64,000 nucleotides of DNA from Planctomycetaceae bacterium (lineage in GTDB: Bacteria > Planctomycetota > Planctomycetia > Planctomycetales > Planctomycetaceae), in NCBI GenBank assembly GCA_002722955.1, contig PBMZ01000115.1, positions 1 through 64,000 on the forward strand. Direction: 5' to 3'. Numbering within the stretch: the first letter of the stretch is position 1; the number at the start of each line of letters is the position of its first letter. Shown one piece after another: positions 1-64,000 of the stretch. A model generated the notes under the pieces. The model made no database searches and had not been told where the DNA came from. It was given only the letters and a program-made list of their open reading frames with translations. The translations under genes and the position numbers were made by a program.

Positions 1-333
1 ATATTTAACTGGGGGCTCGAAGACTCGACCCCAGCCACCCTCATTCAGTCAATCATCCTAAACTAGCAAGACTTTGTGCGTGCACCCGCTATCTCTTCGT
101 TAATTCAGCCCGTACCCGAAGTCTTCCGTCGTGCTCCTCGCCTGCGGCTACGGGTTAAACAATGGTCGGCCCCCAAGACTTCGGCTGGGCGATAAACGTA
201 GGAATTCCGGGAAAATTTTCCGGATGCGTTATATTTAGCTCATGCTTTCGCCGTTATATTTAGCTCATGCTTTCGCCGGAGAGTTGATACGTCTAATGCA
301 ACTGTCAGCGCCTTTCATCATCGGAAGTCACGT
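1..333. other. Intergenic leader of the giant membrane gene
   Basis: No gene is recognised here. The stretch holds a small palindrome near positions 9-34 (CTGGGG...CCCCAG) that has a close relative at 17146-17171, a half copy of a dispersed element (GCGGCTACGGGTTAAAC, about 144-160) whose full inverted form lies at 38483-38542, and a 25-bp direct tandem duplication at 227-276. The promoter of the following gene must lie here, but no convincing -35/-10 pair was seen. Confidence 0.6.
227..276. repeat. 25-bp tandem duplication
   Basis: Two perfect direct copies of a 25-bp unit (CGTTATATTTAGCTC... ending CTTTCGC) occupy 227-251 and 252-276. They sit about 60 bp upstream of the start of the giant membrane protein. 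Such a duplication could double a regulatory site or simply be replication slippage. Confidence 0.9.
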
Positions 334-3300
334 ATGGCCAACAGCCAACATGAAGAATTGGTCCATGCTCTGACCTATTTGATGGCAGCGGGAAAACTCG
401 ACGCCGCTGCCGTTTTGCCGACATTAAACAAGCTGGAACAGGATCGAGCACTCGACATCGCCGCTTTGATGTCCTCGCTCAGTGCGATTGGCCTCGATGA
501 ATCTGGCGATCTGATTCGCAGCATTCGCAATGCCAGAAGAAACGAGGCGGCCAAGTACTACAAACAACGATCGCTCGGCACGGTCACTTCCAGCGACTTC
601 GATCTTCTGCTCGGCGACATCCCGCTTGATGGCCCCATGGGCTGGGAGTCCGACGCCGAGATCCTTTCAACCCTCGAATCAACACTTCAGCTAGCCCGCG
701 ATCGACGGTATGCGCAGATCGAGAATGCGAACATCACCGCCGCACATATCGACAAGCAATACCAAGAAAGCCTGGCAAGTGGCCCCTTCGCAAAAGGTGA
801 GATCCCCGATGCAGTGATCTTGCAGTTGATAAAGCTCTTGCACGCACGGCTTGCCAGCTCGGACCGTTTTCAAGCCGGTGATGGCAACGAACTACCACTG
901 AAGTTACACAGCATTGCGCAACGACTGGAAACAGAAATCGCCGCCCGTGATGGGATCAATGCCAACGCCCTCATTCGTCAATTCAATTCTGAATCTGAAG
1001 ACGTCGTGCGCCGTGAGTTGCTCGACTCTTTCTGCACGAATTCAAATCTCGATATCGTTCAAGTGCTGATCGGGATGCATCTCAATGCCGAAGAAAGAGA
1101 TCGGGCGGCACTGATCTTTACGACGAGATTCGGAAGCCTACCGCTCATCGGTTGGAACGCGCGAGTGAACTGGCTGCGCCGTTGTCAGTGCGAGTTCGAA
1201 GAGGACCAACGCAAAGTTCGCCAACTATTGAACGCGGGCCTCGGCGAGTTTTTCTTAATCTGGTATCGAGGCCAAACCGATGCCGACGCCGATCTGATCG
1301 ATGCCGTCGACGCTTGGTGTCAGACAACGGCAACTCCGCTAAACGCCGAACGCTTTGTCGAGCGTTGGGCGGAAGTTGTGCCGCCAACGGAGTGGAATGC
1401 GCTGACCGGTGTCATCATCGAGTTTGCGGACGAGTCAGCCTTGGATGTTGCTGAAGAAGCGCCGGTTTCAGATACGACTCCGGCGGCGGACGTTGTGGTC
1501 TCGGCGCCAGCGCAACCAGCGGCTGTTGCTAGTCCCATCCAAGTTCGTCCTGTTGAACCACAAGGACCGTCGTTGTGGGGTGATCACCTAAAACCGTTCT
1601 TCGCCGAACACTGGTATATGGTTGCTGGTGTTGTCATGGTCTTGGCCGGAAGTTCGCTGTTGGCCTATTACACGTGGGACAAACATTGGTTGGTTCGCTA
1701 TACGGTGATGCCCTCAATCTTGGCTGGCTTCACGGCGGCACTGGCGTGGCTTGGCGGCTGGATCGAAAAACAAGATGAGGAATTCCTGGGCACCGGTGCC
1801 ATCTTGCGAGGCGCCGCGATCTCGTTGTTGCCCATTAACTTTATGGCGGTCGCTTTGTTGTCCAGCGACGAGATGGTGACGGCCAAGTCGCTAGTTGTTC
1901 CCCTGATGGGAGCCGCGTATCTCGGAATCGGCGGCTATGGTTTATGGCGTTGTTGTCGCGCCATGCACGAACCGTTGGGCGGATTACTTGGTGGTGCGCT
2001 GCTATTAATCAATAGCCTCGTGATGTTGGCGCCGCTGGCTCGAACTGTTGCCGACGTCAGTGAACGTGGCCTGTTGACGGTGGTGGGGGCGGGCTTCCAT
2101 ATCGGGTTCTTTGTGCTGGCGGCCGTTGTTATTCGATTTGCCAATGTCGTGTTGACCGAAGAGCTGGCAAAGCAAAAACGCATTCCGTGGTTTGTTGGAG
2201 CCACGCTGTTGGTCACTTTCTTACAGGTTTTTGCGTGGGTGCATGGATTTCTGCAGCATGTCCCGCGCGTCGCCACCTATGCTCCGATGATCATTCTAGC
2301 CGGCGGACTGGTGTTCATAACCGAGTCACGTGCCATCCAATTGCGAGGTGATCGCGAGCAGCACGGTGAAGCATCCTTTATCGGATTCGCCATCGTGCTG
2401 TTGGGAGCCTTGATGGGGGCCACCGATCAGTACTGCCGACTGTTGACGTTCGCGCTGGCTGGTGCGATTTGGCTGTATCAAGCCAATGTCCGCAAACAGA
2501 CGTTGCACGATGGGATTGGTTTGACGTTCTTTGGCATGTCGATGGCCTCGGTCGGTGCACTGGACACTTTCCCGAAAGAGTGGCTCGCAGCCGTTGGGCT
2601 GGCATCAGCGGCCCTATTTGGAGCTGCCGGGCACATTGCGAAACAGTGGTGGAATGAGCGCCTGCGGCAAGCGTGTATTGCCATGCAAGTCGGCGTCTTG
2701 ATGATCACAGCCGTCGTTGCCGCCTTGACTCAATGGCAACTCCAAACATATCCGCTCTACACCGGCGGCTGCCTAGTGGCCATCGCGGCGGCGTTTGCTT
2801 TTCGAGCGATTCGCAATGATCGGCTGAAATGGATGCATGCGGCGATGGCCATCATGGCGTTTTCGCTGATGTATCTTGGCTGTGTCGACATGATCGGTCG
2901 CACGCTGCACGGCAATACGCTGGTCTTCGGACTCTCCATCCTCTCCGTATTCTGGCTCATCGTGAATGCGTTAACCACGACGCCCACGGTTCGCAATTGT
3001 CGCTCGACCGTGTTGTGGGTCTACGGCGCGTTGGCCGTCACAGGTATGGTTCTCCGAGTCGCGCTGGAACGCGGCTTTCCACCGCCGAGCGATTCCTTGC
3101 GGATGTGGATGGATTATAGCGGGCCGTTGATCATGGCAGTCGTGCTGACATTTACCACTTGGTATTCACGCTCGCTGATTCCAGGGGGCATGGCGGCCTT
3201 GATTGTGGTCATCCTGTTTCCCGAACTGAAAGCCAACTTTCGGCAAAGCTTTGAAACGTTGGGTTGGGGTAGCGGAATGGGCAGTGCCCTGAGTTCTCTT

Positions 3301-6300
3301 GGACTGGCAGTGTTGTGTTTTCCGCTTCAGAAGTCGCCGCGGCTCAAAGACCTCAGCGAGGAAGACCGCTTTCTTGGCAAGATTCTGTTCCCACTCCGTC
3401 GCTACGACCACAGTTTGTTCACATGGCCGATTCTGGCTTCGGTTGTCTTCCTGACCGCGAAAACGAACACATGGACGTTCGTAAATAATTACCTCAATTC
3501 TGGAATTGGTTTGAAGGCAAGTGTCGGCTTGACCACAACTGGTATCACCTGGACTTTAGTCGCCATCTATTTCCGACGGCACAGTTTGGCCGTTGTTGGA
3601 ACTTATCTGGGAGTGGCTTGGCTGTTGATCGGGTTGGTTTTCCTAAACAAGAATCTCGCCAGCGAGCCGCACTGGTCAACTCCGATCGTGATTGCTGGCG
3701 TCTTCATGCAAGTCATGCATCTGGCCTACACGAGAGTTTGGGCCAAGCGACATCCTTGGATTGTCAACATTCTAGCTGCACCCACTCATGGATCGCTGGA
3801 ACTTCTGACCTTGGTGAGTTCGGTAGCCTGCGTCGTGATGCTCATCGATGGCGATCGCCTCTCGTCGATCAACGTGCTTTTGGTGTTCTTGGCGGCTGAA
3901 TTGGTTTGGAACGCGATCTCCGCCACGAACACAAAAGGGATTCACAGTCTGACGCTCTTTGTCCTCGGCCTGACTTGCTTACTCTGTGCGACGGCACCGG
4001 GTGACGGTCATTTATTGCGACGCATCTCGATACCTCTCAGCGTCACTCCCGTTGTGTTGATGATGATGGCAATACACGGATGTGCTTTGCTTCTTGAAGC
4101 AGCGGGCGACATTCGCCAACGAGTGGCCGTGTTGGTGAAAACAAACGTGTGGGCTGCGAGCATTGTCATCGGAGTTTTGACTGGCGGCGTGTTTTTCGAT
4201 GCATTCGGCAAGCTTGAGTTTTCCGACTTACAATCTGCTTTGGTCATCATCGCGTTGCTAATGATGGCGGCCACTCATACATCGGCGGCAATTGCGTACG
4301 TTGCCGTTCTTGTCGGCTATGTTCATATCTTGCGAGGTGAATTGTCCGACGTTCCCGGCAATTCACTCGATGTGATCGCCGCGCGAGTGAAGTTGTTGGT
4401 CGAGCCGTTAAGTCTTGCGTGTCTTGGCTTAGCCTCTGCATGCTTTGGTCAGATCGGCCGGCAAGTGGGCGAACGATTTCCGAGACTGCTTCAGGGGCCC
4501 GAGGTTCTTCGAGTTCGCGCGAAAGCTCAAACGCTGCACTTCTTGGCTCCTGCCGCGTTTTGGGCAATCGCGGCAACGGTTTTGCATACGGCGATCCCGG
4601 AGTTCCGACACTCGTCGACTCAGCTGTGGGCTCCGTATTTGGCTGCCGCGACACTGGCGATGATGTACCAGATTCGGGTCAGCGCCTATGTGTCGGTCGT
4701 GCTTTTGACGATTGGAAACTGCCACTTCAGCCGTCTGTTCTTAACGGAAGTGCTTTCCGACTTGGGAATCTCTGACCTGCAAATTGTTTGCCTGGGATTT
4801 GCGATCACGCTGCTTCAAGGTTCGGTGTTGCGTGTCAGCGCTCAACGCCCCAAGTTCTCGGCCTTCGTCAATCAGAACAGCTTATGGCTGGCCGCGTCCG
4901 TCCTCGCGCTGCTGACAGCGAATTACTTGACGCATCGAAATCTGGCAGAAATCCCATTGGCGAGATTCATCATTTCGGGCTCGATGGCGTACCTTGCCGG
5001 ACTCTACTTCCGTCGCGCGGCTCGGAATCCGTCGGCAGGCGAAGAAGGCTACACCGAGCTTTGCGAAGGCTTGTACCATTTTGGTCTGACGGTCGCCATT
5101 TGGTGTGCAGTGCTGGCGATTCCAGTGATGCGCACGCCAGCGATTGCCTTGTACACGCTGGGTTTGCCCGTCGTTTACTTTTACTTCAGGGCCGAGGATG
5201 GCATTCGACGCGGAATGGACTTTGGTCGCTTGTACAGAAACTCGGCAACTGTTCTGTCGTTTCTGTTGTTGGCATCTTATGTCTTCCGAGTCGCTTTGCA
5301 GATGGTTCTGTTTCCCGACGAACCGCGCTTAGCAACCGACTATTATCACTGGAACGCACCCTTCGTCATTTCGCTGTCGGCAGTTTTGTTGAGACTTCAT
5401 GGTCTGGGCGGCACGCCTTGGCTGGCGTTTTATGGAGGCCTGGCGTTGGTGACGGGAACGTACTTCAGCGTGACTTGGTTACCGAAGCTGAGTCCATTCG
5501 AGCATCCGTTGCATTCGGCATGGGTTGCAATCGGATTGGCTCACTTCTGGACTCTTGTTAGTCATCAACGATCGCCGCTTCGGACTGGCATTCAACGCAT
5601 GGCCGTCATCGACGGGCAACAATGGTTTTCGCTAAGACGAACGTGGGGCGTTTGTCTGTTGGTCTTTACGCAACTCAACGTCTTGTGGGCCATGAGCGAT
5701 TGGCAATCGCAATCGCTGCAAATGGCACCGTTACTGTTAGGGGCCGCAAGCATTCTGATTCACCAAGGAGTCATCCGCCGATCGCCGACGTATTTCTTGA
5801 TTGCCGGGCTTCAAATCATTGCGGCTTTGCACGCGGACTTCCTGATCGAGAGCTACTTAGATAAGGATCATGTCGTCTGGGCCATCCTTGGGCTTTGGCT
5901 CGCTGCGTGGATCGCACATGCGGTCTTGCGGCTCGAGGCCACCGGCTTCGGTGTGCTTGCGGGTGTGATGTTCCTGCTGACGGGGACTCACATTCTGTAT
6001 CACGGGCCGGCTTCGAAAGTCGGACTGACTGCAATGCTGTTCGCTGGCGTGTTGGCTGCGGCAACTCCTCGAGACAAGCAACTGCCAAGCAGTGGCGAGG
6101 AAAAGGCTTCCTCGCTGGGCGTCTTATTGATACCGATGTGGCTTGCCTTCTTCAGCCAAGCGGACCTTGAGTTGATCGATACCATCATCGCGGTTTGGCC
6201 TTGGATGAATCTGGTTGCCGTTGGATACGCGATCGCCGTGTTTGGCAAGCTGTTTCAATCTCACCTTTATTCAGAATACGATCAGCTGGAGCGGACTCGG

Positions 6301-7368
6301 CCGAGATTATTTGATCAAACGCTAGCGATGTTGGGGCAAGTCGGTCAGCAGCTTCATTCAGTCGCGCTGTGGATCACGTTTACGGTGACGGCTTTCATTC
6401 AAGTCATTCACTATGGGGAAGCATTCACGCAGCACGAGTTGGCACTGGTGCTGATCATTTATGCGGCTCTGTCCATCGGCTGGTTCTACGAAGGCCAGCT
6501 ACGACGAAACATGCCGCCATATGTCTTGTTGCAATTGTCGATTCTGGGCTTCTTCACGGTCATCCGCCGTCAATTGATGCTCACAACCGATTTCTGGAAC
6601 GCGTACTACGATGTGTGGGCCAGCTTAATCGTTTCGTTTGCTCTGACGGGTTGCAAGTCGTTCTTGGATACTCGCGAGAAAGCGGCGCGAATTCCTCTTT
6701 TGGGCACCCTGCTGTTGCTGCCCGTGGTTGCTTTGCTGTGGGTGCTGAAGAACAACCTCGGCACAAATACCGCCTTGATGGTGGTGGGATTACACAGCCT
6801 GATGTTTTCGTTCTTAGGCAAGGATGATCGCGAGTCACCTTACAACATCATTGCGACTTTTGGTTTTATTGCGTTTGTCTTGCTTACTTTCTGGAGCAAA
6901 CTGAATCTTCGAGTCGTCCACGCTTACACAATTCCCGTTGGCATCGGCATTCTAGTGCTGCTCCAAATGTTTCGTCGACACATCGCTACGGACGCTCGCA
7001 ACCGCATTCGTTTATTGACTCTGTTGGTGATGATCGGCAGCAGTGGTTACTACGCGCTTTCTGACAGTGCCATCGAGTTCCATCTCACGCTAATCGTCAT
7101 GTGTCTGGCGGCGATGGGTTTAGGTAGCTTTTTCCGCATCCGATTGTATTTGATCCTAGGCTTCGCCGGACTGATGGTTGATGTCACATCGATCGTGTTT
7201 CGCGTCCTGCGAGAGATGCCGCGGAGTGCTCAGATGACGGCGATCGGAAGTCTTGTGCTGCTGATAGGCATCGGCTTGGTATTCGGCGCGATCTATTACA
7301 AGACGAATCAAGAACGGATTAACGAGCGTTTGAATCGCTTGCGCAGCGGTTATGGTGATTGGGAATAA
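334..7368 (+). CDS. Giant polytopic membrane protein, 2344 aa
   Basis: I do not recognise a functional family for the whole protein. Residues 1 to about 390 are soluble, helical and charged, followed by an Ala/Pro/Val-rich linker (about 365-405) and then, from about residue 427 (WYMVAGVVMVLAGSSLL) to about 2320, an almost unbroken series of hydrophobic segments, dozens of predicted membrane helices. The tail is short and charged (RINERLNRLRSGYGDWE). The overall look, a soluble head followed by very many helices, recalls large uncharacterised membrane proteins of the DUF2339/DUF2157 type, but this is only a resemblance. No Walker, transporter or catalytic motif was seen. The ATG at 334 follows a weak GGAAG. 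It is a single uninterrupted frame with no neighbour close enough to form an operon, and a strong palindrome follows at 7396-7438. Confidence 0.85.
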   Translation: MANSQHEELVHALTYLMAAGKLDAAAVLPTLNKLEQDRALDIAALMSSLSAIGLDESGDLIRSIRNARRNEAAKYYKQRSLGTVTSSDFDLLLGDIPLDGPMGWESDAEILSTLESTLQLARDRRYAQIENANITAAHIDKQYQESLASGPFAKGEIPDAVILQLIKLLHARLASSDRFQAGDGNELPLKLHSIAQRLETEIAARDGINANALIRQFNSESEDVVRRELLDSFCTNSNLDIVQVLIGMHLNAEERDRAALIFTTRFGSLPLIGWNARVNWLRRCQCEFEEDQRKVRQLLNAGLGEFFLIWYRGQTDADADLIDAVDAWCQTTATPLNAERFVERWAEVVPPTEWNALTGVIIEFADESALDVAEEAPVSDTTPAADVVVSAPAQPAAVASPIQVRPVEPQGPSLWGDHLKPFFAEHWYMVAGVVMVLAGSSLLAYYTWDKHWLVRYTVMPSILAGFTAALAWLGGWIEKQDEEFLGTGAILRGAAISLLPINFMAVALLSSDEMVTAKSLVVPLMGAAYLGIGGYGLWRCCRAMHEPLGGLLGGALLLINSLVMLAPLARTVADVSERGLLTVVGAGFHIGFFVLAAVVIRFANVVLTEELAKQKRIPWFVGATLLVTFLQVFAWVHGFLQHVPRVATYAPMIILAGGLVFITESRAIQLRGDREQHGEASFIGFAIVLLGALMGATDQYCRLLTFALAGAIWLYQANVRKQTLHDGIGLTFFGMSMASVGALDTFPKEWLAAVGLASAALFGAAGHIAKQWWNERLRQACIAMQVGVLMITAVVAALTQWQLQTYPLYTGGCLVAIAAAFAFRAIRNDRLKWMHAAMAIMAFSLMYLGCVDMIGRTLHGNTLVFGLSILSVFWLIVNALTTTPTVRNCRSTVLWVYGALAVTGMVLRVALERGFPPPSDSLRMWMDYSGPLIMAVVLTFTTWYSRSLIPGGMAALIVVILFPELKANFRQSFETLGWGSGMGSALSSLGLAVLCFPLQKSPRLKDLSEEDRFLGKILFPLRRYDHSLFTWPILASVVFLTAKTNTWTFVNNYLNSGIGLKASVGLTTTGITWTLVAIYFRRHSLAVVGTYLGVAWLLIGLVFLNKNLASEPHWSTPIVIAGVFMQVMHLAYTRVWAKRHPWIVNILAAPTHGSLELLTLVSSVACVVMLIDGDRLSSINVLLVFLAAELVWNAISATNTKGIHSLTLFVLGLTCLLCATAPGDGHLLRRISIPLSVTPVVLMMMAIHGCALLLEAAGDIRQRVAVLVKTNVWAASIVIGVLTGGVFFDAFGKLEFSDLQSALVIIALLMMAATHTSAAIAYVAVLVGYVHILRGELSDVPGNSLDVIAARVKLLVEPLSLACLGLASACFGQIGRQVGERFPRLLQGPEVLRVRAKAQTLHFLAPAAFWAIAATVLHTAIPEFRHSSTQLWAPYLAAATLAMMYQIRVSAYVSVVLLTIGNCHFSRLFLTEVLSDLGISDLQIVCLGFAITLLQGSVLRVSAQRPKFSAFVNQNSLWLAASVLALLTANYLTHRNLAEIPLARFIISGSMAYLAGLYFRRAARNPSAGEEGYTELCEGLYHFGLTVAIWCAVLAIPVMRTPAIALYTLGLPVVYFYFRAEDGIRRGMDFGRLYRNSATVLSFLLLASYVFRVALQMVLFPDEPRLATDYYHWNAPFVISLSAVLLRLHGLGGTPWLAFYGGLALVTGTYFSVTWLPKLSPFEHPLHSAWVAIGLAHFWTLVSHQRSPLRTGIQRMAVIDGQQWFSLRRTWGVCLLVFTQLNVLWAMSDWQSQSLQMAPLLLGAASILIHQGVIRRSPTYFLIAGLQIIAALHADFLIESYLDKDHVVWAILGLWLAAWIAHAVLRLEATGFGVLAGVMFLLTGTHILYHGPASKVGLTAMLFAGVLAAATPRDKQLPSSGEEKASSLGVLLIPMWLAFFSQADLELIDTIIAVWPWMNLVAVGYAIAVFGKLFQSHLYSEYDQLERTRPRLFDQTLAMLGQVGQQLHSVALWITFTVTAFIQVIHYGEAFTQHELALVLIIYAALSIGWFYEGQLRRNMPPYVLLQLSILGFFTVIRRQLMLTTDFWNAYYDVWASLIVSFALTGCKSFLDTREKAARIPLLGTLLLLPVVALLWVLKNNLGTNTALMVVGLHSLMFSFLGKDDRESPYNIIATFGFIAFVLLTFWSKLNLRVVHAYTIPVGIGILVLLQMFRRHIATDARNRIRLLTLLVMIGSSGYYALSDSAIEFHLTLIVMCLAAMGLGSFFRIRLYLILGFAGLMVDVTSIVFRVLREMPRSAQMTAIGSLVLLIGIGLVFGAIYYKTNQERINERLNRLRSGYGDWE

Positions 7369-7395
7369 GGCCTTCGTTTGCAGACGAAATTCAGA

Positions 7396-7438
7396 GTAAC
7401 CCGACGTGTGAGCGTCCCTCGCTCACGCGTCGGGTTAC
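7396..7438. repeat. Dispersed palindrome, GTAACCCGACG family
   Basis: Arms of 19 bp (7396-7414 and 7420-7438, one mismatch) around a 5-bp loop, with the sequence GTAACCCGACG(T/C)GTGAGCG. Related copies lie at 27994-28020, 28155-28181 and 45742-45844. Placed just after the giant membrane gene it could act as a transcript end, although no T-tract follows. Confidence 0.85.
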
Positions 7439-7690
7439 TATATCCTGCCCAATTCTACAAGAAGCTGTGATCGCACCGACCCTGCGCTTTGTACTCTAAA
7501 TGCTTGCTACCGACACGATGCTAGCTTAAAACAATGATTAGAGATTTACGTAACACTCTGACAAATAGACGGTAGTGGCACTGTTTGCTTGTTAGAAGCC
7601 CGGCTTTTGCGAAAAGCCAGACTTCTTTTCGGCAAAACTCTTTAACAAACAACAAAGACTGTTCCGCCGTAACAACGCGTCCGAACTCCG

Positions 7691-7696
7691 AAAGGA
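7691..7696 (+). promoter_or_regulatory. Ribosome binding site deciding the start
   Basis: AAAGGA lies five bases before ATG 7702. It favours this ATG over the upstream in-frame TTG at 7585 and places a signal peptide at the extreme N-terminus. Confidence 0.7.
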
Positions 7697-7701
7697 CAAC
7701 C

Positions 7702-9309
7702 ATGAAAAAGCACGTGCTCGCGTTTTTGTGTTGTGTTCAATTTGCCTTCTTGAGCGGAATCGTCGGTCTGAGTGATTTACGTGCGGAGAACTTCGAGCTG
7801 CTGACTCGAAGCCGAGCCGAAACGAAGAAGGAAAGCGGTCGGTTCCACACGCTGACAAAGAAGCAAAGCTGGGACGCGCAAAAGACCGCCGTCATCGTTT
7901 GCGACATGTGGGATTTGCACCACTGTTTGAATGCCACGCGACGTGGTGCCGAGATGGCTCCTCGGATGAACGACATTTTGATCGAGGCCCGCAAACGCGG
8001 TGCGATCGTCATTCATGCCCCAAGCAGTTGCATGAAGTTCTACGAAAAGCATCCGGCGCGACTGCGAGCCCTCAAAGTAGCGCCCTCAACGAAACTTCCC
8101 GAAGATATCGGGAAGTGGTGCTACAAAATTCCTTCCGAAGAGCAAGGAACATACCCCATCGATCAGTCTGACGGTGGAGAAGACGATGACCCTGAAGAGC
8201 ATGCCAAGTGGGCCGAGAAGCTTAAGAAGATGGGCCGCAATCCACGTGCTCCTTGGAAGCGGCAAACCGAGTTGCTCGCCATCGAAGATCAAGACTACAT
8301 CAGCGACAACGGTGAAGAGATCTGGAGCATTATGGAAAAACGCGGCATCGAGAACGTCATCATGGTTGGTGTTCACACCAACATGTGCGTGCTTGGCCGT
8401 CCGTTCGGCTTGCGACAGATGTCCAAGAACGGCAAGAACGTCGTCCTCGTTCGTGACATGACCGACACAATGTACAATCCCGGTCGCCGTCCTTTCGTGA
8501 GCCACTTCACTGGAACGGACTTGATCGTCGAGCATATCGAAAAGTGGGTCTGTCCCACGGTCACCAGCGACCAGATCTTGGGGGGGGAGACGTTTCGGTT
8601 CAAGAACGACAAGCGACCGCATCTGGTGATCGTAATGGCCGAGCGTGAATACAAGACCAACGAGACCTTGCCCAAGTTTGCAGCAGAGCACCTCGGGCAT
8701 GCATTCACCGTTAGTGTTGTTCACGCCAATGTCGACGAGCGAAATGACTTGCCCGGCATCGAAGTCTTGAACGATGCCGACATCGCTTTGATTAGCGTCC
8801 GCCGCCGAGTCTTGCCCAAAGATCAGATGGCCGTCGTTCGTAAATTCATCGAAAGTGGTAAGCCAGTCGTCGGCGTGCGAACTGCCAATCACGCATTCTC
8901 GCTACGTGGAAAGAAGCCGCCTGAAAACTTCGACGCATGGGAAACGTGGGACGCGGATATCTTCGGTGGCAATTACACCGGCCATCATGGAAAGGGTCCA
9001 GAAGTGGCCATTGCCATGGCAAAGGGTGCCGACCAACACCCCGTGCTTTCGGGCGTTGATCTGAAGAAGCTCAAAGGATTTGGTTCGCTGTATTTGTGCA
9101 AACCGCTGGCCGAATCGGCGACCGGCTTATTGACTGGAACAATCCCGGGCAAGGACACCGAACCCGTGGCGTGGGTCGCAAATACAAAGTGGGGAGGCCG
9201 ATCGTTTTACACGTCGATCGCCGATCCGAAAGACTTTGATCAGCCGACTCAAAACCGACTCTTGAAGAATGCGTTATTCTGGGCTGCAGGCCTCGAAATC
9301 GACAAGTAA
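7702..9309 (+). CDS. Secreted isochorismatase-like hydrolase fused to a ThuA-like domain
   Basis: A 535-residue protein with a signal peptide (MKKHVLAFLCCVQFAFLSGIVG). The first half is an isochorismatase/nicotinamidase-type cysteine hydrolase: VIVCDMWD around residues 65-71 supplies the Asp, and VHTNMCV carries the expected nucleophile Cys at about 229. The second half, from about residue 305 (HLVIVMAEREYKT), resembles ThuA/trehalose-utilisation and class I glutamine-amidotransferase-like folds found in planctomycete secreted proteins. Both domains look complete. The substrate cannot be read from sequence. The next gene starts 29 bp downstream on the same strand, so the two are probably co-transcribed with the sialidase-like gene further on. 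The domain assignment is fairly sure, the biological role is not. Confidence 0.85.
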   Translation: MKKHVLAFLCCVQFAFLSGIVGLSDLRAENFELLTRSRAETKKESGRFHTLTKKQSWDAQKTAVIVCDMWDLHHCLNATRRGAEMAPRMNDILIEARKRGAIVIHAPSSCMKFYEKHPARLRALKVAPSTKLPEDIGKWCYKIPSEEQGTYPIDQSDGGEDDDPEEHAKWAEKLKKMGRNPRAPWKRQTELLAIEDQDYISDNGEEIWSIMEKRGIENVIMVGVHTNMCVLGRPFGLRQMSKNGKNVVLVRDMTDTMYNPGRRPFVSHFTGTDLIVEHIEKWVCPTVTSDQILGGETFRFKNDKRPHLVIVMAEREYKTNETLPKFAAEHLGHAFTVSVVHANVDERNDLPGIEVLNDADIALISVRRRVLPKDQMAVVRKFIESGKPVVGVRTANHAFSLRGKKPPENFDAWETWDADIFGGNYTGHHGKGPEVAIAMAKGADQHPVLSGVDLKKLKGFGSLYLCKPLAESATGLLTGTIPGKDTEPVAWVANTKWGGRSFYTSIADPKDFDQPTQNRLLKNALFWAAGLEIDK

Positions 9310-9338
9310 ATTGCAGAACAGCCTTTCAGGATAGTTGT

Positions 9339-10520
9339 ATGGCTGACAGTCACAAGCAACTTGACGACGAAGCTTCCGAAGAGGAGTTGACGACGGAGGA
9401 CGTTGAAGTTCTGCCGCCCAAAACTAAGTCGGATGAGGACAGCTCAGACGAGGAACAGCAACCCGCCGAGATTACCTACGAGAACGCTCCCACAACCCTT
9501 GTCGAATCACCTTTACCAGAAAGTGATACGTCGGTTGAACCGGTTTCGGAAACGCTTCTCGATCGTCCCACAGAGACGATTGTCGAGTTTCCGATTCCAC
9601 AAACGATTCTGGAGGAACCACAAAGCAGCGACGAGCCGATCGAACAGTCGTTGGTTGAAGAGCCAACGGAGCCTCAAGCGAGTCCATCCAATGACGTTCT
9701 CACGGAGACGATTGTCGAGATGCCAGCTCCTACCGAGGAAGAATTGCAACAGGCTCTCGTAGAGAACTCAGCAGGGCAGTTCACTGAAACGCTTGTCGAG
9801 TTTCCGATTCCAAAGGTTGACGATTCACCATCGCCGCCCATCGAGGAAACACTGGTCGAGGAACCCACGGAAACCGTGACGGAGCTTCCGCTTGAGGACA
9901 TTCCCACGCTCACCGAGGTTCCACTTCAAGATGTCGAAACTCTCGTTGAAGCAACGCCAGCCGACTTGGAAACAATCGCGGAAGATTCATTGGATCGGCC
10001 GACGCAACACGGTTTAGCTCACGATGATCAAGAAACGATCACGGAAGCCCCAGCCGCTGATTCGACTGCACCTAATTATGCTGATCAATCTGATGTCGAG
10101 ACGATCGTCGAAGATCCGCAACAGCCCGATCTAAGCACAACGTCGATCACCGACGAACGCGACATCCCACGAATTGTTCAAGAGGCGGCGCGTTTCATGC
10201 CGCCCACGGCCCCGATCCGAGAAGACTTTCACATACCGTCCGAGATTGCGGAAGGCGACACTGACGACGACCTCGACAACGATTCTGACGTAATTCCGGC
10301 TCCAACTTTTCACGACGAAGTCCAAAGTCAGCAAGACGTCGATCCTGACGCGACCATTGTCAACCAGGATCTTGTCGACGAATTGGCCGCAAAAGAGAAC
10401 ACGGTGAGGCTTCCTGAGTCGAAGTCGCCAGCGGAAGCGAATGTTTCGCCGCGGAAACCGAAACCGACCGAGCCTAAGGATAAGCCACAAGTGGCGGCAC
10501 CGGGATCTACTGAGTCACAA
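9339..10520 (+). repeat. Coding region for ET(I/L)VE peptide repeats
   Basis: The first 390 or so codons of the kinase encode about ten variants of T-E-T-(I/L)-V-E-x-P, for example PTETIVEFPIPQ, LTETIVEMPAPT, FTETLVEFPIPK and DVETIVEDPQQP. Spacing is irregular (about 15-40 residues) and Thr is usually followed by a hydrophobic residue and Val-Glu. The repeat could offer multiple phosphorylation or docking sites for the kinase itself or for an FHA-type partner; this is inference. Confidence 0.8.
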
Positions 10521-13500
10521 ACAGCGAAGAAGCCTCAAAACGCCAGTCCCGATCGACGATATGTGTTGGAATCCAGTTTTGGCTTCGGGGGAATGGGCCG
10601 CATTTACAAGGCTCGGGACGAGCGGATCAATCGAGAAGTCGCCTACAAGGTATTGTTGCCTCAGGCCTTGGAACGCCAAGGCTTGGTTGATCGCTTTATT
10701 GATGAAGCCCAGATCACCGGGCAACTCGAGCATCCCGGAATCGTTCCGATTTATGATTTGGGGCAACAAGGCGATGGCACACCGTTCTATGCCATGAAGA
10801 TGGTTCAGGGTGATACTCTGGCAAAAGCCATCGCCGACTATCATCACCTTTCGCCGGATCACGATCAGCGTGGCATTCAGTTTCAGCGGCTGTTACGGAA
10901 TTTCATCGACGTTTGCAATGCGATTGCCTATTCGCATGAACGCGGCGTGTTGCACTGCGATTTGAAACCTCAAAACATCATGGTCGGCGATTTTGGCGAG
11001 ACCATTGTTTTGGATTGGGGTTTGGCCAAGGTCCTCGATCCCGAGCAAGTAGAAACTGATGGTGCGGAAACTCGCGACGACGACACGATCAACGTGCCCG
11101 AAGACGCTGCGTTCGAAAATTCCGTCAGCAAACGCTCGACCAGTTCGGTCTCCCGAAGCCGCACTTCAGACAGTGCGACCGAGATGGGGTCGGTCATGGG
11201 CACGCCCGAGTTCATGCCGCCGGAACAAGCTCGCGGCGCGCTCTCGGAATTGGATCCGCGCAGCGACATTTATTCGCTCGGAGCGATCCTTTATCAGATC
11301 TTGACTGGATATCCTCCCATTCCCAGGGATAAGTCCGTTAAAGATAAGCTGCAACTGGTCATTGGCGGAATGATCAAAGAGCCGCGTCAATTTGACCAGA
11401 AGATTCCGAAACCGATCGAAGCGGTTTGCATGAAGGCCTTGGCCATTCGCAAACACAACCGCTACCAAACGGCGAAGGCATTGGCTGCCGACATCGAAGC
11501 CTTTCTGGCCGACGAACCCGTCACCGCGATGATCGAACCATTCGTGACAAAGGCAAAACGCTGGGCCAAGCGAAACCGCACGATCGTGACAGCAACAGCA
11601 TCGACGGCGATCGTCGCGGCGGTATTGTTGACCAGTTGGAATATTATGGAATCGGCGCGGATCGACGGCGTCGTCAGCGAAGTCGAAAGCTTGCTTGAGG
11701 AAAGCGGTCAATCCATTGAAGCGGGAGAATTCCAATCAGCCCGCGACACTTTGCAACAAGTCAAAGCCATTCTCGACATCAATCAAGAACCGCAATTGGA
11801 GATGTCCCGTCGGCTTTATTCCGATCGATACAAACTGGTCGACGAGACACTGGTCATCGAAGCACACGCTGATGAACTGATAGCCGCCGCCGACGAGAGT
11901 CTTGACGAAGATGACTTCGACGAAGCCGTTCGTCAATTCGAAGCAGCCATCAACAAGCTTCGAGAACAACCTCGCCTAAAAGACAGGATCAAAGAAACCG
12001 AACGCAAGATTGCCGACGCTCAAACATCCTGGGACCAGGCAAGACAGCGGGAAGTGGCTCTTGAGCGATACGACCGGTTTATCGAGCTTGCCGATCAAGC
12101 ACGCTTTCATGGGACGCGGTTTACAGGAGGTGCGGCGCAGGAACACGCAGGCAACATTTACGAACAAGCACTCAGGGCGCTGCAGATCTTCGAACTCGAT
12201 CAGCAAGAAAACTTGTTTGTCGACAACAAGTATTTCACCTCCAGCGAAGCACGGCGCATTCGCGAGCTATCGTTCGAGTTGATGTTGATCCTTGCGGAAT
12301 CGCAAACCGAACTCAGCGACACACTTCCCGAACAGGAACAGCAAGACGCTCGGCAAGCGGCACTCGCTTGGGTCGATAAGGCGGCTCAGTTGGGCATCAA
12401 ATCTCGAGCGTTGTATCTGCAGAGGGCTTTTGTGTTGGATAAGCTCGGTGATGTCGACGGCAGCAAAGAGGCCCGCGAATTAGCCAGTTCATTAAGCCCC
12501 AGTTCGGCCATCGATCACTTTCTACTGGGTGAAATCGATCGCAAAGCTGGTCGATTCGAGAATGCGTTGCAATCGTATTCGGCCGTGGTGAAGTTGGACA
12601 ATGACCACTTTTGGGCTCACAACATGAGCGGTGTTTGCAATCTGCAACTGGGGAAACTGGACACCGCGCGTCAATGCTACGAAATGTGTAGCGGTCTACG
12701 TCCGAAGTTCTCTTGGACCTATCTAACATTGGCAATCGCGGAAGCCTTTGATGGTAACTATGAATCTGCATTGAAACATTTTAAGACCGCCGAAGCCTAC
12801 GACTCAGACTCCTACAACGTGTTCATGATGCGAGGAGTCGTGCTTTCGAATCGGTTGGGTGACGAGATTGCGGACCTCGAGACGCAGGAGTCCAACGGTG
12901 TCATCACCGACGACCTTCAACGCGATTATGATGAGGCCATTCGTGATTTCAAGAAAGCCGCTAGCCTCGACCCAACAGAATATGAACCTCACTTCAATTT
13001 GGGAGAAACGCATCGTCGAATGGCCGATTGGATTGCCAAAGGAGACGGAGGCGACATCGCCGCAGAATTGTATCTCGCGAAGGCGCGGGTTTCACTGAAT
13101 CACGCGATCGCGCTGGCTCCGCAAGTTGCAAAGCCACACGAAATTCGCGCGCTCGTCTATTGGCTGCAGAAGGAGTATGCCCTGGCCATTGAAGACAGCC
13201 GTCAAGCCATTCTCAAGTATCGTGATGCTGCCAGCAAAGCTCGCTGCTATAAAATCATCGGCGGAGTTTCTTTTGATCAGGCCGAGTTGCTTAGTGCTTT
13301 GGAAGCGTACGACCAATCCACCGACCTGAACCCCAATGATGCTGAAGTTCAGGCGGCTCGAGCTGAAGTCAAATTGAAGCTCGGACAGTATGTTGAAGCC
13401 GTACAAGGGTTTTCTCGATACCTCGCATTGAATCCCATCGAATTCTTGGCGAAAGAAGCCAAGGCCGAGGTCATCGAAGCACGGGCGCAGGCACTTGCCA

Positions 13501-14063
13501 GGCTCGGTCAGTTTCAAACGGCGATGCATGACTACAATCGTGCGCTGGAGCTTAAAGGCAACAACCCCGACGTCATGCTGCGGCGGGCATGGTCTTACCT
13601 GAATAACTTTCAAAAACTGGCACAAATCGATTTCGAAAACGCTACGAAACTGCAACCTAAAAATCCCGAGACTTGGATCGGGCTCGCCAGTGTCTATGCC
13701 ATGCAAGGTCACTTTAATGAAGCGATCGCCAACGCTAACAAGGCTGAAGAACTCGTAGACGCCATCCCTGCCGACGCGCAAGGAAACTTTGTCTGGTCGC
13801 AATACTTCAACTTGGCGACGATCTATTCACAACTGATCGCTCGAGCCCGCATTGATTCGAGACTCTCGGTGGAACAGCGGCAAACTATCCAAACACAGTC
13901 GTTGGCAAAGGCCGTCGAGCTATTGAAGACGTCTCTCGGCAAGACCAAGAATCGGATGCTGGTGATCGCGTCTTTCAACAACGACCCGGCCTTCGAAGTC
14001 ATACGAAACGCACCGGAGATTCGGCTGTTGGTTAAGCCTGTATCAACCCCTGAGAACAACTGA
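9339..14063 (+). CDS. Giant membrane-anchored Ser/Thr protein kinase with TPRs
   Basis: 1574 residues in four parts. Residues 1 to about 390 are acidic and disordered, built of degenerate ET(I/L)VE repeats. A Hanks-type kinase domain runs from about 407 (glycine loop FGFGGMG) to 690, with VAYKV lysine near 437, catalytic loop HCDLKPQN at 539-546 and DWG at 559-561. The usual Arg of HRD is Cys, so this is a non-RD kinase, and DFG is DWG, as in many planctomycete kinases. A membrane helix lies at about 748-770. The rest is helical, with coiled coil and then tetratricopeptide-like repeats from about 1030 to 1500, predicted outside the cytoplasm. The gene sits 29 bp after the hydrolase gene and 27 bp before the sialidase-like gene. 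Kinase activity is likely but not certain because of the Cys. Confidence 0.9.
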   Translation: MADSHKQLDDEASEEELTTEDVEVLPPKTKSDEDSSDEEQQPAEITYENAPTTLVESPLPESDTSVEPVSETLLDRPTETIVEFPIPQTILEEPQSSDEPIEQSLVEEPTEPQASPSNDVLTETIVEMPAPTEEELQQALVENSAGQFTETLVEFPIPKVDDSPSPPIEETLVEEPTETVTELPLEDIPTLTEVPLQDVETLVEATPADLETIAEDSLDRPTQHGLAHDDQETITEAPAADSTAPNYADQSDVETIVEDPQQPDLSTTSITDERDIPRIVQEAARFMPPTAPIREDFHIPSEIAEGDTDDDLDNDSDVIPAPTFHDEVQSQQDVDPDATIVNQDLVDELAAKENTVRLPESKSPAEANVSPRKPKPTEPKDKPQVAAPGSTESQTAKKPQNASPDRRYVLESSFGFGGMGRIYKARDERINREVAYKVLLPQALERQGLVDRFIDEAQITGQLEHPGIVPIYDLGQQGDGTPFYAMKMVQGDTLAKAIADYHHLSPDHDQRGIQFQRLLRNFIDVCNAIAYSHERGVLHCDLKPQNIMVGDFGETIVLDWGLAKVLDPEQVETDGAETRDDDTINVPEDAAFENSVSKRSTSSVSRSRTSDSATEMGSVMGTPEFMPPEQARGALSELDPRSDIYSLGAILYQILTGYPPIPRDKSVKDKLQLVIGGMIKEPRQFDQKIPKPIEAVCMKALAIRKHNRYQTAKALAADIEAFLADEPVTAMIEPFVTKAKRWAKRNRTIVTATASTAIVAAVLLTSWNIMESARIDGVVSEVESLLEESGQSIEAGEFQSARDTLQQVKAILDINQEPQLEMSRRLYSDRYKLVDETLVIEAHADELIAAADESLDEDDFDEAVRQFEAAINKLREQPRLKDRIKETERKIADAQTSWDQARQREVALERYDRFIELADQARFHGTRFTGGAAQEHAGNIYEQALRALQIFELDQQENLFVDNKYFTSSEARRIRELSFELMLILAESQTELSDTLPEQEQQDARQAALAWVDKAAQLGIKSRALYLQRAFVLDKLGDVDGSKEARELASSLSPSSAIDHFLLGEIDRKAGRFENALQSYSAVVKLDNDHFWAHNMSGVCNLQLGKLDTARQCYEMCSGLRPKFSWTYLTLAIAEAFDGNYESALKHFKTAEAYDSDSYNVFMMRGVVLSNRLGDEIADLETQESNGVITDDLQRDYDEAIRDFKKAASLDPTEYEPHFNLGETHRRMADWIAKGDGGDIAAELYLAKARVSLNHAIALAPQVAKPHEIRALVYWLQKEYALAIEDSRQAILKYRDAASKARCYKIIGGVSFDQAELLSALEAYDQSTDLNPNDAEVQAARAEVKLKLGQYVEAVQGFSRYLALNPIEFLAKEAKAEVIEARAQALARLGQFQTAMHDYNRALELKGNNPDVMLRRAWSYLNNFQKLAQIDFENATKLQPKNPETWIGLASVYAMQGHFNEAIANANKAEELVDAIPADAQGNFVWSQYFNLATIYSQLIARARIDSRLSVEQRQTIQTQSLAKAVELLKTSLGKTKNRMLVIASFNNDPAFEVIRNAPEIRLLVKPVSTPENN

Positions 14064-14090
14064 TTTCCATCATCAAGTTGAGGCACCTCG

Positions 14091-15335
14091 ATGAACGCGC
14101 TGATTCGACGAAGCATCATCGTCTTACTATCCATCGCGACGATAACGACAAGTTCAATCGTTGCTGATGATACCTCTAAGCCGATTACCATTCTGAACCC
14201 TACTCTTCTGGCTGCCGACGACATCAAAGCTGTTCGGACGCCGCTGGGCATTTCCAACGATTACAAACCGTTTTTGACGAAGCTGAAAAGCGGTGGGTTG
14301 TTGGCGGTCGCTTTCTGTTTTGGCCCCGTTGATGGCATCGATGGTTATGTCGAACGCGCGATTTTTTGGCGTTCTAACGATGGCGGCAAGACTTGGGGAC
14401 CTCGCGAAGAGAGAATCGATATCCAAGGTCGAGAATTCGGTCTCACAACATTGCATGATGGCACGCTGCTGATGACGTGCCACTGGCTTAGCCGTGATGC
14501 TTTGAACCCATCAAAGCGGACTCATAGCAAGATCTTTCGCTCAACCAACGAGGGCAAAACTTGGTCAGAGATTCGCATCGGCCCGGATGGCTTTCCCGAT
14601 GAAGCCATGACAACCGCCGATTGGATGGCCTTCGAACTTCCCGACCCCAAACAACCAGGAAAGTTCGTCACGTACATGGGCGTCGGTATGCATCATGGCG
14701 GGGCCGAGGCACCGAAGCACGCGAAACTTTGGCGATCACACGATAGCGGTAAGACATGGGACAGGTCTCTGAACCCAGACACCAAGAATTGGATCGACGT
14801 CGATGGCTTCTTTTCACAAACGGTGACCTTCCGAACGGCCTCGGGCAAGTTACTGCATCCTGTCCGAGTCGACCGCAGCGGACCGCACTGGCTCATCCCC
14901 GGCACGGAACAACGAATCAAAAAGGAAGGCAGTGACCAAGGCGACCGCATGATGCTTTGGGTGTCCAAAGACAGCGGCCGAAGCTTTGCCAAACACAATA
15001 CTCACGGCAACTTTGGAGACTACGGCGAGATGTATCCGCGGTTCTTACAACTTCAAGACGGGCGCATCTTGTTGACGTTTACCGTGCGAAGCCACTCAAC
15101 CGACGGCCACGAATTGGGCCTGCGAGCCATCCTCAATCGAGACGATGGAAAGACGTGGCACTTCCGAAAGGACCGAATGGTCATCAGCGACGTCAATACC
15201 GGAAGCAGCGGCGGCGGCTTTGGAAACTCGATCCAAATAGACGATGGTAGCATGGTCACGATCTATAGTTATCGCAAACCTGACAAGAAGACCTACATCG
15301 AAACCGTGCGCTGGCAGTTGCCCAAAGACAAATAG
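14091..15335 (+). CDS. Secreted sialidase-like (BNR/Asp-box) protein
   Basis: 414 residues with an N-terminal signal peptide (MNALIRRSIIVLLSIATITTSSIVA). Five Asp-box motifs of the SxDxGxTW type are visible: SNDGGKTW, STNEGKTW, SHDSGKTW, SKDSGRSF and NRDDGKTW, spaced as in six-bladed beta-propeller sialidases and related BNR proteins. An N-terminal KPFLTKLKSGGLLAV segment and C-terminal GFGNSIQI complete the fold. Whether the substrate is sialic acid or another glycan cannot be decided, since many planctomycete relatives are annotated only as exo-alpha-sialidase. A GAGG ribosome binding site precedes the ATG. It is the last gene of the group that starts at 7702 and ends 59 bp from the convergent NuoEF gene. 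Confidence 0.85.
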   Translation: MNALIRRSIIVLLSIATITTSSIVADDTSKPITILNPTLLAADDIKAVRTPLGISNDYKPFLTKLKSGGLLAVAFCFGPVDGIDGYVERAIFWRSNDGGKTWGPREERIDIQGREFGLTTLHDGTLLMTCHWLSRDALNPSKRTHSKIFRSTNEGKTWSEIRIGPDGFPDEAMTTADWMAFELPDPKQPGKFVTYMGVGMHHGGAEAPKHAKLWRSHDSGKTWDRSLNPDTKNWIDVDGFFSQTVTFRTASGKLLHPVRVDRSGPHWLIPGTEQRIKKEGSDQGDRMMLWVSKDSGRSFAKHNTHGNFGDYGEMYPRFLQLQDGRILLTFTVRSHSTDGHELGLRAILNRDDGKTWHFRKDRMVISDVNTGSSGGGFGNSIQIDDGSMVTIYSYRKPDKKTYIETVRWQLPKDK

Positions 15336-15394
15336 TGGTAAACTGTAGGCTGGATCAAGCGCAGCGCCGTTCCAGCAATCTTGTCTTGGGCCGT

Positions 15395-17017
15395 CTACTT
15401 CTCGGCAGATGGCACTTCCCCAGGAAAGTGTTCCATCATCGACAAGATCGGATTCAAGGCAACTTGGCCGAGTCCGCAGATCGATGTTTGTTCAAGCGTG
15501 TCGCCCAATTGGGGCAAGAAACTCAGATCCTCGGTCGTGCCGCTTCCGCAAGCGACCGCGTCCAACAACACAACCGTTTTCTCGGAGCCTACTCGGCAAG
15601 GCACGCACTTGCCGCACGACTCGTTGCGGAAGAATCTCACCAAGTTTGTTGCCAAGGCAAACAAGTCGCGGTCTTCGGACATGACGATCACAGCACCCGT
15701 GCCAAGCATGCTTCCGGCCGCTTGCATCGCCGCGAAGTCCATTGGTGTTGACGCCTTCTCTGCTGGCAAGAATTTCGAGCTAGCTCCACCCGGCAAGAAC
15801 GCCTTCAACGACTTTCCGTCAGACATGCCACCCGCGAGGTCAATCAACTCGGATACCGTCGTGCCAACGGGAATTTCGTAGACGCCCGGATTTGCAACGT
15901 CGCCAGAGATGGAGACGAACTTGAGTCCCTCGATGTCTCCAGCTCCCTGCTCGCGCCACCAGTCCGCTCCGTTTCGAATCATCGAGGTTGCCAACGCGAA
16001 TGTTTCCACGTTGTTGATCAGCGTTGGCTGACCGTTCAGTCCATGTGTTCCGGGGTAAGGTGGCTTGATTCGCGGCTCGCCGCGTTTATCTTCGAGTGCC
16101 TCAAGCAGCGCGGTTTCCTCGCCCAAGATGTATCCACCGGGCGAGATAAAAACATCGATGTCGAAACTCTTGCCGCTTCCTGCCGCGTCGTCGCCGAGCA
16201 CTCCGCGGGATCGTGCATCTTCGATCGCCTTGTGGAGTGCGGCCAACTCGCGAGTGTACTCGTGTCGTAAGTAGACGATTGCGGACTCGGCGCCGATGGT
16301 TAGACCAGCAAGCAACATGCCTTCGATCACCAAGTGAGGTATCTCGGCCAGGATCAAGCGATCTTTGAACGTTCCAGGTTCGCTCTCGTCGGCATTACAA
16401 ATGACGTACTTGGGTGACGCTGGCTCGGCAGCCACCAATTCCCATTTGCGACCGGTCGGGAATCCGGCACCACCCATGCCTCGTAGATTACAGTCCTTGA
16501 GTGTCTCGATGCAGGTCGAAGCCAACTGTCCGGATGCGGCGAGGTCTCGCACCGAGCCGTACTGCTCGTCAGTTGAGCTGTGTGAGTCGCATTTCCACTT
16601 CCGCGAGACGGCTTTTTCAGTATCGAGTTGTTTCGTGCCGTCGATCAGCCCAGCAATGAAATCGGTATCAGCCAGCGTTCGCGGAGCAAGCGGCTTCTCA
16701 TTCCAGGCAACAGCTGGAGCCGCATCACATCGACCGATGCACGAGACCTCGTGAATCTCGACATCGGCCCTTCCTGCGAATTCGGTCCTGAGTGCCGCCG
16801 CGAGCTGCTCGCCACTGGCCATCGCGCAAGACACATCGCGGCAGACGTGAATTCGGTGAGCGGCTGGTGGCGTGCGGCGGAAGTGGGGATAGAAGCTGAC
16901 GAGACCTTCGAGCCGATACAGGGGTACTCGCTTTCGCGTCGAGAGATCGCGAAGCGTATCATCGCTGAGGTATCCGTGCTCCTCTTGCAAATCACACAGC
17001 TCGCGCAACAACTCCAC
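15395..17017 (-). CDS. NuoE-NuoF fusion, NADH/formate dehydrogenase beta-type subunit
   Basis: 540 residues combining a thioredoxin-like [2Fe-2S] domain and a NuoF-type NAD/FMN subunit. The NuoE part has its four cysteines (C59, C64, C93, C97, in CRDVSC and CIGRC). The NuoF part has the NADH-binding LRGMGGAGFPTGRKW, the FMN region CNADESEPGTFKDR and GGYILGEETALLEALE, and the C-terminal [4Fe-4S] pattern SCGKCVPCR...C. Such fusions act as the diaphorase unit of NAD-dependent formate dehydrogenases or bidirectional hydrogenases as well as complex I. No other Nuo, Fds or Hox subunit is next to it, so its partner is unknown. The start is GTG at 17015-17017, preceded by AGGGAG. Confidence 0.85.
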   Translation of the reverse strand: MELLRELCDLQEEHGYLSDDTLRDLSTRKRVPLYRLEGLVSFYPHFRRTPPAAHRIHVCRDVSCAMASGEQLAAALRTEFAGRADVEIHEVSCIGRCDAAPAVAWNEKPLAPRTLADTDFIAGLIDGTKQLDTEKAVSRKWKCDSHSSTDEQYGSVRDLAASGQLASTCIETLKDCNLRGMGGAGFPTGRKWELVAAEPASPKYVICNADESEPGTFKDRLILAEIPHLVIEGMLLAGLTIGAESAIVYLRHEYTRELAALHKAIEDARSRGVLGDDAAGSGKSFDIDVFISPGGYILGEETALLEALEDKRGEPRIKPPYPGTHGLNGQPTLINNVETFALATSMIRNGADWWREQGAGDIEGLKFVSISGDVANPGVYEIPVGTTVSELIDLAGGMSDGKSLKAFLPGGASSKFLPAEKASTPMDFAAMQAAGSMLGTGAVIVMSEDRDLFALATNLVRFFRNESCGKCVPCRVGSEKTVVLLDAVACGSGTTEDLSFLPQLGDTLEQTSICGLGQVALNPILSMMEHFPGEVPSAEK

Positions 17018-17075
17018 GTCGTGTTATCTCCCTGGCGTGCCGTGGTTGTTGGCACTTTCGCTCGACATACCAGCG

Positions 17076-17120
17076 CGAAGCGCAAGCGAGTTAAATTCAG
17101 ACACACTCGCTTGCGCTTCG
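17076..17120. repeat. 16-bp perfect inverted repeat
   Basis: Perfect 16-bp arms CGAAGCGCAAGCGAGT and its complement at 17076-17091 and 17105-17120, between the NuoEF start and the end of the prenyltransferase-repeat gene. It is followed by a second small palindrome at 17146-17171. Both look like REP-type elements and could end the upstream transcript. Confidence 0.85.
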
Positions 17121-17145
17121 TGCTTGTATTCGCATCGGGTAAGAC

Positions 17146-17171
17146 CTGGGGGCTCGAAGCCTCGCCCCCAG
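17146..17171. repeat. Small palindrome related to positions 9-34
   Basis: CTGGGGGC and GCCCCCAG arms enclose TCGAAGCCTC. The same core, GGGGGCTCGAAG, occurs at 11-22 at the left edge of the window, so it is a dispersed element. Confidence 0.8.
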
Positions 17172-17192
17172 CCACTCCCTGTATCCTTACTC

Positions 17193-18335
17193 TTAGGCTT
17201 TCTTGGCAGGCTTCGGATCGCAATAGGCCAAAGCCATCAGCGAGTACGCGGTCGCCAAATTCGGGTCGCCTTCGTACCAACGTTCGGCTTTGTTGATCCA
17301 ACTGCCGTCGGATTTCTGCAGCTTCGCCAGATTCTCCGTCAGCTCTTTCCGCCAATCGTGACGTCGCTTCTTCGAGTCCTCCAGGACGTCGATCTCAAGC
17401 ACGCTCAGCGACTTGGCGAAGGTGTGGTAATAGTAGTAAAGGCCCATCTGTCCCAACCCCGGATTCTCCTCAACAGAGTAGAACTTGCGAATCCACTTCA
17501 TCGCCGCTTTGACTCGAGGATCGTCCTTCTCCAAGCCAGCGTAAATCATGCTCTTCAGGCCAGCGTAAGTCATGCTGGCGTAAGATCGCAATCCGCCGTC
17601 CTTCGTTAATCCCGCCTGCGATGTGCCGCCAGCCGCCGGAGTGTAATAGAAGCCACCATCGTTGACCTTCGCGGCAAACGGAGTCGTGTTGAATTCGGTT
17701 TCCAGATTTTGGCAACGTGAGACAAACTTGAGTGCGTTCTTCATGGCCGGGTCGTCTTCTTTGACGCCAGCCGCCTTCAACGCCTCGATCAAGAAAGTCG
17801 TGTTCGAGAGGTCCGGTCGCTGATGTTTTCCGTAGCCAGCGCCGCCGAAGCCGGGATCAGAACTTTCGATGCCTTCGCCCTTGTCCCACTGCAGGTTCTT
17901 GAGGAACGCGACCGCGCGTTCAATGACCTTATCGTAGCGACCATTGGCGTTGGCGATCTCGAATGCGATCAGGCTGATGCAAGTTTCGTAGTTGCGATGA
18001 TTGCTCTTGGCAAAATAGACGCCGCCATCTTTCTTGATGAACGACTCCAAATGCTTCAGTGCTTTGGCAACAGTCTCGTCTTCGGCTGTCAGCCCCGATT
18101 GCAACAGCGACACAGTGACTAAGGCCGAGATTCCCGGTGCTATGGGACTAGTCCAACTGCCGTCGTCGTCTTGGCTGGTCTTCAGGAAGTTGATGGCAGC
18201 CGTGCGAGTTTTCTTTAGCAGCGCCGGATCTGGGCCAAGAGACTTCTCTTGAGCCAACGCCGGCAATGCAAGTGAGAGAACAAAAAGGGCAACAACAATT
18301 CGAATGGGAAATTCAGTAAGCGATCGATTTCGCAT
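17193..18335 (-). CDS. Secreted prenyltransferase/squalene-oxidase-repeat protein
   Basis: 380 residues with a signal peptide ([20 protein letters not shown]). The body consists of alpha/alpha-barrel repeats of the prenyltransferase and squalene-cyclase type, with recurring motifs such as [33 protein letters not shown] and [10 protein letters not shown] (the QW-like DGSW pattern). Planctomycetes carry many such exported proteins without known activity. The active-site Asp-rich motif of true squalene-hopene cyclases is not obvious, so I do not assign a cyclase function. The ATG is preceded by AGGTG. The gene is divergent from the one at 18508 and 175 bp upstream of the NuoEF start on the same strand. 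Confidence 0.8.
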
Positions 18336-18507
18336 GGGACACCTAATCTAGATGGAAACCACTCATTATCTTCCAGACGCATTGTACCAAAGTTGACTTG
18401 CCAGCGAAAACTTTGCAAGACATCGAGTGCAGAATCTTATTGCCATCGCCCAAACGTTGCATGTACAATTGTGTCGTTGACGAGTACGAATCGTAAAGAG
18501 AGACCTG

Positions 18508-19458
18508 ATGCTAACTGTTATCTTCGTTCTTGCAATCAGCACCGTGGCTGTCGCTGACGTTCGTGCCTATTGGCAAAAAACCGATGCTGAGATCGATCGA
18601 GTTTCTCTCTTTCGCCGTTGGCTGGGAGCCGTAACGCTCTTGATCACATTGCCAATGGCCGCCCATACTCAATTTCTGTTAACTCTTGGGACACTGGCGG
18701 CCGGCCTGTGCTTTATCGGTTTTCTGTGCCGTCAAAAGTTTCCACCAAGGTTCTTGCCTCCTTCAATCTTTGTGGCTGTCTTGATTCCTGTTCTTGGTCT
18801 GTGTGACGGCTACGTTGACGATTACGTTCGAAATTACGCCGCATTTAAGAGCATGTCACCAATTGATGCCGATGCTTCTTTCCCTGATCGATTGGATGCG
18901 AACCTTAAACTTATACATCGGGCCTTTGTTGAAAAATTCGAATTGCAGAATGCTCTTGGAATAAAACGGGAGAGTTATTTTCCTGGCCCAAGTAACGCAC
19001 CAATTCTCGGTACTTCATTCAATACGCCATCACTCTCCCCTGATGAGCTTGCCAAAACGGCCCACCAAGCGATCGAAGGCCCCGTCCTGGCAAAGGTTGC
19101 AGAAAGCTACGAGCAACAAGAGTGGAAAGTGGTATCGTCTGACTTGGTTGGTTTACTCACGCACGATGAGCCTGTCGTTTATTTGACGGATGATTCTTTC
19201 ACCTTGGAGGACTTGGCCGATATCGAAACACGTGATTTGACGGTGTTTGAAAAGAGTTCACTTGTGAAGCTACTCGATGGAAAAGAGATCGTTACGGATC
19301 GCGAGAACGAAGACATCTTGATGCTGGGTGCTATTCGAGCATCAAACGAAAAGTGCGTGGATTGTCATGATGTCGAAATCGGCGACTTACTCGGCGCCTT
19401 TACTTATCGCTTGAAACAAGACGGCTCTCAAGAACTTCTCACTGAATCGATCCGCTAA
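18508..19458 (+). CDS. Membrane protein with single c-type heme motif
   Basis: 316 residues. Three hydrophobic segments occupy roughly the first 100 residues (MLTVIFVLAISTVAVA, LGAVTLLITLPMAA to LGTLAAGLCFIGFL, and IFVAVLIPVLGL). The remaining soluble part ends with one CxxCH motif, KCVDCHDVEIGDLLGAFTYRL, at about residues 288-305, which is the covalent heme attachment signature. This arrangement resembles membrane-tethered monoheme proteins of the DUF3365/planctomycete cytochrome type. The soluble domain should be outside the cytoplasm for heme attachment. No partner oxidase gene is adjacent. The start has a GAGAG six bases upstream. The CxxCH could be coincidental, but its C-terminal position and the GAF-TYRL ending are typical. 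Confidence 0.75.
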   Translation: MLTVIFVLAISTVAVADVRAYWQKTDAEIDRVSLFRRWLGAVTLLITLPMAAHTQFLLTLGTLAAGLCFIGFLCRQKFPPRFLPPSIFVAVLIPVLGLCDGYVDDYVRNYAAFKSMSPIDADASFPDRLDANLKLIHRAFVEKFELQNALGIKRESYFPGPSNAPILGTSFNTPSLSPDELAKTAHQAIEGPVLAKVAESYEQQEWKVVSSDLVGLLTHDEPVVYLTDDSFTLEDLADIETRDLTVFEKSSLVKLLDGKEIVTDRENEDILMLGAIRASNEKCVDCHDVEIGDLLGAFTYRLKQDGSQELLTESIR

Positions 19459-20014
19459 GACCAAGCAGCCTCACTCTCCGATGAGCTTTGTGGGTCGCCC
19501 GCTACCGTCGAATAATGATACACGGACCGTGTGGAATGCTTTAGTTTGTCCCCACTACGATCCATTTGACAGTTCACTGACAGGCCCATCACTCGAAGAG
19601 TGATGGCTACTTTGGCCAAGAAACGTAGCCGATCGGCGAAAACGGTATAGCCATTGCTAACCTCTTGAAGGGCATCGTTTAGACGCGTTTTCGTCGGGAT
19701 TGACCGCATTGGCGGTTCGCCATTAAACTGTTCACCCGCACGGACTTACGCCACAATTATAGCGGCGAAAGACGGTGCTACATACAGACTGCGCTCCCTT
19801 TGCGCAGTCGCAGGTGCCGATTCACTGACATTCTGGCAGCCTGCTGTAAGGCAAGCGGCAGATGAAAACTACCATCGCCCCCGACTTTACGTCGGGGGTT
19901 CTCACGTTTTTGCACTATATGGCAACGCTACATGGCAAGTAGTGCAAAAACGCGAGAGCCCCTGAGATAAACTCAGGGGCGGTATATTTGGCCCAGTTGG
20001 GCTTGGATTTGATC
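19459..20014. other. Hairpin-rich spacer upstream of secA
   Basis: No gene was recognised. A weak minus-strand frame of 84 codons at 19455-19709 has no supporting features. The stretch contains perfect hairpins at 19586-19606 and 19787-19809, and the composite palindromic block at 19878-19979 described separately. It may be a relic of a mobile element or a structured leader RNA of secA. Confidence 0.55.
19878..19979. mobile_element. Composite palindromic block, possible IS200/IS605-type remnant
   Basis: Three nested structures: hairpin CCCCCGAC/GTCGGGGG (19878-19885, 19891-19898), a 13-bp perfect inverted repeat CGTTTTTGCACTA (19905-19917 with 19940-19952) enclosing 22 bp, and hairpin CCCCTGAG/CTCAGGGG (19959-19966, 19972-19979). 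Flanking TTCTCACG and CGCGAGAG also pair in part. Short hairpins with CCCCGAC or CCCTGAG stems close to the ends are typical of IS200/IS605 elements and their non-autonomous palindrome-associated derivatives. No TnpA or TnpB is present. It lies 35 bp before the secA start, so it may also shape its leader. Confidence 0.45.
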
Positions 20015-23000
20015 ATGGAAATCCTGGAAAAAATTGGTGACTTTTTCACCGCGTTCATGGCGGCGATCGAGCGGTTCATTACGCGTCGATTTGGTTCGTC
20101 GAACGAACGGACAATTCGCAAGATCGGTTTCGTCCGCGAGAAAGACGGCGCGACGAACATCGCGCCGGGTTCTGTCGTTGATCGCATCAACCAGCTCGAG
20201 CCTGACTACGAGAAGCTCACCGACACGGAGCTGAAAGAATCAAGCTCGAAGTTCCGCAAGCGGTTGGCTGATGGCGAGACGCTCGACGACTTGCTGCCCG
20301 ATGCGTATGCCGCCGTGCGCGAAGCCGGCAAACGCTATCTCAAGATGCGTCACTACGACGTGCAAATGGTCGGTGGCTACATCTTGCATCAAGGCCAAAT
20401 CGCCGAGATGACCACGGGTGAAGGTAAGACGTTGGTGGCAACGCTGCCCTCGTATCTCAACGCGCTGAGTGGTCATGTTCATGTGATTACAGTAAACGAT
20501 TATCTTGCCCTGCGTGATATGGAGTGGATGGGTCCGGTGCACATGGGTCTGGGGCTGACGGTCGGAGCCATTCAATCTCAAATGGGACCGCAGAAGCGGC
20601 AAGAAGCGTACGCTTGCGATATCACTTACGGCACCAACAACGAGTTCGGCTTTGACTACTTGCGCGACAACATGAAGCAGCGCAAGGAAGATCAAGTCCA
20701 AGGCCCGCTGACTTTCGCCATCGTTGACGAGATCGACAATATTCTGATCGATGAAGCACGGACGCCGCTGATCATCTCAGGACCCGCCCAAGATGACACG
20801 ACGAAATACGCGAAGGCGAACCGCGTCGCCTTGCAACTGAAGCGGGACGAGCACTTTGAGGTCAAGGAGAAAGAACACACCTGCCACTTGACCGAAGAGG
20901 GCATCCGGCATGCCGAGCAATTGGCGGGCGTCGAGAGTTTCTACACCGCCGGCAACATGCAGTGGCCGCACCTGATCGACAACTCGCTGAAAGCACACCA
21001 CCTCTATAAACGCGACGTGAATTACGTCGTCGAAGCCAACGGCGAAGTCGTCATTGTCGATGAGTTCACCGGGCGGAAGATGCCGGGGCGGCAATGGAGT
21101 GATGGCTTGCATCAAGCTGTCGAGGCGAAGGAAGGAGTCCGCATCAAAGAGGAGTCGCAGACTCTGGCCACGATCACGCTGCAGAATTTCTTCAAGCTTT
21201 ACAAGAAGCTCGGCGGCATGACCGGTACAGCGATGACGGAAGCGGAAGAGTTCTGGAAGATCTACAAGTTGGACGTTGTCGCCGTGCCAACGAACCGGCC
21301 GATGCAGCGCGTCAATCACAACGATGTCATCTACCGCACAGAGCGAGAAAAATGGGACGCTGTCGTCGGCGAAATCCGCGACGTCAACGGAGCCGGTCGA
21401 CCGATCTTGGTCGGTACGGTCTCGATCGAGAAGTCCGAGTTGCTCTCAAACAAACTGAACAAATACGGAATCAAGCACAATGTCCTGAACGCCAAGAATC
21501 ACGAGCGGGAGGCTGAGATCATTGCCCAGGCGGGTCGCAGCGGGGCTGTCACGATTGCGACGAACATGGCAGGGCGGGGAACGGATATCGTGCTCGGCGG
21601 GAACCCCGAGCATCTTGCCTGGGAAGAACTGAGCAAGATTTACGAATCAAGGCTCGACGTTTCTAAGGCCGAGTGGGATGACTTGACCAACAAGATCTCG
21701 GATCGCGAAGGAATGGGTGCCGAGGGCGAGAAGGTTGCCGATGTTGGCGGCTTGCACGTCATTGGGACCGAGCGTCACGATTCGCGGCGGATTGATCTTC
21801 AGCTTCGCGGTCGTAGCGGCCGTCAAGGCGACCCGGGCTCCAGCCGCTTTTTCCTCTCGCTGGAAGACGATCTGATGCGAATCTTCGCTGGCGAGTGGGT
21901 CAAGAACTTGCTGGGCCGCATCGGCATGGAAGATGGCGAGGCGATCGAGAGCAAACTGGTCTCGCGGCGAATCCAGGGCGCTCAGAAGAAGGTCGAAGAG
22001 CGTCACTTCGAGACTCGGAAGCATCTGCTCGAATACGACGAGGTCATGGATGAGCAGCGAAAGCAAATCTACAGCTATCGCCAACGTATTCTGGACGGCG
22101 GCAACTGCCGCGAACTGATCATGAATATGATCGAGGATCAAGTGGAACAATGGGCCAACCATTTTCTGGATCCTCAGTACAGTTGGGACACGATTACCGA
22201 ATGGTGTGCCGCCGAACTTCATGTCGAGGTCGATTCCAGCGTCATCAAGGGCATGGAGCGGGACTTGCTGGTCGATCATCTGGATTACGAAGCCAAGCGT
22301 CAGGCCGAAGACCTGATCTTGGAGAAGATCGACGAGAGTTTGCCGGAAGATGTCGAAGACAGAAGCGAGTGGAATTGGCGAGCCCTCTCCCACTGGGCGA
22401 ACAGCCAATTCGGCCTCAACACCAATGACAGCGAATTGCGAAAGCAAGGCCGCGAAAATCTATTCGAGTATCTCAACGGCCGCGCGCTGGAAGCCATCGG
22501 TCGCTACGATTACGCCCCACTAGACATTTATCTGGACGAGACTTTTGGGCACTTGGCATTGTGCTCGTGGATGGGCCAGCAATTCGGCTTCACCACGCCG
22601 CCCGAAGAGTTCAAAGGCAAGGAAACCGAAGAGGCCATCAGCTTCATCTATGAGTTGATCTTGGAACAATACGCCGACAAGGAAGTGCGTTTTCCGGTCA
22701 CAGTCGGCCTTTCGAACTGCGTCAACGAGTTTGCGTCGGGCACCGATAAACTCGATCGCGACAAATTGGCGACTTGGTGCAGCGAGCGGTTCGGTGTCGC
22801 GCACGAACCTGACGATTTCCGCGGCAAACGTCCCAACGAAGTTGAAGCGGTACTTCATGAAGACAGCCGGAAATACTTCGAGCAAGGTGCGGCGATCAGC
22901 GAGTTGGCAGAACGGGTTGACGATGTTTATTCCGGTTTGGAACCCAATCAAAGTCCCAGCGATGACCAATTGCAGTCATTGGCCAGCTGGAGTAACCAAA

Positions 23001-23572
23001 ACTTCCGCAGTAACTTGAGCGGCGCGGACTTCAAGGGACTTTCCGTCGAGGATGCAAGGCAAGTCGTCCTGCAGCATCACGACCGAGTATTTCGGCCCGA
23101 GTTGAGTTTGACGGAACGATGGATGATCCTTGATTTGCTCGACACGTCGTGGAAAGAACACTTGTATTACATGGATCATCTGCGGTCCGGCATTGGCCTG
23201 GTTGGGTATGCTCAGAAGGATCCCAAGGTCGAATACAAACGGCAGGGCATGAAGGCCTTTGAAATGATGTGGGAGTCAATCTCGCAGCGAGTTACTCAGG
23301 TCATTTTCCGTATCGAGAATCAAGTGGGCGATTTCGCCGGAACAATCTGGCGCGAGACTTCCGCCATCCACCAAGATGCGGCACCAGCAGCAGAAGCTTT
23401 TGCTCCAGAAGAACCCAGCAATGCGGGACCCGAACCCGGAGCGGAAGTCAAAGCCGTCGAAACGATTCGCAATCGAATGCCCAAAGTTGGCCGTAACGAC
23501 CCCTGCCCTTGCGGCAGCGGCAAAAAGTTCAAGAAATGCCATGGTGCCGGCGGTATGACTCGTTCGGCATAA
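20015..23572 (+). CDS. secA: Protein translocase ATPase SecA, enlarged
   Basis: SecA drives post-translational export through SecYEG. The protein is 1185 residues from ATG 20015, against about 900 in E. coli. Walker [14 protein letters not shown]-like [41 protein letters not shown] (motif VI) and the scaffold segment [21 protein letters not shown] are all present. The C-terminus carries the zinc-binding [17 protein letters not shown]. Extra length lies between about residues 720 and 1025, in the helical wing, where five degenerate copies of an L..W....F pattern are found. An alternative TTG start nine codons upstream is less likely. The gene stands alone after a structured leader and is followed by a 58-bp palindrome. 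Confidence 0.97.
22185..23085 (+). repeat. Five degenerate repeats in the SecA wing
   Basis: Repeating units read [47 protein letters not shown]...[16 protein letters not shown]...DFRGK and [11 protein letters not shown]...DFKGL, each followed by an acidic helix. Consensus is L..W....F.......(F)(K/R)G. They fall where E. coli SecA has a single shorter helical wing segment. Confidence 0.75.
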
Positions 23573-23580
23573 TGTGATCC

Positions 23581-23638
23581 TGTAGCCTGACTCTCCGAGT
23601 CGGGCGATCGCCTGCCCAACTCGGAGAGTCAGGCTACA
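23581..23638. repeat. 58-bp palindrome, TGTAGCCTGAC family
   Basis: Perfect 20-bp arms (TGTAGCCTGACTCTCCGAGT) at 23581-23600 and 23619-23638 around a partly self-complementary loop (GGGCG...CGCC), eight bases after the secA stop. A reduced copy lies at 28231-28259. It can fold as a strong terminator-like hairpin but lacks a T-tract. Confidence 0.9.
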
Positions 23639-23676
23639 ATTGATTGCGGCTTCTCAGTCACCAGTGAGAACGAACA

Positions 23677-24141
23677 ATGCCACAACTTATGACCATGAAG
23701 ATCATCGCTATTGGACTTATTGCCGGCGTGATGACATTCACGGGGGTCATGGTCGTGATGAATCTGGGTGAGGAAGCTCAGGCAGAACCGTTCTTGCTCT
23801 ACCTTGGCATCGCATTCGCTCCAATTGCCGTCGTTGCCAGCTTCATCGCGCAGAACGCAGTCGGCCAGAAGATGGTCGAGGAATTCTTGCATCAGAACAA
23901 AGATGTGCGTGCCGGAGATGACAAATTCACTGACTGGATGCTCGCCGCCTATCAAACGAAAATGATCGTTGGCATGTGTATCCTGGAGGGCGTGTGCCTG
24001 TTTAACGCTATCTGTTACGCAGTCGATGGCAACTGGGTTTCGTTAGGAGTCATCGCTGGTCTGCTCGTGTTCATGGCCATGCAATTCCCCAGTGAAACAA
24101 GCGTCAATCAGTGGCTAGAAGTGCAAGAACAAAAAGTCTAG
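23677..24141 (+). CDS. Small four-helix membrane protein, hypothetical
   Basis: 154 residues with four hydrophobic segments: MKIIAIGLIAGVMTFTGVMVVM, LLYLGIAFAPIAVVASFIA, MIVGMCILEGVCLFNAICYAV and VSLGVIAGLLVFMAMQF. The loop between helices two and three is charged (VGQKMVEEFLHQNKDVRAGDD). I do not recognise the family; similar small integral proteins occur in planctomycetes. ATG 23677 is used; a second ATG six codons later is possible. It lies between the secA palindrome and the small gene at 24239, on the same strand. Confidence 0.65.
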   Translation: MPQLMTMKIIAIGLIAGVMTFTGVMVVMNLGEEAQAEPFLLYLGIAFAPIAVVASFIAQNAVGQKMVEEFLHQNKDVRAGDDKFTDWMLAAYQTKMIVGMCILEGVCLFNAICYAVDGNWVSLGVIAGLLVFMAMQFPSETSVNQWLEVQEQKV

Positions 24142-24238
24142 CGCGTCACAAGCCGTTTTCGTGACACGATTGTCAACTAGATTTCCGTTGTGCGAACACG
24201 TCCGCATGAACGCCTGATTTGACAAAGTCCAAGTATTG

Positions 24239-24580
24239 ATGGAGGCGACGATAAAGGAGCTTCTTGACCTCGCTGATGCGCTTTCCACCGAAGATGGCGA
24301 GAACAGGCTTATTACTTTGAGCAGCGACTCTGACCTTCAGCACATGGAAATCGACACCGCTGATGGGATGGTTTTGGTGCAAGTGGAAGGCGCCCAAATT
24401 CTTGTCCGAGGTGAAAAGGTTTATCTTGAAAAGTTTGCGAGGGACGTAGAATGCCTTACGGTAGGAGAATCGCCTCCGGAAGGTAGTCGCCTTAGGCTGC
24501 ATCATCATTACGAACATTATCCAGGGCACTTCTTTCTTGACGGGAATTCTGTGCCACTGGTTTTGACTCGCATAGATTGA
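24239..24580 (+). CDS. Small protein resembling Imm32-type immunity proteins
   Basis: 113 residues from ATG 24239; an in-frame TTG one codon earlier is also possible. The C-terminal half, RLRLHHHYEHYPGHFFLDGNS then VPLVLTRID, matches the His-rich HxHxEYxPGHxYL...S.PL pattern I associate with Imm32-family immunity proteins of polymorphic toxin systems. The N-terminal half (IKELLDLADALS...VQVEGAQILVRGEKVYLEKFA) is an alpha/beta fold candidate. No toxin gene is intact nearby, and the next 570 bp look degenerate, so it may be an orphan immunity gene. The family call is tentative. Confidence 0.5.
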   Translation: MEATIKELLDLADALSTEDGENRLITLSSDSDLQHMEIDTADGMVLVQVEGAQILVRGEKVYLEKFARDVECLTVGESPPEGSRLRLHHHYEHYPGHFFLDGNSVPLVLTRID

Positions 24581-25150
24581 ATGCCGCACAACCGCCTTCG
24601 GCGGGAAGCCTTGATTGTAGTGACGTCGTTTGTGTTAGTCTTTAGTAGGGATCCGACGCAAAAGCCGCGTGTGTTTGACGACGGCGTTGGCCATCATTCC
24701 CGTCGGGCGACTCAATCAAACATGACGTGGACTCCGTTTGACTCTGGAGCGTCGATCGGTTCCGAGGGTTCCGAATCTTGGCCGACTCTGAATGTGCGGC
24801 GATGCAAACCGCTATGGTCGCGATTATTCAAACGATCCCGTTGACCTCTGATCCTGATTGCGACGCCAAATCTGCTGCGGTTTCGCAGGCAATCTCTGAC
24901 TTTGTGGACACCTATCCGTAGTGCAGCGTCGCCCAGTTCCTGCGTATTGGGATGACTTCTGCGATCCTTCGGATGATTCGAATGTCGCTGTCCCAATCGA
25001 CTCTGAAAGGCTCATCGTATTCGTCGAAGACCAATTCTGGATTTACCGTCGTTAGACGACAAGAAAGTGGTCGCATACTTCGCCTACGTCGAGTCGTCTT
25101 CGCACCTTGATTGATGGTCGCGTGTTCTCGAGACGCGTGGTTCCCTGTTC
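24581..25150. other. Degenerate stretch with gene fragments
   Basis: No complete gene. On the plus strand, around 24780-24921, a short protein-like piece reads ADSECAAMQTAMVAIIQ and ends with VSQAISDFVDTYP before a TAG. A second, separated piece around 24940-25055 reads YWDDFCDPSDDSNVAV then ERLIVFVEDQFWIYRR. The phase changes and stops between them suggest remnants of one or two former small genes. The identity is unknown. Confidence 0.5.
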
Positions 25151-25636
25151 TTACAGATCAACAGAGATTTGCGCTTCAGGGAATTTCTGGAATAGACGCT
25201 TGTACGCGGGAACTCGACACAGCATGGCCATTAGACTGGCGCGGTACACATTAATCCTGAATGATTGCATTCGCTTAATTGACATCGCCACGACTAGGAT
25301 GCCGGCGGCCGCCCAGAGATTGATGAAAACGAAGACCGCCACTGCGCTGATAAACGCGGCTCAACTGAAGATGCCACCAATTCGCCATGGTTGTTTGGGG
25401 ATGTTGTCTCGGCATTGGTCACAGATAGACACTGGCAATTCCAGGATCGTGTCACGACCGCGAAGTTCGCTGTCCGAGTCTTCCTCGAGAGCGCCGCCTG
25501 CATCGCTGATTACAAAGGGAAAGAGTAACACCGACGAGCCCCCCACCACGAACAGTCGTATCGGCAATGCGTACTCTTCGGCCAGGTGGATTTCCTCACA
25601 CGTTGCCGTGTAACTGATTATATCGATGCTGTGCAT
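25151..25636 (-). pseudogene. Small membrane protein gene broken by in-frame TGA
   Basis: Two consecutive minus-strand frames in the same phase form one product of about 161 residues. The first part (25636 to 25361) contains PVSICDQCRDNIPKQPWRIGG; after the TGA at 25361-25363 the same frame goes on directly with AAFISAVAVFVFINLWAAAG and a tail VPAYKRLFQKFPEAQISVDL. A CxxC-containing cytoplasmic segment followed by hydrophobic stretches and a VPxYxxLF tail reads like one membrane protein. A single substitution (for example TGG to TGA) would explain the stop. It lies just downstream of the PhyH gene on the same strand. Function unknown. Confidence 0.6.
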
Positions 25637-25719
25637 CCTGATGACCCAACGGATTCTTACCGGCGGCTAGCACCTTGCCGCTCTTGGATTGAGGAGCTTA
25701 GAGCAAGACGAGACGTGTG

Positions 25720-26634
25720 TCACCAGGGTTGGTCAAGTGGCAAGGCTCCGCGCATGTCTGCGTATCCTTGGCCTTTTGAGCCTTTGGGATTGGCTCCAAA
25801 GTATCGCTCGTCCGTTGTGGGCTCGGCGGCCGCTTGGTAGCGAACGTCAACACTCAAACGCACGCGACCAATCTTCGACTGATTGTCCAAAGAACCATGC
25901 ATCGTAAATCCGTCGAAGACCAAGAGGTCGCCTACGCGGTATTCCGACGTCAAGAACCGCGAACCGCGGTCTCTCAACATGGTGACAGGGTCGGTTTCGT
26001 TTTGTTTGTCGTAGGCTGCTTGCTGAACCGTGTTGTTCGAGTGGTCCGATTGGTAATCAATGTTGCGAATTGGGTCGAGCAAGTCGTTGAAGCCGCTGGA
26101 ATTCTCGACAATCGCCAGCGGACCTTCATCTGCTGCAATGTCCCCAAGTGGAATCCAGGCCGTCACGATTCGAGTGGCCTTGCCTGCAAAGAATGGAAAG
26201 TCGTAGTGTAATCGTGTCGAGCGATCCGGCGGCGTCGGTCGCAAATATATCAAATCGTGTCCGCGCACGGGTTGCTCGAAGATTGATGCCAGGATTCCGT
26301 TCAATGGTTGCCCATGCGTCACATGCCGGAGTACTTGTCCGTTGCTGACGTTCGTCCAAAACGCTCCCAAGTCCCGATGCAATTCTGCTCGACGACTGGT
26401 GCCAGTGGCGATGCCGTCAACTGCTGGTGACTTGATCTCATCGACAGATTCCAGTTCAGCGAAGACTTCCGTTCGGGCTGCCAGGACATCATTGACATCA
26501 AGCACGTTTCGCAAGAAGACATAACCGTCGTTATCCAAGGCCGCTCGAATTGCGACTGGATCGCTGGCCGGTGTTTCGATCAGCGCTCCGATCAAATTGG
26601 AGGGAATCACTTGGCCTTGAACGGTTTGTTGCAT
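25720..26634 (-). CDS. Phytanoyl-CoA dioxygenase (PhyH) family protein
   Basis: 304 residues from ATG 26634; a TTG ten codons upstream is less likely. Fe(II)/2-oxoglutarate dioxygenase fold: the metal-binding HxD is seen in RLHYDFPFF, the distal His in DGFTMHGSLDNQS, and the 2-oxoglutarate Arg in RVRLSVDVRYQ. The N-terminal DNDGYVFLRNVLD is typical of the family. The substrate is probably a small organic acid or alcohol rather than phytanoyl-CoA. It is the last gene of a minus-strand group after an SDR (about 40 bp spacing) and a VOC protein, so it probably belongs to one catabolic pathway. Confidence 0.85.
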   Translation of the reverse strand: MQQTVQGQVIPSNLIGALIETPASDPVAIRAALDNDGYVFLRNVLDVNDVLAARTEVFAELESVDEIKSPAVDGIATGTSRRAELHRDLGAFWTNVSNGQVLRHVTHGQPLNGILASIFEQPVRGHDLIYLRPTPPDRSTRLHYDFPFFAGKATRIVTAWIPLGDIAADEGPLAIVENSSGFNDLLDPIRNIDYQSDHSNNTVQQAAYDKQNETDPVTMLRDRGSRFLTSEYRVGDLLVFDGFTMHGSLDNQSKIGRVRLSVDVRYQAAAEPTTDERYFGANPKGSKGQGYADMRGALPLDQPW

Positions 26635-26676
26635 GTCACAGAACTCGACTTCGATTAGGTCCAAGGTGCGGCGACA

Positions 26677-27465
26677 TCAATCGTTCGAGATTGCGATCAC
26701 GTTCGCGGCACCACCGTCAACGGGAATGGTCATGCCCGTAATGTAACGCGCCGCGTCGCTTGCCAGAAATATGGCGGCACCAGCGACATCTTTTGCCTCG
26801 CCCCATCGGCCCAAAGGAACTCGTTCCATGACCTTTGCAGATCGCTGTGGATGGTTCTGCAAGGCAATGGTCATGGGTGTGCGGATCCAGCCGGGTGCCA
26901 ACGCGTTGACTCGGATGTTATGTTTGCCCCATTCAGCCGCCAAGTCGCGCGTGAGCGAGACGATGCCGCCTTTGGTCATTCCATAAACGCTACCCGAACG
27001 GCCGAGCCCCGCGATCCCACCGCCCAATGCCGACATGTTGACGATGCTACCCGATTGCTGTTGAACCATGACACGACCGACGGCACTGGCCATGTGAAAG
27101 CTGCCCATCATGTTGACTCGGATTTGAACGGCAGCGTCTTCGTCGGTCCAATCTGTCGGGTCGACACGTCGATGGATGCCTGCGTTGTTGACCAAGATAT
27201 CGATCTTGCCGAGCCGCTTGGCGACTCGATCGACGCAAGCTTCGGCAAGATTGCGGTCGCTGACATCACAGGTCTCGGCGATCACTCGATCGTTGCCGTG
27301 TTGTGATCGCAGTCGTGCAAGGGTCGCTTGCAACGCCTCGCCATCAATGTCGCAAATCGCAACGGTTGTCCCATGTTCCAACATGGCCTCGGCTATCGCT
27401 TCACCTAGACCGCGCGCTGCGCCTGTGATAATTGCTGTTTTGCCGGTCAGTTCAAACATGGACAT
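26677..27465 (-). CDS. Short-chain dehydrogenase/reductase (SDR)
   Basis: 262 residues. Classical SDR: cofactor motif TGAARGLG, NNAG in LVNNAGIHRR, catalytic Ser in VNMSALGGG and YxxxK in VYGMTKGG, followed by PGWIRTPMT and a C-terminal SDAARYITGMTIPVDGG. Length and motif order match NAD(P)-dependent reductases of the gluconate-5-dehydrogenase or 3-oxoacyl-ACP reductase type. The CDID after strand two suggests NAD preference. It sits 46 bp after the VOC gene and about 43 bp before the PhyH gene on the same strand. Confidence 0.9.
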   Translation of the reverse strand: MSMFELTGKTAIITGAARGLGEAIAEAMLEHGTTVAICDIDGEALQATLARLRSQHGNDRVIAETCDVSDRNLAEACVDRVAKRLGKIDILVNNAGIHRRVDPTDWTDEDAAVQIRVNMMGSFHMASAVGRVMVQQQSGSIVNMSALGGGIAGLGRSGSVYGMTKGGIVSLTRDLAAEWGKHNIRVNALAPGWIRTPMTIALQNHPQRSAKVMERVPLGRWGEAKDVAGAAIFLASDAARYITGMTIPVDGGAANVIAISND

Positions 27466-27511
27466 GGTGAGTCTTTCTTAGCAGGACTTCGGCTGGGCGT
27501 TAGCGAAGTTG

Positions 27512-27982
27512 TCAGACTGCTGGTTGAAACAGTTCGAGCGTGTAGCCATCAGGATCATAAAAGTAGACGACCAAGCCGCCCTTGTTGGGGCCGGCCGTAA
27601 TCGTCACTGGTTCAGACTTGAAGCGGACACCTTGAGCTTTTAAGTCTTCGTGACACGTGAGTAAATCGTCGACCAAGAGACAAAGATGCGAATTCCCAGG
27701 TCGATTCGTCGATTGATCGGAAATCTCACCTTGATGGTTCATGTACTGGACGACTTCCATTCGCTGCCGGCTGGTGGGGCTGACTTTGAACGAGGCGACG
27801 TTGAGTTCCACCTCCTCGTAGCCTGTCTGAGCCGCAACGTAGTCAGTCTTCACGCTGGGACGCCGCCCGATCAATTCCATGCCAAGTTTGTCGCGGTAAA
27901 ACTCAATCGATGCATCGATGTCCTTCACCGTCAGGCCAAGATGATGCATGTCCGAAAGTGACCAGCCAGATTGTTCAGTCAT
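27512..27982 (-). CDS. VOC-family (glyoxalase/dioxygenase-like) protein
   Basis: 156 residues from ATG 27982. Vicinal oxygen chelate fold: MHHLGLTVKDIDASIEFYRDK opens the first beta-alpha-beta-beta-beta unit, and HLCLLVDDLLTCHEDL and VYFYDPDGYTLELFQ form the second. Metal-ligand candidates are the His of HHLGLTV, the His of SHLCLLV and Glu of LELFQ. A longer frame to 28030 runs into the palindromic repeat and is rejected. First gene of the VOC-SDR-PhyH group. Confidence 0.85.
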   Translation of the reverse strand: MTEQSGWSLSDMHHLGLTVKDIDASIEFYRDKLGMELIGRRPSVKTDYVAAQTGYEEVELNVASFKVSPTSRQRMEVVQYMNHQGEISDQSTNRPGNSHLCLLVDDLLTCHEDLKAQGVRFKSEPVTITAGPNKGGLVVYFYDPDGYTLELFQPAV

Positions 27983-27993
27983 TGGATTCCCCA

Positions 27994-28181
27994 GTAGTAA
28001 CCCGACGCGTGAGCGAGGGCGCTCATGCATGTTCCTTAGGCAAGGTCCAACGAATTAAAGGAGACGACGAATTCCAGTTCCTCATTCGTCATCTCCTTTA
28101 ATTCGTTGGAACTTTCCTAGCACAGAGTTAATTCATTGCGAGCACTTGAGAGCGTCCCTCGCTCACGCGTCGCGTTACTAC
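27994..28181. repeat. Compound nested inverted repeat, MITE-like
   Basis: Outer arms of about 26 bp (27994-28020 and 28155-28181; GTAGTAACCCGACGCGTGAG type) enclose an inner 26-bp inverted repeat with one mismatch (28047-28072 and 28084-28109; CCAACGAATTAAAGGAGAC). The outer arm belongs to the same family as the palindromes at 7396 and 45742. The whole unit is about 190 bp with no coding capacity. Confidence 0.8.
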
Positions 28182-28230
28182 GGTCATACTCGCACCATCA
28201 TAGAGCGGGCGCGCGGGACGTTCGCAAGGC

Positions 28231-28259
28231 TGTAGCCCGACTCAGAGAGTCAGGCTACG
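28231..28259. repeat. Small copy of the TGTAGCCTGAC palindrome
   Basis: TGTAGCCCGACTC pairs with GAGTCAGGCTAC around a short loop. It is a reduced version of the palindrome that follows secA at 23581-23638. Confidence 0.75.
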
Positions 28260-28295
28260 AGACACCTCGCGGCTATCTTGCCCGGACCGATAATG

Positions 28296-28337
28296 AAAGA
28301 AAGCCCAGAACCGCGCGTCGCGGCTTGGGCTTTCTTT
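28296..28337 (-). terminator. Terminator of the HU gene
   Basis: Perfect 12-bp arms AAAGAAAGCCCA (28296-28307) and TGGGCTTTCTTT (28326-28337) enclose a CCGCG/CGCGG inner hairpin. Read on the minus strand the stem ends in a U-rich run. It lies about 40 bp after the HU stop. Confidence 0.75.
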
Positions 28338-28375
28338 GCTTTCTTCTCGAGATTGAAGGCTCACGCCAATCCGTC

Positions 28376-28699
28376 TCAGACCATGTCTTTCAGGCCTTTG
28401 AGCGGTCGAACCTTGACAACATTCGTCGCTGGTTTGGCTTTGAACATCGTCTCTTCGCCGGTGAACGGGTTGATGCCTTTGCGAGCTTTCGTCGCTGGCT
28501 TGTGGACGCTGGTGATCTTCATCAAGCCGGGAAGATTAAAGACGCCTGGGCCTTTCTTGCCGATGTTCTTGGCAATCAAGTCGCTGAGGCCATCCAAAAC
28601 GGCCGTGACTTCCTTGCGAGACAGTCCCGATGATTCAGCAAGTGCGTTCAAGATTTCGGACTTGGTCATCGGCTTGCCGGTAGCAGCTTTCTTTGCCAT
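28376..28699 (-). CDS. HU/IHF-family DNA-binding protein
   Basis: 107 residues, slightly longer than E. coli HU (90). It begins with a basic extension MAKKAATGKPMTK followed by SEILNALAESSGLSRKEV (helical dimer part) and later FNLPGLMKITSVHKPATKAR then GINPFTGEETMFKAKPATNV, the beta-arm region. The usual RxGRNPxT arm is ARKGINPFTGEE, with Asn-Pro retained. It probably coats and bends DNA. AGGAAG precedes the ATG. The gene is monocistronic, with its own promoter and terminator. Confidence 0.92.
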   Translation of the reverse strand: MAKKAATGKPMTKSEILNALAESSGLSRKEVTAVLDGLSDLIAKNIGKKGPGVFNLPGLMKITSVHKPATKARKGINPFTGEETMFKAKPATNVVKVRPLKGLKDMV

Positions 28700-28775
28700 C
28701 GTGGCTTCCTTTCAACAGAAGTGTGAACCATGAATACTGCGGGAAAACCGCAGGTGAATGTGAAATCCAGAAGAA

Positions 28776-28805
28776 CTATTACTTTCTGGCAAGCCATATT
28801 GTCAA
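28776..28805 (-). promoter_or_regulatory. Sigma70-type promoter of the HU gene
   Basis: On the minus strand, TTGACA (28805-28800) is separated by 18 bp from TAATAG (28781-28776). This would start transcription near 28769, about 70 bp before the HU ATG. The -35 matches the consensus exactly. Confidence 0.6.
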
Positions 28806-28869
28806 GCACTACTAGCGTTTTCTGCCAGTTTTTCGCGGTTATTCCGCAGCGAAACGCCCCCCGCGGCGG

Positions 28870-29868
28870 TCACCCGTCGCTCGCAATCAACGAAGCCAGC
28901 ACCTTGCGAGTTCCCTGAAATGTTCGACGCCCGTGCATGACCAGTCGATTGTCAATCAACGCGACGTCTCCTGCCTGCCAGGGAATGTCGAATGCCAGCT
29001 CATCAGCGAGCTCGGTGGCTGCCGTCATCGCGGTTGTGTCGAGTGGCTCGCCGTCTGCAAAAGTCACGGCCTTCGATGGGTCGTTACGGTGGTCTTTCCA
29101 ACCATGAAACGCGGCGATCAGTTGATTGAAGAAAGCTTCACGGCCGCCCGTTGATCGGATTGCCGGCAACACGGGAGTCGTGGCCTTTAAGCAGTCGTCG
29201 TCTTGCCATTCGAAGCTATAGCCAAGTTCCTGCAATCGCGACTCGGCGGCGCTTCGATCGGAAACGCTGAGCGTACTTTGCCAACTGCGACCCATGCCCG
29301 AATTGGGATCATCGGCTCGCGGCATGACGTTGGTGTATCGAAGACCTTTGGCTCGGCAGTTGGCGACGAAGCTTGGGAACTTGTCTTCGAGCTTTCGCAG
29401 TAACGCGTCCGACCGGCAAAGAGGAGTCGCCCCACCAACGGTCGCTGGTTGTTCGCAGAAGAAGAATAACTTGCTGGGAAAGATCGGCGTTTGAGCCATC
29501 TCGTGATGCAAGCAAATCGTTACCGACGCCGGTGCTTCGTTGGCAGTAAAGACACGTTCCGTCCGGTTGACTCGGACGGCGTTCGACAAAGAGTCGGCGT
29601 ATGGGAAGTTGGGATATCCGAAAGCTCCAATGAACGCATCAAAGTCGTCGGCGGTTTGAAGCGGGAAACCTCGAAACAGCACCGCGCCAGATCGCTCCAG
29701 TTTTTCGTTGTGTGTTTCAAGATTTTCGGTGATCCACGCGGTCGCTTCATTTAACGTGGCCGGTGATTTGCAACACATGGCGAGTGGAAATGGATCGTCT
29801 TCGATCACTTGCTGACCGTCGATCGGAACTGTTTCCACAACGAGGTTGCTCATGATCGGATCGCTCAC
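28870..29868 (-). CDS. TauD/TfdA-family dioxygenase
   Basis: 332 residues. Fe(II)/2-oxoglutarate dioxygenase: metal-binding HxE in CLHHEMAQTP, distal His in DNRLVMHGRRTFQG and the co-substrate Arg in TRKVLASL. RSGAVLFRGFPLQTADDFDAF is the usual N-terminal signature. The GTG start at 29868 overlaps the stop of leucyl aminopeptidase (GTGA), so translation may be coupled; an ATG five codons later is the alternative. The preceding HHE rather than HxD is seen in many planctomycete members. Substrate unknown. Confidence 0.88.
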   Translation of the reverse strand: MSDPIMSNLVVETVPIDGQQVIEDDPFPLAMCCKSPATLNEATAWITENLETHNEKLERSGAVLFRGFPLQTADDFDAFIGAFGYPNFPYADSLSNAVRVNRTERVFTANEAPASVTICLHHEMAQTPIFPSKLFFFCEQPATVGGATPLCRSDALLRKLEDKFPSFVANCRAKGLRYTNVMPRADDPNSGMGRSWQSTLSVSDRSAAESRLQELGYSFEWQDDDCLKATTPVLPAIRSTGGREAFFNQLIAAFHGWKDHRNDPSKAVTFADGEPLDTTAMTAATELADELAFDIPWQAGDVALIDNRLVMHGRRTFQGTRKVLASLIASDG

Positions 29869-31349
29869 TGTGATTGCTCGGCGACATCAATCAGCGTCTT
29901 CACCATGCAGCCAGTGGCGCCTCCTTCGCGATGTCCTTTGCTGCTGGAAGCGAACGACGGACCGGCGATGTCGAGATGGACCCAAGGCTTCTTGCGGACA
30001 AACTTCTCTAGAAACTTCGCAGCCGTGATGGCTCCACCCCATCGGCCACCGATGTTTTTGCAATCAGCAACTTCGCTCTTGAGCAATTCGTCGTACAGAT
30101 CAAACATTGGCAGTTGCCAAGCGTCCTCGCCGCAACGACTGGCCGAGTCTAAGACGCTGTCGCACCAAGCTTGATCGTTCGAGAATGCGCCGGTGACGTC
30201 TTCACCTAGCGCGACGACACAGGCTCCTGTTAGCGTTGCCAGATCGATGATCTTGTCAGCACCTTGGTCGACGGCGTAACTCAGCACATCCGCCAAGACC
30301 AAGCGTCCTTCAGCGTCGGTGTTGTGGACTTCGATGGTTGTGCCATTGCGAGCCGTCAAAACATCGCCGAGCTTATAAGAGCGTCCGCTGACCATGTTCT
30401 CGACCAAGCCCATGTAGCCGATAACATTGACCGACAACCCAAGCCGCGCGATGGCGATGACAGCACCCAACACGGAGGCTGATCCAGGCATATCAGACTT
30501 CATCGTCATCATGCCGTCTGATGATTTCATCGAAAGTCCGCCGCTATCAAATGTGACACCCTTACCAACAAAGGCGATTGTTGGAGCGTCGTCGCCGTAG
30601 AGGTGTTCGAGGACGACGATTCTTGGCGGGCGGTCGCTGCCCACGGCGACTTGGCTTAACGATCCCATGCGTTCGTTAGCGATGTCGTTCTCGTCAAGTA
30701 CGCGGCAGGTGATGCTGAACTCATCGCACAACTGGCTGGCGCGTTCGGCGACGGATTCCGGATAGATGTCCGCCGCTGGCCGGTTGACGAGTTCTCGGGT
30801 GATGTTTACGGACTCACCGATCAGAGAGCCTCGAAGAACGACATCATTCAGTGCTGGGATCGATGCATTTTCGTCGACCAACAACGTTGCCGCCTGAAGT
30901 TCGTGGCGCGACGGTTCGGACTTATACAGGCCCTGGCCTTCACCGCCGACAATCAGTGCGGTGGCGACCGCTTGCGCGAGCGCTGACTGGCTGATGTCTC
31001 CGAAGGATTCGGGTAGTGCGATCGCAGCTGATGCCGGTTTCTTGCCCGTAATCTTCCGGACGCCCGTCATGAAAGCCTTGTTCAAACTCGCCACTGACGC
31101 GGACTCGGCCTTGCCCAATCCAAGCAGCATGATGCGAGTTGCCGAGACTTGCGGTACGTCCAGCAAGACCACGGTTTCTGCCAATTTGCCCGTTAGGTCT
31201 CCGGTCTCGATCAAGCGAGTGATTGAACCGCCCAACAATTTGTCAACAGCCTGCAGCGAATCACCGAGCCCATCTGTTTCGCCCAGCGGCAAGACCAACC
31301 AATCGACCTCGGTTTGATCCAGAGAGGTCGTCGCAACAGTAATATCCAT
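29865..31349 (-). CDS. pepA: Leucyl aminopeptidase, M17 family
   Basis: 494 residues from ATG 31349. The C-terminal catalytic domain carries the M17 hallmark NTDAEGRLVLAD (about residues 341-352), the metal-binding VGKGVTFDSGGLSMKS, KSDMPGSASVLG and LATLTGACVVALG. The N-terminal macro-like domain is shorter and divergent. It releases N-terminal residues from peptides in the cytoplasm using two metal ions. A TTG four codons upstream is not favoured. The stop overlaps the start of the TauD-type gene. The gene is divergent from the TIM-barrel gene at 31549. Confidence 0.95.
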   Translation of the reverse strand: MDITVATTSLDQTEVDWLVLPLGETDGLGDSLQAVDKLLGGSITRLIETGDLTGKLAETVVLLDVPQVSATRIMLLGLGKAESASVASLNKAFMTGVRKITGKKPASAAIALPESFGDISQSALAQAVATALIVGGEGQGLYKSEPSRHELQAATLLVDENASIPALNDVVLRGSLIGESVNITRELVNRPAADIYPESVAERASQLCDEFSITCRVLDENDIANERMGSLSQVAVGSDRPPRIVVLEHLYGDDAPTIAFVGKGVTFDSGGLSMKSSDGMMTMKSDMPGSASVLGAVIAIARLGLSVNVIGYMGLVENMVSGRSYKLGDVLTARNGTTIEVHNTDAEGRLVLADVLSYAVDQGADKIIDLATLTGACVVALGEDVTGAFSNDQAWCDSVLDSASRCGEDAWQLPMFDLYDELLKSEVADCKNIGGRWGGAITAAKFLEKFVRKKPWVHLDIAGPSFASSSKGHREGGATGCMVKTLIDVAEQSQ

Positions 31350-31548
31350 GGTGCCATCCAATGCAGAGAGCTACCGCAATCCATGCCGCATCACCTTCAA
31401 CGCGGCGCGACGTGAGCGTATCACTCGCAATGAATGGCCGCAAGCGAGGCGGTGTGTGTCGCGACTTGCTTGATCTTGCTGCGGGAATTGCTGATGATCA
31501 GCGGCGTCGGTGGCAACTGAAATCAACGCGGAAAACAAAGGGATAATC

Positions 31549-32481
31549 ATGCATCAATCCGGATCTCTGACAGCCGAAACTCCGAAAGTGAATCGACGTC
31601 GAGCCATTCAATTGGCTACAGGAGCTGCGATCGCCGCAGCGGCATCATCGTCAGCAAATGCAGAGACTCGAGCCGGTGATCCGGGCCCCGATTATAAAAT
31701 CAAGAACGGCCGCATTCGGCACTCGGTCATGGCTTGGTGCTTTAAGCCAATGCCAGCGTTGGAATTGGCCAAACACGTTAAAGCCATCGGCATGCCCGCC
31801 ATCGAAGGTCTTCCTGCTGACCAAATTCCCGTGGTCAAAGAATTGGGCTTGGATATCTCACTGGTAGGAAGTCACAGCTTCAAACGCGGCATGGTCCACA
31901 CTGAAAATCACGATTACGCGATCAAGGCTTTGACCAAATCGATTGACATCGCCGCCGAGAATGGTTTCAAGAGCGTGATCACTTTCACTGGTTTGGTCGA
32001 GAAAGAAATCGATCGCGACCAAGGCACGAAGAATTGTGTCGCTGGTTGGAAGAAGATCATCGGTTACGCCGAGAAGAAAAAGATCAACTTGGTATTCGAG
32101 CACCTCAACACGCGCGATGACACTCATCCGATGAAGGGCCACCCCGGCTACTTCGGCGACGATGTGGATCATTGCGTCGACATGATCAAGCAAGTCGGCT
32201 CGCCAAACTTCAAGCTGTTGTTCGATGTCTACCACGTCCAAATCATGAATGGCGATGTCATCCGTCGCATCAAGGCGTACAAAGAGTACATCGGCCACTA
32301 TCACACAGCCGGCAACCCTGGCCGCGCGGAACTTGATGACACGCAAGAGATCAACTATCCGCCGATCATGAAGACGATCCTGGAAACCGGATACACCGGC
32401 TATGTCGCGCACGAGTTTATTCCAACGTGGGAAGATAAGATCGCCGCGCTGCGTCAAGCAGTACATGTTTGCGACGTGTAG
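31549..32481 (+). CDS. Tat-exported sugar-phosphate isomerase/epimerase-like TIM barrel
   Basis: 310 residues from ATG 31549, preceded by AAGGGAT. The N-terminus NRRRAIQLATGAAIAAAAS is a twin-arginine signal. The rest is an AP-endonuclease-2/xylose-isomerase-like TIM barrel related to hydroxypyruvate isomerase: VFEHLNTRDDTHPMKGHPGYF, KLLFDVYHVQIMNGDV, GHYHTAGNPGRAELDD and AHEFIPTW supply Glu, Asp, His and Glu metal ligands. Export of such an enzyme is typical for planctomycetes. It ends only 6 bp from the convergent DUF1501 gene. Confidence 0.88.
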   Translation: MHQSGSLTAETPKVNRRRAIQLATGAAIAAAASSSANAETRAGDPGPDYKIKNGRIRHSVMAWCFKPMPALELAKHVKAIGMPAIEGLPADQIPVVKELGLDISLVGSHSFKRGMVHTENHDYAIKALTKSIDIAAENGFKSVITFTGLVEKEIDRDQGTKNCVAGWKKIIGYAEKKKINLVFEHLNTRDDTHPMKGHPGYFGDDVDHCVDMIKQVGSPNFKLLFDVYHVQIMNGDVIRRIKAYKEYIGHYHTAGNPGRAELDDTQEINYPPIMKTILETGYTGYVAHEFIPTWEDKIAALRQAVHVCDV

Positions 32482-32487
32482 CTTTCG

Positions 32488-33873
32488 TTACGCAAACAAT
32501 TCGTCGATTGGCCTTCCATCCGGCAAGATTGGGATGGGTCGGCCGGCGCGGTTGATGGTGTGGCCGCTGTAATCGATGCCCAGATGACGGTACATCGTGG
32601 CAAGAACCTCGGTGGGGGAGACGGGGCGATCGGTGGGGACTTCGCCTTTGGGTGACGACGTTCCGATGACTTGACCCGGAGTGATGCCGCCGCCAGCGAG
32701 AAGAATGCTCATCAGTGAGCCCCAGTGGTCTCGGCCACCGGTTTTGTTGACGCGCGGCGTGCGTCCGAACTCGCCCCACACCACGAGAAGGACTTTCTTG
32801 GTCAAGCCGCGTTCGTGCAAGTCGTTGATCAGCGCGGTCAGCATTTGATCCAAGGGTGGGCCCGAGATATCCATGCCGCGCGAGGGACCGTCGGAACCGT
32901 CGGCCGGGCGGTCGTCGTTGACGATGTTGCGGTGCCAGTCCCAACAAAGGGAATCCGGTGCGGTGTTGATCGTCACGAAGGTCACGCCGGACTCAACAAG
33001 TCGGCGGGCCAGCAATCCCATTTGGCCCCAGCGATGCGAACCGTATTGATCACGAGTCGCTTGGCTTTCTTCACTCAAATCGAATGCTCGCCGGGCCGCT
33101 CCACTGGTCAGCATATCCAGAGCCGCGCGGTTGAACTCGTCAATGCCGCTCATGGTTCTTGACGCATCGGCTTTGCGAGCAAACCGGTCGAGGCCCGAAA
33201 GTAGGGAGCGGCGGTCATCCACTCGCGCCAAGGTCAGGTCATCGGCTAGCTTCAAACTGGTGGCCGCATCGGTAATGGGCTTGGGTTGAAACTTCCACTG
33301 AAACGGGTCCTGCAAGATCGTCATCGGCGAGTACTGCGAGCCCAAATACGAAGGGCTCATAATCGTCGCGAGGACGGGATTGCGAGTTTGCTCTTCAGAG
33401 AGCACAACGTACGGTGGCAGCCCCGGTCTTGTGGAGCCGCGGAACTTGGCGGCCATCGCGCCGGACGAGGGATGTGTGGTCTTGCCGGTGTTGCCGGGAT
33501 ATCCCGTCGAGCACCAGTGGGCTCCGACGAAGTGACCGTTGGTTGCGTGTTTCACGGTACGAATGACGGCGGCCTTGTCCAGGATTTGAGACACCTTTGG
33601 CATCTTCTCGCAGCAAAGGATTCCCGGCAAGCAACTTTGGATGGCATTGTAAGGGCCACGAAATTCGACTGGCGCATTCGGTTTAGGGTCGTACGTTTCG
33701 AATTGGCTGGGACCGCCGCCAAGCCAAACTTGTATGACAGAAGTATCTGGGGCCGAGCCGTTTGCCGTTTCGCTGCCTTCAGCACGGAGCCTCAATACGT
33801 CGCCAAGTCCCAAACCAGCGCCGCCAGCGAGCAGTGTGCTTTGCAAGAATGTGCGGCGAGACGAATGGCTCAT
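32488..33873 (-). CDS. Tat-exported DUF1501 family protein
   Basis: 461 residues. N-terminus SSRRTFLQSTLLAGGAGLGLG is a twin-arginine signal. Body motifs are those of DUF1501, an alkaline-phosphatase-superfamily-like planctomycete family: IQVWLGGGPSQFETYDPKP, HATNGHFVGAHWCSTG, VVWGEFGRTPRVN followed by GGRDHWGS, and LATMYRHLGIDY. Such genes are usually paired with a DUF1549/DUF1553 cytochrome-like partner; none is adjacent here. Role unknown. Confidence 0.93.
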   Translation of the reverse strand: MSHSSRRTFLQSTLLAGGAGLGLGDVLRLRAEGSETANGSAPDTSVIQVWLGGGPSQFETYDPKPNAPVEFRGPYNAIQSCLPGILCCEKMPKVSQILDKAAVIRTVKHATNGHFVGAHWCSTGYPGNTGKTTHPSSGAMAAKFRGSTRPGLPPYVVLSEEQTRNPVLATIMSPSYLGSQYSPMTILQDPFQWKFQPKPITDAATSLKLADDLTLARVDDRRSLLSGLDRFARKADASRTMSGIDEFNRAALDMLTSGAARRAFDLSEESQATRDQYGSHRWGQMGLLARRLVESGVTFVTINTAPDSLCWDWHRNIVNDDRPADGSDGPSRGMDISGPPLDQMLTALINDLHERGLTKKVLLVVWGEFGRTPRVNKTGGRDHWGSLMSILLAGGGITPGQVIGTSSPKGEVPTDRPVSPTEVLATMYRHLGIDYSGHTINRAGRPIPILPDGRPIDELFA

Positions 33874-34034
33874 GCAGAAATCCCATAATGATGAGGTCGA
33901 TTGCTGTAATTATCGAATCCATCGATCATACTGCATAAGTTAATCTGCGGAAAGACTTTGAGTGGTAGGCGGGGGTTTATACGCCCGGCTTCTCGCAGAA
34001 TCCGGGCATATTTGGCAAACACTTTAGCGGCAAC

Positions 34035-34637
34035 ATGATTCACATCGAACAGCTCACCGTCCACAAGCAAGGCAACCTTGTTTGCTCAATCGATTGGCTT
34101 TCCGTCGATGTTGGCCAGCGTGTGGCATTGGTCGGACAGAATGGTTCTGGCAAGTCGACAGCGCTGCGTGTGGTGGCAGGTCTTGAGGCTGACTTCCAGG
34201 GCATGTGTCGATGCGAGACCTCGAAAAGCAGCATTGTCTATGTCCACCAATCGCCTTATCTGTTCCAGGGCACAGTGCGCTCGAATGCGAATTATGGCCT
34301 GAGAGCTCGCGGTGTTAGCGGTCGAAACGCACAAAAGTTGGTTGACGATCAGCTCGAGCAACTCGGCATTGCGTACCTTCGAGACCGCTCGATCGGCGGA
34401 TTGTCTGGTGGTGAGATCCGCCGCGTTGCCCTCGCGCGAGCGCTTGTTCTTAAACCCAAAGTGTTGTTGCTCGACGAGCCATTCGCGGACTTGGATGATT
34501 CCAGTACCGAGCTTGTCAGCGAGGCACTCAACAAGCTTACCGAAACGGCAGTGCTCATCGCGTCGCCGATAGCGCTGCCAGCTGAAGCGGCGATCACGCG
34601 GACAGTTCAGTTAATGGGTGCGGCCAGGGCGACTTGA
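34035..34637 (+). CDS. ABC transporter ATPase, tungstate/molybdate (TupC/ModC) type
   Basis: 200 residues, a minimal nucleotide-binding domain. Walker A GQNGSGKST, Q-loop VYVHQSPYLFQGTVRSNANYGL, signature LSGGEIRRVALARAL and Walker B VLLLDEPFADLDD are intact. YLFQGTVRSN..YGL.ARG is typical of TupC-like subunits. The switch His expected after strand six is absent: the sequence reads AVLIASPIALPAEAA instead of a STHD-like loop. It has no ModC C-terminal TOBE domain. It stands alone, about 10 kb from the ModB-like and ModA-like genes. Confidence 0.8.
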   Translation: MIHIEQLTVHKQGNLVCSIDWLSVDVGQRVALVGQNGSGKSTALRVVAGLEADFQGMCRCETSKSSIVYVHQSPYLFQGTVRSNANYGLRARGVSGRNAQKLVDDQLEQLGIAYLRDRSIGGLSGGEIRRVALARALVLKPKVLLLDEPFADLDDSSTELVSEALNKLTETAVLIASPIALPAEAAITRTVQLMGAARAT

Positions 34638-34802
34638 TTTGTCGAGTCGGTGTGGACAAACTTCTGCAAGCATGCAATGGATTCTTGAAGTAGCTGCCGT
34701 CGCCAGACGGTGGACACCACGCTCCGGCGAGCGTAGCTGCTCAGAGTTCTTTTTGATCATGCACTAACGTTGACATTGCATTCACCACAATGAGGATTCG
34801 CC

Positions 34803-36176
34803 ATGAAGTGCTTGTTCAAGACGGTCGTATTTGGGTTGTTGCTGATTGTGAGTAGCGAGTTGCTCGCTGCAAATGGCTGGAAGGCTGGCGTTGCCAAAGC
34901 CATCATTACACCCAAAGATCCGGTTTGGATGGCTGGTTACGGCGGCCGCACTCGCCCAGCTGATAGCAAGGTTCACGACATTTGGATCAAGGTGGTGGCC
35001 ATCGAAGATGCCCCGGGTCATCGTGCGGTGATTATGTCGTCTGACACGTTGGGGATTTCTCGAACGATCTACGACAACGTTTGCGAGTCGCTCAAGAAGA
35101 AACACAACCTGGATCGATCGCAGATCATGCTCAATAGCTCGCACACTCACTGCGGGCCCGTGCTGCGTGGAGCCCTGTACGATGCGTATCCGCTGACGCC
35201 GAAGGAAATCGCGAGGATCAACGATTACTCGGACTGGTTCGAGAGAACCGTTGTCGACACCGTTAGCAGCGCGCTGAAGAAGTTGGCTCCGGCTAGCATT
35301 GAAGTTGGTCACGGTTCGGCCACCTTCGCCGTCAATCGCCGCAACAATCGTGAAGCAGAGGTCCCCAACATTCGCCAACGCGGCGAGAAACTGAAGGGGC
35401 CGATCGATCATGCCGTGCCGGTTTTGGCGGTCAAAGATGCTGACGGAACAATGATTGCCATCGTCTTCGGGTATGCTTGCCACAACACAACGTTGGGCTT
35501 TTATAACTGGTGCGGTGATTACGCGGGCTTTGCTCAATACGCGCTGGAAAAGAAATATCCCAAGGCGGCGGCCATGTTTTACATGGGCTGTGGTGCCGAT
35601 CAAAATCCGTTGCCTCGACGAACGATGGAGTTGTGCCAAGGTTATGGCGAGCGGCTCGCAAAGGCTGTCGATGCTGTTCTTTCCAAGCCGATGAAATCGA
35701 TGTCCGCCAAGTTAGAAACGCGCCATTCGTTCTTGACGCTGAACTACGGAGCCGAGCCGACCGAAGTGGAGCTGACCAAGATGGCCGGCGACGGCAACTA
35801 TCGCCAACGATGGGCCGCTCGGTTGCTGAAGCAAAAGAAAGCCGGCAAACCCTTCGAGCGAACATACCGTTATCCGTTGCAAGCTTGGCAAATCGGCGGC
35901 GAGCAATTGTGGATCACGATGGGCGGAGAAGTCGTGGTCGATTACGTCTTGGGCATCAAAAAACATCACGGCGCCAACACATGGGTGGCCGGATATTGCA
36001 ACGACGTCATGGCTTATATTCCGTCCTTGCGAGTCCTCGAGGAAGGTGGCTACGAGGGCAACACATCAATGATGGTCTACGGCGTTCCCGCTCATCGCTG
36101 GGCACCGGATGTTGAGACTTTGATTGCCGATGAGATTGACAAGTTGGTCAAGAGTTTAGGGCAAACCGGCAAGTGA
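34803..36176 (+). CDS. Neutral/alkaline ceramidase-like secreted protein
   Basis: 457 residues with a signal peptide (MKCLFKTVVFGLLLIVSSELLAA). AGVAKAIITPKDPVWMAGYG opens the neutral ceramidase N-terminal domain, followed by SSHTHCGPVL (zinc-ligand His pair), GYACHNTTLGF and YMGCGADQNPLPR. These motifs match neutral ceramidase catalytic domains, although the ceramidase C-terminal Ig-like domain is missing and many planctomycete homologues are of unknown substrate. The ATG has GAGGA upstream. Confidence 0.85.
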   Translation: MKCLFKTVVFGLLLIVSSELLAANGWKAGVAKAIITPKDPVWMAGYGGRTRPADSKVHDIWIKVVAIEDAPGHRAVIMSSDTLGISRTIYDNVCESLKKKHNLDRSQIMLNSSHTHCGPVLRGALYDAYPLTPKEIARINDYSDWFERTVVDTVSSALKKLAPASIEVGHGSATFAVNRRNNREAEVPNIRQRGEKLKGPIDHAVPVLAVKDADGTMIAIVFGYACHNTTLGFYNWCGDYAGFAQYALEKKYPKAAAMFYMGCGADQNPLPRRTMELCQGYGERLAKAVDAVLSKPMKSMSAKLETRHSFLTLNYGAEPTEVELTKMAGDGNYRQRWAARLLKQKKAGKPFERTYRYPLQAWQIGGEQLWITMGGEVVVDYVLGIKKHHGANTWVAGYCNDVMAYIPSLRVLEEGGYEGNTSMMVYGVPAHRWAPDVETLIADEIDKLVKSLGQTGK

Positions 36177-36201
36177 TTGTGATTATCCGATGTGTTAGCG
36201 T

Positions 36202-36230
36202 TTGACGTTATTAATGAATTGCGTTAACGT
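36202..36230 (+). promoter_or_regulatory. Promoter and operator-like inverted repeat of higBA
   Basis: TTGACG (36202-36207), 17-bp spacer, TAACGT (36225-36230), just before the toxin start codon. The sequences ACGTTA (36205-36210) and TAACGT (36225-36230) are inverted and overlap the promoter, as expected for an operator bound by the HigA repressor. Confidence 0.55.
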
Positions 36231-36236
36231 GGACAT

Positions 36237-36518
36237 ATGATCCGATGATTTCGCAACCAGCAGACGGAAAACATCTTTCGGCGCGAGCGTGTTGAAACGT
36301 TCTCACAAGATGTTCAACGAGCCGCGTTGCGCAAGCTCTTGATTCTTAATGCCGCGGAATCACTTGACGACTTGCGTGTTCCGCCAGGCAACCGACTTGA
36401 AAAGCTCAAAGGCGACTGCAAGGGTCAATACAGTATCCGTGTCAACAACCAATGGCGAGTCTGCTTCGTTTGGTCGGGCGTCGATGCCTATGAGGTCGAG
36501 ATCACGGACTACCACTAG
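36237..36518 (+). pseudogene. higB: HigB-type toxin gene with a stop at codon 4
   Basis: The reading frame is ATG ATC CGA TGA TTT CGC..., in place of the usual MIRSFR start, so the fourth codon TCA has become TGA at 36246-36248. After the stop the frame is intact to the end: RNQQTENIFRRERVET, then LRKLLILNAAESLDDLRVPP, then NRLEKLKGDCKGQYSI and WRVCFVWSGVDAYEVEITDYH. This is a complete HigB/RelE-superfamily mRNA interferase apart from the stop. A TTG at 36327 could restart a 63-residue form lacking the first 30 residues. It is followed 10 bp on by the intact antitoxin. Confidence 0.85.
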
Positions 36519-36527
36519 GAATTACCG

Positions 36528-36833
36528 ATGGCAGCAAGAAAACTCGCACCGGTTCATCCCGGAGAAATACTACTGTTAGAGTTCTTGGAACCTCTTGGCA
36601 TAAGTCAGTATCGCCTTGCAAAGGATATCAGTGTACCACCGCGTCGAATCAACGAAATCGTCAAAGGTGCTCGATCAATCACAGCGAACACAGCTTTGCG
36701 GCTTGCGAGATACTTTGCTACGTCCGAGCAGTTTTGGCTGAATCTTCAATCGCACTATGATTTGGAAGTGGAACGCGATCGTTTTGGGACTTCACTAAAG
36801 GAAGAAGTCCAAACTTTCGCCGATGCCAACTGA
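36528..36833 (+). CDS. higA: HigA-type antitoxin, XRE-family HTH
   Basis: 101 residues. VHPGEILLLEFLEPLGISQYRLAKD and VPPRRINEIVKGARSITANTALRLARYF form the HigA helix-turn-helix domain. It would bind HigB and repress the operon. It is intact although its toxin gene carries a premature stop, so it may persist as an orphan antitoxin able to protect against related toxins. Confidence 0.93.
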   Translation: MAARKLAPVHPGEILLLEFLEPLGISQYRLAKDISVPPRRINEIVKGARSITANTALRLARYFATSEQFWLNLQSHYDLEVERDRFGTSLKEEVQTFADAN

Positions 36834-36865
36834 AATCACTGAGCGGCCTCTTCTTCGTTTCCTGA

Positions 36866-38407
36866 CTACTTTTCTTCCGGGTGGTTCATCATCGCTTCAG
36901 CTTGTTTGACATAATCGGTGGCTAACCGGTCGCCTCGGTAGAGCGTTGTGATGCTGGTCAGGATTTGATGGGCTTGTGCTTGTGCGGCTTCGCGTTTTTC
37001 CTCGTCTTCGGTTTGCAGCAGTTGTTGAGCGCGTTCCAACAGCGGTTTGAGGAATGTCTCTAGCCGCTCGGCTCGGTCTTTTCGTAGTCGTTCCAGGTGG
37101 AGCTTGGCTCGGCGGTGTTCGCCCTTGTATTGCTCATCGTCTTTGATCAGAACAAGCAGCGCTTCCAAAGTCTTCTCGGCACGGATGACATCGCCGAGTC
37201 GTTGGTAATGGCGTGCCAGCTCAAGCAGCCTGATGGATTCCGAGTTGCCGGCGGTCAGGCTGTCCATGTCGGTTGAGTCCGCTGGATCTTGAAACCAAAG
37301 GATGCCGCCGATAATCAGAAACACCAAGCAGCCGACCAAGAACCACGTGTTGTTGAAGATGCTGGGGAGTACGGTTTCTTGGTTGGCGCGCTCGATTTCC
37401 ATCTTCATCAAGTCACGCATTAACGTGCCTTGACCGGGGCCTCCCGCCGTTGATGAACCCCTGGCACCGGCTGTGGCCGTGGTTCTCATCAACGAAACTT
37501 CTGAGTCTTCAGCGGGTTCGGGTTCGTCTTCGATGGGAAGGCCGGCCGCGGTTTCCTCGGACCCCGCTCGCTCGATGCGCTTCAGGACTTCTTGCAGCCG
37601 GAGCGAGAGTACATATGCGTCCGGAAAGCGGTCTTCAGGTTTCTTCGAGAGAAGCTTGCAAACGATATCCTCGAGCCATTGAGGAATGTCGGGCACGTAT
37701 CTGCTGGGCTTATCAAATTGCCCGTAGCGATGCTTTTGCACCAAGTCCAAGGTGGTCTTGCCAACGAATGGGGGGCGCCCGCAGATCATCGTGTACATCA
37801 CAGCGCCGAGCGAATACAGATCGCTTTGCTTATTGGTTCGCTTGCCTTGAGCTTGCTCGGGCGACATGTATTCCGCGGTTCCAATGATGCCGCCGGTCGC
37901 GGTCAGCTTGTTGGTCGCGAACAATTGGGCGACGCCGAAATCCGTCAACTTCAACATGCCGTCCGTCGCCACCAGCAAATTGGACGGTTTCAAATCGCGG
38001 TGAATGATGCCCGCATTGTGAGCCGCCTTAAGAGCGCTGCAAATCTGAATGGCGTATTGAATTACGTCTTCCCACGGCAGCCGTTTCTCGCGGCGGATGC
38101 GATCGGTGACGGTTTCTCCTTCAACGTACTCCATGGCATAGTAGTACGTCTCGTCAGAGACACCGTCTTCGTAGAGTTCCACGACGTGAGGGTTTTTGAG
38201 TTTTCGCAGCGACTCGATTTCTCTCGTAAAACGCTCGACGAAACCGGGTTCTCGGGCTAAAGAAGACGGCAAGACTTTGACGGCCGCTTGCTTTCCCGAT
38301 TCTTTGTGCCGGCCCAAGTACACCGTACCCATTCCGCCAGCACCAATACGCCGCTCAATTTCATAGGGTCCGATTTCTTTTGGAGTCCCGTTTGTCTCTA
38401 ATGTCAT
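36866..38407 (-). CDS. Membrane-anchored Ser/Thr protein kinase
   Basis: 513 residues. Hanks-type kinase domain at about 12-275: RRIGAGGMGTVYLG, AAVKVLPS lysine, HRDLKPSNLLV, TDFGVAQLF and GTAEYMSPEQAQG. All key residues are canonical. A linker leads to a single membrane helix at about 352-372 (WFLVGCLVFLIIGGILWF) and a 140-residue outer helical domain rich in Glu, Arg and Lys, with coiled-coil character. The sensed signal is unknown. The convergent HigA gene ends 33 bp away. Confidence 0.92.
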   Translation of the reverse strand: MTLETNGTPKEIGPYEIERRIGAGGMGTVYLGRHKESGKQAAVKVLPSSLAREPGFVERFTREIESLRKLKNPHVVELYEDGVSDETYYYAMEYVEGETVTDRIRREKRLPWEDVIQYAIQICSALKAAHNAGIIHRDLKPSNLLVATDGMLKLTDFGVAQLFATNKLTATGGIIGTAEYMSPEQAQGKRTNKQSDLYSLGAVMYTMICGRPPFVGKTTLDLVQKHRYGQFDKPSRYVPDIPQWLEDIVCKLLSKKPEDRFPDAYVLSLRLQEVLKRIERAGSEETAAGLPIEDEPEPAEDSEVSLMRTTATAGARGSSTAGGPGQGTLMRDLMKMEIERANQETVLPSIFNNTWFLVGCLVFLIIGGILWFQDPADSTDMDSLTAGNSESIRLLELARHYQRLGDVIRAEKTLEALLVLIKDDEQYKGEHRRAKLHLERLRKDRAERLETFLKPLLERAQQLLQTEDEEKREAAQAQAHQILTSITTLYRGDRLATDYVKQAEAMMNHPEEK

Positions 38408-38482
38408 CTGTTGACTCCAAGGAGCACGCTCCGCGTGTTTGTTCTGGACAATTGTTGGCTGATTCGGAACGGATGGTAGGTT

Positions 38483-38542
38483 GTTTAACTCGTAGCCGTA
38501 GGCGAGATGATGATAAGCCTCGTCTGCGGCTACGGGTTAAAC
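38483..38542. repeat. Dispersed palindrome, GTTTAACTCGTAGCC family
   Basis: Imperfect 24-bp arms at 38483-38506 and 38519-38542, with the core CGTAGCCGTAGGCGAG pairing with CTCGTCTGCGGCTACG. A half copy lies near 144-160 (GCGGCTACGGGTTAAAC) and a short piece near 45880-45892. It sits between divergent genes. Confidence 0.8.
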
Positions 38543-38693
38543 GATTTTGTCGAAGTAACGATGCATTGGCGCGGCCGCACTTCGTTGAGTTTACGTGGGT
38601 TTGAGAAACGCGGTCAATTCGATTGCGGACATCCGCGATTTCAAACTGACATACGAGTGAAAACTCGAAAATCATGGAATCAACACGCGAGGC

Positions 38694-40109
38694 GTGCGTG
38701 ATATGTTTGGCGAACAACAGAGGTGGTTGAAATACCTTGCCGTTTTGATGGTGGTTTTGCTGCCAATTTCGGCGCATTGGATTTACACGCATTGGACCCG
38801 ACTGCCCGATACGATTCGAATCGCGGCGGGATCAGAAGGCGGTCTCTATTTGCCCATCGCCCAGGACCTTGCCAAGGATTTGAGGGCCAAGGGAGTCAAG
38901 GTCGAAGTTGTCGAGACGACTGGTTCGCTGCAAAACCTGAAGATGCTCAAGGACAACAAGGTAGAATTCGCACTGTACCAATCCGGTACGGCTTCTCGTT
39001 TCGACGAGCTGCAATCGAAGGTGGTCGATGGTGAATCGTCCATTCGATTTATAGCGAATCTCTTTCCAGAAAAGGTGCATTTAGTTTCGCGTTTCGACGT
39101 GCGGATACAGTCTATCGCGGACCTTAGCGACAAGAATGTCGCCGTGGGTGAAGTGGATTCGGGTGATTACGCGATGGCCATGTGGTTGTTTCAGAAATTC
39201 GGCATCAAGTTGGCCAAGGAAAGAATCCATGCTTTGAAATTTGCCGACTTGCCAAAGGCGTTTGCTGAGAAACGCATTGATGCCGCCATCTTAACGGTTG
39301 GCAGCCGAGCACCAATTCTTATGCAGCTGTTCTCCAGCAGCGACCAGATTCTGTTGCCGATTTTGCAGGCTGATGCGTTGACGCAGCACGACGTCGTCTT
39401 GTCGACAACCGTGATTCCCACTGGCCTTTATCGACCCACGGATGGTGGGGCTCCTGGAACTGATATTCAATCCATTGCCTTAAACGCTCAATTGCTTTGC
39501 CGTGATGATGTTTCCACGACCCTTGGAGAAACGGTCACGAATCTGGTCGTTAACCAAGCCTTCGCGCGACGCAATCAATTGAAAGAATTGTTCGAAGGCG
39601 GACGAGACTTCGCGCAGAGGAAGCCAGAATTCGAATTACATCCTGGTGCACGGTCCGTCTTTGAGCCCGAAATTCGTCCGCTGCTCAACCCCGACTTCGT
39701 CGAGGCTACCGAGGGTATGCGATCCTTTGTGGTATCGATTTTGATTGCCGCGTTCTTGTGCTTCCGCTGGTGGAAGAACCGTATCGAAAAAGCTCAAGAG
39801 CATCGTTTAGACCGTTACATCCGCGACCTACTCGAAATCGAAAGACGGCAGCTTGGCTTGGACGGGCCCGACCGAAATCTCGACGATGTGGACGCGCTGC
39901 AGGACTTGTTGGACGAGGTAACAAAGCTTCGGCAAAATGCGTTGGAAGACTTTTCCGCTCATGAACTGAATGATGATCGAGCCGCTGATTGTTTCCTGGA
40001 AATGTGTCACGCTCTGTCCGACAAGATCAACGCAAAGATGACTAGGCTAAGATTCGACGAGAAGATTGAAGAGTTCATCGAGCTAACACAAAAGAAAACT
40101 GATGACTGA
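38694..40109 (+). CDS. TAXI-type TRAP binding protein with membrane anchor and cytoplasmic tail
   Basis: 471 residues (GTG 38694; ATG three codons later is the alternative). A membrane helix at about 13-30 (KYLAVLMVVLLPISAHW) is followed by a TAXI-family solute-binding domain: RIAAGSEGGLYLPIAQDLAKD, ETTGSLQNLKMLKDNKVEFAL and VNQAFARRNQLK. Unusually, residues about 343-360 (SFVVSILIAAFLCFRWW) form a second helix, followed by a charged helical tail of about 110 residues. No TRAP permease is adjacent. Its stop overlaps the GNAT gene by 8 bp, so the two are probably co-translated. Confidence 0.8.
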   Translation: MRDMFGEQQRWLKYLAVLMVVLLPISAHWIYTHWTRLPDTIRIAAGSEGGLYLPIAQDLAKDLRAKGVKVEVVETTGSLQNLKMLKDNKVEFALYQSGTASRFDELQSKVVDGESSIRFIANLFPEKVHLVSRFDVRIQSIADLSDKNVAVGEVDSGDYAMAMWLFQKFGIKLAKERIHALKFADLPKAFAEKRIDAAILTVGSRAPILMQLFSSSDQILLPILQADALTQHDVVLSTTVIPTGLYRPTDGGAPGTDIQSIALNAQLLCRDDVSTTLGETVTNLVVNQAFARRNQLKELFEGGRDFAQRKPEFELHPGARSVFEPEIRPLLNPDFVEATEGMRSFVVSILIAAFLCFRWWKNRIEKAQEHRLDRYIRDLLEIERRQLGLDGPDRNLDDVDALQDLLDEVTKLRQNALEDFSAHELNDDRAADCFLEMCHALSDKINAKMTRLRFDEKIEEFIELTQKKTDD

Positions 40110-41028
40110 TCACTTGGAAATCCACGAGGCGTCGTTTGAGGAACGCAAGCAGATTTACGCGAACGTCTTCGACTTCTGGCAATGGGCCGACACGGTTGAA
40201 GAACACGTCGAGATGCGGATGGAATCGGTTCAACATCAGCGAGCACGTTGGTATGCAGGTTACTTGGACGGAGAGCTTGTCAGTTCACTTGGTGCCTATC
40301 CCATCGACTTTTCGTTCAACGGCGAGTGTGTTCCCGGTATCTCCATCGGTTCCGTGCATACCTTGGAAGCTTATCGTGGCCGAGGACTTGTGCCGCAATT
40401 GATGCGTCGGGTCGAGGAACTCGAAGTCGACAACGGCGCTCGGTTGTCAATGTTGTACTCGGACATCTCTCCTGGCTACTACGCTCGTCTAGGTTATCAA
40501 CGATGTCCGTCTTGGTATGTGTGGCTGGATGTCGAGAACTTGGCGGATGCTGAGACAGAATTCGAGTTAGAAGAGTTCATGGTTGCCGATCAGTTGGATG
40601 AAGTAAAGCAGCGTTACGAGTATTATCTCAACACGGACTTCGCGATTGCTCGAAGCGACGACTATTGGCAATACGTGTTGAACAAGAGTGAGGACGATAT
40701 CTACTGCTGGGTGTCTTTTCGCGGCTCCCGATTAGGTTACGTCGTCGCTGGTGCAGCTGACGGTGACTTGATTGTTCGCGACTATGCAGTTTCTGGTGGT
40801 AGTGGCGTGGTTACCGATTGCTTGCCTGAACTGGCAAAGATAGCGGCTCAGAGCGAGCTGAAATGTGTCGGTGGTTGGTTGGCCGCGCCGGCAACGTTGC
40901 CATCGACGTTTCGAATGGAAGCACGTTCGGCGGAAATCACGATGATCAAGCATTTGCAGGACGCGGAATTGATCACTGAACAACATCGAGTAGCGTGCGC
41001 TGAAATGCGCGAGATCGATCACGTGTGA
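40102..41028 (+). CDS. GNAT-family N-acetyltransferase
   Basis: 308 residues. ISIGSVHTLEAYRGRGLVPQLMRR is the acetyl-CoA binding motif A (R/QxxGxG/A), preceded by a beta-rich YAGYLDGELVSSLGAYP. The first 150 residues fit a GNAT domain; the rest may form a second, divergent GNAT-like half or sterol-carrier-like domain as in Eis-type enzymes. Its ATG lies inside the end of the TAXI-type gene (8-bp overlap), which indicates coupled expression. Substrate unknown. Confidence 0.85.
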   Translation: MTDHLEIHEASFEERKQIYANVFDFWQWADTVEEHVEMRMESVQHQRARWYAGYLDGELVSSLGAYPIDFSFNGECVPGISIGSVHTLEAYRGRGLVPQLMRRVEELEVDNGARLSMLYSDISPGYYARLGYQRCPSWYVWLDVENLADAETEFELEEFMVADQLDEVKQRYEYYLNTDFAIARSDDYWQYVLNKSEDDIYCWVSFRGSRLGYVVAGAADGDLIVRDYAVSGGSGVVTDCLPELAKIAAQSELKCVGGWLAAPATLPSTFRMEARSAEITMIKHLQDAELITEQHRVACAEMREIDHV

Positions 41029-41078
41029 GGTCCCTCGCTACATGCTGGGTTTGTACATAATTTGAAAGTAAGAATGTC

Positions 41079-41993
41079 ATGCAACTAGGATTCGTTAGTG
41101 CCATCTTGCCCGAATTGTCGCTTGAAGAATTGATGACTATTGCCGCTGAGATCGGCTATGACTGTGTCGAGGTTATGTGTTGGCCGCCAAGTAAAGCGGA
41201 GCGGCGCTATGCCGGAGTCACTCACATTAACACGATTGGCTTCGATGACGCGCAAGCAGCCGAGGTGCATGCCATCTGTGAACGAACGGGCGTTGCCATC
41301 AGTGGCCTTGGTTTCTATCCCAACCCATTGGACCCCGATCCCGAGGTCTCCGGACCATCGGTCGAGCACATTCGAAGTGTGATCGCCGCCTGTAAGATCC
41401 TTGGTATTCCCCAGATGAACACGTTCGTGGGCCGCGATTGGAAAAAGTCCATCGACGACAACTGGCCACGATTTGTGGAGACATGGAAGCCGTTGGTTGC
41501 GTTTGCGGGTGAAAACGGTGTTCGCATCGGTATCGAGAATTGTCCTATGTCATTTACTAACGATGAATGGCCGGGGGGCAAGAATCTCGCAAACAGCCCG
41601 TCGGTTTGGCGGAGAATGTATGATGAGATTCCTGATGAGAACTTTGGTTTGAACTACGATCCCTCACACATGATCTGGCAGCAGATGGACTATCTGCAGC
41701 CGTTAACGGATTTTGCCAGTCGCATGTTTCACGTGCATGCCAAAGACGTTCGCTTGGATCAAGACCGACTGGATGATGTGGGTATCTTGGCGACACCGCA
41801 CGAGTACCACACCCCGAAACTACCAGGCATGGGCGACGTGAATTGGGGGCAGTTCTTCTCGATTCTGACGGACAGTGGTTATGACGGTCCGGTGTGTGTC
41901 GAGGTTGAAGATCGGGCCTACGAAGGCTCGCTGGGAGCGCGCAAAGCGGCACTTGTGCAAAGCCATACGTTTTTGAGAAATTACTGCCCGTGA
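41079..41993 (+). CDS. Sugar-phosphate isomerase/epimerase-like TIM barrel
   Basis: 304 residues. AP-endonuclease-2 family TIM barrel: [86 protein letters not shown] and [12 protein letters not shown] supply the expected metal-binding Glu, Asp, His and Glu. No signal peptide, so it is cytoplasmic. It follows the GNAT gene by 50 bp and may be in the same transcript. Exact substrate unknown; inosose or hydroxypyruvate-type substrates are usual. Confidence 0.9.
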
Positions 41994-42021
41994 GTTTGCG
42001 GTGGAGCAATCCGCAGGAAGA

Positions 42022-42222
42022 TTAAGCGCGGCGGTTGCCGATCGCGCCAAGGGATTGAATCTCTTTGACGTCCATGCTTTGGCCGACGAAACGGATTTCG
42101 ATCTCTTGTTGAAGCTGCGCCAAGTTGAAGCCTTCAGTAATGAAGACCACTTCTTTGGTCTTGCAGTGATTCAACTCGTCGGCGCCGGTGACGACTTTGA
42201 CGAGCCACGCGTAGACTTCCAT
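42022..42222 (-). CDS. Small conserved-looking protein, 66 aa
   Basis: MEVYAWLVKVVTGADELNHC followed by KTKEVVFITEGFNLAQLQQE and a short basic tail. The ATG at 42222 has a good GAGG site seven bases upstream. A longer frame reaches 42285 but its extra residues look non-coding. Family unknown; mixed alpha/beta with no membrane segment. It converges with the TIM-barrel gene, ending 28 bp away. Confidence 0.6.
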   Translation of the reverse strand: MEVYAWLVKVVTGADELNHCKTKEVVFITEGFNLAQLQQEIEIRFVGQSMDVKEIQSLGAIGNRRA

Positions 42223-43037
42223 CGTGGACCTCGTGTTGAGATTTCCGATAAGGGAACCGTTTCGGAAAAGGAAGCTCGCAATCAAACACGAACTTCACCG
42301 GTCGGGACTTCCAGACCGGTAAGGAAATGTGCGGCGCAAATCGCGGCTTGGCAACGCTCGCCTGAAAGCTTCGACGGAAAAGCCACTGTCTAATCCACAC
42401 AACCGGTCGAAGTATCGCAACCGGAACTCGGCAGGCGAAATGACCAATGTCCAAGCACCAATGACCAATGGAAGACTCCGAATCAGAATCTTCCTTTGGT
42501 CATTGGACATTGAAAAATTGGTCATTTCTTTCGCGTCTCTTACCAAGATTGACTGAAACGTAATCTATTCGATTTCGTTGCAACCATTGTCTTGAGCAAC
42601 GCAGATTAGAGTCTCGCGACGTTCCTCGTATTTCTGTTGGGAATCCACTGATCGTTGGACGATTGAAAGATTGAATCTCTCCGAATCCATTTTGGATTCA
42701 CAATCCTTCCCCGGGAATCTTCTCCCATCTAAAACTCTCGCCCCCTTCTTGAGCGTGCCGTGGCTACCGCGGTCAGCAATCTTTCCACGCAACAGTTTAG
42801 TTTCATTCCTCGGTCCGTGTTGTCGCACTGAATGATCAATCATTGTGCGCACTTCGCGTGTTCGTTCAGGTTAGGACTCGTCCTCAATGGCGATTCCGCG
42901 GCGACAGAACGTTCAGCCTTTGGCTGCGCAGGGTTCGAGCGACCGATCGGGCCATTTTTGACAAGGGTAATGCACCATCATTCGTCAACATTCGTTTCTT
43001 GCGCTGATTTGTACAGACGCACTCACAGCATCCGTCG
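42223..43037. other. Intergenic stretch with palindromes
   Basis: About 815 bp with no gene that I can support. It contains an imperfect inverted repeat at 42437-42528 based on ATTGGTCATT/AATGACCAAT. Short frames in it show no protein-like composition. Confidence 0.6.
42437..42528. repeat. Inverted repeat with ATGACCAATG core
   Basis: An arm of about 38 bp (42437-42474) containing ATGACCAATG twice pairs imperfectly with 42490-42528, which contains CATTGGACATT and TTGGTCATTTC. A repeat of this type is dispersed in intergenic DNA of many bacteria. Confidence 0.7.
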
Positions 43038-43361
43038 TTGACTGTCGTACCAGCCGATGTCATCACTGCCATGCAAGTTCATCCACCGCATCACGCGGCG
43101 ATCGAAACTTACGATGTCTATTCCTCTCCGATTGTGGCGGAACCGCAAGTCGTCGTGCCGCCTCAAGCACCTGCCGTCTTGCCCATCGACGAGCCAGCAC
43201 CGCCACCTGCTAAGCCAATGCCAAAAGGAGCGGCCTTCCCCGCCGCGCCAGCCGAAGCCGGTGTGGCTGATGCAGCCCAGCTTCCGCCTCCGCTACCGGG
43301 AATCTCGAGCGAAAGCGACCGCATATCGTTTGACGAGTTCACACCGTGTTCTCTGAACTAG
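43038..43361 (+). CDS. Proline-rich small protein, possibly N-terminally truncated
   Basis: About 107 residues from TTG 43038, or 96 from ATG 43071. Reads VYSSPIVAEPQVVVPPQAPA then IDEPAPPPAKPMPKGAAFP and a tail DRISFDEFTPCSLN. The Pro/Ala-rich composition resembles linkers or tails of planctomycete exported proteins. No start with a good ribosome binding site and no signal peptide in frame, so a longer former gene may have lost its front. A strong terminator follows at 43393. Confidence 0.4.
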   Translation: MTVVPADVITAMQVHPPHHAAIETYDVYSSPIVAEPQVVVPPQAPAVLPIDEPAPPPAKPMPKGAAFPAAPAEAGVADAAQLPPPLPGISSESDRISFDEFTPCSLN

Positions 43362-43392
43362 TCAGATAAGAGTCTACGGGTGAGACACAAGA

Positions 43393-43422
43393 AGAGCCCA
43401 GCATCAACCGATGCTGGGCTCT
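43393..43422. terminator. Strong bidirectional-looking terminator
   Basis: Perfect 12-bp arms AGAGCCCAGCAT and ATGCTGGGCTCT with a 6-bp loop, followed by TTGTTTT on the plus strand. It lies between the small proline-rich gene and the convergent toxin-antitoxin remnant and can serve both. Confidence 0.85.
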
Positions 43423-43436
43423 TTGTTTTCGCCCGT

Positions 43437-43597
43437 TCACTCCAAAAAATCGTCAGGATTCAGCTCTCGTTGCGCCGTGTGACGAACGGTCAGGACTACC
43501 AGTCGACGGCTACCGCTATGTCACGCTCAGCGTACCACCCCATAGCGGCGTCGAGCTCTCGTTTGGCCTCAGCGGTTAGCTTGACGATGTAATCCAT
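43437..43597 (-). pseudogene. ParE/RelE-type toxin gene with internal deletion
   Basis: The ATG at 43597 overlaps the antitoxin stop (TAATG). It begins as a normal ParE-like toxin, MDYIVKLTAEAKRELDAAMG and WYAERDIAVAVDW, then stops at TAG 43496-43498. The same strand goes on in another frame with VVLTVRHTAQRELNPDDFLE, the typical C-terminal part, ending at 43437. The middle, about 40 residues, is missing, so an internal deletion with a frame shift has destroyed the toxin. Confidence 0.8.
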
Positions 43598-43830
43598 TAA
43601 CCAGCTTTGATATCGAATTTGGCACGAAGCTCGGTGTCCACTTCATCCACGGACTGCATGCGTCCAGCGTCGGCATCAACAACTCCCCGACGAATCGAAG
43701 CGAGGTCTTCAGACTGTTGTTGAGCAGTCCAGTTTTTGGCGAGTTGAAGGACAGAGTCCGCTTCACCGTCATTGAAATGCTCGGTTGCGTATTGAGTGAA
43801 GCGTTCGAGCTCTTCGTGTGTCACAGCCAT
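43597..43830 (-). CDS. Type II antitoxin, ParD-like
   Basis: 77 residues from ATG 43830 with GGAG seven bases before it. LASIRRGVVDADAGRMQSVD and EVDTELRAKFDIKAG are the typical C-terminal toxin-neutralising tail of antitoxins paired with ParE/RelE toxins; the N-terminal part VTHEELERFTQYATEHFND should dimerise or bind DNA. A longer upstream frame is rejected. It overlaps the ruined toxin gene by a TAATG. Confidence 0.8.
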   Translation of the reverse strand: MAVTHEELERFTQYATEHFNDGEADSVLQLAKNWTAQQQSEDLASIRRGVVDADAGRMQSVDEVDTELRAKFDIKAG

Positions 43831-43900
43831 ATGAGATCTCCATGTACGACCCTCTACACAAGAATACCACGGCACGACGTGACGGGTCAAAAGTTCAAGA

Positions 43901-45709
43901 CTAAATTGCCATCCGTTTCAAACCGAAGACACGAGCTAGCACAAGTACGATCATGGCCGCTGCGATGATGATCAACGATGCGGAGACGGCACCTTCTAAA
44001 TGGCCCGTGCTGAATTCAAGAAACACGGTTGTGGGCAAGACCTCGGTTCGTAACCGAGTCGCTCCGGAAAAGATCAGGATGGGGCCGAACTCGCCCAAAG
44101 ATCGCGCCCACGCAAGCGTGCCGGCGGCAAGCAGTCCTCGACGACATTGAGGAAAGACAACGAACCAAAATGCTTGCCCCCGGTTACAGCCAAGGGTTAA
44201 TGCGACATGTTCGTACCGCTTATGAATCTGATCAAAGGTGACTCGCATCGTTCTGACAGCGAAGGCGCAGGCTACCATGAACTGAGCCAAAATCACGCTG
44301 GGGATCTCGTAGGTTACTGGGATCGTTAACGTGGGCTTCCAATTCTCGATGCGTTTTTCCTGACGGCGGCGAACGTTGAGGTTGATTGTCCACAACGTTG
44401 GCTCGCGCTGATATGCGGTTTCCAATGACGTCACTTCTTCCCGCAACGCGGTCACTTGTTGTTGCTGGCGCTTCAATTCGCTTTGGACTTCGTTCAGACT
44501 GCCGCCGTCTTTGGCCAACTGTTTTAAGGTATCGATCTCGTGTTGTAGATCATCGATCTCGGACTGATTGGACAGCATGCCCGAGTGGACTTGTTCAAGC
44601 TGCCGTTCGATGGCCGGCATCTTGTCCAAGGCTTCTTTCGAATTCCACTGAGATCGCAGTTCGTTCAATGATTGGCGGACGGCTTCCAAGTCGTCACGGA
44701 CTTTGGCGCGTTGGCGGTTGAAATTAAACAGCCGTTCTAACTTAGCAACTTCTTGTTCTTGCTCGCTCAGTTGTTCTTTGAGCTTATCGATCTTTGCCTG
44801 TTTCTTCTTCGGCTGCGCTGTGTAAGTCAAATCGGCGCCGCTGGGAAAATCGTTATCTGTGTCCTCGGCAAGAGGCGCAGTGACGCGATATTCACCGGTC
44901 TCGCGACCGTCGTCGCCAAGAATGGGTTTGACGGAGTAATCATTGAGGTCAGCCTCAGAGTCGCTCGACTCCCATAAGGACAAGAATTCACGCTGTGTTC
45001 CGGTAAACTCGAACTCGGCCCGGTAGACGTCCGAGCCACTCGTGATCGGACTTTGGTCGCAGTACGTCAAACTGGTGTTGGCAACCGCGCTATCGCCAGG
45101 CATTTGAGCCCACGCAGGAAGGCTCGGAAGCAAGTGTGAATGGTTGAGTAGCGAAAAGAAGATCAGCAAGCTAATCGAGACGCCCGTGATTTGAACTCGA
45201 TTCAGTTTCTGCTTTGGCAAGAAAAACGCAGCAGCGCCAATTGCCGAAAACAGCGCGAACCACAGCATGGCAATCAAATGATCGCCCAGCCACTGTTCGA
45301 ACGCGTGAATCGCTGACTCAATCCCCAAAGCGGCCGAACTGCTGAAGAGAATCAACAGGCAGAGCCCGACGACTAACGGAGGCAGCACGATTGGAATGTC
45401 GAGGACTGCGTCCACGAATGACTTGCCATAGAACTGGTAGCGAGACATCAGGTAGCCAATTGGCACAGCGACCCAAAGCGATAAGATCGTCGACAACGCG
45501 CAGGACAAAAGACTGAGCCGGAGTGAATAACGAACTTCGGGTCGAGCCAGGAATGAGAAGAACTCGCCGACCGTCGTATAGGTCGACTCGGCAACCAACA
45601 TGGCCACGATCATGGCGATGTAGAAGCCGCCGATTAGGAAGAAGCACAAATAGAAGGGCACATCCGATTTCGCCTTGAATTCATTGTTTGACGAAATCGG
45701 GTCGCTCAT
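43901..45709 (-). CDS. ModB-like ABC permease with large coiled-coil insertion
   Basis: 602 residues. The ends match a molybdate/tungstate permease (normally about 225 residues): helices at about 19-41, 63-89 and 100-125 (DIPIVLPPLVVGLCLLILF), then, after a break, TIPVTYEIPSVILAQFMVACAF (about 462-483), the EAA-type loop EHVALTLGCNRGQAFWFVVFP (500-520), and SLGEFGPILIFSG with a last helix at 573-595. Between residues about 127 and 462 lie two extra helices (145-165 and 172-192), a beta-rich segment (about 205-300) and a long coiled coil (about 300-435). Frame and composition are uninterrupted, so it is not a cloning artefact of two genes. The double ModA-like gene lies 195 bp upstream on the same strand. 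Confidence 0.85.
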   Translation of the reverse strand: MSDPISSNNEFKAKSDVPFYLCFFLIGGFYIAMIVAMLVAESTYTTVGEFFSFLARPEVRYSLRLSLLSCALSTILSLWVAVPIGYLMSRYQFYGKSFVDAVLDIPIVLPPLVVGLCLLILFSSSAALGIESAIHAFEQWLGDHLIAMLWFALFSAIGAAAFFLPKQKLNRVQITGVSISLLIFFSLLNHSHLLPSLPAWAQMPGDSAVANTSLTYCDQSPITSGSDVYRAEFEFTGTQREFLSLWESSDSEADLNDYSVKPILGDDGRETGEYRVTAPLAEDTDNDFPSGADLTYTAQPKKKQAKIDKLKEQLSEQEQEVAKLERLFNFNRQRAKVRDDLEAVRQSLNELRSQWNSKEALDKMPAIERQLEQVHSGMLSNQSEIDDLQHEIDTLKQLAKDGGSLNEVQSELKRQQQQVTALREEVTSLETAYQREPTLWTINLNVRRRQEKRIENWKPTLTIPVTYEIPSVILAQFMVACAFAVRTMRVTFDQIHKRYEHVALTLGCNRGQAFWFVVFPQCRRGLLAAGTLAWARSLGEFGPILIFSGATRLRTEVLPTTVFLEFSTGHLEGAVSASLIIIAAAMIVLVLARVFGLKRMAI

Positions 45710-45741
45710 GAAATGTCCGTTGATTTTTCTTATTTATGTTG

Positions 45742-45844
45742 ATCGCAACCCGAAGCGTGAGCGAGGGACGCTCACACGTCTTCGCAAGCGATAAGTCTTA
45801 TTGCGAACGTGTGAGCGTCCCTCGCTCACGCTTCGGGTTGCGAT
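45742..45844. repeat. 38-bp perfect inverted repeat, GTAACCCGACG-like family
   Basis: Arms 45742-45779 and 45807-45844 are exact complements; the core GCGTGAGCGAGGGACGCTCAC also folds on itself, so each arm is itself a palindrome of the 7396/27994 family. The loop is 27 bp. It lies between the binding-protein gene and the permease gene and could attenuate transcription between them. Confidence 0.92.
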
Positions 45845-45903
45845 GCTATTGCACCACCAAGGATGGTTATCGATTCACCTACGGGTTAAACGAGCGTGCT
45901 CAC

Positions 45904-47511
45904 TCAGTTTGCCGACGGCAACGGAACTCGCCAACCGAAGCCATGTGATAAGAAACGCTCCCGCGACTCAGCGGAAGTGATCGCTTCGACCAAGCGTTGG
46001 GCCAAGTATGGATGCTTGGATGCTTTGTTCACAGCGATCGGTTGCACTGCTTTCGGATTGCCTGTGCGGATCGGGATAATCTCGAGCTTTTCGGAAATCG
46101 ATGCCACGTTGGCTTTGTAAACGATGGCCGCGTCTAGCCCGTTGGCGAGAACTTGATTGACCAGCATATCGGCGGTCGGCGTTTGTACTCGGACGTTGCC
46201 TTGAACGGCTTCATAGAGGTTTGAGTCGTCAAGCTTGATTTGGAGAAAGAGCTTCTTCGTCAGCTCACCGAGTGCACTTTGTTCGGCATTGGCGACACCG
46301 ACTTTGAGGTCAGCTTTCGTCAGTTCTTTGACGTCCTTGACCCTCATCGGATTTCCCTTTTGGACAATGACGACCATGTCGGTGTCCGAGATAGTCAGCG
46401 GCGGCCGAAAGTCTGATTGGACGTCGTCCATAAAGGAAGCGTCGCAGGCAAAGTACGCGTCGGGTGGCTGATTTTCATTGCCTTTGATCATGGCGACTAA
46501 AATTCCACAGCCGTTATAAATCGTTTTGACGCTGACACCCTCACGTTGTTTGAACGCTTTGACTGTGTCTTCAATGGCCAGTCGATTGACGCCGCCGCTA
46601 TAGAGAACCAGCTCGGGCGATTCGGACCATTCATCGCCACCGATGTTTTCGATTCCGAATTGAGTGAAGTATTGTTGGCCTTTGGAAGGCGCCGACATAA
46701 AGCGGCAAAATCGCAGAGCCGCAACGGATTCTTTGCACCACTTGAGCACTCCGACGGTGACTTGTTTGGTAGCCGCATCGAACTCTGGCACATGGATCAT
46801 CGTCAACTCGTCACTGTGTAGGTTGACTTGAGAGTCCCAAATCACGGCCGCATCGACGGATTTCAATTTCACGGCACTTGTCAGTTCATTGACGGTTGGC
46901 TTGAAGACCTTGCAGGCAGTTGAGATTTCTTCCCACTTGCCCATCTTGGTCAGGATCTTCTTCGTCGCCTTTCCCACAGAGGCCGCGTCGGGATTGGCCA
47001 AGCCGAAGTTCACTTCCGGCTTGAGCAAATCGTCGAGGCCCTTGATTCCTTTGTCGTTGTCTTTGTGGATCGCAATGACTGGTCGAAGTCGGCCAACAGG
47101 CACAGCTTCGTGTAACAACTTCTTTTGGCGAGCGATTTCGATGTAACTGGTGTCGGCGGCCAAATACAAATCGCCTGTTTCGGCAATTTGCAAGTTATTC
47201 AGCAGCGTCCCTGATCCGCCGTATTGCAATTGTATCTCGACGCCAAACTCTTCTTCGTATGCCTTCGCCGCGGCCTCGACAGGCAGCTTGATGCCGGCGG
47301 CGCAGTACATGACCAGCTTTTTGGTGGAAGTCGAATCTGTTGGCTGAACGGGGGCATCCGGTTTCGGATTGTCTGTCCCGTTACCAGCAGGTTGCACTTC
47401 AGTTGGTGCATCGCCGCCAGAGGAAAGTAAGAAGATCAGTCCCGCCACTGCGACTAGCGAGACGACAGCTACCAAGAGCCCATTGTTTGCACTGCCAAGA
47501 CGTCGACTCAT
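45904..47511 (-). CDS. Membrane-anchored binding protein with two ModA-like domains
   Basis: 535 residues. An N-terminal hydrophobic anchor (LLVAVVSLVAVAGLIFLLSS, 12-31) and a Pro/Thr linker lead to two tandem periplasmic-binding domains of the ModA/WtpA type. Domain one, about 66-295, has LVMYCAAGIKLPVEAAAKAY, QLQYGGSGTLL and GDLYLAADTSYIE. Domain two, about 300-530, has LVLYSGGVNRLAIEDTVKAF, IYNGCGILV and DAYFACDASFMDD. The two have the same order of motifs, so the protein arose by duplication. Normal ModA is about 250 residues with one domain. It is the first gene of the probable transporter unit with the ModB-like permease downstream. Confidence 0.88.
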   Translation of the reverse strand: MSRRLGSANNGLLVAVVSLVAVAGLIFLLSSGGDAPTEVQPAGNGTDNPKPDAPVQPTDSTSTKKLVMYCAAGIKLPVEAAAKAYEEEFGVEIQLQYGGSGTLLNNLQIAETGDLYLAADTSYIEIARQKKLLHEAVPVGRLRPVIAIHKDNDKGIKGLDDLLKPEVNFGLANPDAASVGKATKKILTKMGKWEEISTACKVFKPTVNELTSAVKLKSVDAAVIWDSQVNLHSDELTMIHVPEFDAATKQVTVGVLKWCKESVAALRFCRFMSAPSKGQQYFTQFGIENIGGDEWSESPELVLYSGGVNRLAIEDTVKAFKQREGVSVKTIYNGCGILVAMIKGNENQPPDAYFACDASFMDDVQSDFRPPLTISDTDMVVIVQKGNPMRVKDVKELTKADLKVGVANAEQSALGELTKKLFLQIKLDDSNLYEAVQGNVRVQTPTADMLVNQVLANGLDAAIVYKANVASISEKLEIIPIRTGNPKAVQPIAVNKASKHPYLAQRLVEAITSAESRERFLSHGFGWRVPLPSAN

Positions 47512-47643
47512 TCTGAGTCTCCAATTTACAAGTTCGCAATCAAGATTCTTTATGCGTCAGCCAGTATACTGACGCGCTGAATTCAATTCGAGTGACTCGT
47601 CATCGGATCGATTCGACTCTCCCTCACGAACGGGGCTCACGTC

Positions 47644-48678
47644 ATGAATCCATCTCGCCTTGAAGAAATCCTGAGCACGTTTCCAACTCGACGGATAGCT
47701 GTCATTGGTGACTTCTTCTTGGACAAGTATTTGGATGTTGACCCGGCTTTGGTCGAACCGAGTCTCGAGACGGGCTTGGACGCGCATCAAGTTTCTCAGG
47801 TGAGATGTTTCGCTGGTGTTGCTGGCACCGTCATCAATAACTTGTCTGCTCTTGGCATCGGCCAGTTGCATGTTATCGGGGCCATTGGCGATGATGGCGA
47901 GGCGTACGAGTTGAGGAAGTGTTTAGAGGCCACCGATTGCCAAGTCGATCGGTTGTTGTCTTTCGACGAGTTGATGACACCAACGTACCTGAAGCCGCGT
48001 GATATGACAGACGCCAGCTTGCAGGGCGAGCATTCTCGCTACGACACCAAGAACCGAAGGCCGACACCATCACAAGTTGTTGAGGCTGTCGTCAGTGCAA
48101 TGGACGAGTTGCTCGGTGATATAGACGCTTTGATCGTAGCGGACCAAGTTGAGGAAGCGGAATGTGGCATCATTACGTCTGCTGTTCGCGAGACGCTGGC
48201 CACTCGAGCCACTCAATTTGACAGCGTAATCTTCTGGGTCGACTCGCGCCGGTTTATCCGCGAGTTTCGCAACGTCATCATCAAGCCGAATCAGTTTGAG
48301 ACGGTTGGGCGCGCGAACCCGTCGCCTGATGAACGCGTTGACTTGGAACATTTGCAGCGCGAGCTTTCTGCGCTCAGGCAACTAACGAACGCTCCCGTGT
48401 TCGTGACGATGGGTGAACGAGGCATGCTTGTCAGCGATCCAGCGCCGCAACGAATTCCGACGGTGTCAGTTTCCGAACCACTCGACACAACAGGAGCTGG
48501 CGATAGTACGACAGCGGGCTGCGTCGCGGCGTTGACAGCAGGAGCTTCGCTTGAAGAAGCAGCATTGATCGGCAACCTAGTCGCTTCGATCACGATTCAG
48601 CAGTTGGCGACGACGGGAACGGCGAAGCCAGAACAAGTTGTTGCACGCTTGACCGAGTGGCATCATCGAATCGTTTAG
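47644..48678 (+). CDS. PfkB-family carbohydrate kinase, HldE/RfaE-like
   Basis: 344 residues. PfkB signature two, DTTGAGDSTTAGCVAAL, near residue 280, and N-terminal IAVIGDFFLDKYLDVDPALV then FAGVAGTVINNLSALGIGQ with the sugar-binding GGAAN-like motif altered to AGVAGT. IKPNQFETVG near 217 is typical of heptose-kinase (RfaE domain I) relatives. There is no C-terminal nucleotidyltransferase. It could phosphorylate a sugar or a sugar phosphate. It converges with the Uma2 gene, 11 bp away. Confidence 0.85.
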   Translation: MNPSRLEEILSTFPTRRIAVIGDFFLDKYLDVDPALVEPSLETGLDAHQVSQVRCFAGVAGTVINNLSALGIGQLHVIGAIGDDGEAYELRKCLEATDCQVDRLLSFDELMTPTYLKPRDMTDASLQGEHSRYDTKNRRPTPSQVVEAVVSAMDELLGDIDALIVADQVEEAECGIITSAVRETLATRATQFDSVIFWVDSRRFIREFRNVIIKPNQFETVGRANPSPDERVDLEHLQRELSALRQLTNAPVFVTMGERGMLVSDPAPQRIPTVSVSEPLDTTGAGDSTTAGCVAALTAGASLEEAALIGNLVASITIQQLATTGTAKPEQVVARLTEWHHRIV

Positions 48679-48689
48679 CTTGAGTTTCG

Positions 48690-49310
48690 CTACACAGAAG
48701 GCGAACTCTTTCCGGTCCACCAATCTGGTTCTTCGAAGAATGTGGAGATAGGACAGTTGAAGCCTTCCAGCAGCGGTCGATCTAATCGCTCGCAAGTCCA
48801 CGTAGGTCGCGCGGTCAGCGTCTCGCTTTCCGATAAGCTAAAGCGCTCGCCGTTGGAGTGAATGCAGTTTACGCTGCGTTGTCCGACGTCGATGATCCAA
48901 ACCAGTTCAGTCCCCAAAGCCTGATATTCATCGACGCGCTGCTGCATGCTCTTCTGGCGGTCTGGGGTCGAGGCTAACTCGATCACGATGGCTGGGATTC
49001 GGAAGCTGACGATTTCGTCCATCTCTCCGAACTGTGGACCGTCGACGAAAAAACATGCGGCCGGGCTGCGGACGGTGTCGGGATTGCGAGCGACTGAGAC
49101 CGCCAGCTCGAAGCAGAAGTATCCTTGCCGGTTGATTTCGAGGGCCGATGCCAGCGTTTTTGATAAATTCAGTAGCGTGCGACCGTGGGCATCATTGGGC
49201 GGATGCAAGGTCACAATGCGGCCCTTGACCAGTTCGACCCAGCGTCCAGCGTTGGGAAGATCGAACTTGCGGTCTGCGAATTCTTCAGCGGTAAGCAACT
49301 CGTCGGACAT
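48690..49310 (-). CDS. Uma2-family protein (restriction-endonuclease-like fold)
   Basis: 206 residues. LTAEEFADRKFDLPNAGRWVELVKGRIV and PAIVIELASTPDRQKSMQQR then EYQALGTELVWIIDV match the Uma2/DUF820 PD-(D/E)XK fold that is expanded in planctomycetes and cyanobacteria. The first catalytic Asp, normally in a PDVAF-like motif, seems missing: the sequence reads RSPAACFFV. The Glu of the next motif (IELA) is kept. It is 18 bp after the PNP gene on the same strand. Confidence 0.85.
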   Translation of the reverse strand: MSDELLTAEEFADRKFDLPNAGRWVELVKGRIVTLHPPNDAHGRTLLNLSKTLASALEINRQGYFCFELAVSVARNPDTVRSPAACFFVDGPQFGEMDEIVSFRIPAIVIELASTPDRQKSMQQRVDEYQALGTELVWIIDVGQRSVNCIHSNGERFSLSESETLTARPTWTCERLDRPLLEGFNCPISTFFEEPDWWTGKSSPSV

Positions 49311-49328
49311 GACGAAGATTGTAGCAGT

Positions 49329-50162
49329 TTACTCGCCCGCTGGCAGTCGCTCGACGACATGTGGGATCAGCTGTGCCAACTTCGCGCCGCCTCGACCGGC
49401 AACTTCGATGATCGTACTGACGTCGGCAGGTTCCAATGCGTCGGGCAAGCACATGTCGGTCACGACAGAGAAGCCAAGCACCTTGATTCCCGCGTGTGCT
49501 GCAACGATCGTTTCAGGAACGGTCGACATGCCCACCACGTCGGCTCCCATGTTTCGCAGCATGCGATATTCCGCGCGAGTCTCTAAGTTGGGACCGCTAA
49601 CAGCAACGAACACACCTTTCTGGCAATCGATGCCCAGTTTAAGTGCCGATTGATGGGCCAACTCGACAAGCTCGCGATTAAACGGTTCTGACATGTCCGG
49701 AAAACGCGGGCCTAAAGAATCGTCGTTGATACCACGCAGCGGATTGTCGGGCATCATATTGATGTGATCCTCGATGATCACAACTTGGGCTAACGAAAGT
49801 TGGTGGTTCATGCCACCGGCGGCGTTGGTGATGATCAGCGTATCGACCCCCAAAGCCTTCATGACTCGCACAGGAAACGTGACTTCCTGCATCGAGTAGC
49901 CTTCGTAGTAATGAAAGCGGCCTTCCATCGCGATGGTCGTAACACCGCGCAGGGTGCCACAAACCAGCTGTCCAGTGTGAGACTCGACAGTGGAAACCGG
50001 AAAATTGGGAATATCACCGTAAGGAATGGCAACAGTGTTTTCGATTTGGTCGGCTAGACCACCTAAGCCGGTTCCCAAAATCAAGCCTGCACGAGGCGCA
50101 CCGTCCCATTTCGATCGAATGAAGTTAATGGCTTCATCGATCTTTTTTGACAAGCCAAGCAT
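49329..50162 (-). CDS. Purine nucleoside phosphorylase, PNP-II (PunA-like)
   Basis: 277 residues from ATG 50162, preceded by AAAGGAG six bases upstream. Class II trimeric PNP motifs: [60 protein letters not shown] and [16 protein letters not shown], which supply the phosphate and purine-binding residues. It cleaves inosine or guanosine to base and ribose-1-phosphate in the cytoplasm. A longer frame to 50378 adds a non-homologous front and is rejected. Confidence 0.95.
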
Positions 50163-50505
50163 GAGTGCTCCTTTCCTGCCAGAAGCCCTGTGCGCTTCAA
50201 CCAAACCAAGATTACATGGCTCGAGCGAAAGCCAGATGCTTCGAAAAGGTAGGAAACAACATACTGCAAATTGCATCGTACTCAAATGGAACAGAGAGTC
50301 ACCTGGGAAATTCCTAGGGTGTTCCCTAATCCACGGCCGTTTATGTCTTTTGCAGCATGACGGCGGCGATGTTCGCACGGAACATTTTCACGCGTCACAA
50401 CCCTATGCGCGTTGGCCGAGAATGCATCCACAAGGTTCGCTCGCAAATCGGCGTTCCTTGAGATGCGTTGGAGATTAGGACTGACCGTTTTATTGAGCGA
50501 CGACA
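50163..50505. other. Intergenic stretch, nothing recognised
   Basis: No gene, repeat or clear promoter seen between the PNP gene and the end of the acidic-protein gene. Several very short frames show no protein-like signal. Confidence 0.5.
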
Positions 50506-50877
50506 TCAATCGAAGTCGTCGTCGCCATCTCCGTAGTCATCGTCGTCGAAGTCGTCGTCGAAGTCGTCGTCTTCTTCGTCGTCGAAGTCGTCGTCTTCGT
50601 CCTCGTCGAAATCTTCTTCGTCGAAGTCGTCGTCCTCGTCGTCGAACTCATCGTCGTCATCGCTGAATTCGTCGTCGTCTTCCATTGAAAATGGTGCTAG
50701 CTTGCTGGGACAGTCGTCTAGCGCAACCATTGGTTGATTGTTCAGGATACTTTCGGTTTCTTTCGTTGCCGAATTGCCGAAAAGTGGTTCGGAAAACACA
50801 CGCGGAGCGTGGGCAGTTGCAGTCACATTCGCGTCGCTCATCTCCAGTTCTTCCAATTGCGTGCCAATGCTAGTCAT
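50506..50877 (-). CDS. Highly acidic repeat protein
   Basis: 123 residues from ATG 50877 (a TTG three codons earlier is possible). The first 65 or so residues are ordinary (LEELEMSDANVTATAHAPRV) and the rest is almost pure Asp, Glu and Phe, for example DDDEFDDEDDDFDEEDFDED. The C-terminal half is encoded by a (GAC/GAT/GAA)n trinucleotide tract, seen on the plus strand as GTCGTC repeats at about 50513-50690. Very acidic tails of this kind can bind calcium or basic proteins. Frame and a GAGGG before the start support a real gene, but simple-sequence slippage is likely to vary its length. Confidence 0.65.
   Translation of the reverse strand: MTSIGTQLEELEMSDANVTATAHAPRVFSEPLFGNSATKETESILNNQPMVALDDCPSKLAPFSMEDDDEFSDDDDEFDDEDDDFDEEDFDEDEDDDFDDEEDDDFDDDFDDDDYGDGDDDFD
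50513..50690. repeat. (GTC)n-rich trinucleotide tract
   Basis: About 180 bp of imperfect GTCGTC/GTCTTC/TCGTCA repeats that encode the Asp/Glu tail of the minus-strand protein. Not a CRISPR array; there are no unique spacers. Confidence 0.9.
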
Positions 50878-51154
50878 CTCATTCAACCCTCAGTTCCTTA
50901 AGCGAAGGTCTACGAAACAATATCGATTCCTCTAGACTTCCGATTTCATCTAGTTAATCAGAAGCAGTTATTTGCGGAACCAATATTATTATTCGCGACC
51001 TTTGTCAAGCATCTTGCAGAGTCGACAACTGATTGTTTTTGCGGACACGGACTTCGGCTCACTACGGGACAGGCGTTTTGACTTGCTGGTGTCTTGCGTT
51101 CGACTATGATTTCCGAGCGTTTTAATTGGATACCTCGTTCATTTCACGAAGCCA
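50878..51154. other. Intergenic stretch between divergent genes
   Basis: The 277-bp space should hold promoters for the acidic protein (minus) and for the small protein and TPR gene (plus). AT-rich stretches occur at about 50945-51000 but I see no clear promoter hexamers. Confidence 0.5.
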
Positions 51155-51508
51155 ATGTCCGATTCTCAACATCGACTGCGATTCGAAGGCCCCACGTTTT
51201 GGGTCACTCATCGAAACCGTGAATTCGGTCCGTTCGACTATGAATGGAGCAAGGATTTCAGCGGCATTGAATTCGTTTACTGTGGCGAGAAGTTCGGCGA
51301 GTACTGCAGCTGTGAAGAAATCTACGCCGACCTAAAACGCTTCCGTCTACCAATGCGCGTCGTCGAGGTCACCAGTGTTGTGATGGGAAGCGTTTTGTTT
51401 GGTCTGTTGAACGGATTGAGTGACCACGAGAAACGCGGTTACCTAATCGATCAGTTGCAGCAGCATGGGATGGAGCGGTTCGCGAACGGTATCTCCTATT
51501 CGAGTTAG
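51155..51508 (+). CDS. Conserved-looking hypothetical protein, 117 aa
   Basis: Reads FWVTHRNREFGPFDYEWSKD, FVYCGEKFGEYCSCEEIYAD and VVEVTSVVMGSVLFGLLNGL. Mixed alpha/beta with two Cys in EYCSCEE and one hydrophobic segment near the end. I do not know the family, but the sequence is protein-like throughout and its stop lies 2 bp before the start of the TPR-glycosyltransferase gene, so the two are probably translated together. Confidence 0.7.
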   Translation: MSDSQHRLRFEGPTFWVTHRNREFGPFDYEWSKDFSGIEFVYCGEKFGEYCSCEEIYADLKRFRLPMRVVEVTSVVMGSVLFGLLNGLSDHEKRGYLIDQLQQHGMERFANGISYSS

Positions 51509-51510
51509 GT

Positions 51511-53190
51511 ATGGACCAAGCAGAGAGACTCTTGCGAAAGGCACTGGCCTTGCATCAATCGGGTGCATGGGCTGAAGCGAGAGACTTGTACATGCAGGTT
51601 CTCCAACTCGATCCCGATCACGCGGGCGCACTTCAATTATTGGGCGGGTTGATGCTGCAATGCGGCGACTTGCCAACAGCGATCGACTGTTTGAGCCGTG
51701 CGGTTGATATCGCTCCGCACGTTGCCCCTTTTCATGAGAACTTGGGCGTCGCTCTACGAACAGCGCAGCGACCAACGGAAGCCGTTGATTGTTTGTTACA
51801 GGCGTTGGCTTTGGAGCCTCGCAGTCATTCCGCCCACAGCAACTTGGGCGGGGCGCTGTGTGATTTGGGCAAGCTTGAAGAGGCCGTCGCCGCATATCAG
51901 AACGCCATACAACTTTCGGCGAAAGATGCCGAGTACCATCTGAATTTGGGCTTGGTCTATAGCAAGTTGAAAGAATACGAAAAGGCCGAGGCATCGATGC
52001 GTCGCGCCTTACAACTTCTCCCGAAGGACTCATGGACGCTTCAATCGTTGGGCGGTTTGCTTTGCGAAATGGATCGCCCTGAAGAGGCTTTGCGGTATTT
52101 GGGGCGAGTGAATCGCAATCCAGAATCGTTGGTGACGACGGCGACTTGCCAGCTCGATCTGGGCGACACTCAGAAGGCGATCGAAGCGTTCGATGAGGCG
52201 GTCCGCGTGGCTCCCGGTTATTCCGAGGCGATTGCAGGCCGCGCGCTGGCGTTCCTTCATCAAGGTGACTTTGGACGCGGCTGGAAAGATTACGCGGCGC
52301 GCAAGCAAGTTTCGGCCGCGAAAGACAAGCGGCCGCGTTCCTTTGCCGAACCGGAATGGGATGGTGGACCGCTTCAAGATTTCTCGTTGATTGTTTACGC
52401 AGAACAAGGGATCGGCGAGGAGATTATGTTTGCGTCGTGCTTTCCCGATCTGTTCGACAAAGTCGACAAATGTTTGGTCGAGTGCGACGAGCGACTAATT
52501 CCCTTGTACGAGCGATCCTTTCCGACCGCTGAGTTCACACGTCGCGAGTTCCATCCCACTGAGTCCGACAACGTGCCGCGTGCAGACTTTCACACAGCCA
52601 TCGGTGACTTGCCGAGATTCTTTCGTCCGCGCGAATCAGCGTTTCCCGATCGCGCCGGTTTCTTGAAGGCCGATGAAGAAGCCGTCGCCGAATGGCGAGA
52701 TCGCACACTGTCGTTGGGCGGAGACTTCGTTGTCGGAATCAGTTGGCGCGGCGGGAAAGTTGCCAAGGTGCATCGTCGCAAGTCCACCACGCTCGACCAG
52801 TGGACAAAAGTCCTCTTCACCAAGAATGTGACTTTCGTGAATCTGCAATATGGAGACTGCCAACGCGAATTGCAGGAAGTCTACGATGAAACGGGAATTC
52901 GCATTCATCACTTCGACGAAGTCGACCCCTTGCAACAATTGGACGAATGGGCCGCGCTGGTTGCATCGTTGGACTTGGTGATCTCGACATCCAACGCAAC
53001 CGTTCACATGGCCGGTGCATTGGGGACTCGAGTCTGGAACTTGCTGCCGGAGCCAGCAGAGTGGCGATGGATGTCGACTCGTGATGACAGTCCGTGGTAT
53101 CCCTTGATGCAGCTCTTCCGACAATCAGAGCCAGGTGACTGGGATTCGGTGTTTGAAAGCGTGGCTGAAGAATTAGCCGTTAGTAGTTAG
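51511..53190 (+). CDS. TPR protein with glycosyltransferase-like C-terminal domain
   Basis: 559 residues. Residues 1 to about 265 are about seven tetratricopeptide repeats, for example AWAEARDLYMQVLQLDPDHA, RPTEAVDCLLQALALEPRS and EYEKAEASMRRALQLLPKDS. The C-terminal 290 residues form a GT-B-type domain seen in many TPR-glycosyltransferases: YAEQGIGEEIMFASCFPDLF, SWRGGKVAKVHRRKST, FVNLQYGDCQRELQE and SLDLVISTSNATVHMAGALG. The last segment resembles the nucleotide-sugar-binding part of GT9/GT41. It may add sugars to proteins or lipids. Confidence 0.85.
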   Translation: MDQAERLLRKALALHQSGAWAEARDLYMQVLQLDPDHAGALQLLGGLMLQCGDLPTAIDCLSRAVDIAPHVAPFHENLGVALRTAQRPTEAVDCLLQALALEPRSHSAHSNLGGALCDLGKLEEAVAAYQNAIQLSAKDAEYHLNLGLVYSKLKEYEKAEASMRRALQLLPKDSWTLQSLGGLLCEMDRPEEALRYLGRVNRNPESLVTTATCQLDLGDTQKAIEAFDEAVRVAPGYSEAIAGRALAFLHQGDFGRGWKDYAARKQVSAAKDKRPRSFAEPEWDGGPLQDFSLIVYAEQGIGEEIMFASCFPDLFDKVDKCLVECDERLIPLYERSFPTAEFTRREFHPTESDNVPRADFHTAIGDLPRFFRPRESAFPDRAGFLKADEEAVAEWRDRTLSLGGDFVVGISWRGGKVAKVHRRKSTTLDQWTKVLFTKNVTFVNLQYGDCQRELQEVYDETGIRIHHFDEVDPLQQLDEWAALVASLDLVISTSNATVHMAGALGTRVWNLLPEPAEWRWMSTRDDSPWYPLMQLFRQSEPGDWDSVFESVAEELAVSS

Positions 53191-53266
53191 CGAGCTGGCG
53201 CTGCTTGTGTAGAATTCAGAAGCCCGGGCGAGAGGGGGATCGGAGTGAGCCGTCGCCGCTCCGGCA

Positions 53267-53301
53267 GCTAATTGCTAACCGCTAACCGCTAACCGCTAAT
53301 C
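53267..53301. repeat. Five tandem 7-bp units ending at a start codon
   Basis: GCTAATT, GCTAACC, GCTAACC, GCTAACC and GCTAATC follow one another without gaps and stop directly before ATG 53302. No Shine-Dalgarno sequence is left in front of the start codon. Unit number may vary by slippage. Confidence 0.9.
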
Positions 53302-53952
53302 ATGAAAATCTTCATCGGTTGGGATCCTCGCGAGGCAGAGTGTGCTGACGTGCTCGCCTATAGCTTGCGAAAGCACTCGTCGATCGAATTCGAGATCTCG
53401 TACCTGAAGCTCGAAGATCTCGAATTTGACCGACCGCACGATCCGTTGCAGTCGACCGAGTTCACTTACACGCGCTTTTTGGTTCCCTCGCTTTGTGGCT
53501 TTCAGGGCAAGGCCATTTTTATGGACTGCGACATGCTGTGCCTTGGCGACATCCGCGAGCTGGCCGAGTTGCCCATGGATGACTTGGCACTTCGAGTGGT
53601 CAAACATGATCACCGCCCGACCGAGACAACAAAAATGGATGGCCGGCCACAGACGGTTTATCCGCGTAAGAACTGGTCCAGTCTAATGCTGATGAATTGC
53701 GAGAAACTCGGAATCTGGACAAAACCTGTCGTTGAAACCGCGTCTGGAGCCTATTTGCATCGCTTCCAAGACATTCCGGACGAGCTGATCGGTGAGCTGC
53801 CCAAGACCTGGAACACGCTGGATTGGATGGACGAGTCCACCAAACTGATCCACTACACCAGTGGCGGCCCTTGGTTTCCCGAATGTGCCAATCACCCACA
53901 CGCCAACATCTGGCGAGAAGCGAAACATGATTGGCTAAGACACTCAAAGTAA
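53302..53952 (+). CDS. GT8-like glycosyltransferase
   Basis: 216 residues. MKIFIGWDPREAECADVLAY starts a GT-A fold, with the metal-binding DxD as FMDCDMLCLGDI near residues 72-83 and HYTSGGPWFPECANH near the end. The overall pattern resembles glycosyltransferase family 8 or related galactosyltransferase-like planctomycete proteins; it is short for GT8 (usually about 280-330). The substrate is unknown. It follows the TPR-glycosyltransferase gene by 111 bp and may share its function. Confidence 0.8.
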   Translation: MKIFIGWDPREAECADVLAYSLRKHSSIEFEISYLKLEDLEFDRPHDPLQSTEFTYTRFLVPSLCGFQGKAIFMDCDMLCLGDIRELAELPMDDLALRVVKHDHRPTETTKMDGRPQTVYPRKNWSSLMLMNCEKLGIWTKPVVETASGAYLHRFQDIPDELIGELPKTWNTLDWMDESTKLIHYTSGGPWFPECANHPHANIWREAKHDWLRHSK

Positions 53953-54734
53953 CTGGACGTTGTCCGGCTCTTCGATTCGGGCTTTCGGGACAAAGTTAGC
54001 CAAACTGGGTAGTTGCTGCATCCGCCACGGAATTGATCTGAACAAACCGGCAGAATTTGCCATCGGCATCGCTTGCGGACGCCAAAGAATGAGGGCTACA
54101 AAAGATGTCGAGAAACTCCCTCTTCAGAATTCGCAAAGCGTTGAGATATCGAAAGTTCCGTCAATTGCTCCGTTCCCGAGCACAACTCCTGCATGTCTCC
54201 GTCATCCCTACGATTCAACTCGATTCGATCGGATTGTCCATTTTATTTTGACTATTTGCTTGGCACTGGAGTAGCATCGCTGATGTTACCGAAAAATGAT
54301 ACCGGAGCACTCCGTGCTGACCTAACCGGCCTAATTCTCTTCAGCGTCAATACTGAACTTTTGGTGCGTATTCCGGGCTGGCAAAAGTGGTTCTAACATG
54401 TTCAAATAAAACGGTTTAGGCGATTTTTTTAGGTTACCGAGTTCTCTTAGTGTTGATCGGTACACTGCATCCCAACGGCAGTTCCTTCGATTCAGCAAAT
54501 TTACGAGGCCAAAGTTGCAGTGTCGGGTGAGAGTTCCATTGATGGGAACTTGCAGGTCATCACGTCTGACAAAGCGGTTGGTCGTACCATTGAAGTTCTC
54601 AGTTTTAGCTGCCGGTGCTTTCGAAGCGGTGCCAAAACCGTCAGTCAGTACCTCTTGGGAAACCAAGATACAGCCGACGCGAGATTTGACAGGTTGAATC
54701 TCGCGGTGGTCTGGAATTCATAGGGAGTCACTCC
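53953..54734. other. Long leader of the giant surface protein gene
   Basis: About 780 bp with no gene that I can support. One weak minus-strand frame (54331-54666) is not convincing. AT-rich sequence at 54230-54260 and 54400-54440 could hold promoters for the surface protein gene. AGGGAG at 54722-54727 is its ribosome binding site. Confidence 0.55.
54722..54727 (+). promoter_or_regulatory. Ribosome binding site of the surface protein gene
   Basis: AGGGAG is seven bases before ATG 54735, which begins the LEPR-XLL-like N-terminus. Confidence 0.75.
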
Positions 54735-57700
54735 ATGTTGCTCACATCCTGGATTCGCTCGTTTCAAAATACTATCCAGGCGAAACGATTTGCCGCTCGC
54801 AACGCGCGGCGCCGTCGTCCATCGACGAAACCCGCCCAACAGAACTCAGTCGAGCGTCTGGAAGACCGTACGCTCCTGACTCGGTTGGTGGTTGATGCAC
54901 CGACAACGATTACTGGCAATGCCGGTCCGGGCGTCGACATCGAAAACGCCGACTTGATCGGCTTCGATGGCATTGTTGTTCAAGATGTCACGATTACAGG
55001 CAATGGGGCCGAGGGTGTTGACATCGATGTCACCAACACAGATCTCGAAACTCTTGTCATTGAATCCGTGAATATCTCGGCCAACGCCGATGTCGGTGTC
55101 TCGATTACGCTCGATGATGTAAATCTGGACTCACTGGTCATCGAAGATTCAAACATCACCGACGGCGGCGGCATCGTGATTTCTTTGGTGAATTCGAACG
55201 TTGGCGTGATCAAAGTCTTCGATACGGTGATTTCCGGCGATGCTGGGGCCGGACTCAGCCTGATTCTGGACAGTAGTAAGGTCGACGGCTTCAGCTTGGT
55301 CAACACAACATCGGATGGTGTCAGTGTTACCTCGACGAGTAACACGCAGGGCGTCATCAGCAGCATGACGGGAGACGGCACTTCCCCGATTTCGATCACG
55401 TCGTTTGGTCACGGCCTGGAAACAGGCGACGAGATCCGTATTACGGATGTCGAAGGCAATACTGCTGCCAACGGCGACTATACCGTGACCGTGATCAATA
55501 ACGACACGTTTACGCTGGATGATTCGCGCGGCAATGGAACTCACGTCGCTTCGACAGGGGAATTCCAAGTTGTCTCGGAACTGAACAACGTGACGGCTAG
55601 CAACAATATCGTCACGGGTGTGACCGGGCTGGACGGGTTGAGTTTCAATCTGACGGACACTGATACGTCGAACATTTTCGTGACTGACAATCCGAATCTG
55701 TTGGGGGTCGACTTTAACTTGACGACTTCACCCTCGGACGGCTTCACGATTACTGGCAATATGATAAGCACGAATGTTGGCGATGGTATTGGCGTAACCG
55801 CGACAAGTTCGAGCTTGACCGGTGTAATCATTGATAGCAATACGATCACGGGCAATGATTCGACTGGCGGCGACGGACTGCATTTTATAGCTAACGACAG
55901 CAACATCCGCGGTGTGATTCTCAACAACAGGATAACTAACACCGTTGGTGATGGAATGGCTTTTGATGCCACCGCCACCACTGCTTTTGTTACCGCCAAC
56001 GGCGGACCGCAGGCGTTTAACTTTACTCCAGTGATCAATGAAGTTCAGGAACTGGCCATCACCGACTCTGCGACAGCGGGCACCTTCCGGTTGATGTTTG
56101 GTGATCGCGAGACGGGCGATATCGATTTCGACGCGAATATCGCAGCAGTACAAGCGGAACTAGATGCACTTGCGAATACGAACCCCGGTGACTTAGTCGT
56201 TTCGGGGGGTGACTTGCCGAGGACTCCGATGCGGATCGAGTTTCGCGGCCAGTTTGCGGCCACGAATCAAGATTTGCTGGTTGTCTCGGATGATAGCGTG
56301 ACGGGCGGTTCAGTGGTGGTTACGGAAACCATCACCGGCAACAGCAATCGCAATGCGGGTGGCAATGGAATCCGCAACAACATGGTTATGGACAATGCTG
56401 GCGCAGCGATTCGAGTTGGTCAGGATGTTGCCGATCCCACGCAAGACGGGTTGCCCGCGAATACCTCGTTCAATGCGGTAATCACTGGTAACAACACTAG
56501 CTTCAACGCCGGTCGTGGCATGCAGTTCATGTTTGCCGATACGCAAGATCAATTCGATTTGTTGATCGGTGGAACGGACCCGGCGGACGGAAACACGGTC
56601 GAGGGTAACTTTGCTGGTCTATCGTTGACGCAGATCGACTCGTCAACGGGTTCAATCGAAATTCGCAACAACACGTTTGTGTCGAATGAAGGAGGTCAAG
56701 GTATCTTCTTCGAGGCCATCGGCAGCAGCGTCTTCTTCGAGGCAACGAATGTTCTTGAGCGGTCGATCATCGATAGCAACTTTATCGGTACACGCGCTCT
56801 GACGACCGTCGCGCTTGACATCAATGCTGGTGCTAATACGTTGTCTGTCGCCGATGTCACCGGTTTCAGTATTGGTGATCAAATTAGCATCGAGGGTGAA
56901 TCGCTGTCGATTACCAATATCGATGCTGGTGCGAACGCATTTACCGTGAATCGTGGTGTCATGGGGACAACGGCCGCTGCACACACGGCTGGCCAAAACA
57001 TCGTGCGCAACTCAGGCACTGGTGGAAACGGTACGCGCGGAATCGAATTCAATTTGACCGAGAATTCGACTTATCAAGACTTGCACATTAGCAATAACGT
57101 GATCGCAAATAACAGTGGCGACGGTATCTTTTTCCGTCGTGAAGACGAAGGGCAAGTGACCACCGTCAATCCCGCAGACGGACAAATCCGCGCGGTCACA
57201 ATTAGCGACAACATCATTAGCAACAATGGCAACTTTGGTAATGCCAGTGGCGTCTTGATTCGCGGAATCAACGGCAGTATCGATTTGCTCGACTTCGAAC
57301 TTCGGGATAACGAACTCTTCCGCAACTCTCGCCACGCCGTCGAATTGGAATCTCAATTTGACGCTCGGATTTTGGCTGATTTGAGTGGCAACCGAATCGA
57401 GTTTTCTGGGGTTGATGGTGTCAATTTAGCAACTGTTTCAAACGCAGGTTCCGATCGACGTCAAATCGGCGGTACGTGGGTTGGCAACACGTTTAGTAAC
57501 AACACTGGCGACGGCATTGACATTAACGGCATCTTTGGGCTGACCGATCCGAATACGGGCTCGACAACACCATTGTTCCTTGGCCGCGATGGAACTGGAA
57601 ATACTTACGAATCAAACGGAAACTTTGCCGTCAACGTGACGCAAACTGGATCGGTTGCATTCAGCGACAGTCTGGTGCGTGACAACGCGGCAGGCGGATT

Positions 57701-60700
57701 CCAGATGCTCAGCGGTCGCGTTTCGATTAAGGACAGTACGTTCACAAACAACCAAGGCACGGCGATTGGACTCGGCAACGTCAACGCCAGTATTCGCAAC
57801 AACCTGATCAGCGAGAATACGGGTTCAGATTCCGATGGCATCCAACTGACTTCGCCATCAAGCGTTGTTATCACTGGAAACTTCATCGATCAAAACGGTG
57901 GTCGCGGTATCGATCTGTTTACCGGCGGCGGCCAAGATTCTCAGATTCAAATCGGTGATCCTTCACTGCCTGCCGATGCTGGGCGGAACACAATCGTCTC
58001 GAACTTCCGGCAAGGTATCTACGTCGTTATGGCTGGTGGAACGCCAGCCGGCGATCTATCACAAAATGGTGATGCAGTTACCGCGCCAACTGGGAATGGT
58101 TCTGCGACAACGAACCTGACTCTCGACGTTGATACCAACATTATCGAAGACAATGGCTTAGACAGTATGTTGTCCGGATCGGGTTTGGTACTTCGCGTTG
58201 GCACGACAAATCCAGGCGACGGAGGTGGTGGAGTCAATCAGCCGGGTATGGTCGGAGCAGCCGATGGCTCGCGCGGTGCTGGCAATGGTCGAGCGAATGC
58301 GCGAATCGCGAACAACACGTTCGAGGGTAATGCTGGTGACGACGTACTGCTTGAGGGGTTCTTAGGTTCGGACCCCGCAACAACCGGTGGTGTGTGGGAT
58401 CAGAATACCTTCAACATCACAAGCAACACTCCCGACCCGCTTTCGCGACTCAATTTGGTTTACACTGGAAACAGTGGAAATGGTCAAAATGTTGTGACGG
58501 GAATGGCTGGCTTTACCAATGCTGAAGGCACATTCAAGTCGCGTACAAGCAATTTGAATCCATCAGGACCATTTACATCGGCGACTCGTAGCCGTAATGC
58601 ACGCGTATTGGCCGACTTGCCTTCAGGCCTGCCGCCGAATGCTCAATCGGCCAACTATCACTTTCCTGGGCTTGGGCCGACCAGCACGTGGCGTGTGCAA
58701 ACCGGATTCGATACCGCCGGCAGCAATGCACTGGTCGATGCGTTTCAAGCGGGCGACAACTTTACGGACAGCGTGTTCGACATCCTGGGTGACTCGCTGC
58801 AAGCCCCCTTGGCTGCGAACACTTTGGACACGCAAGTCACAGTCATGGACGTCACATCATTCCCCGGTGCGATGGCCGGCCTAATGGGAACAATTACTGG
58901 CGCCACGAATGCCAGTCCTATTGAAATTACATCACCGGGCCATGGACTCTTCGACGGTGATCAAGTCACCATTACAGGTGTGCAAGGAAATACGGCTGCT
59001 AACGGGACCTTCTTCGTCGACAGAACCGGTTTCAATACATTTGAACTCTTCACCAACGTCTTGTTGACGTTTCCAGTGACAGGTAACGGAACGTACATCG
59101 GTGGCGGAACATTCCAAGAAGTCGTGCCGACATTCGATATCGTTGTCGACAACGAAGAGATGACGGTCACGAATACGAACTTTGCAACGAATACGTTCAC
59201 CGTGATTCGTGCTCAAAATGGTACGGCCTTGGCTCCGCATGCCATTGACGCACCTGTGGGAGACGTCTCCAACAATGGTGTCTTCACGTTTCCAGAGCCG
59301 GATTCTATTCCGTCCTTCTTTACTGCGGACATCGTCGACATCGACCCCGATCCACGACCGGCTAGTGCGGGTGTCGTAACCGTCAACTTCACCGAAAACG
59401 TGACCAACGTCGACATCAACGACTTTACCGTCGACTATGACAACGGTGGGCCAGCCGCTCTCGTTCCGCTTACGAATGCAACCAATACCAATCCCATTCG
59501 TATCGAATCCGTCTTGCATGGTCTCGTCGACGGCAACGAAATCGTGATCTCTGGCGTACAGGGCAATACGGCCGCCAACGGAAGCTTTTTCGTCGACGTG
59601 ATTGACGTGGACAACTTTGAACTGTACCGCGACGCGGGGCTGACCATGCAAGTTACCGGCAATGGTAACTACGTTATGGGAACGGGGGCCTTTAAGTCCG
59701 CTACCACTGGCGAGATTACTGGGGCCTCAAATGCCAGTCCAATTCGCATTACGTCTGTCGGGCACGGTCTCCAAGAAGGCGATCTGATCACCGTCGAGGG
59801 AGTCTTGGGCAATGGCGCCTCCAACGGGCTGTTTGCCGTGGATGGTATCCACGAAGTTCAGACGATCATGTTGGACGACACGGCCGTCGGTGGGGAAATC
59901 GTATTGAACGTGAACGGTTCCTCAACGCCGGCTGCAGGTGCACCAGGTGCGCTGCCGTTTAATGCAAACGCTACTCAGATTCGGAACGCTTTGGAGTTGT
60001 TGCCGACGGTTGGTGCTGGCAACGTCCTGGTGACGGGCGGCCCAATTAACGTCAATCCAGTTACGATCGAGTTTATCAATCAGTTGGCCGGTTTCGACAT
60101 TCCGGACATTACGGATGGCGGCAGCATGTTGGATGGTCGGGACGAAATTCAATCCATCAGTGTCAACAACGCACCTCCAACCGGAACGTTCCAATTGAGT
60201 CTCGATGGCGTCAACTTTTCGCCGGCAATTTCGACGACAGGGACAGCAACCGATGTCGAGAATGCGTTAGAGGGTCTGCTTTCACTGTTCCCAGCGTTGG
60301 TCATCGACGACGTGACCACAACCGGTGGTCCGTTAGGCACGTTTAACGTCACGGTCACATTTGATGGTGCCAATGTTGACGACCTCGACTTGCCCACGTT
60401 GACAACGATGCTCAACGGATTCGTCACCAACGAGATTCAGACGATCTCACTCAACGGCGAGCGAGCTATCGCGGGTAACTATACGCTTAGTTTTGGTGGC
60501 ATCACCACTGGTAACTTGGCCTTCAACGCTAGCGCCGCAGCGGTCGACGCGGCCTTAGAAGGTCTTGGCTCCATCGGTCTTGGCAATGTGATTGTCAGTG
60601 GCGGTCCACTTTCCAATGGCACAACCACGAATGATTTCACCGTTCAATTTATCGGGCCATTTGTCGGAACGGACGTCGGTAGTATCTCCATTAACAACGT

Positions 60701-63700
60701 TAGTTTGGATGGCGCGGAAGAACGGCAAACCGTACAAGTGGTTGGTGGAAATAGCGGAACGTTTAACGTCGATTTCGGCGGCACGCCCGTAAACTCGATC
60801 GGCCACGATTTGAATGCTGGACAATTTGAGGCTCTATTCGAAGGCGCGACCGGCGTCGATATCAACGTGACAGGCACAAGCTTGGATACGACCGGCTTGA
60901 CGCTCGATTTCGACACGGCGACTTCAAGTAACTTCAATCATCCCGATTTGACGTTGGTGCAGAACAATTTAGGCGGCGGTGTCATCGAAGTGCAACAAGT
61001 TGCCATCGTCGGGACGCCAACTGCTGGAAGCTTTGAAATTGAGCTTTCTGGCGGTCCGATCACCGGCACTCAAACCATCACTCTCCAACACGATATGAGT
61101 GCCTTTAACACCGAAGTTCTGCTAGACGCGACATTGAATCCATTTGGTGTGGACGTCACGGTCACCGGTGGTGATTTGCCCGGCACTCCATTGACGATTA
61201 CCTACGACAATAATCCAGGAATTGATTTCAACATCGCGCTGGGGGCCAACATGCTGAATAATTCGGCAACTCCCTCAGCGACCACAGTCACAAACGGTGC
61301 TCCGGCAGACGTCGCCCTGAATACAGTGATCCAAGGTAGCGATCCTGTTGGAAACGCTACGGTTACCGAGACCGTTCAAGGTGCCTTGGGCGGCGTCACC
61401 GTAACATCGCTCCAGAATGGTACGTCGCCAACGATGATCACCTCGACGGAAGACAACAAGGGGTCGTTCGATGCCTTCACGCTATTCAATTCCTCAGGGA
61501 GCGCTGATTACACGGGTGGCGGACGCTGGGTAAAGCATGTTCCCTTGGTCGATAACACACTGACACCGTTGACTGTGACTGGTGTGAATGAAGTCCAGCG
61601 CCTTGAAATCGTGGGTGCGCCAACAGGTGGCTTCTATAGCATCATCTACAACGGAGCCGCTACCGGCGATGACAACGCAATTACGGCCAATTTGCCCTTT
61701 GACACAACGGCGGCTCAGATCCAAACAGAGTTGAATGGTCTCCTGAACGTCGGAGTCAACAGTCCAATCTTCAATGTTTCCGTTGCTCTGGAAGCTGGTG
61801 GTACTGCTGGTGGAGCGGGCGTGTTGAGTGGTCCGTTTATCGTGACCTTTGATGCCGCTGATCCTGTGACAGGTCGCGACGTCTTTCCACTCGTCGTCGA
61901 TCCGTCAGGTTTCACTGGTGGAGTAAATCCGCAAGGCAGTGTCACTACATTGACCGAAGGCAACGGCTCGGAAGTGTCGTTTGACCTGACGGATGTGACC
62001 AGCCGACCAGGAACTTACCGGCTCTACACAACCGGTAGGGTGGTGACTCCGACCGGCATCATGAGCAACGCCATTCAGGACGAGTTCACAAACTTCCCGA
62101 ACAATCCTGAGATTGAAGTCGACGGTGCTGGCAATCAATTGAACATTGCCGCTATCGACACGTGGACGGTTGATGACACCGAGCCGATCGCAACGATTTC
62201 TCAAGTGACGCCCAATCCGCGAAATACTGCGGTCGGTATTGTTACCGTCACGTTTGATCAAGATGTAACGGGCGTAACGATCGAGGACTTCGTGTTGGAA
62301 CGCGATCCGGATGGTTCTGGCAATGTCGTCGTTGACATTTCTTCGTTGTCAGTCACTCAAATCACTCCGCAACAGTACGAGATCGACTTGAATCTGGTCA
62401 CGGGAGCGCCTGGTGACTACACGTTTGAACTACGCACGAACATCAATCCCGCGACACCGATCTGTGACGCCGCTGGGAACGACTTGCAGGCAACTTTGGG
62501 TGGCAATGTCGCCGCGCGAGCGACTTGGACGACCAACATCACCTCGCCAACAGCAACGATCGTCAACATTACTTCGCCAAGAAATACGGCTGCTGCCAGC
62601 GACACTTCGCCAGGTTTGGTAACGGTCTCGTTTACGAAACCTGTGACAACCGCAAATGTCGACATTGGCGACTTCACGTTGACTCGTGATGAAGGCAACG
62701 GTCCGGTAACGCTCGACATCAGTGGTGTTCCCGTAGCAGCAGTCAATCCAATCGCGGGCTTGGCTGCCGCGTTTGAGCTGGACTTCGCAGCTGTTGCTGG
62801 CTTAACGGATGCGACCGAAGGCACGTATCAATTGACATTGAATGCTGTCGGCTCTGACATTGTTGATGGCGACGGTAACGAGCTGTTGACCGATGCCGTC
62901 GAGACATGGGTCTTGGATTTGACGGCTCCGACTTCGGACATTGTTGATATCTTCCCAGACCCGCGATTGACCGATGTTGATGTCGTCAATGTTTTGTTCG
63001 ACGAAGACGTCGTCGGAGTTGGCGCGACAGCGAATGTCGACTTTACGCTGACTCGAAGTGGCGTGATCTCCGCCGCCTCGAATGGTACTCCGATTCAAAT
63101 TACGTCGGCGAATCATGGTTTGACGACCGGCGATATGGTGGTCGTTGAAGACGTCAAAGGTAACTCGGCTGCGAACGGTACATTTACTGTGACGCTGCTT
63201 GACGAAATTCAGCGAGTGACCTTGACGGGCGCATCAGCGGGCACCTTCACCTTAACGTTTGGTTTCCAAACCACGAATCCGATCGCCTTCAACGCCAGTC
63301 CTGCGACCATTGAGAGCGAGCTAGAATTGCTCAGCTCCATTGACGACGTCAGCGTTACCAGCGTGATGGGTGGCAACTTGGACGTCTCACCGTTTGACAT
63401 CCAATTCATGGGTGCTCAAGGCGGTCAAGATGTCGAGCTATTGCAAGCTGACCTTTCGGGTTTGACGGGCACTAATGAAACGCAGCAATTGGACTTCAGC
63501 GCGGGTGCTCCGACAGCAGGAACATTCACCTTGTCGTTCGGTGGAGCTTCGTCGGCAGCGATTGCGTTCGATGCGACCGCTGGTGACGTGCAATCGGCTC
63601 TTGAAGCCGTCGCTGGTATTGGCGTTGGCAACGTCTCCGTTACTGGCGGTGACTTACCTGGCACACCAGTTGACATCGAGTTCATCAATCAATTGGCGGC

Positions 63701-64000
63701 GACTGATGTCAGCTTGTTGATGGTCAATAACACGAGCCTTGTTGGCACGAACGAAGTTCAAACGTTGGCCCTAAGCGGGAATCCGACGGGTGGTACATTT
63801 ACGTTGACATTTGGTGGGCAAACCACCACGGCAATCGGTTTTGATGTCACTGATGCCACTGTGCAGGCAGCATTGGAAGCTTTGTCATCCATCGGTGTCA
63901 ACAATGTCACGGTAGCCGGCGGCACTCTGCCAGGAAACACTTTGACGATCACGTTTGTCGGCGCTTTGGCCAATATGGACGTTGCCGCGATCACCAGCGA
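54735..64000 (+). CDS. Giant modular surface protein, 5' part, runs off the window
   Basis: At least 3088 residues with no stop to the end of the window. The basic N-terminus ends in SVERLEDRTLLT (38-49), like the LEPR-XLL (LExRxLL) export/sorting signature of large planctomycete surface proteins. Residues about 55-1255 have right-handed parallel beta-helix character, with many NNxI/F..N(S/T)GDGI strings. From about 1385 on there are repeated domain types: an HGL/GNTAANG module (five copies: about 55344, 58887, 59460, 59711 and 63060), a EVQTL...TGGTFTLTFGG module (ten copies, the last cut by the window end), and an Ig-like DFTLTRD module (four copies: about 59325, 62190, 62553 and 62934). 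It is probably secreted or cell-surface; total length and C-terminus are unknown. Confidence 0.9.
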   Translation, partial: MLLTSWIRSFQNTIQAKRFAARNARRRRPSTKPAQQNSVERLEDRTLLTRLVVDAPTTITGNAGPGVDIENADLIGFDGIVVQDVTITGNGAEGVDIDVTNTDLETLVIESVNISANADVGVSITLDDVNLDSLVIEDSNITDGGGIVISLVNSNVGVIKVFDTVISGDAGAGLSLILDSSKVDGFSLVNTTSDGVSVTSTSNTQGVISSMTGDGTSPISITSFGHGLETGDEIRITDVEGNTAANGDYTVTVINNDTFTLDDSRGNGTHVASTGEFQVVSELNNVTASNNIVTGVTGLDGLSFNLTDTDTSNIFVTDNPNLLGVDFNLTTSPSDGFTITGNMISTNVGDGIGVTATSSSLTGVIIDSNTITGNDSTGGDGLHFIANDSNIRGVILNNRITNTVGDGMAFDATATTAFVTANGGPQAFNFTPVINEVQELAITDSATAGTFRLMFGDRETGDIDFDANIAAVQAELDALANTNPGDLVVSGGDLPRTPMRIEFRGQFAATNQDLLVVSDDSVTGGSVVVTETITGNSNRNAGGNGIRNNMVMDNAGAAIRVGQDVADPTQDGLPANTSFNAVITGNNTSFNAGRGMQFMFADTQDQFDLLIGGTDPADGNTVEGNFAGLSLTQIDSSTGSIEIRNNTFVSNEGGQGIFFEAIGSSVFFEATNVLERSIIDSNFIGTRALTTVALDINAGANTLSVADVTGFSIGDQISIEGESLSITNIDAGANAFTVNRGVMGTTAAAHTAGQNIVRNSGTGGNGTRGIEFNLTENSTYQDLHISNNVIANNSGDGIFFRREDEGQVTTVNPADGQIRAVTISDNIISNNGNFGNASGVLIRGINGSIDLLDFELRDNELFRNSRHAVELESQFDARILADLSGNRIEFSGVDGVNLATVSNAGSDRRQIGGTWVGNTFSNNTGDGIDINGIFGLTDPNTGSTTPLFLGRDGTGNTYESNGNFAVNVTQTGSVAFSDSLVRDNAAGGFQMLSGRVSIKDSTFTNNQGTAIGLGNVNASIRNNLISENTGSDSDGIQLTSPSSVVITGNFIDQNGGRGIDLFTGGGQDSQIQIGDPSLPADAGRNTIVSNFRQGIYVVMAGGTPAGDLSQNGDAVTAPTGNGSATTNLTLDVDTNIIEDNGLDSMLSGSGLVLRVGTTNPGDGGGGVNQPGMVGAADGSRGAGNGRANARIANNTFEGNAGDDVLLEGFLGSDPATTGGVWDQNTFNITSNTPDPLSRLNLVYTGNSGNGQNVVTGMAGFTNAEGTFKSRTSNLNPSGPFTSATRSRNARVLADLPSGLPPNAQSANYHFPGLGPTSTWRVQTGFDTAGSNALVDAFQAGDNFTDSVFDILGDSLQAPLAANTLDTQVTVMDVTSFPGAMAGLMGTITGATNASPIEITSPGHGLFDGDQVTITGVQGNTAANGTFFVDRTGFNTFELFTNVLLTFPVTGNGTYIGGGTFQEVVPTFDIVVDNEEMTVTNTNFATNTFTVIRAQNGTALAPHAIDAPVGDVSNNGVFTFPEPDSIPSFFTADIVDIDPDPRPASAGVVTVNFTENVTNVDINDFTVDYDNGGPAALVPLTNATNTNPIRIESVLHGLVDGNEIVISGVQGNTAANGSFFVDVIDVDNFELYRDAGLTMQVTGNGNYVMGTGAFKSATTGEITGASNASPIRITSVGHGLQEGDLITVEGVLGNGASNGLFAVDGIHEVQTIMLDDTAVGGEIVLNVNGSSTPAAGAPGALPFNANATQIRNALELLPTVGAGNVLVTGGPINVNPVTIEFINQLAGFDIPDITDGGSMLDGRDEIQSISVNNAPPTGTFQLSLDGVNFSPAISTTGTATDVENALEGLLSLFPALVIDDVTTTGGPLGTFNVTVTFDGANVDDLDLPTLTTMLNGFVTNEIQTISLNGERAIAGNYTLSFGGITTGNLAFNASAAAVDAALEGLGSIGLGNVIVSGGPLSNGTTTNDFTVQFIGPFVGTDVGSISINNVSLDGAEERQTVQVVGGNSGTFNVDFGGTPVNSIGHDLNAGQFEALFEGATGVDINVTGTSLDTTGLTLDFDTATSSNFNHPDLTLVQNNLGGGVIEVQQVAIVGTPTAGSFEIELSGGPITGTQTITLQHDMSAFNTEVLLDATLNPFGVDVTVTGGDLPGTPLTITYDNNPGIDFNIALGANMLNNSATPSATTVTNGAPADVALNTVIQGSDPVGNATVTETVQGALGGVTVTSLQNGTSPTMITSTEDNKGSFDAFTLFNSSGSADYTGGGRWVKHVPLVDNTLTPLTVTGVNEVQRLEIVGAPTGGFYSIIYNGAATGDDNAITANLPFDTTAAQIQTELNGLLNVGVNSPIFNVSVALEAGGTAGGAGVLSGPFIVTFDAADPVTGRDVFPLVVDPSGFTGGVNPQGSVTTLTEGNGSEVSFDLTDVTSRPGTYRLYTTGRVVTPTGIMSNAIQDEFTNFPNNPEIEVDGAGNQLNIAAIDTWTVDDTEPIATISQVTPNPRNTAVGIVTVTFDQDVTGVTIEDFVLERDPDGSGNVVVDISSLSVTQITPQQYEIDLNLVTGAPGDYTFELRTNINPATPICDAAGNDLQATLGGNVAARATWTTNITSPTATIVNITSPRNTAAASDTSPGLVTVSFTKPVTTANVDIGDFTLTRDEGNGPVTLDISGVPVAAVNPIAGLAAAFELDFAAVAGLTDATEGTYQLTLNAVGSDIVDGDGNELLTDAVETWVLDLTAPTSDIVDIFPDPRLTDVDVVNVLFDEDVVGVGATANVDFTLTRSGVISAASNGTPIQITSANHGLTTGDMVVVEDVKGNSAANGTFTVTLLDEIQRVTLTGASAGTFTLTFGFQTTNPIAFNASPATIESELELLSSIDDVSVTSVMGGNLDVSPFDIQFMGAQGGQDVELLQADLSGLTGTNETQQLDFSAGAPTAGTFTLSFGGASSAAIAFDATAGDVQSALEAVAGIGVGNVSVTGGDLPGTPVDIEFINQLAATDVSLLMVNNTSLVGTNEVQTLALSGNPTGGTFTLTFGGQTTTAIGFDVTDATVQAALEALSSIGVNNVTVAGGTLPGNTLTITFVGALANMDVAAITS
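56037..64000 (+). repeat. Ten copies of an EVQ...TGGTFTLTFGG module
   Basis: Copies begin near 56037, 59850, 60138, 60429, 60717, 60984, 61587, 63201, 63474 and 63750 (cut by the window end). Consensus: (N/D)E(V/I)Q.(L/I).(L/I)...(T/A)GGTFTLTFGG followed by F.A....(V/I)..AL..L..IG.GNV.V.GG.LPGTP. The copies at 60717, 60984 and 61587 are the most worn; the three at the end are the most alike. Confidence 0.8.

Follow-up and report, generated by a model that had tools for sequence, protein, structure and literature searches.

Two genera of Planctomycetaceae carry a membrane hairpin, a predicted periplasmic domain, and a long coiled coil in one loop of a ModB-type ABC importer permease

Analysis of a 64,000-nucleotide stretch of Planctomycetaceae bacterium DNA (positions 1 to 64,000 of contig PBMZ01000115.1, referred to below as the window) revealed a permease gene in which the two halves of a ModB-type protein are separated by an insert of ~320 residues. 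The insert comprises an extra transmembrane hairpin, a predicted beta/alpha domain, and a coiled coil. It is real, inherited, and restricted to a lineage: a second carrier, Planctomycetaceae bacterium SI072_bin183 (JABISG010000059.1), belongs to another genus and was recovered in an independent metagenome assembly. By analogy with other importers, we tentatively propose, with a probability of about 0.4, that the insert may form an arm acting as an accessory device that docks or holds the membrane-tethered tandem binding protein of the transporter.

The permease gene, recognized from its open reading frame (ORF) and from Pfam and NCBIfam matches, is intact, occupies positions 43901 to 45709 on the minus strand, and encodes 602 residues; the plus-strand frame over the same positions contains many stops. 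The N-terminal part (residues 1 to 123, TM1 to TM3; positions 45341 to 45709, minus strand) was delimited by NCBIfam models, hydrophobicity, and alignment with ModB, and the C-terminal part (residues 464 to 602, containing TM4, the EAA-type loop, TM5, and TM6; positions 43904 to 44320, minus strand) by Pfam, NCBIfam, and the same alignment. Hydrophobicity placed TM1 at residues 21 to 39, TM2 at 67 to 85, TM3 at 105 to 123, and TM4 at 467 to 485, the EAA-type loop following TM4. The Pfam model BPD_transp_1 matched residues 465 to 591 only, with a score (38.4 bits) above its cutoff (26.4 bits), and the permease of the second carrier scored 48.2 bits. NCBIfam models of molybdate/sulfate permeases matched two separate stretches of the protein. 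Likewise, the solved ModB chains 3d31_C and 2onk_C aligned to residues 17 to 129 and 31 to 133, respectively, and then to residues 468 to 591 and 468 to 594. The halves that are split here adjoin each other in both chains and keep their order, indicating that residues ~14 to 123 and ~464 to 600 are the ends of one ModB-type ABC importer permease and that the middle is extra, as the preliminary description of this DNA had proposed from the neighborhood of the two parts in ModB. The expected structural resemblance to ModB was recovered by Foldseek with the permease part of the model (3d31_C, E = 3.7e-4), over 126 columns only. Residues of the EAA loop and core that are conserved in 49 orthologues are intact in the window permease.

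The same description had assigned the protein to molybdate or tungstate transport. The ModB type was upheld, and the substrate was not: the window permease scored 143.2 bits against the molybdate permease equivalog model TIGR02141, below the cutoff of 182.6 bits. An ordinary Gimesia orthologue likewise fell below this cutoff (144.5 bits), indicating that the insert is not the reason for the low score. Since the curated ModB cutoff is missed by both proteins, a molybdate or tungstate substrate is not established. A search of the window with Rfam gave no match and hence no riboswitch naming the substrate. The gene is best explained as encoding the permease component of a type I ABC importer for oxyanions of the molybdate/tungstate/sulfate group.

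The insert lies in the TM3-TM4 loop, where the preliminary description had located it at about residues 127 to 462. The location was correct, and the boundaries were revised to about residues 142 and 463, because residues 124 to 141 (positions 45287 to 45340, minus strand), which form the amphipathic start of the loop, still align with a short helix of ordinary loops. The two extra membrane helices, the beta-rich domain, and the coiled coil of more than 130 residues anticipated from the sequence were all recovered. The extra transmembrane hairpin (residues 142 to 191; positions 45137 to 45286, minus strand) consists of helices at residues 145 to 163 and 172 to 190, identified by hydrophobicity and in the model, joined by a positively charged turn. 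It is followed by the beta/alpha domain (residues 192 to 302, strands 1 to 5; positions 44804 to 45136, minus strand), predicted to be periplasmic and delineated by two models and by homology to the second carrier. The coiled coil (residues 303 to 435; positions 44405 to 44803, minus strand), ~130 residues in length, was identified by heptads and in both models: the heptad hydrophobicity of residues 300 to 440 was 0.57, above all of 200 shuffled sequences (mean, 0.27; maximum, 0.43). A returning strand (residues 438 to 447) and a linker to TM4, seen in both models, complete the insert (residues 436 to 463; positions 44321 to 44404, minus strand).

The AlphaFold2 model of the window permease (mean pLDDT, 72; pTM, 0.49) was built from a 49-row alignment in which the insert is present in only two rows. 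It contains strands at residues 228 to 237, 259 to 264, 270 to 279, and 293 to 300, helices at 303 to 435, and a strand at 438 to 447, with pLDDT values mostly of 35 to 70 in the sheet region and of 60 to 89 in the coil. A separate AlphaFold2 run with the periplasmic part of the second carrier alone predicted strands at 27 to 30 and 38 to 49, a helix at 51 to 57, strands at 69 to 76, 82 to 92, and 104 to 112, helices at 116 to 276, and a strand at 279 to 290. Modeled in this way without the permease, the insert thus kept the same order of elements, at a lower confidence (pLDDT, 58; mostly 40 to 55 in the distal coil). The low to moderate confidence of the insert models is due to the availability of only two insert sequences among those searchable. 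Since both models place the helices between strands, they agree in predicting that the coil leaves and re-enters one small domain between two of its strands rather than forming a tail.

The membrane side of this domain was approached through charge. In this permease family the EAA loop is cytoplasmic, which puts the TM3-TM4 loop in the periplasm. In both carriers the turn of the extra hairpin contains three or four Lys or Arg residues and no Asp or Glu, and the stretch that follows the hairpin (276 or 303 residues) is net negative. This charge bias supports a periplasmic position for the sheet domain and the coil, which most likely face the same side as the docking site of the binding protein. 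Among the roles suggested initially for the coil, docking of a cytoplasmic regulator is therefore disfavored; of the others, reaching toward the binding protein is preferred, with support that is only indirect.

The binding protein is encoded directly upstream of the permease on the same strand (positions 45904 to 47511, minus strand). It comprises 535 residues, with an N-terminal membrane anchor and two SBP_bac_11 (ModA-type) domains detected with Pfam and NCBIfam models, and scored 89.2 bits against the modA model TIGR01256 (cutoff, 62.5 bits). All members of this transporter family, including those from Planctomycetota, Verrucomicrobiota, Omnitrophota, and other groups, have a membrane-anchored tandem binding protein, which was for this reason rejected as a specific companion of the insert. 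Its tether measures 37 residues in one carrier and 49 in the other, the latter being the longest of 81 systems. In 64 systems with short loops the median is 14 residues and the longest tethers are of 31 and 21 residues. Gimesia tethers range from 16 to 42 residues and reach 38 to 42 in some systems with short, coil-free loops. Loop and tether lengths were correlated over the 81 systems (Spearman coefficient, 0.52), nearly all of this signal coming from one clade, and not significantly within the long-loop systems only (rho = 0.41, P = 0.11). A long tether would be expected of a binding protein positioned on top of, or above, a taller structure; in this sense the lengths are suggestive only.

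The mechanism that we propose is only moderately supported. The membrane hairpin would pin the module beside the permease, and the small beta/alpha domain would sit near the membrane surface. From this domain the coiled coil would project into the periplasm before returning to it. The single permease gene and the comparison with ModB suggest that the permease acts as a homodimer, in which case each transporter should have two arms around the mouth of the channel. These arms may serve as docking sites, holders, or spacers that position the tandem binding protein above the channel, a role that the P2 domain of MalF, to which they are unrelated, plays for maltose-binding protein. The carrier transporter would then provide a compact model in which to study how a tandem binding protein on a tether alternates at the channel.

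Alternatively, the coil might act as an envelope anchor or adaptor, crossing the periplasm as a hairpin to contact peptidoglycan or an outer-membrane protein and thereby fixing the importer at defined sites or coupling it to an outer-membrane channel. The predicted plan, in which a coiled coil extends from a compact beta domain, resembles that of EmrA/MacA-type adaptors, and EmrA (4tko) was the top-ranked Foldseek match of the insert model. However, neither this match (E = 0.075, probability of 0.20) nor any other obtained with this low-confidence query model was significant. If the coil is a single hairpin, arms of ~65 residues would by arithmetic reach about 100 Å, but we infer both the simple hairpin and this reach, because the distal coil is poorly predicted and its topology is uncertain in both models. 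In addition, no gene for an outer-membrane partner was recognized beside either carrier operon. We consider this role doubtful. Still less probable, and in our opinion a long shot, is that the insert forms a trans-periplasmic stalk tying the importer to another envelope layer or lifting the tandem binding protein far from the membrane. If so, this importer would have a hairpin of the adaptor type as part of its own permease, an arrangement otherwise known from exporters.

A second alternative, which we also regard as rather unlikely, is that the coils pair permease subunits or neighboring transporters, stabilizing or clustering them, perhaps because their operon no longer encodes the ATPase. 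Coiled coils commonly oligomerize, and the expected homodimer would bring two of them close together. The ATPase gene is adjacent to that of the permease in nearly all other informative loci, including L042, L081, L110, L125, L130, and L137, in which the called start of the ORF runs upstream. In both carriers the orthologue lies on another contig (L165:9316-9966 and L166:8876-9595, both on the minus strand). The two unlinked genes encode proteins that are 63% and 59% identical to the ATPase of Gimesia and stand in differing neighborhoods, between which no shared neighbor was recognized. However, a few noncarriers (L060, L061, L150, and perhaps L041) also have no adjacent ATPase gene, and the association between the unlinked ATPase and the insert is confounded by kinship.

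The interval between the binding-protein and permease genes contains a palindrome with perfect arms of 38 nucleotides and a loop of 27 nucleotides (positions 45742 to 45844). The core of the arm occurs 17 times in the genome and 0 times in a reversed control, which identifies the palindrome as REP/MITE-like. REP elements are present between malE and malF of E. coli. By analogy, the palindrome could determine how much binding protein is made relative to permease. Elsewhere in the window, a 2,344-residue ORF (positions 334 to 7368, plus strand) had no Pfam match at an E value of 1e-4, and positions 9339 to 14063 (plus strand) encode a 1,574-residue protein in which a serine/threonine-kinase-type domain is combined with a long array of TPRs.

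A third alternative is that the insert performs no specific task and reflects a loop that accepts extra sequence throughout the clade. Loop lengths were compared in 99 aligned rows, two of them cut by contig ends. In ordinary orthologues from Planctomycetota, Verrucomicrobiota, Omnitrophota, and other groups, the loop has 12 to 22 residues (76 of the 99 rows); in two rows it has 28 to 31. It reaches 53 to 122 residues in Gimesia (genus code g58), in which it is partly of low complexity, above all in the longest examples, and has no extra membrane helices. In the carriers it has 344 and 373 residues. No similarity was visible between the Gimesia loops and the insert. In three Gimesia-type loci (L044, L053, and L080) the loop is of low complexity, rich in Gln, Glu, and Asp, and 80 to 122 residues long, apparently as the result of a separate expansion at the same site. 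A tree built from the permease ends and the binding protein grouped the window, SI072_bin183, L079, and Gimesia in one clade (support, 99/98). A joint clade of the two carriers was not rejected (AU test, P = 0.36), the tree leaving their closest kinship unsettled. Since L079 belongs to the same clade and has no insert, the insert may have been lost or may have had separate histories. With loops of 12 to 31, 53 to 122, and 344 to 373 residues around one clade, the origin of a domain of this kind would be traceable.

The two inserts themselves argue against mere tolerance. The permease of SI072_bin183 has 642 residues, with the insert at the identical site and the gene for the tandem binding protein adjoining. 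Its insert is 28% identical to that of the window (E = 2.3e-20); the ends of the two permeases are 67% (residues 14 to 123) and 80% (C-terminal part) identical. Thus, the insert has changed far more rapidly than the permease, as a loop without a task might, but an insert that is simply tolerated should have decayed or been lost over such divergence. Instead, the hairpin, the sheet domain, and the coil are homologous and kept in the same order in both genera, and the motifs DQSP, TGT, and PSxPxW are common to both. The homology does not depend on coiled-coil composition: the hairpin plus sheet part scored 158 against a mean of 29 for shuffled sequences (z = 30), and the sheet part alone gave a z value of 21.6. 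The coil alone gave a z value of only 5.3, and its score did not surpass that of its best shuffled sequence. Mismatches between the two inserts are commonest at third codon positions (0.58, 0.47, and 0.69 for positions 1, 2, and 3), as expected of a protein sequence under selection. In view of this constraint at the protein level, we find an insert without function unlikely.

An assembly chimera can be dismissed even though the draft genome of the window is fragmented into 220 contigs and has a completeness of 79%, since the same insert, in frame, at the same site, and with strong homology, is present in the assembly of another genus and the GC3 of the insert (0.62) matches that of the core (0.66). 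A convincing insert was found in 2 of 170 genomes of the family (58 genera), counting that of the window. Among 398 genomes of the class and 392 of the phylum there was none, the weak matches falling nearly all in coiled-coil columns. The preliminary description had expected other planctomycetes to have the same insert at the same place; this holds for one further genus, and the insert was rejected as a general feature of planctomycetes. A scan of the contigs of GTDB genomes found no relative with the window protein alone as the query; with the alignment as the query, SI072_bin183 was the only carrier among the 80 permease loci kept. The insert was not found in viral contigs, nor was a convincing free-standing donor of the transmembrane and sheet parts found in 398 genomes, the best weak match (genome G365) having no ORF resembling the insert.

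Docking or holding of the tandem binding protein is the reading that we prefer, and it may be set against known systems. As initially suspected, no named family has this shape: Pfam gave no match for the insert, its profile matched nothing in the PDB but generic coiled-coil proteins (no E value below 0.01), and a search of a limited body of literature returned no description of a permease of the ModB type into which a membrane hairpin, a sheet domain, and a coiled coil are built. The transporter shares with ModB (PDB 2onk and 3d31; TIGR02141 and TIGR01581) the layout of its transmembrane helices, the EAA-type loop, an adjacent ModA-type (SBP_bac_11) protein, and an ATPase orthologue in the genome. 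It differs in the splitting of the halves by the insert and in scores below curated cutoffs, the latter being shared with the Gimesia orthologue. Wzz polysaccharide co-polymerases have a membrane-anchored alpha/beta domain and long helices that project into the periplasm. Neither Pfam nor Foldseek matched the insert to this Wzz/PCP family, for which a structure has been described (PMC7809406). The EmrA, MacA, and HlyD adaptors have a similar overall plan, with a beta domain and a coiled-coil hairpin excursion, but they are separate proteins serving exporters, and the insert has no Pfam match and no significant Foldseek match to them. In GlnPQ, according to an excerpt of PMC11331510, two tandem binding domains are held at the membrane near the channel. 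These domains are covalently linked to the translocator, whereas here the binding protein is a separate anchored protein and the putative arm belongs to the permease. MalF of the E. coli maltose importer, like the protein described here, is a permease of a type I importer and has a large folded domain within one of its loops, periplasmic in the present case according to the charge bias. The P2 domain lies between TM3 and TM4 of MalF, in a different loop of the shared core than the insert, and lacks both a membrane hairpin and a coiled coil. No match to P2 was obtained with the insert profile or the insert model in the PDB, and the relation is one of analogy only, not of homology. The P2 loop is reported to interact with its binding protein at all stages of the cycle (Daus 2009 and Grote 2009, cited in PMC3328499). 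If the arm holds the binding protein in a comparable manner, it would show that a new docking device can arise in an importer on another loop than the one used by MalF.
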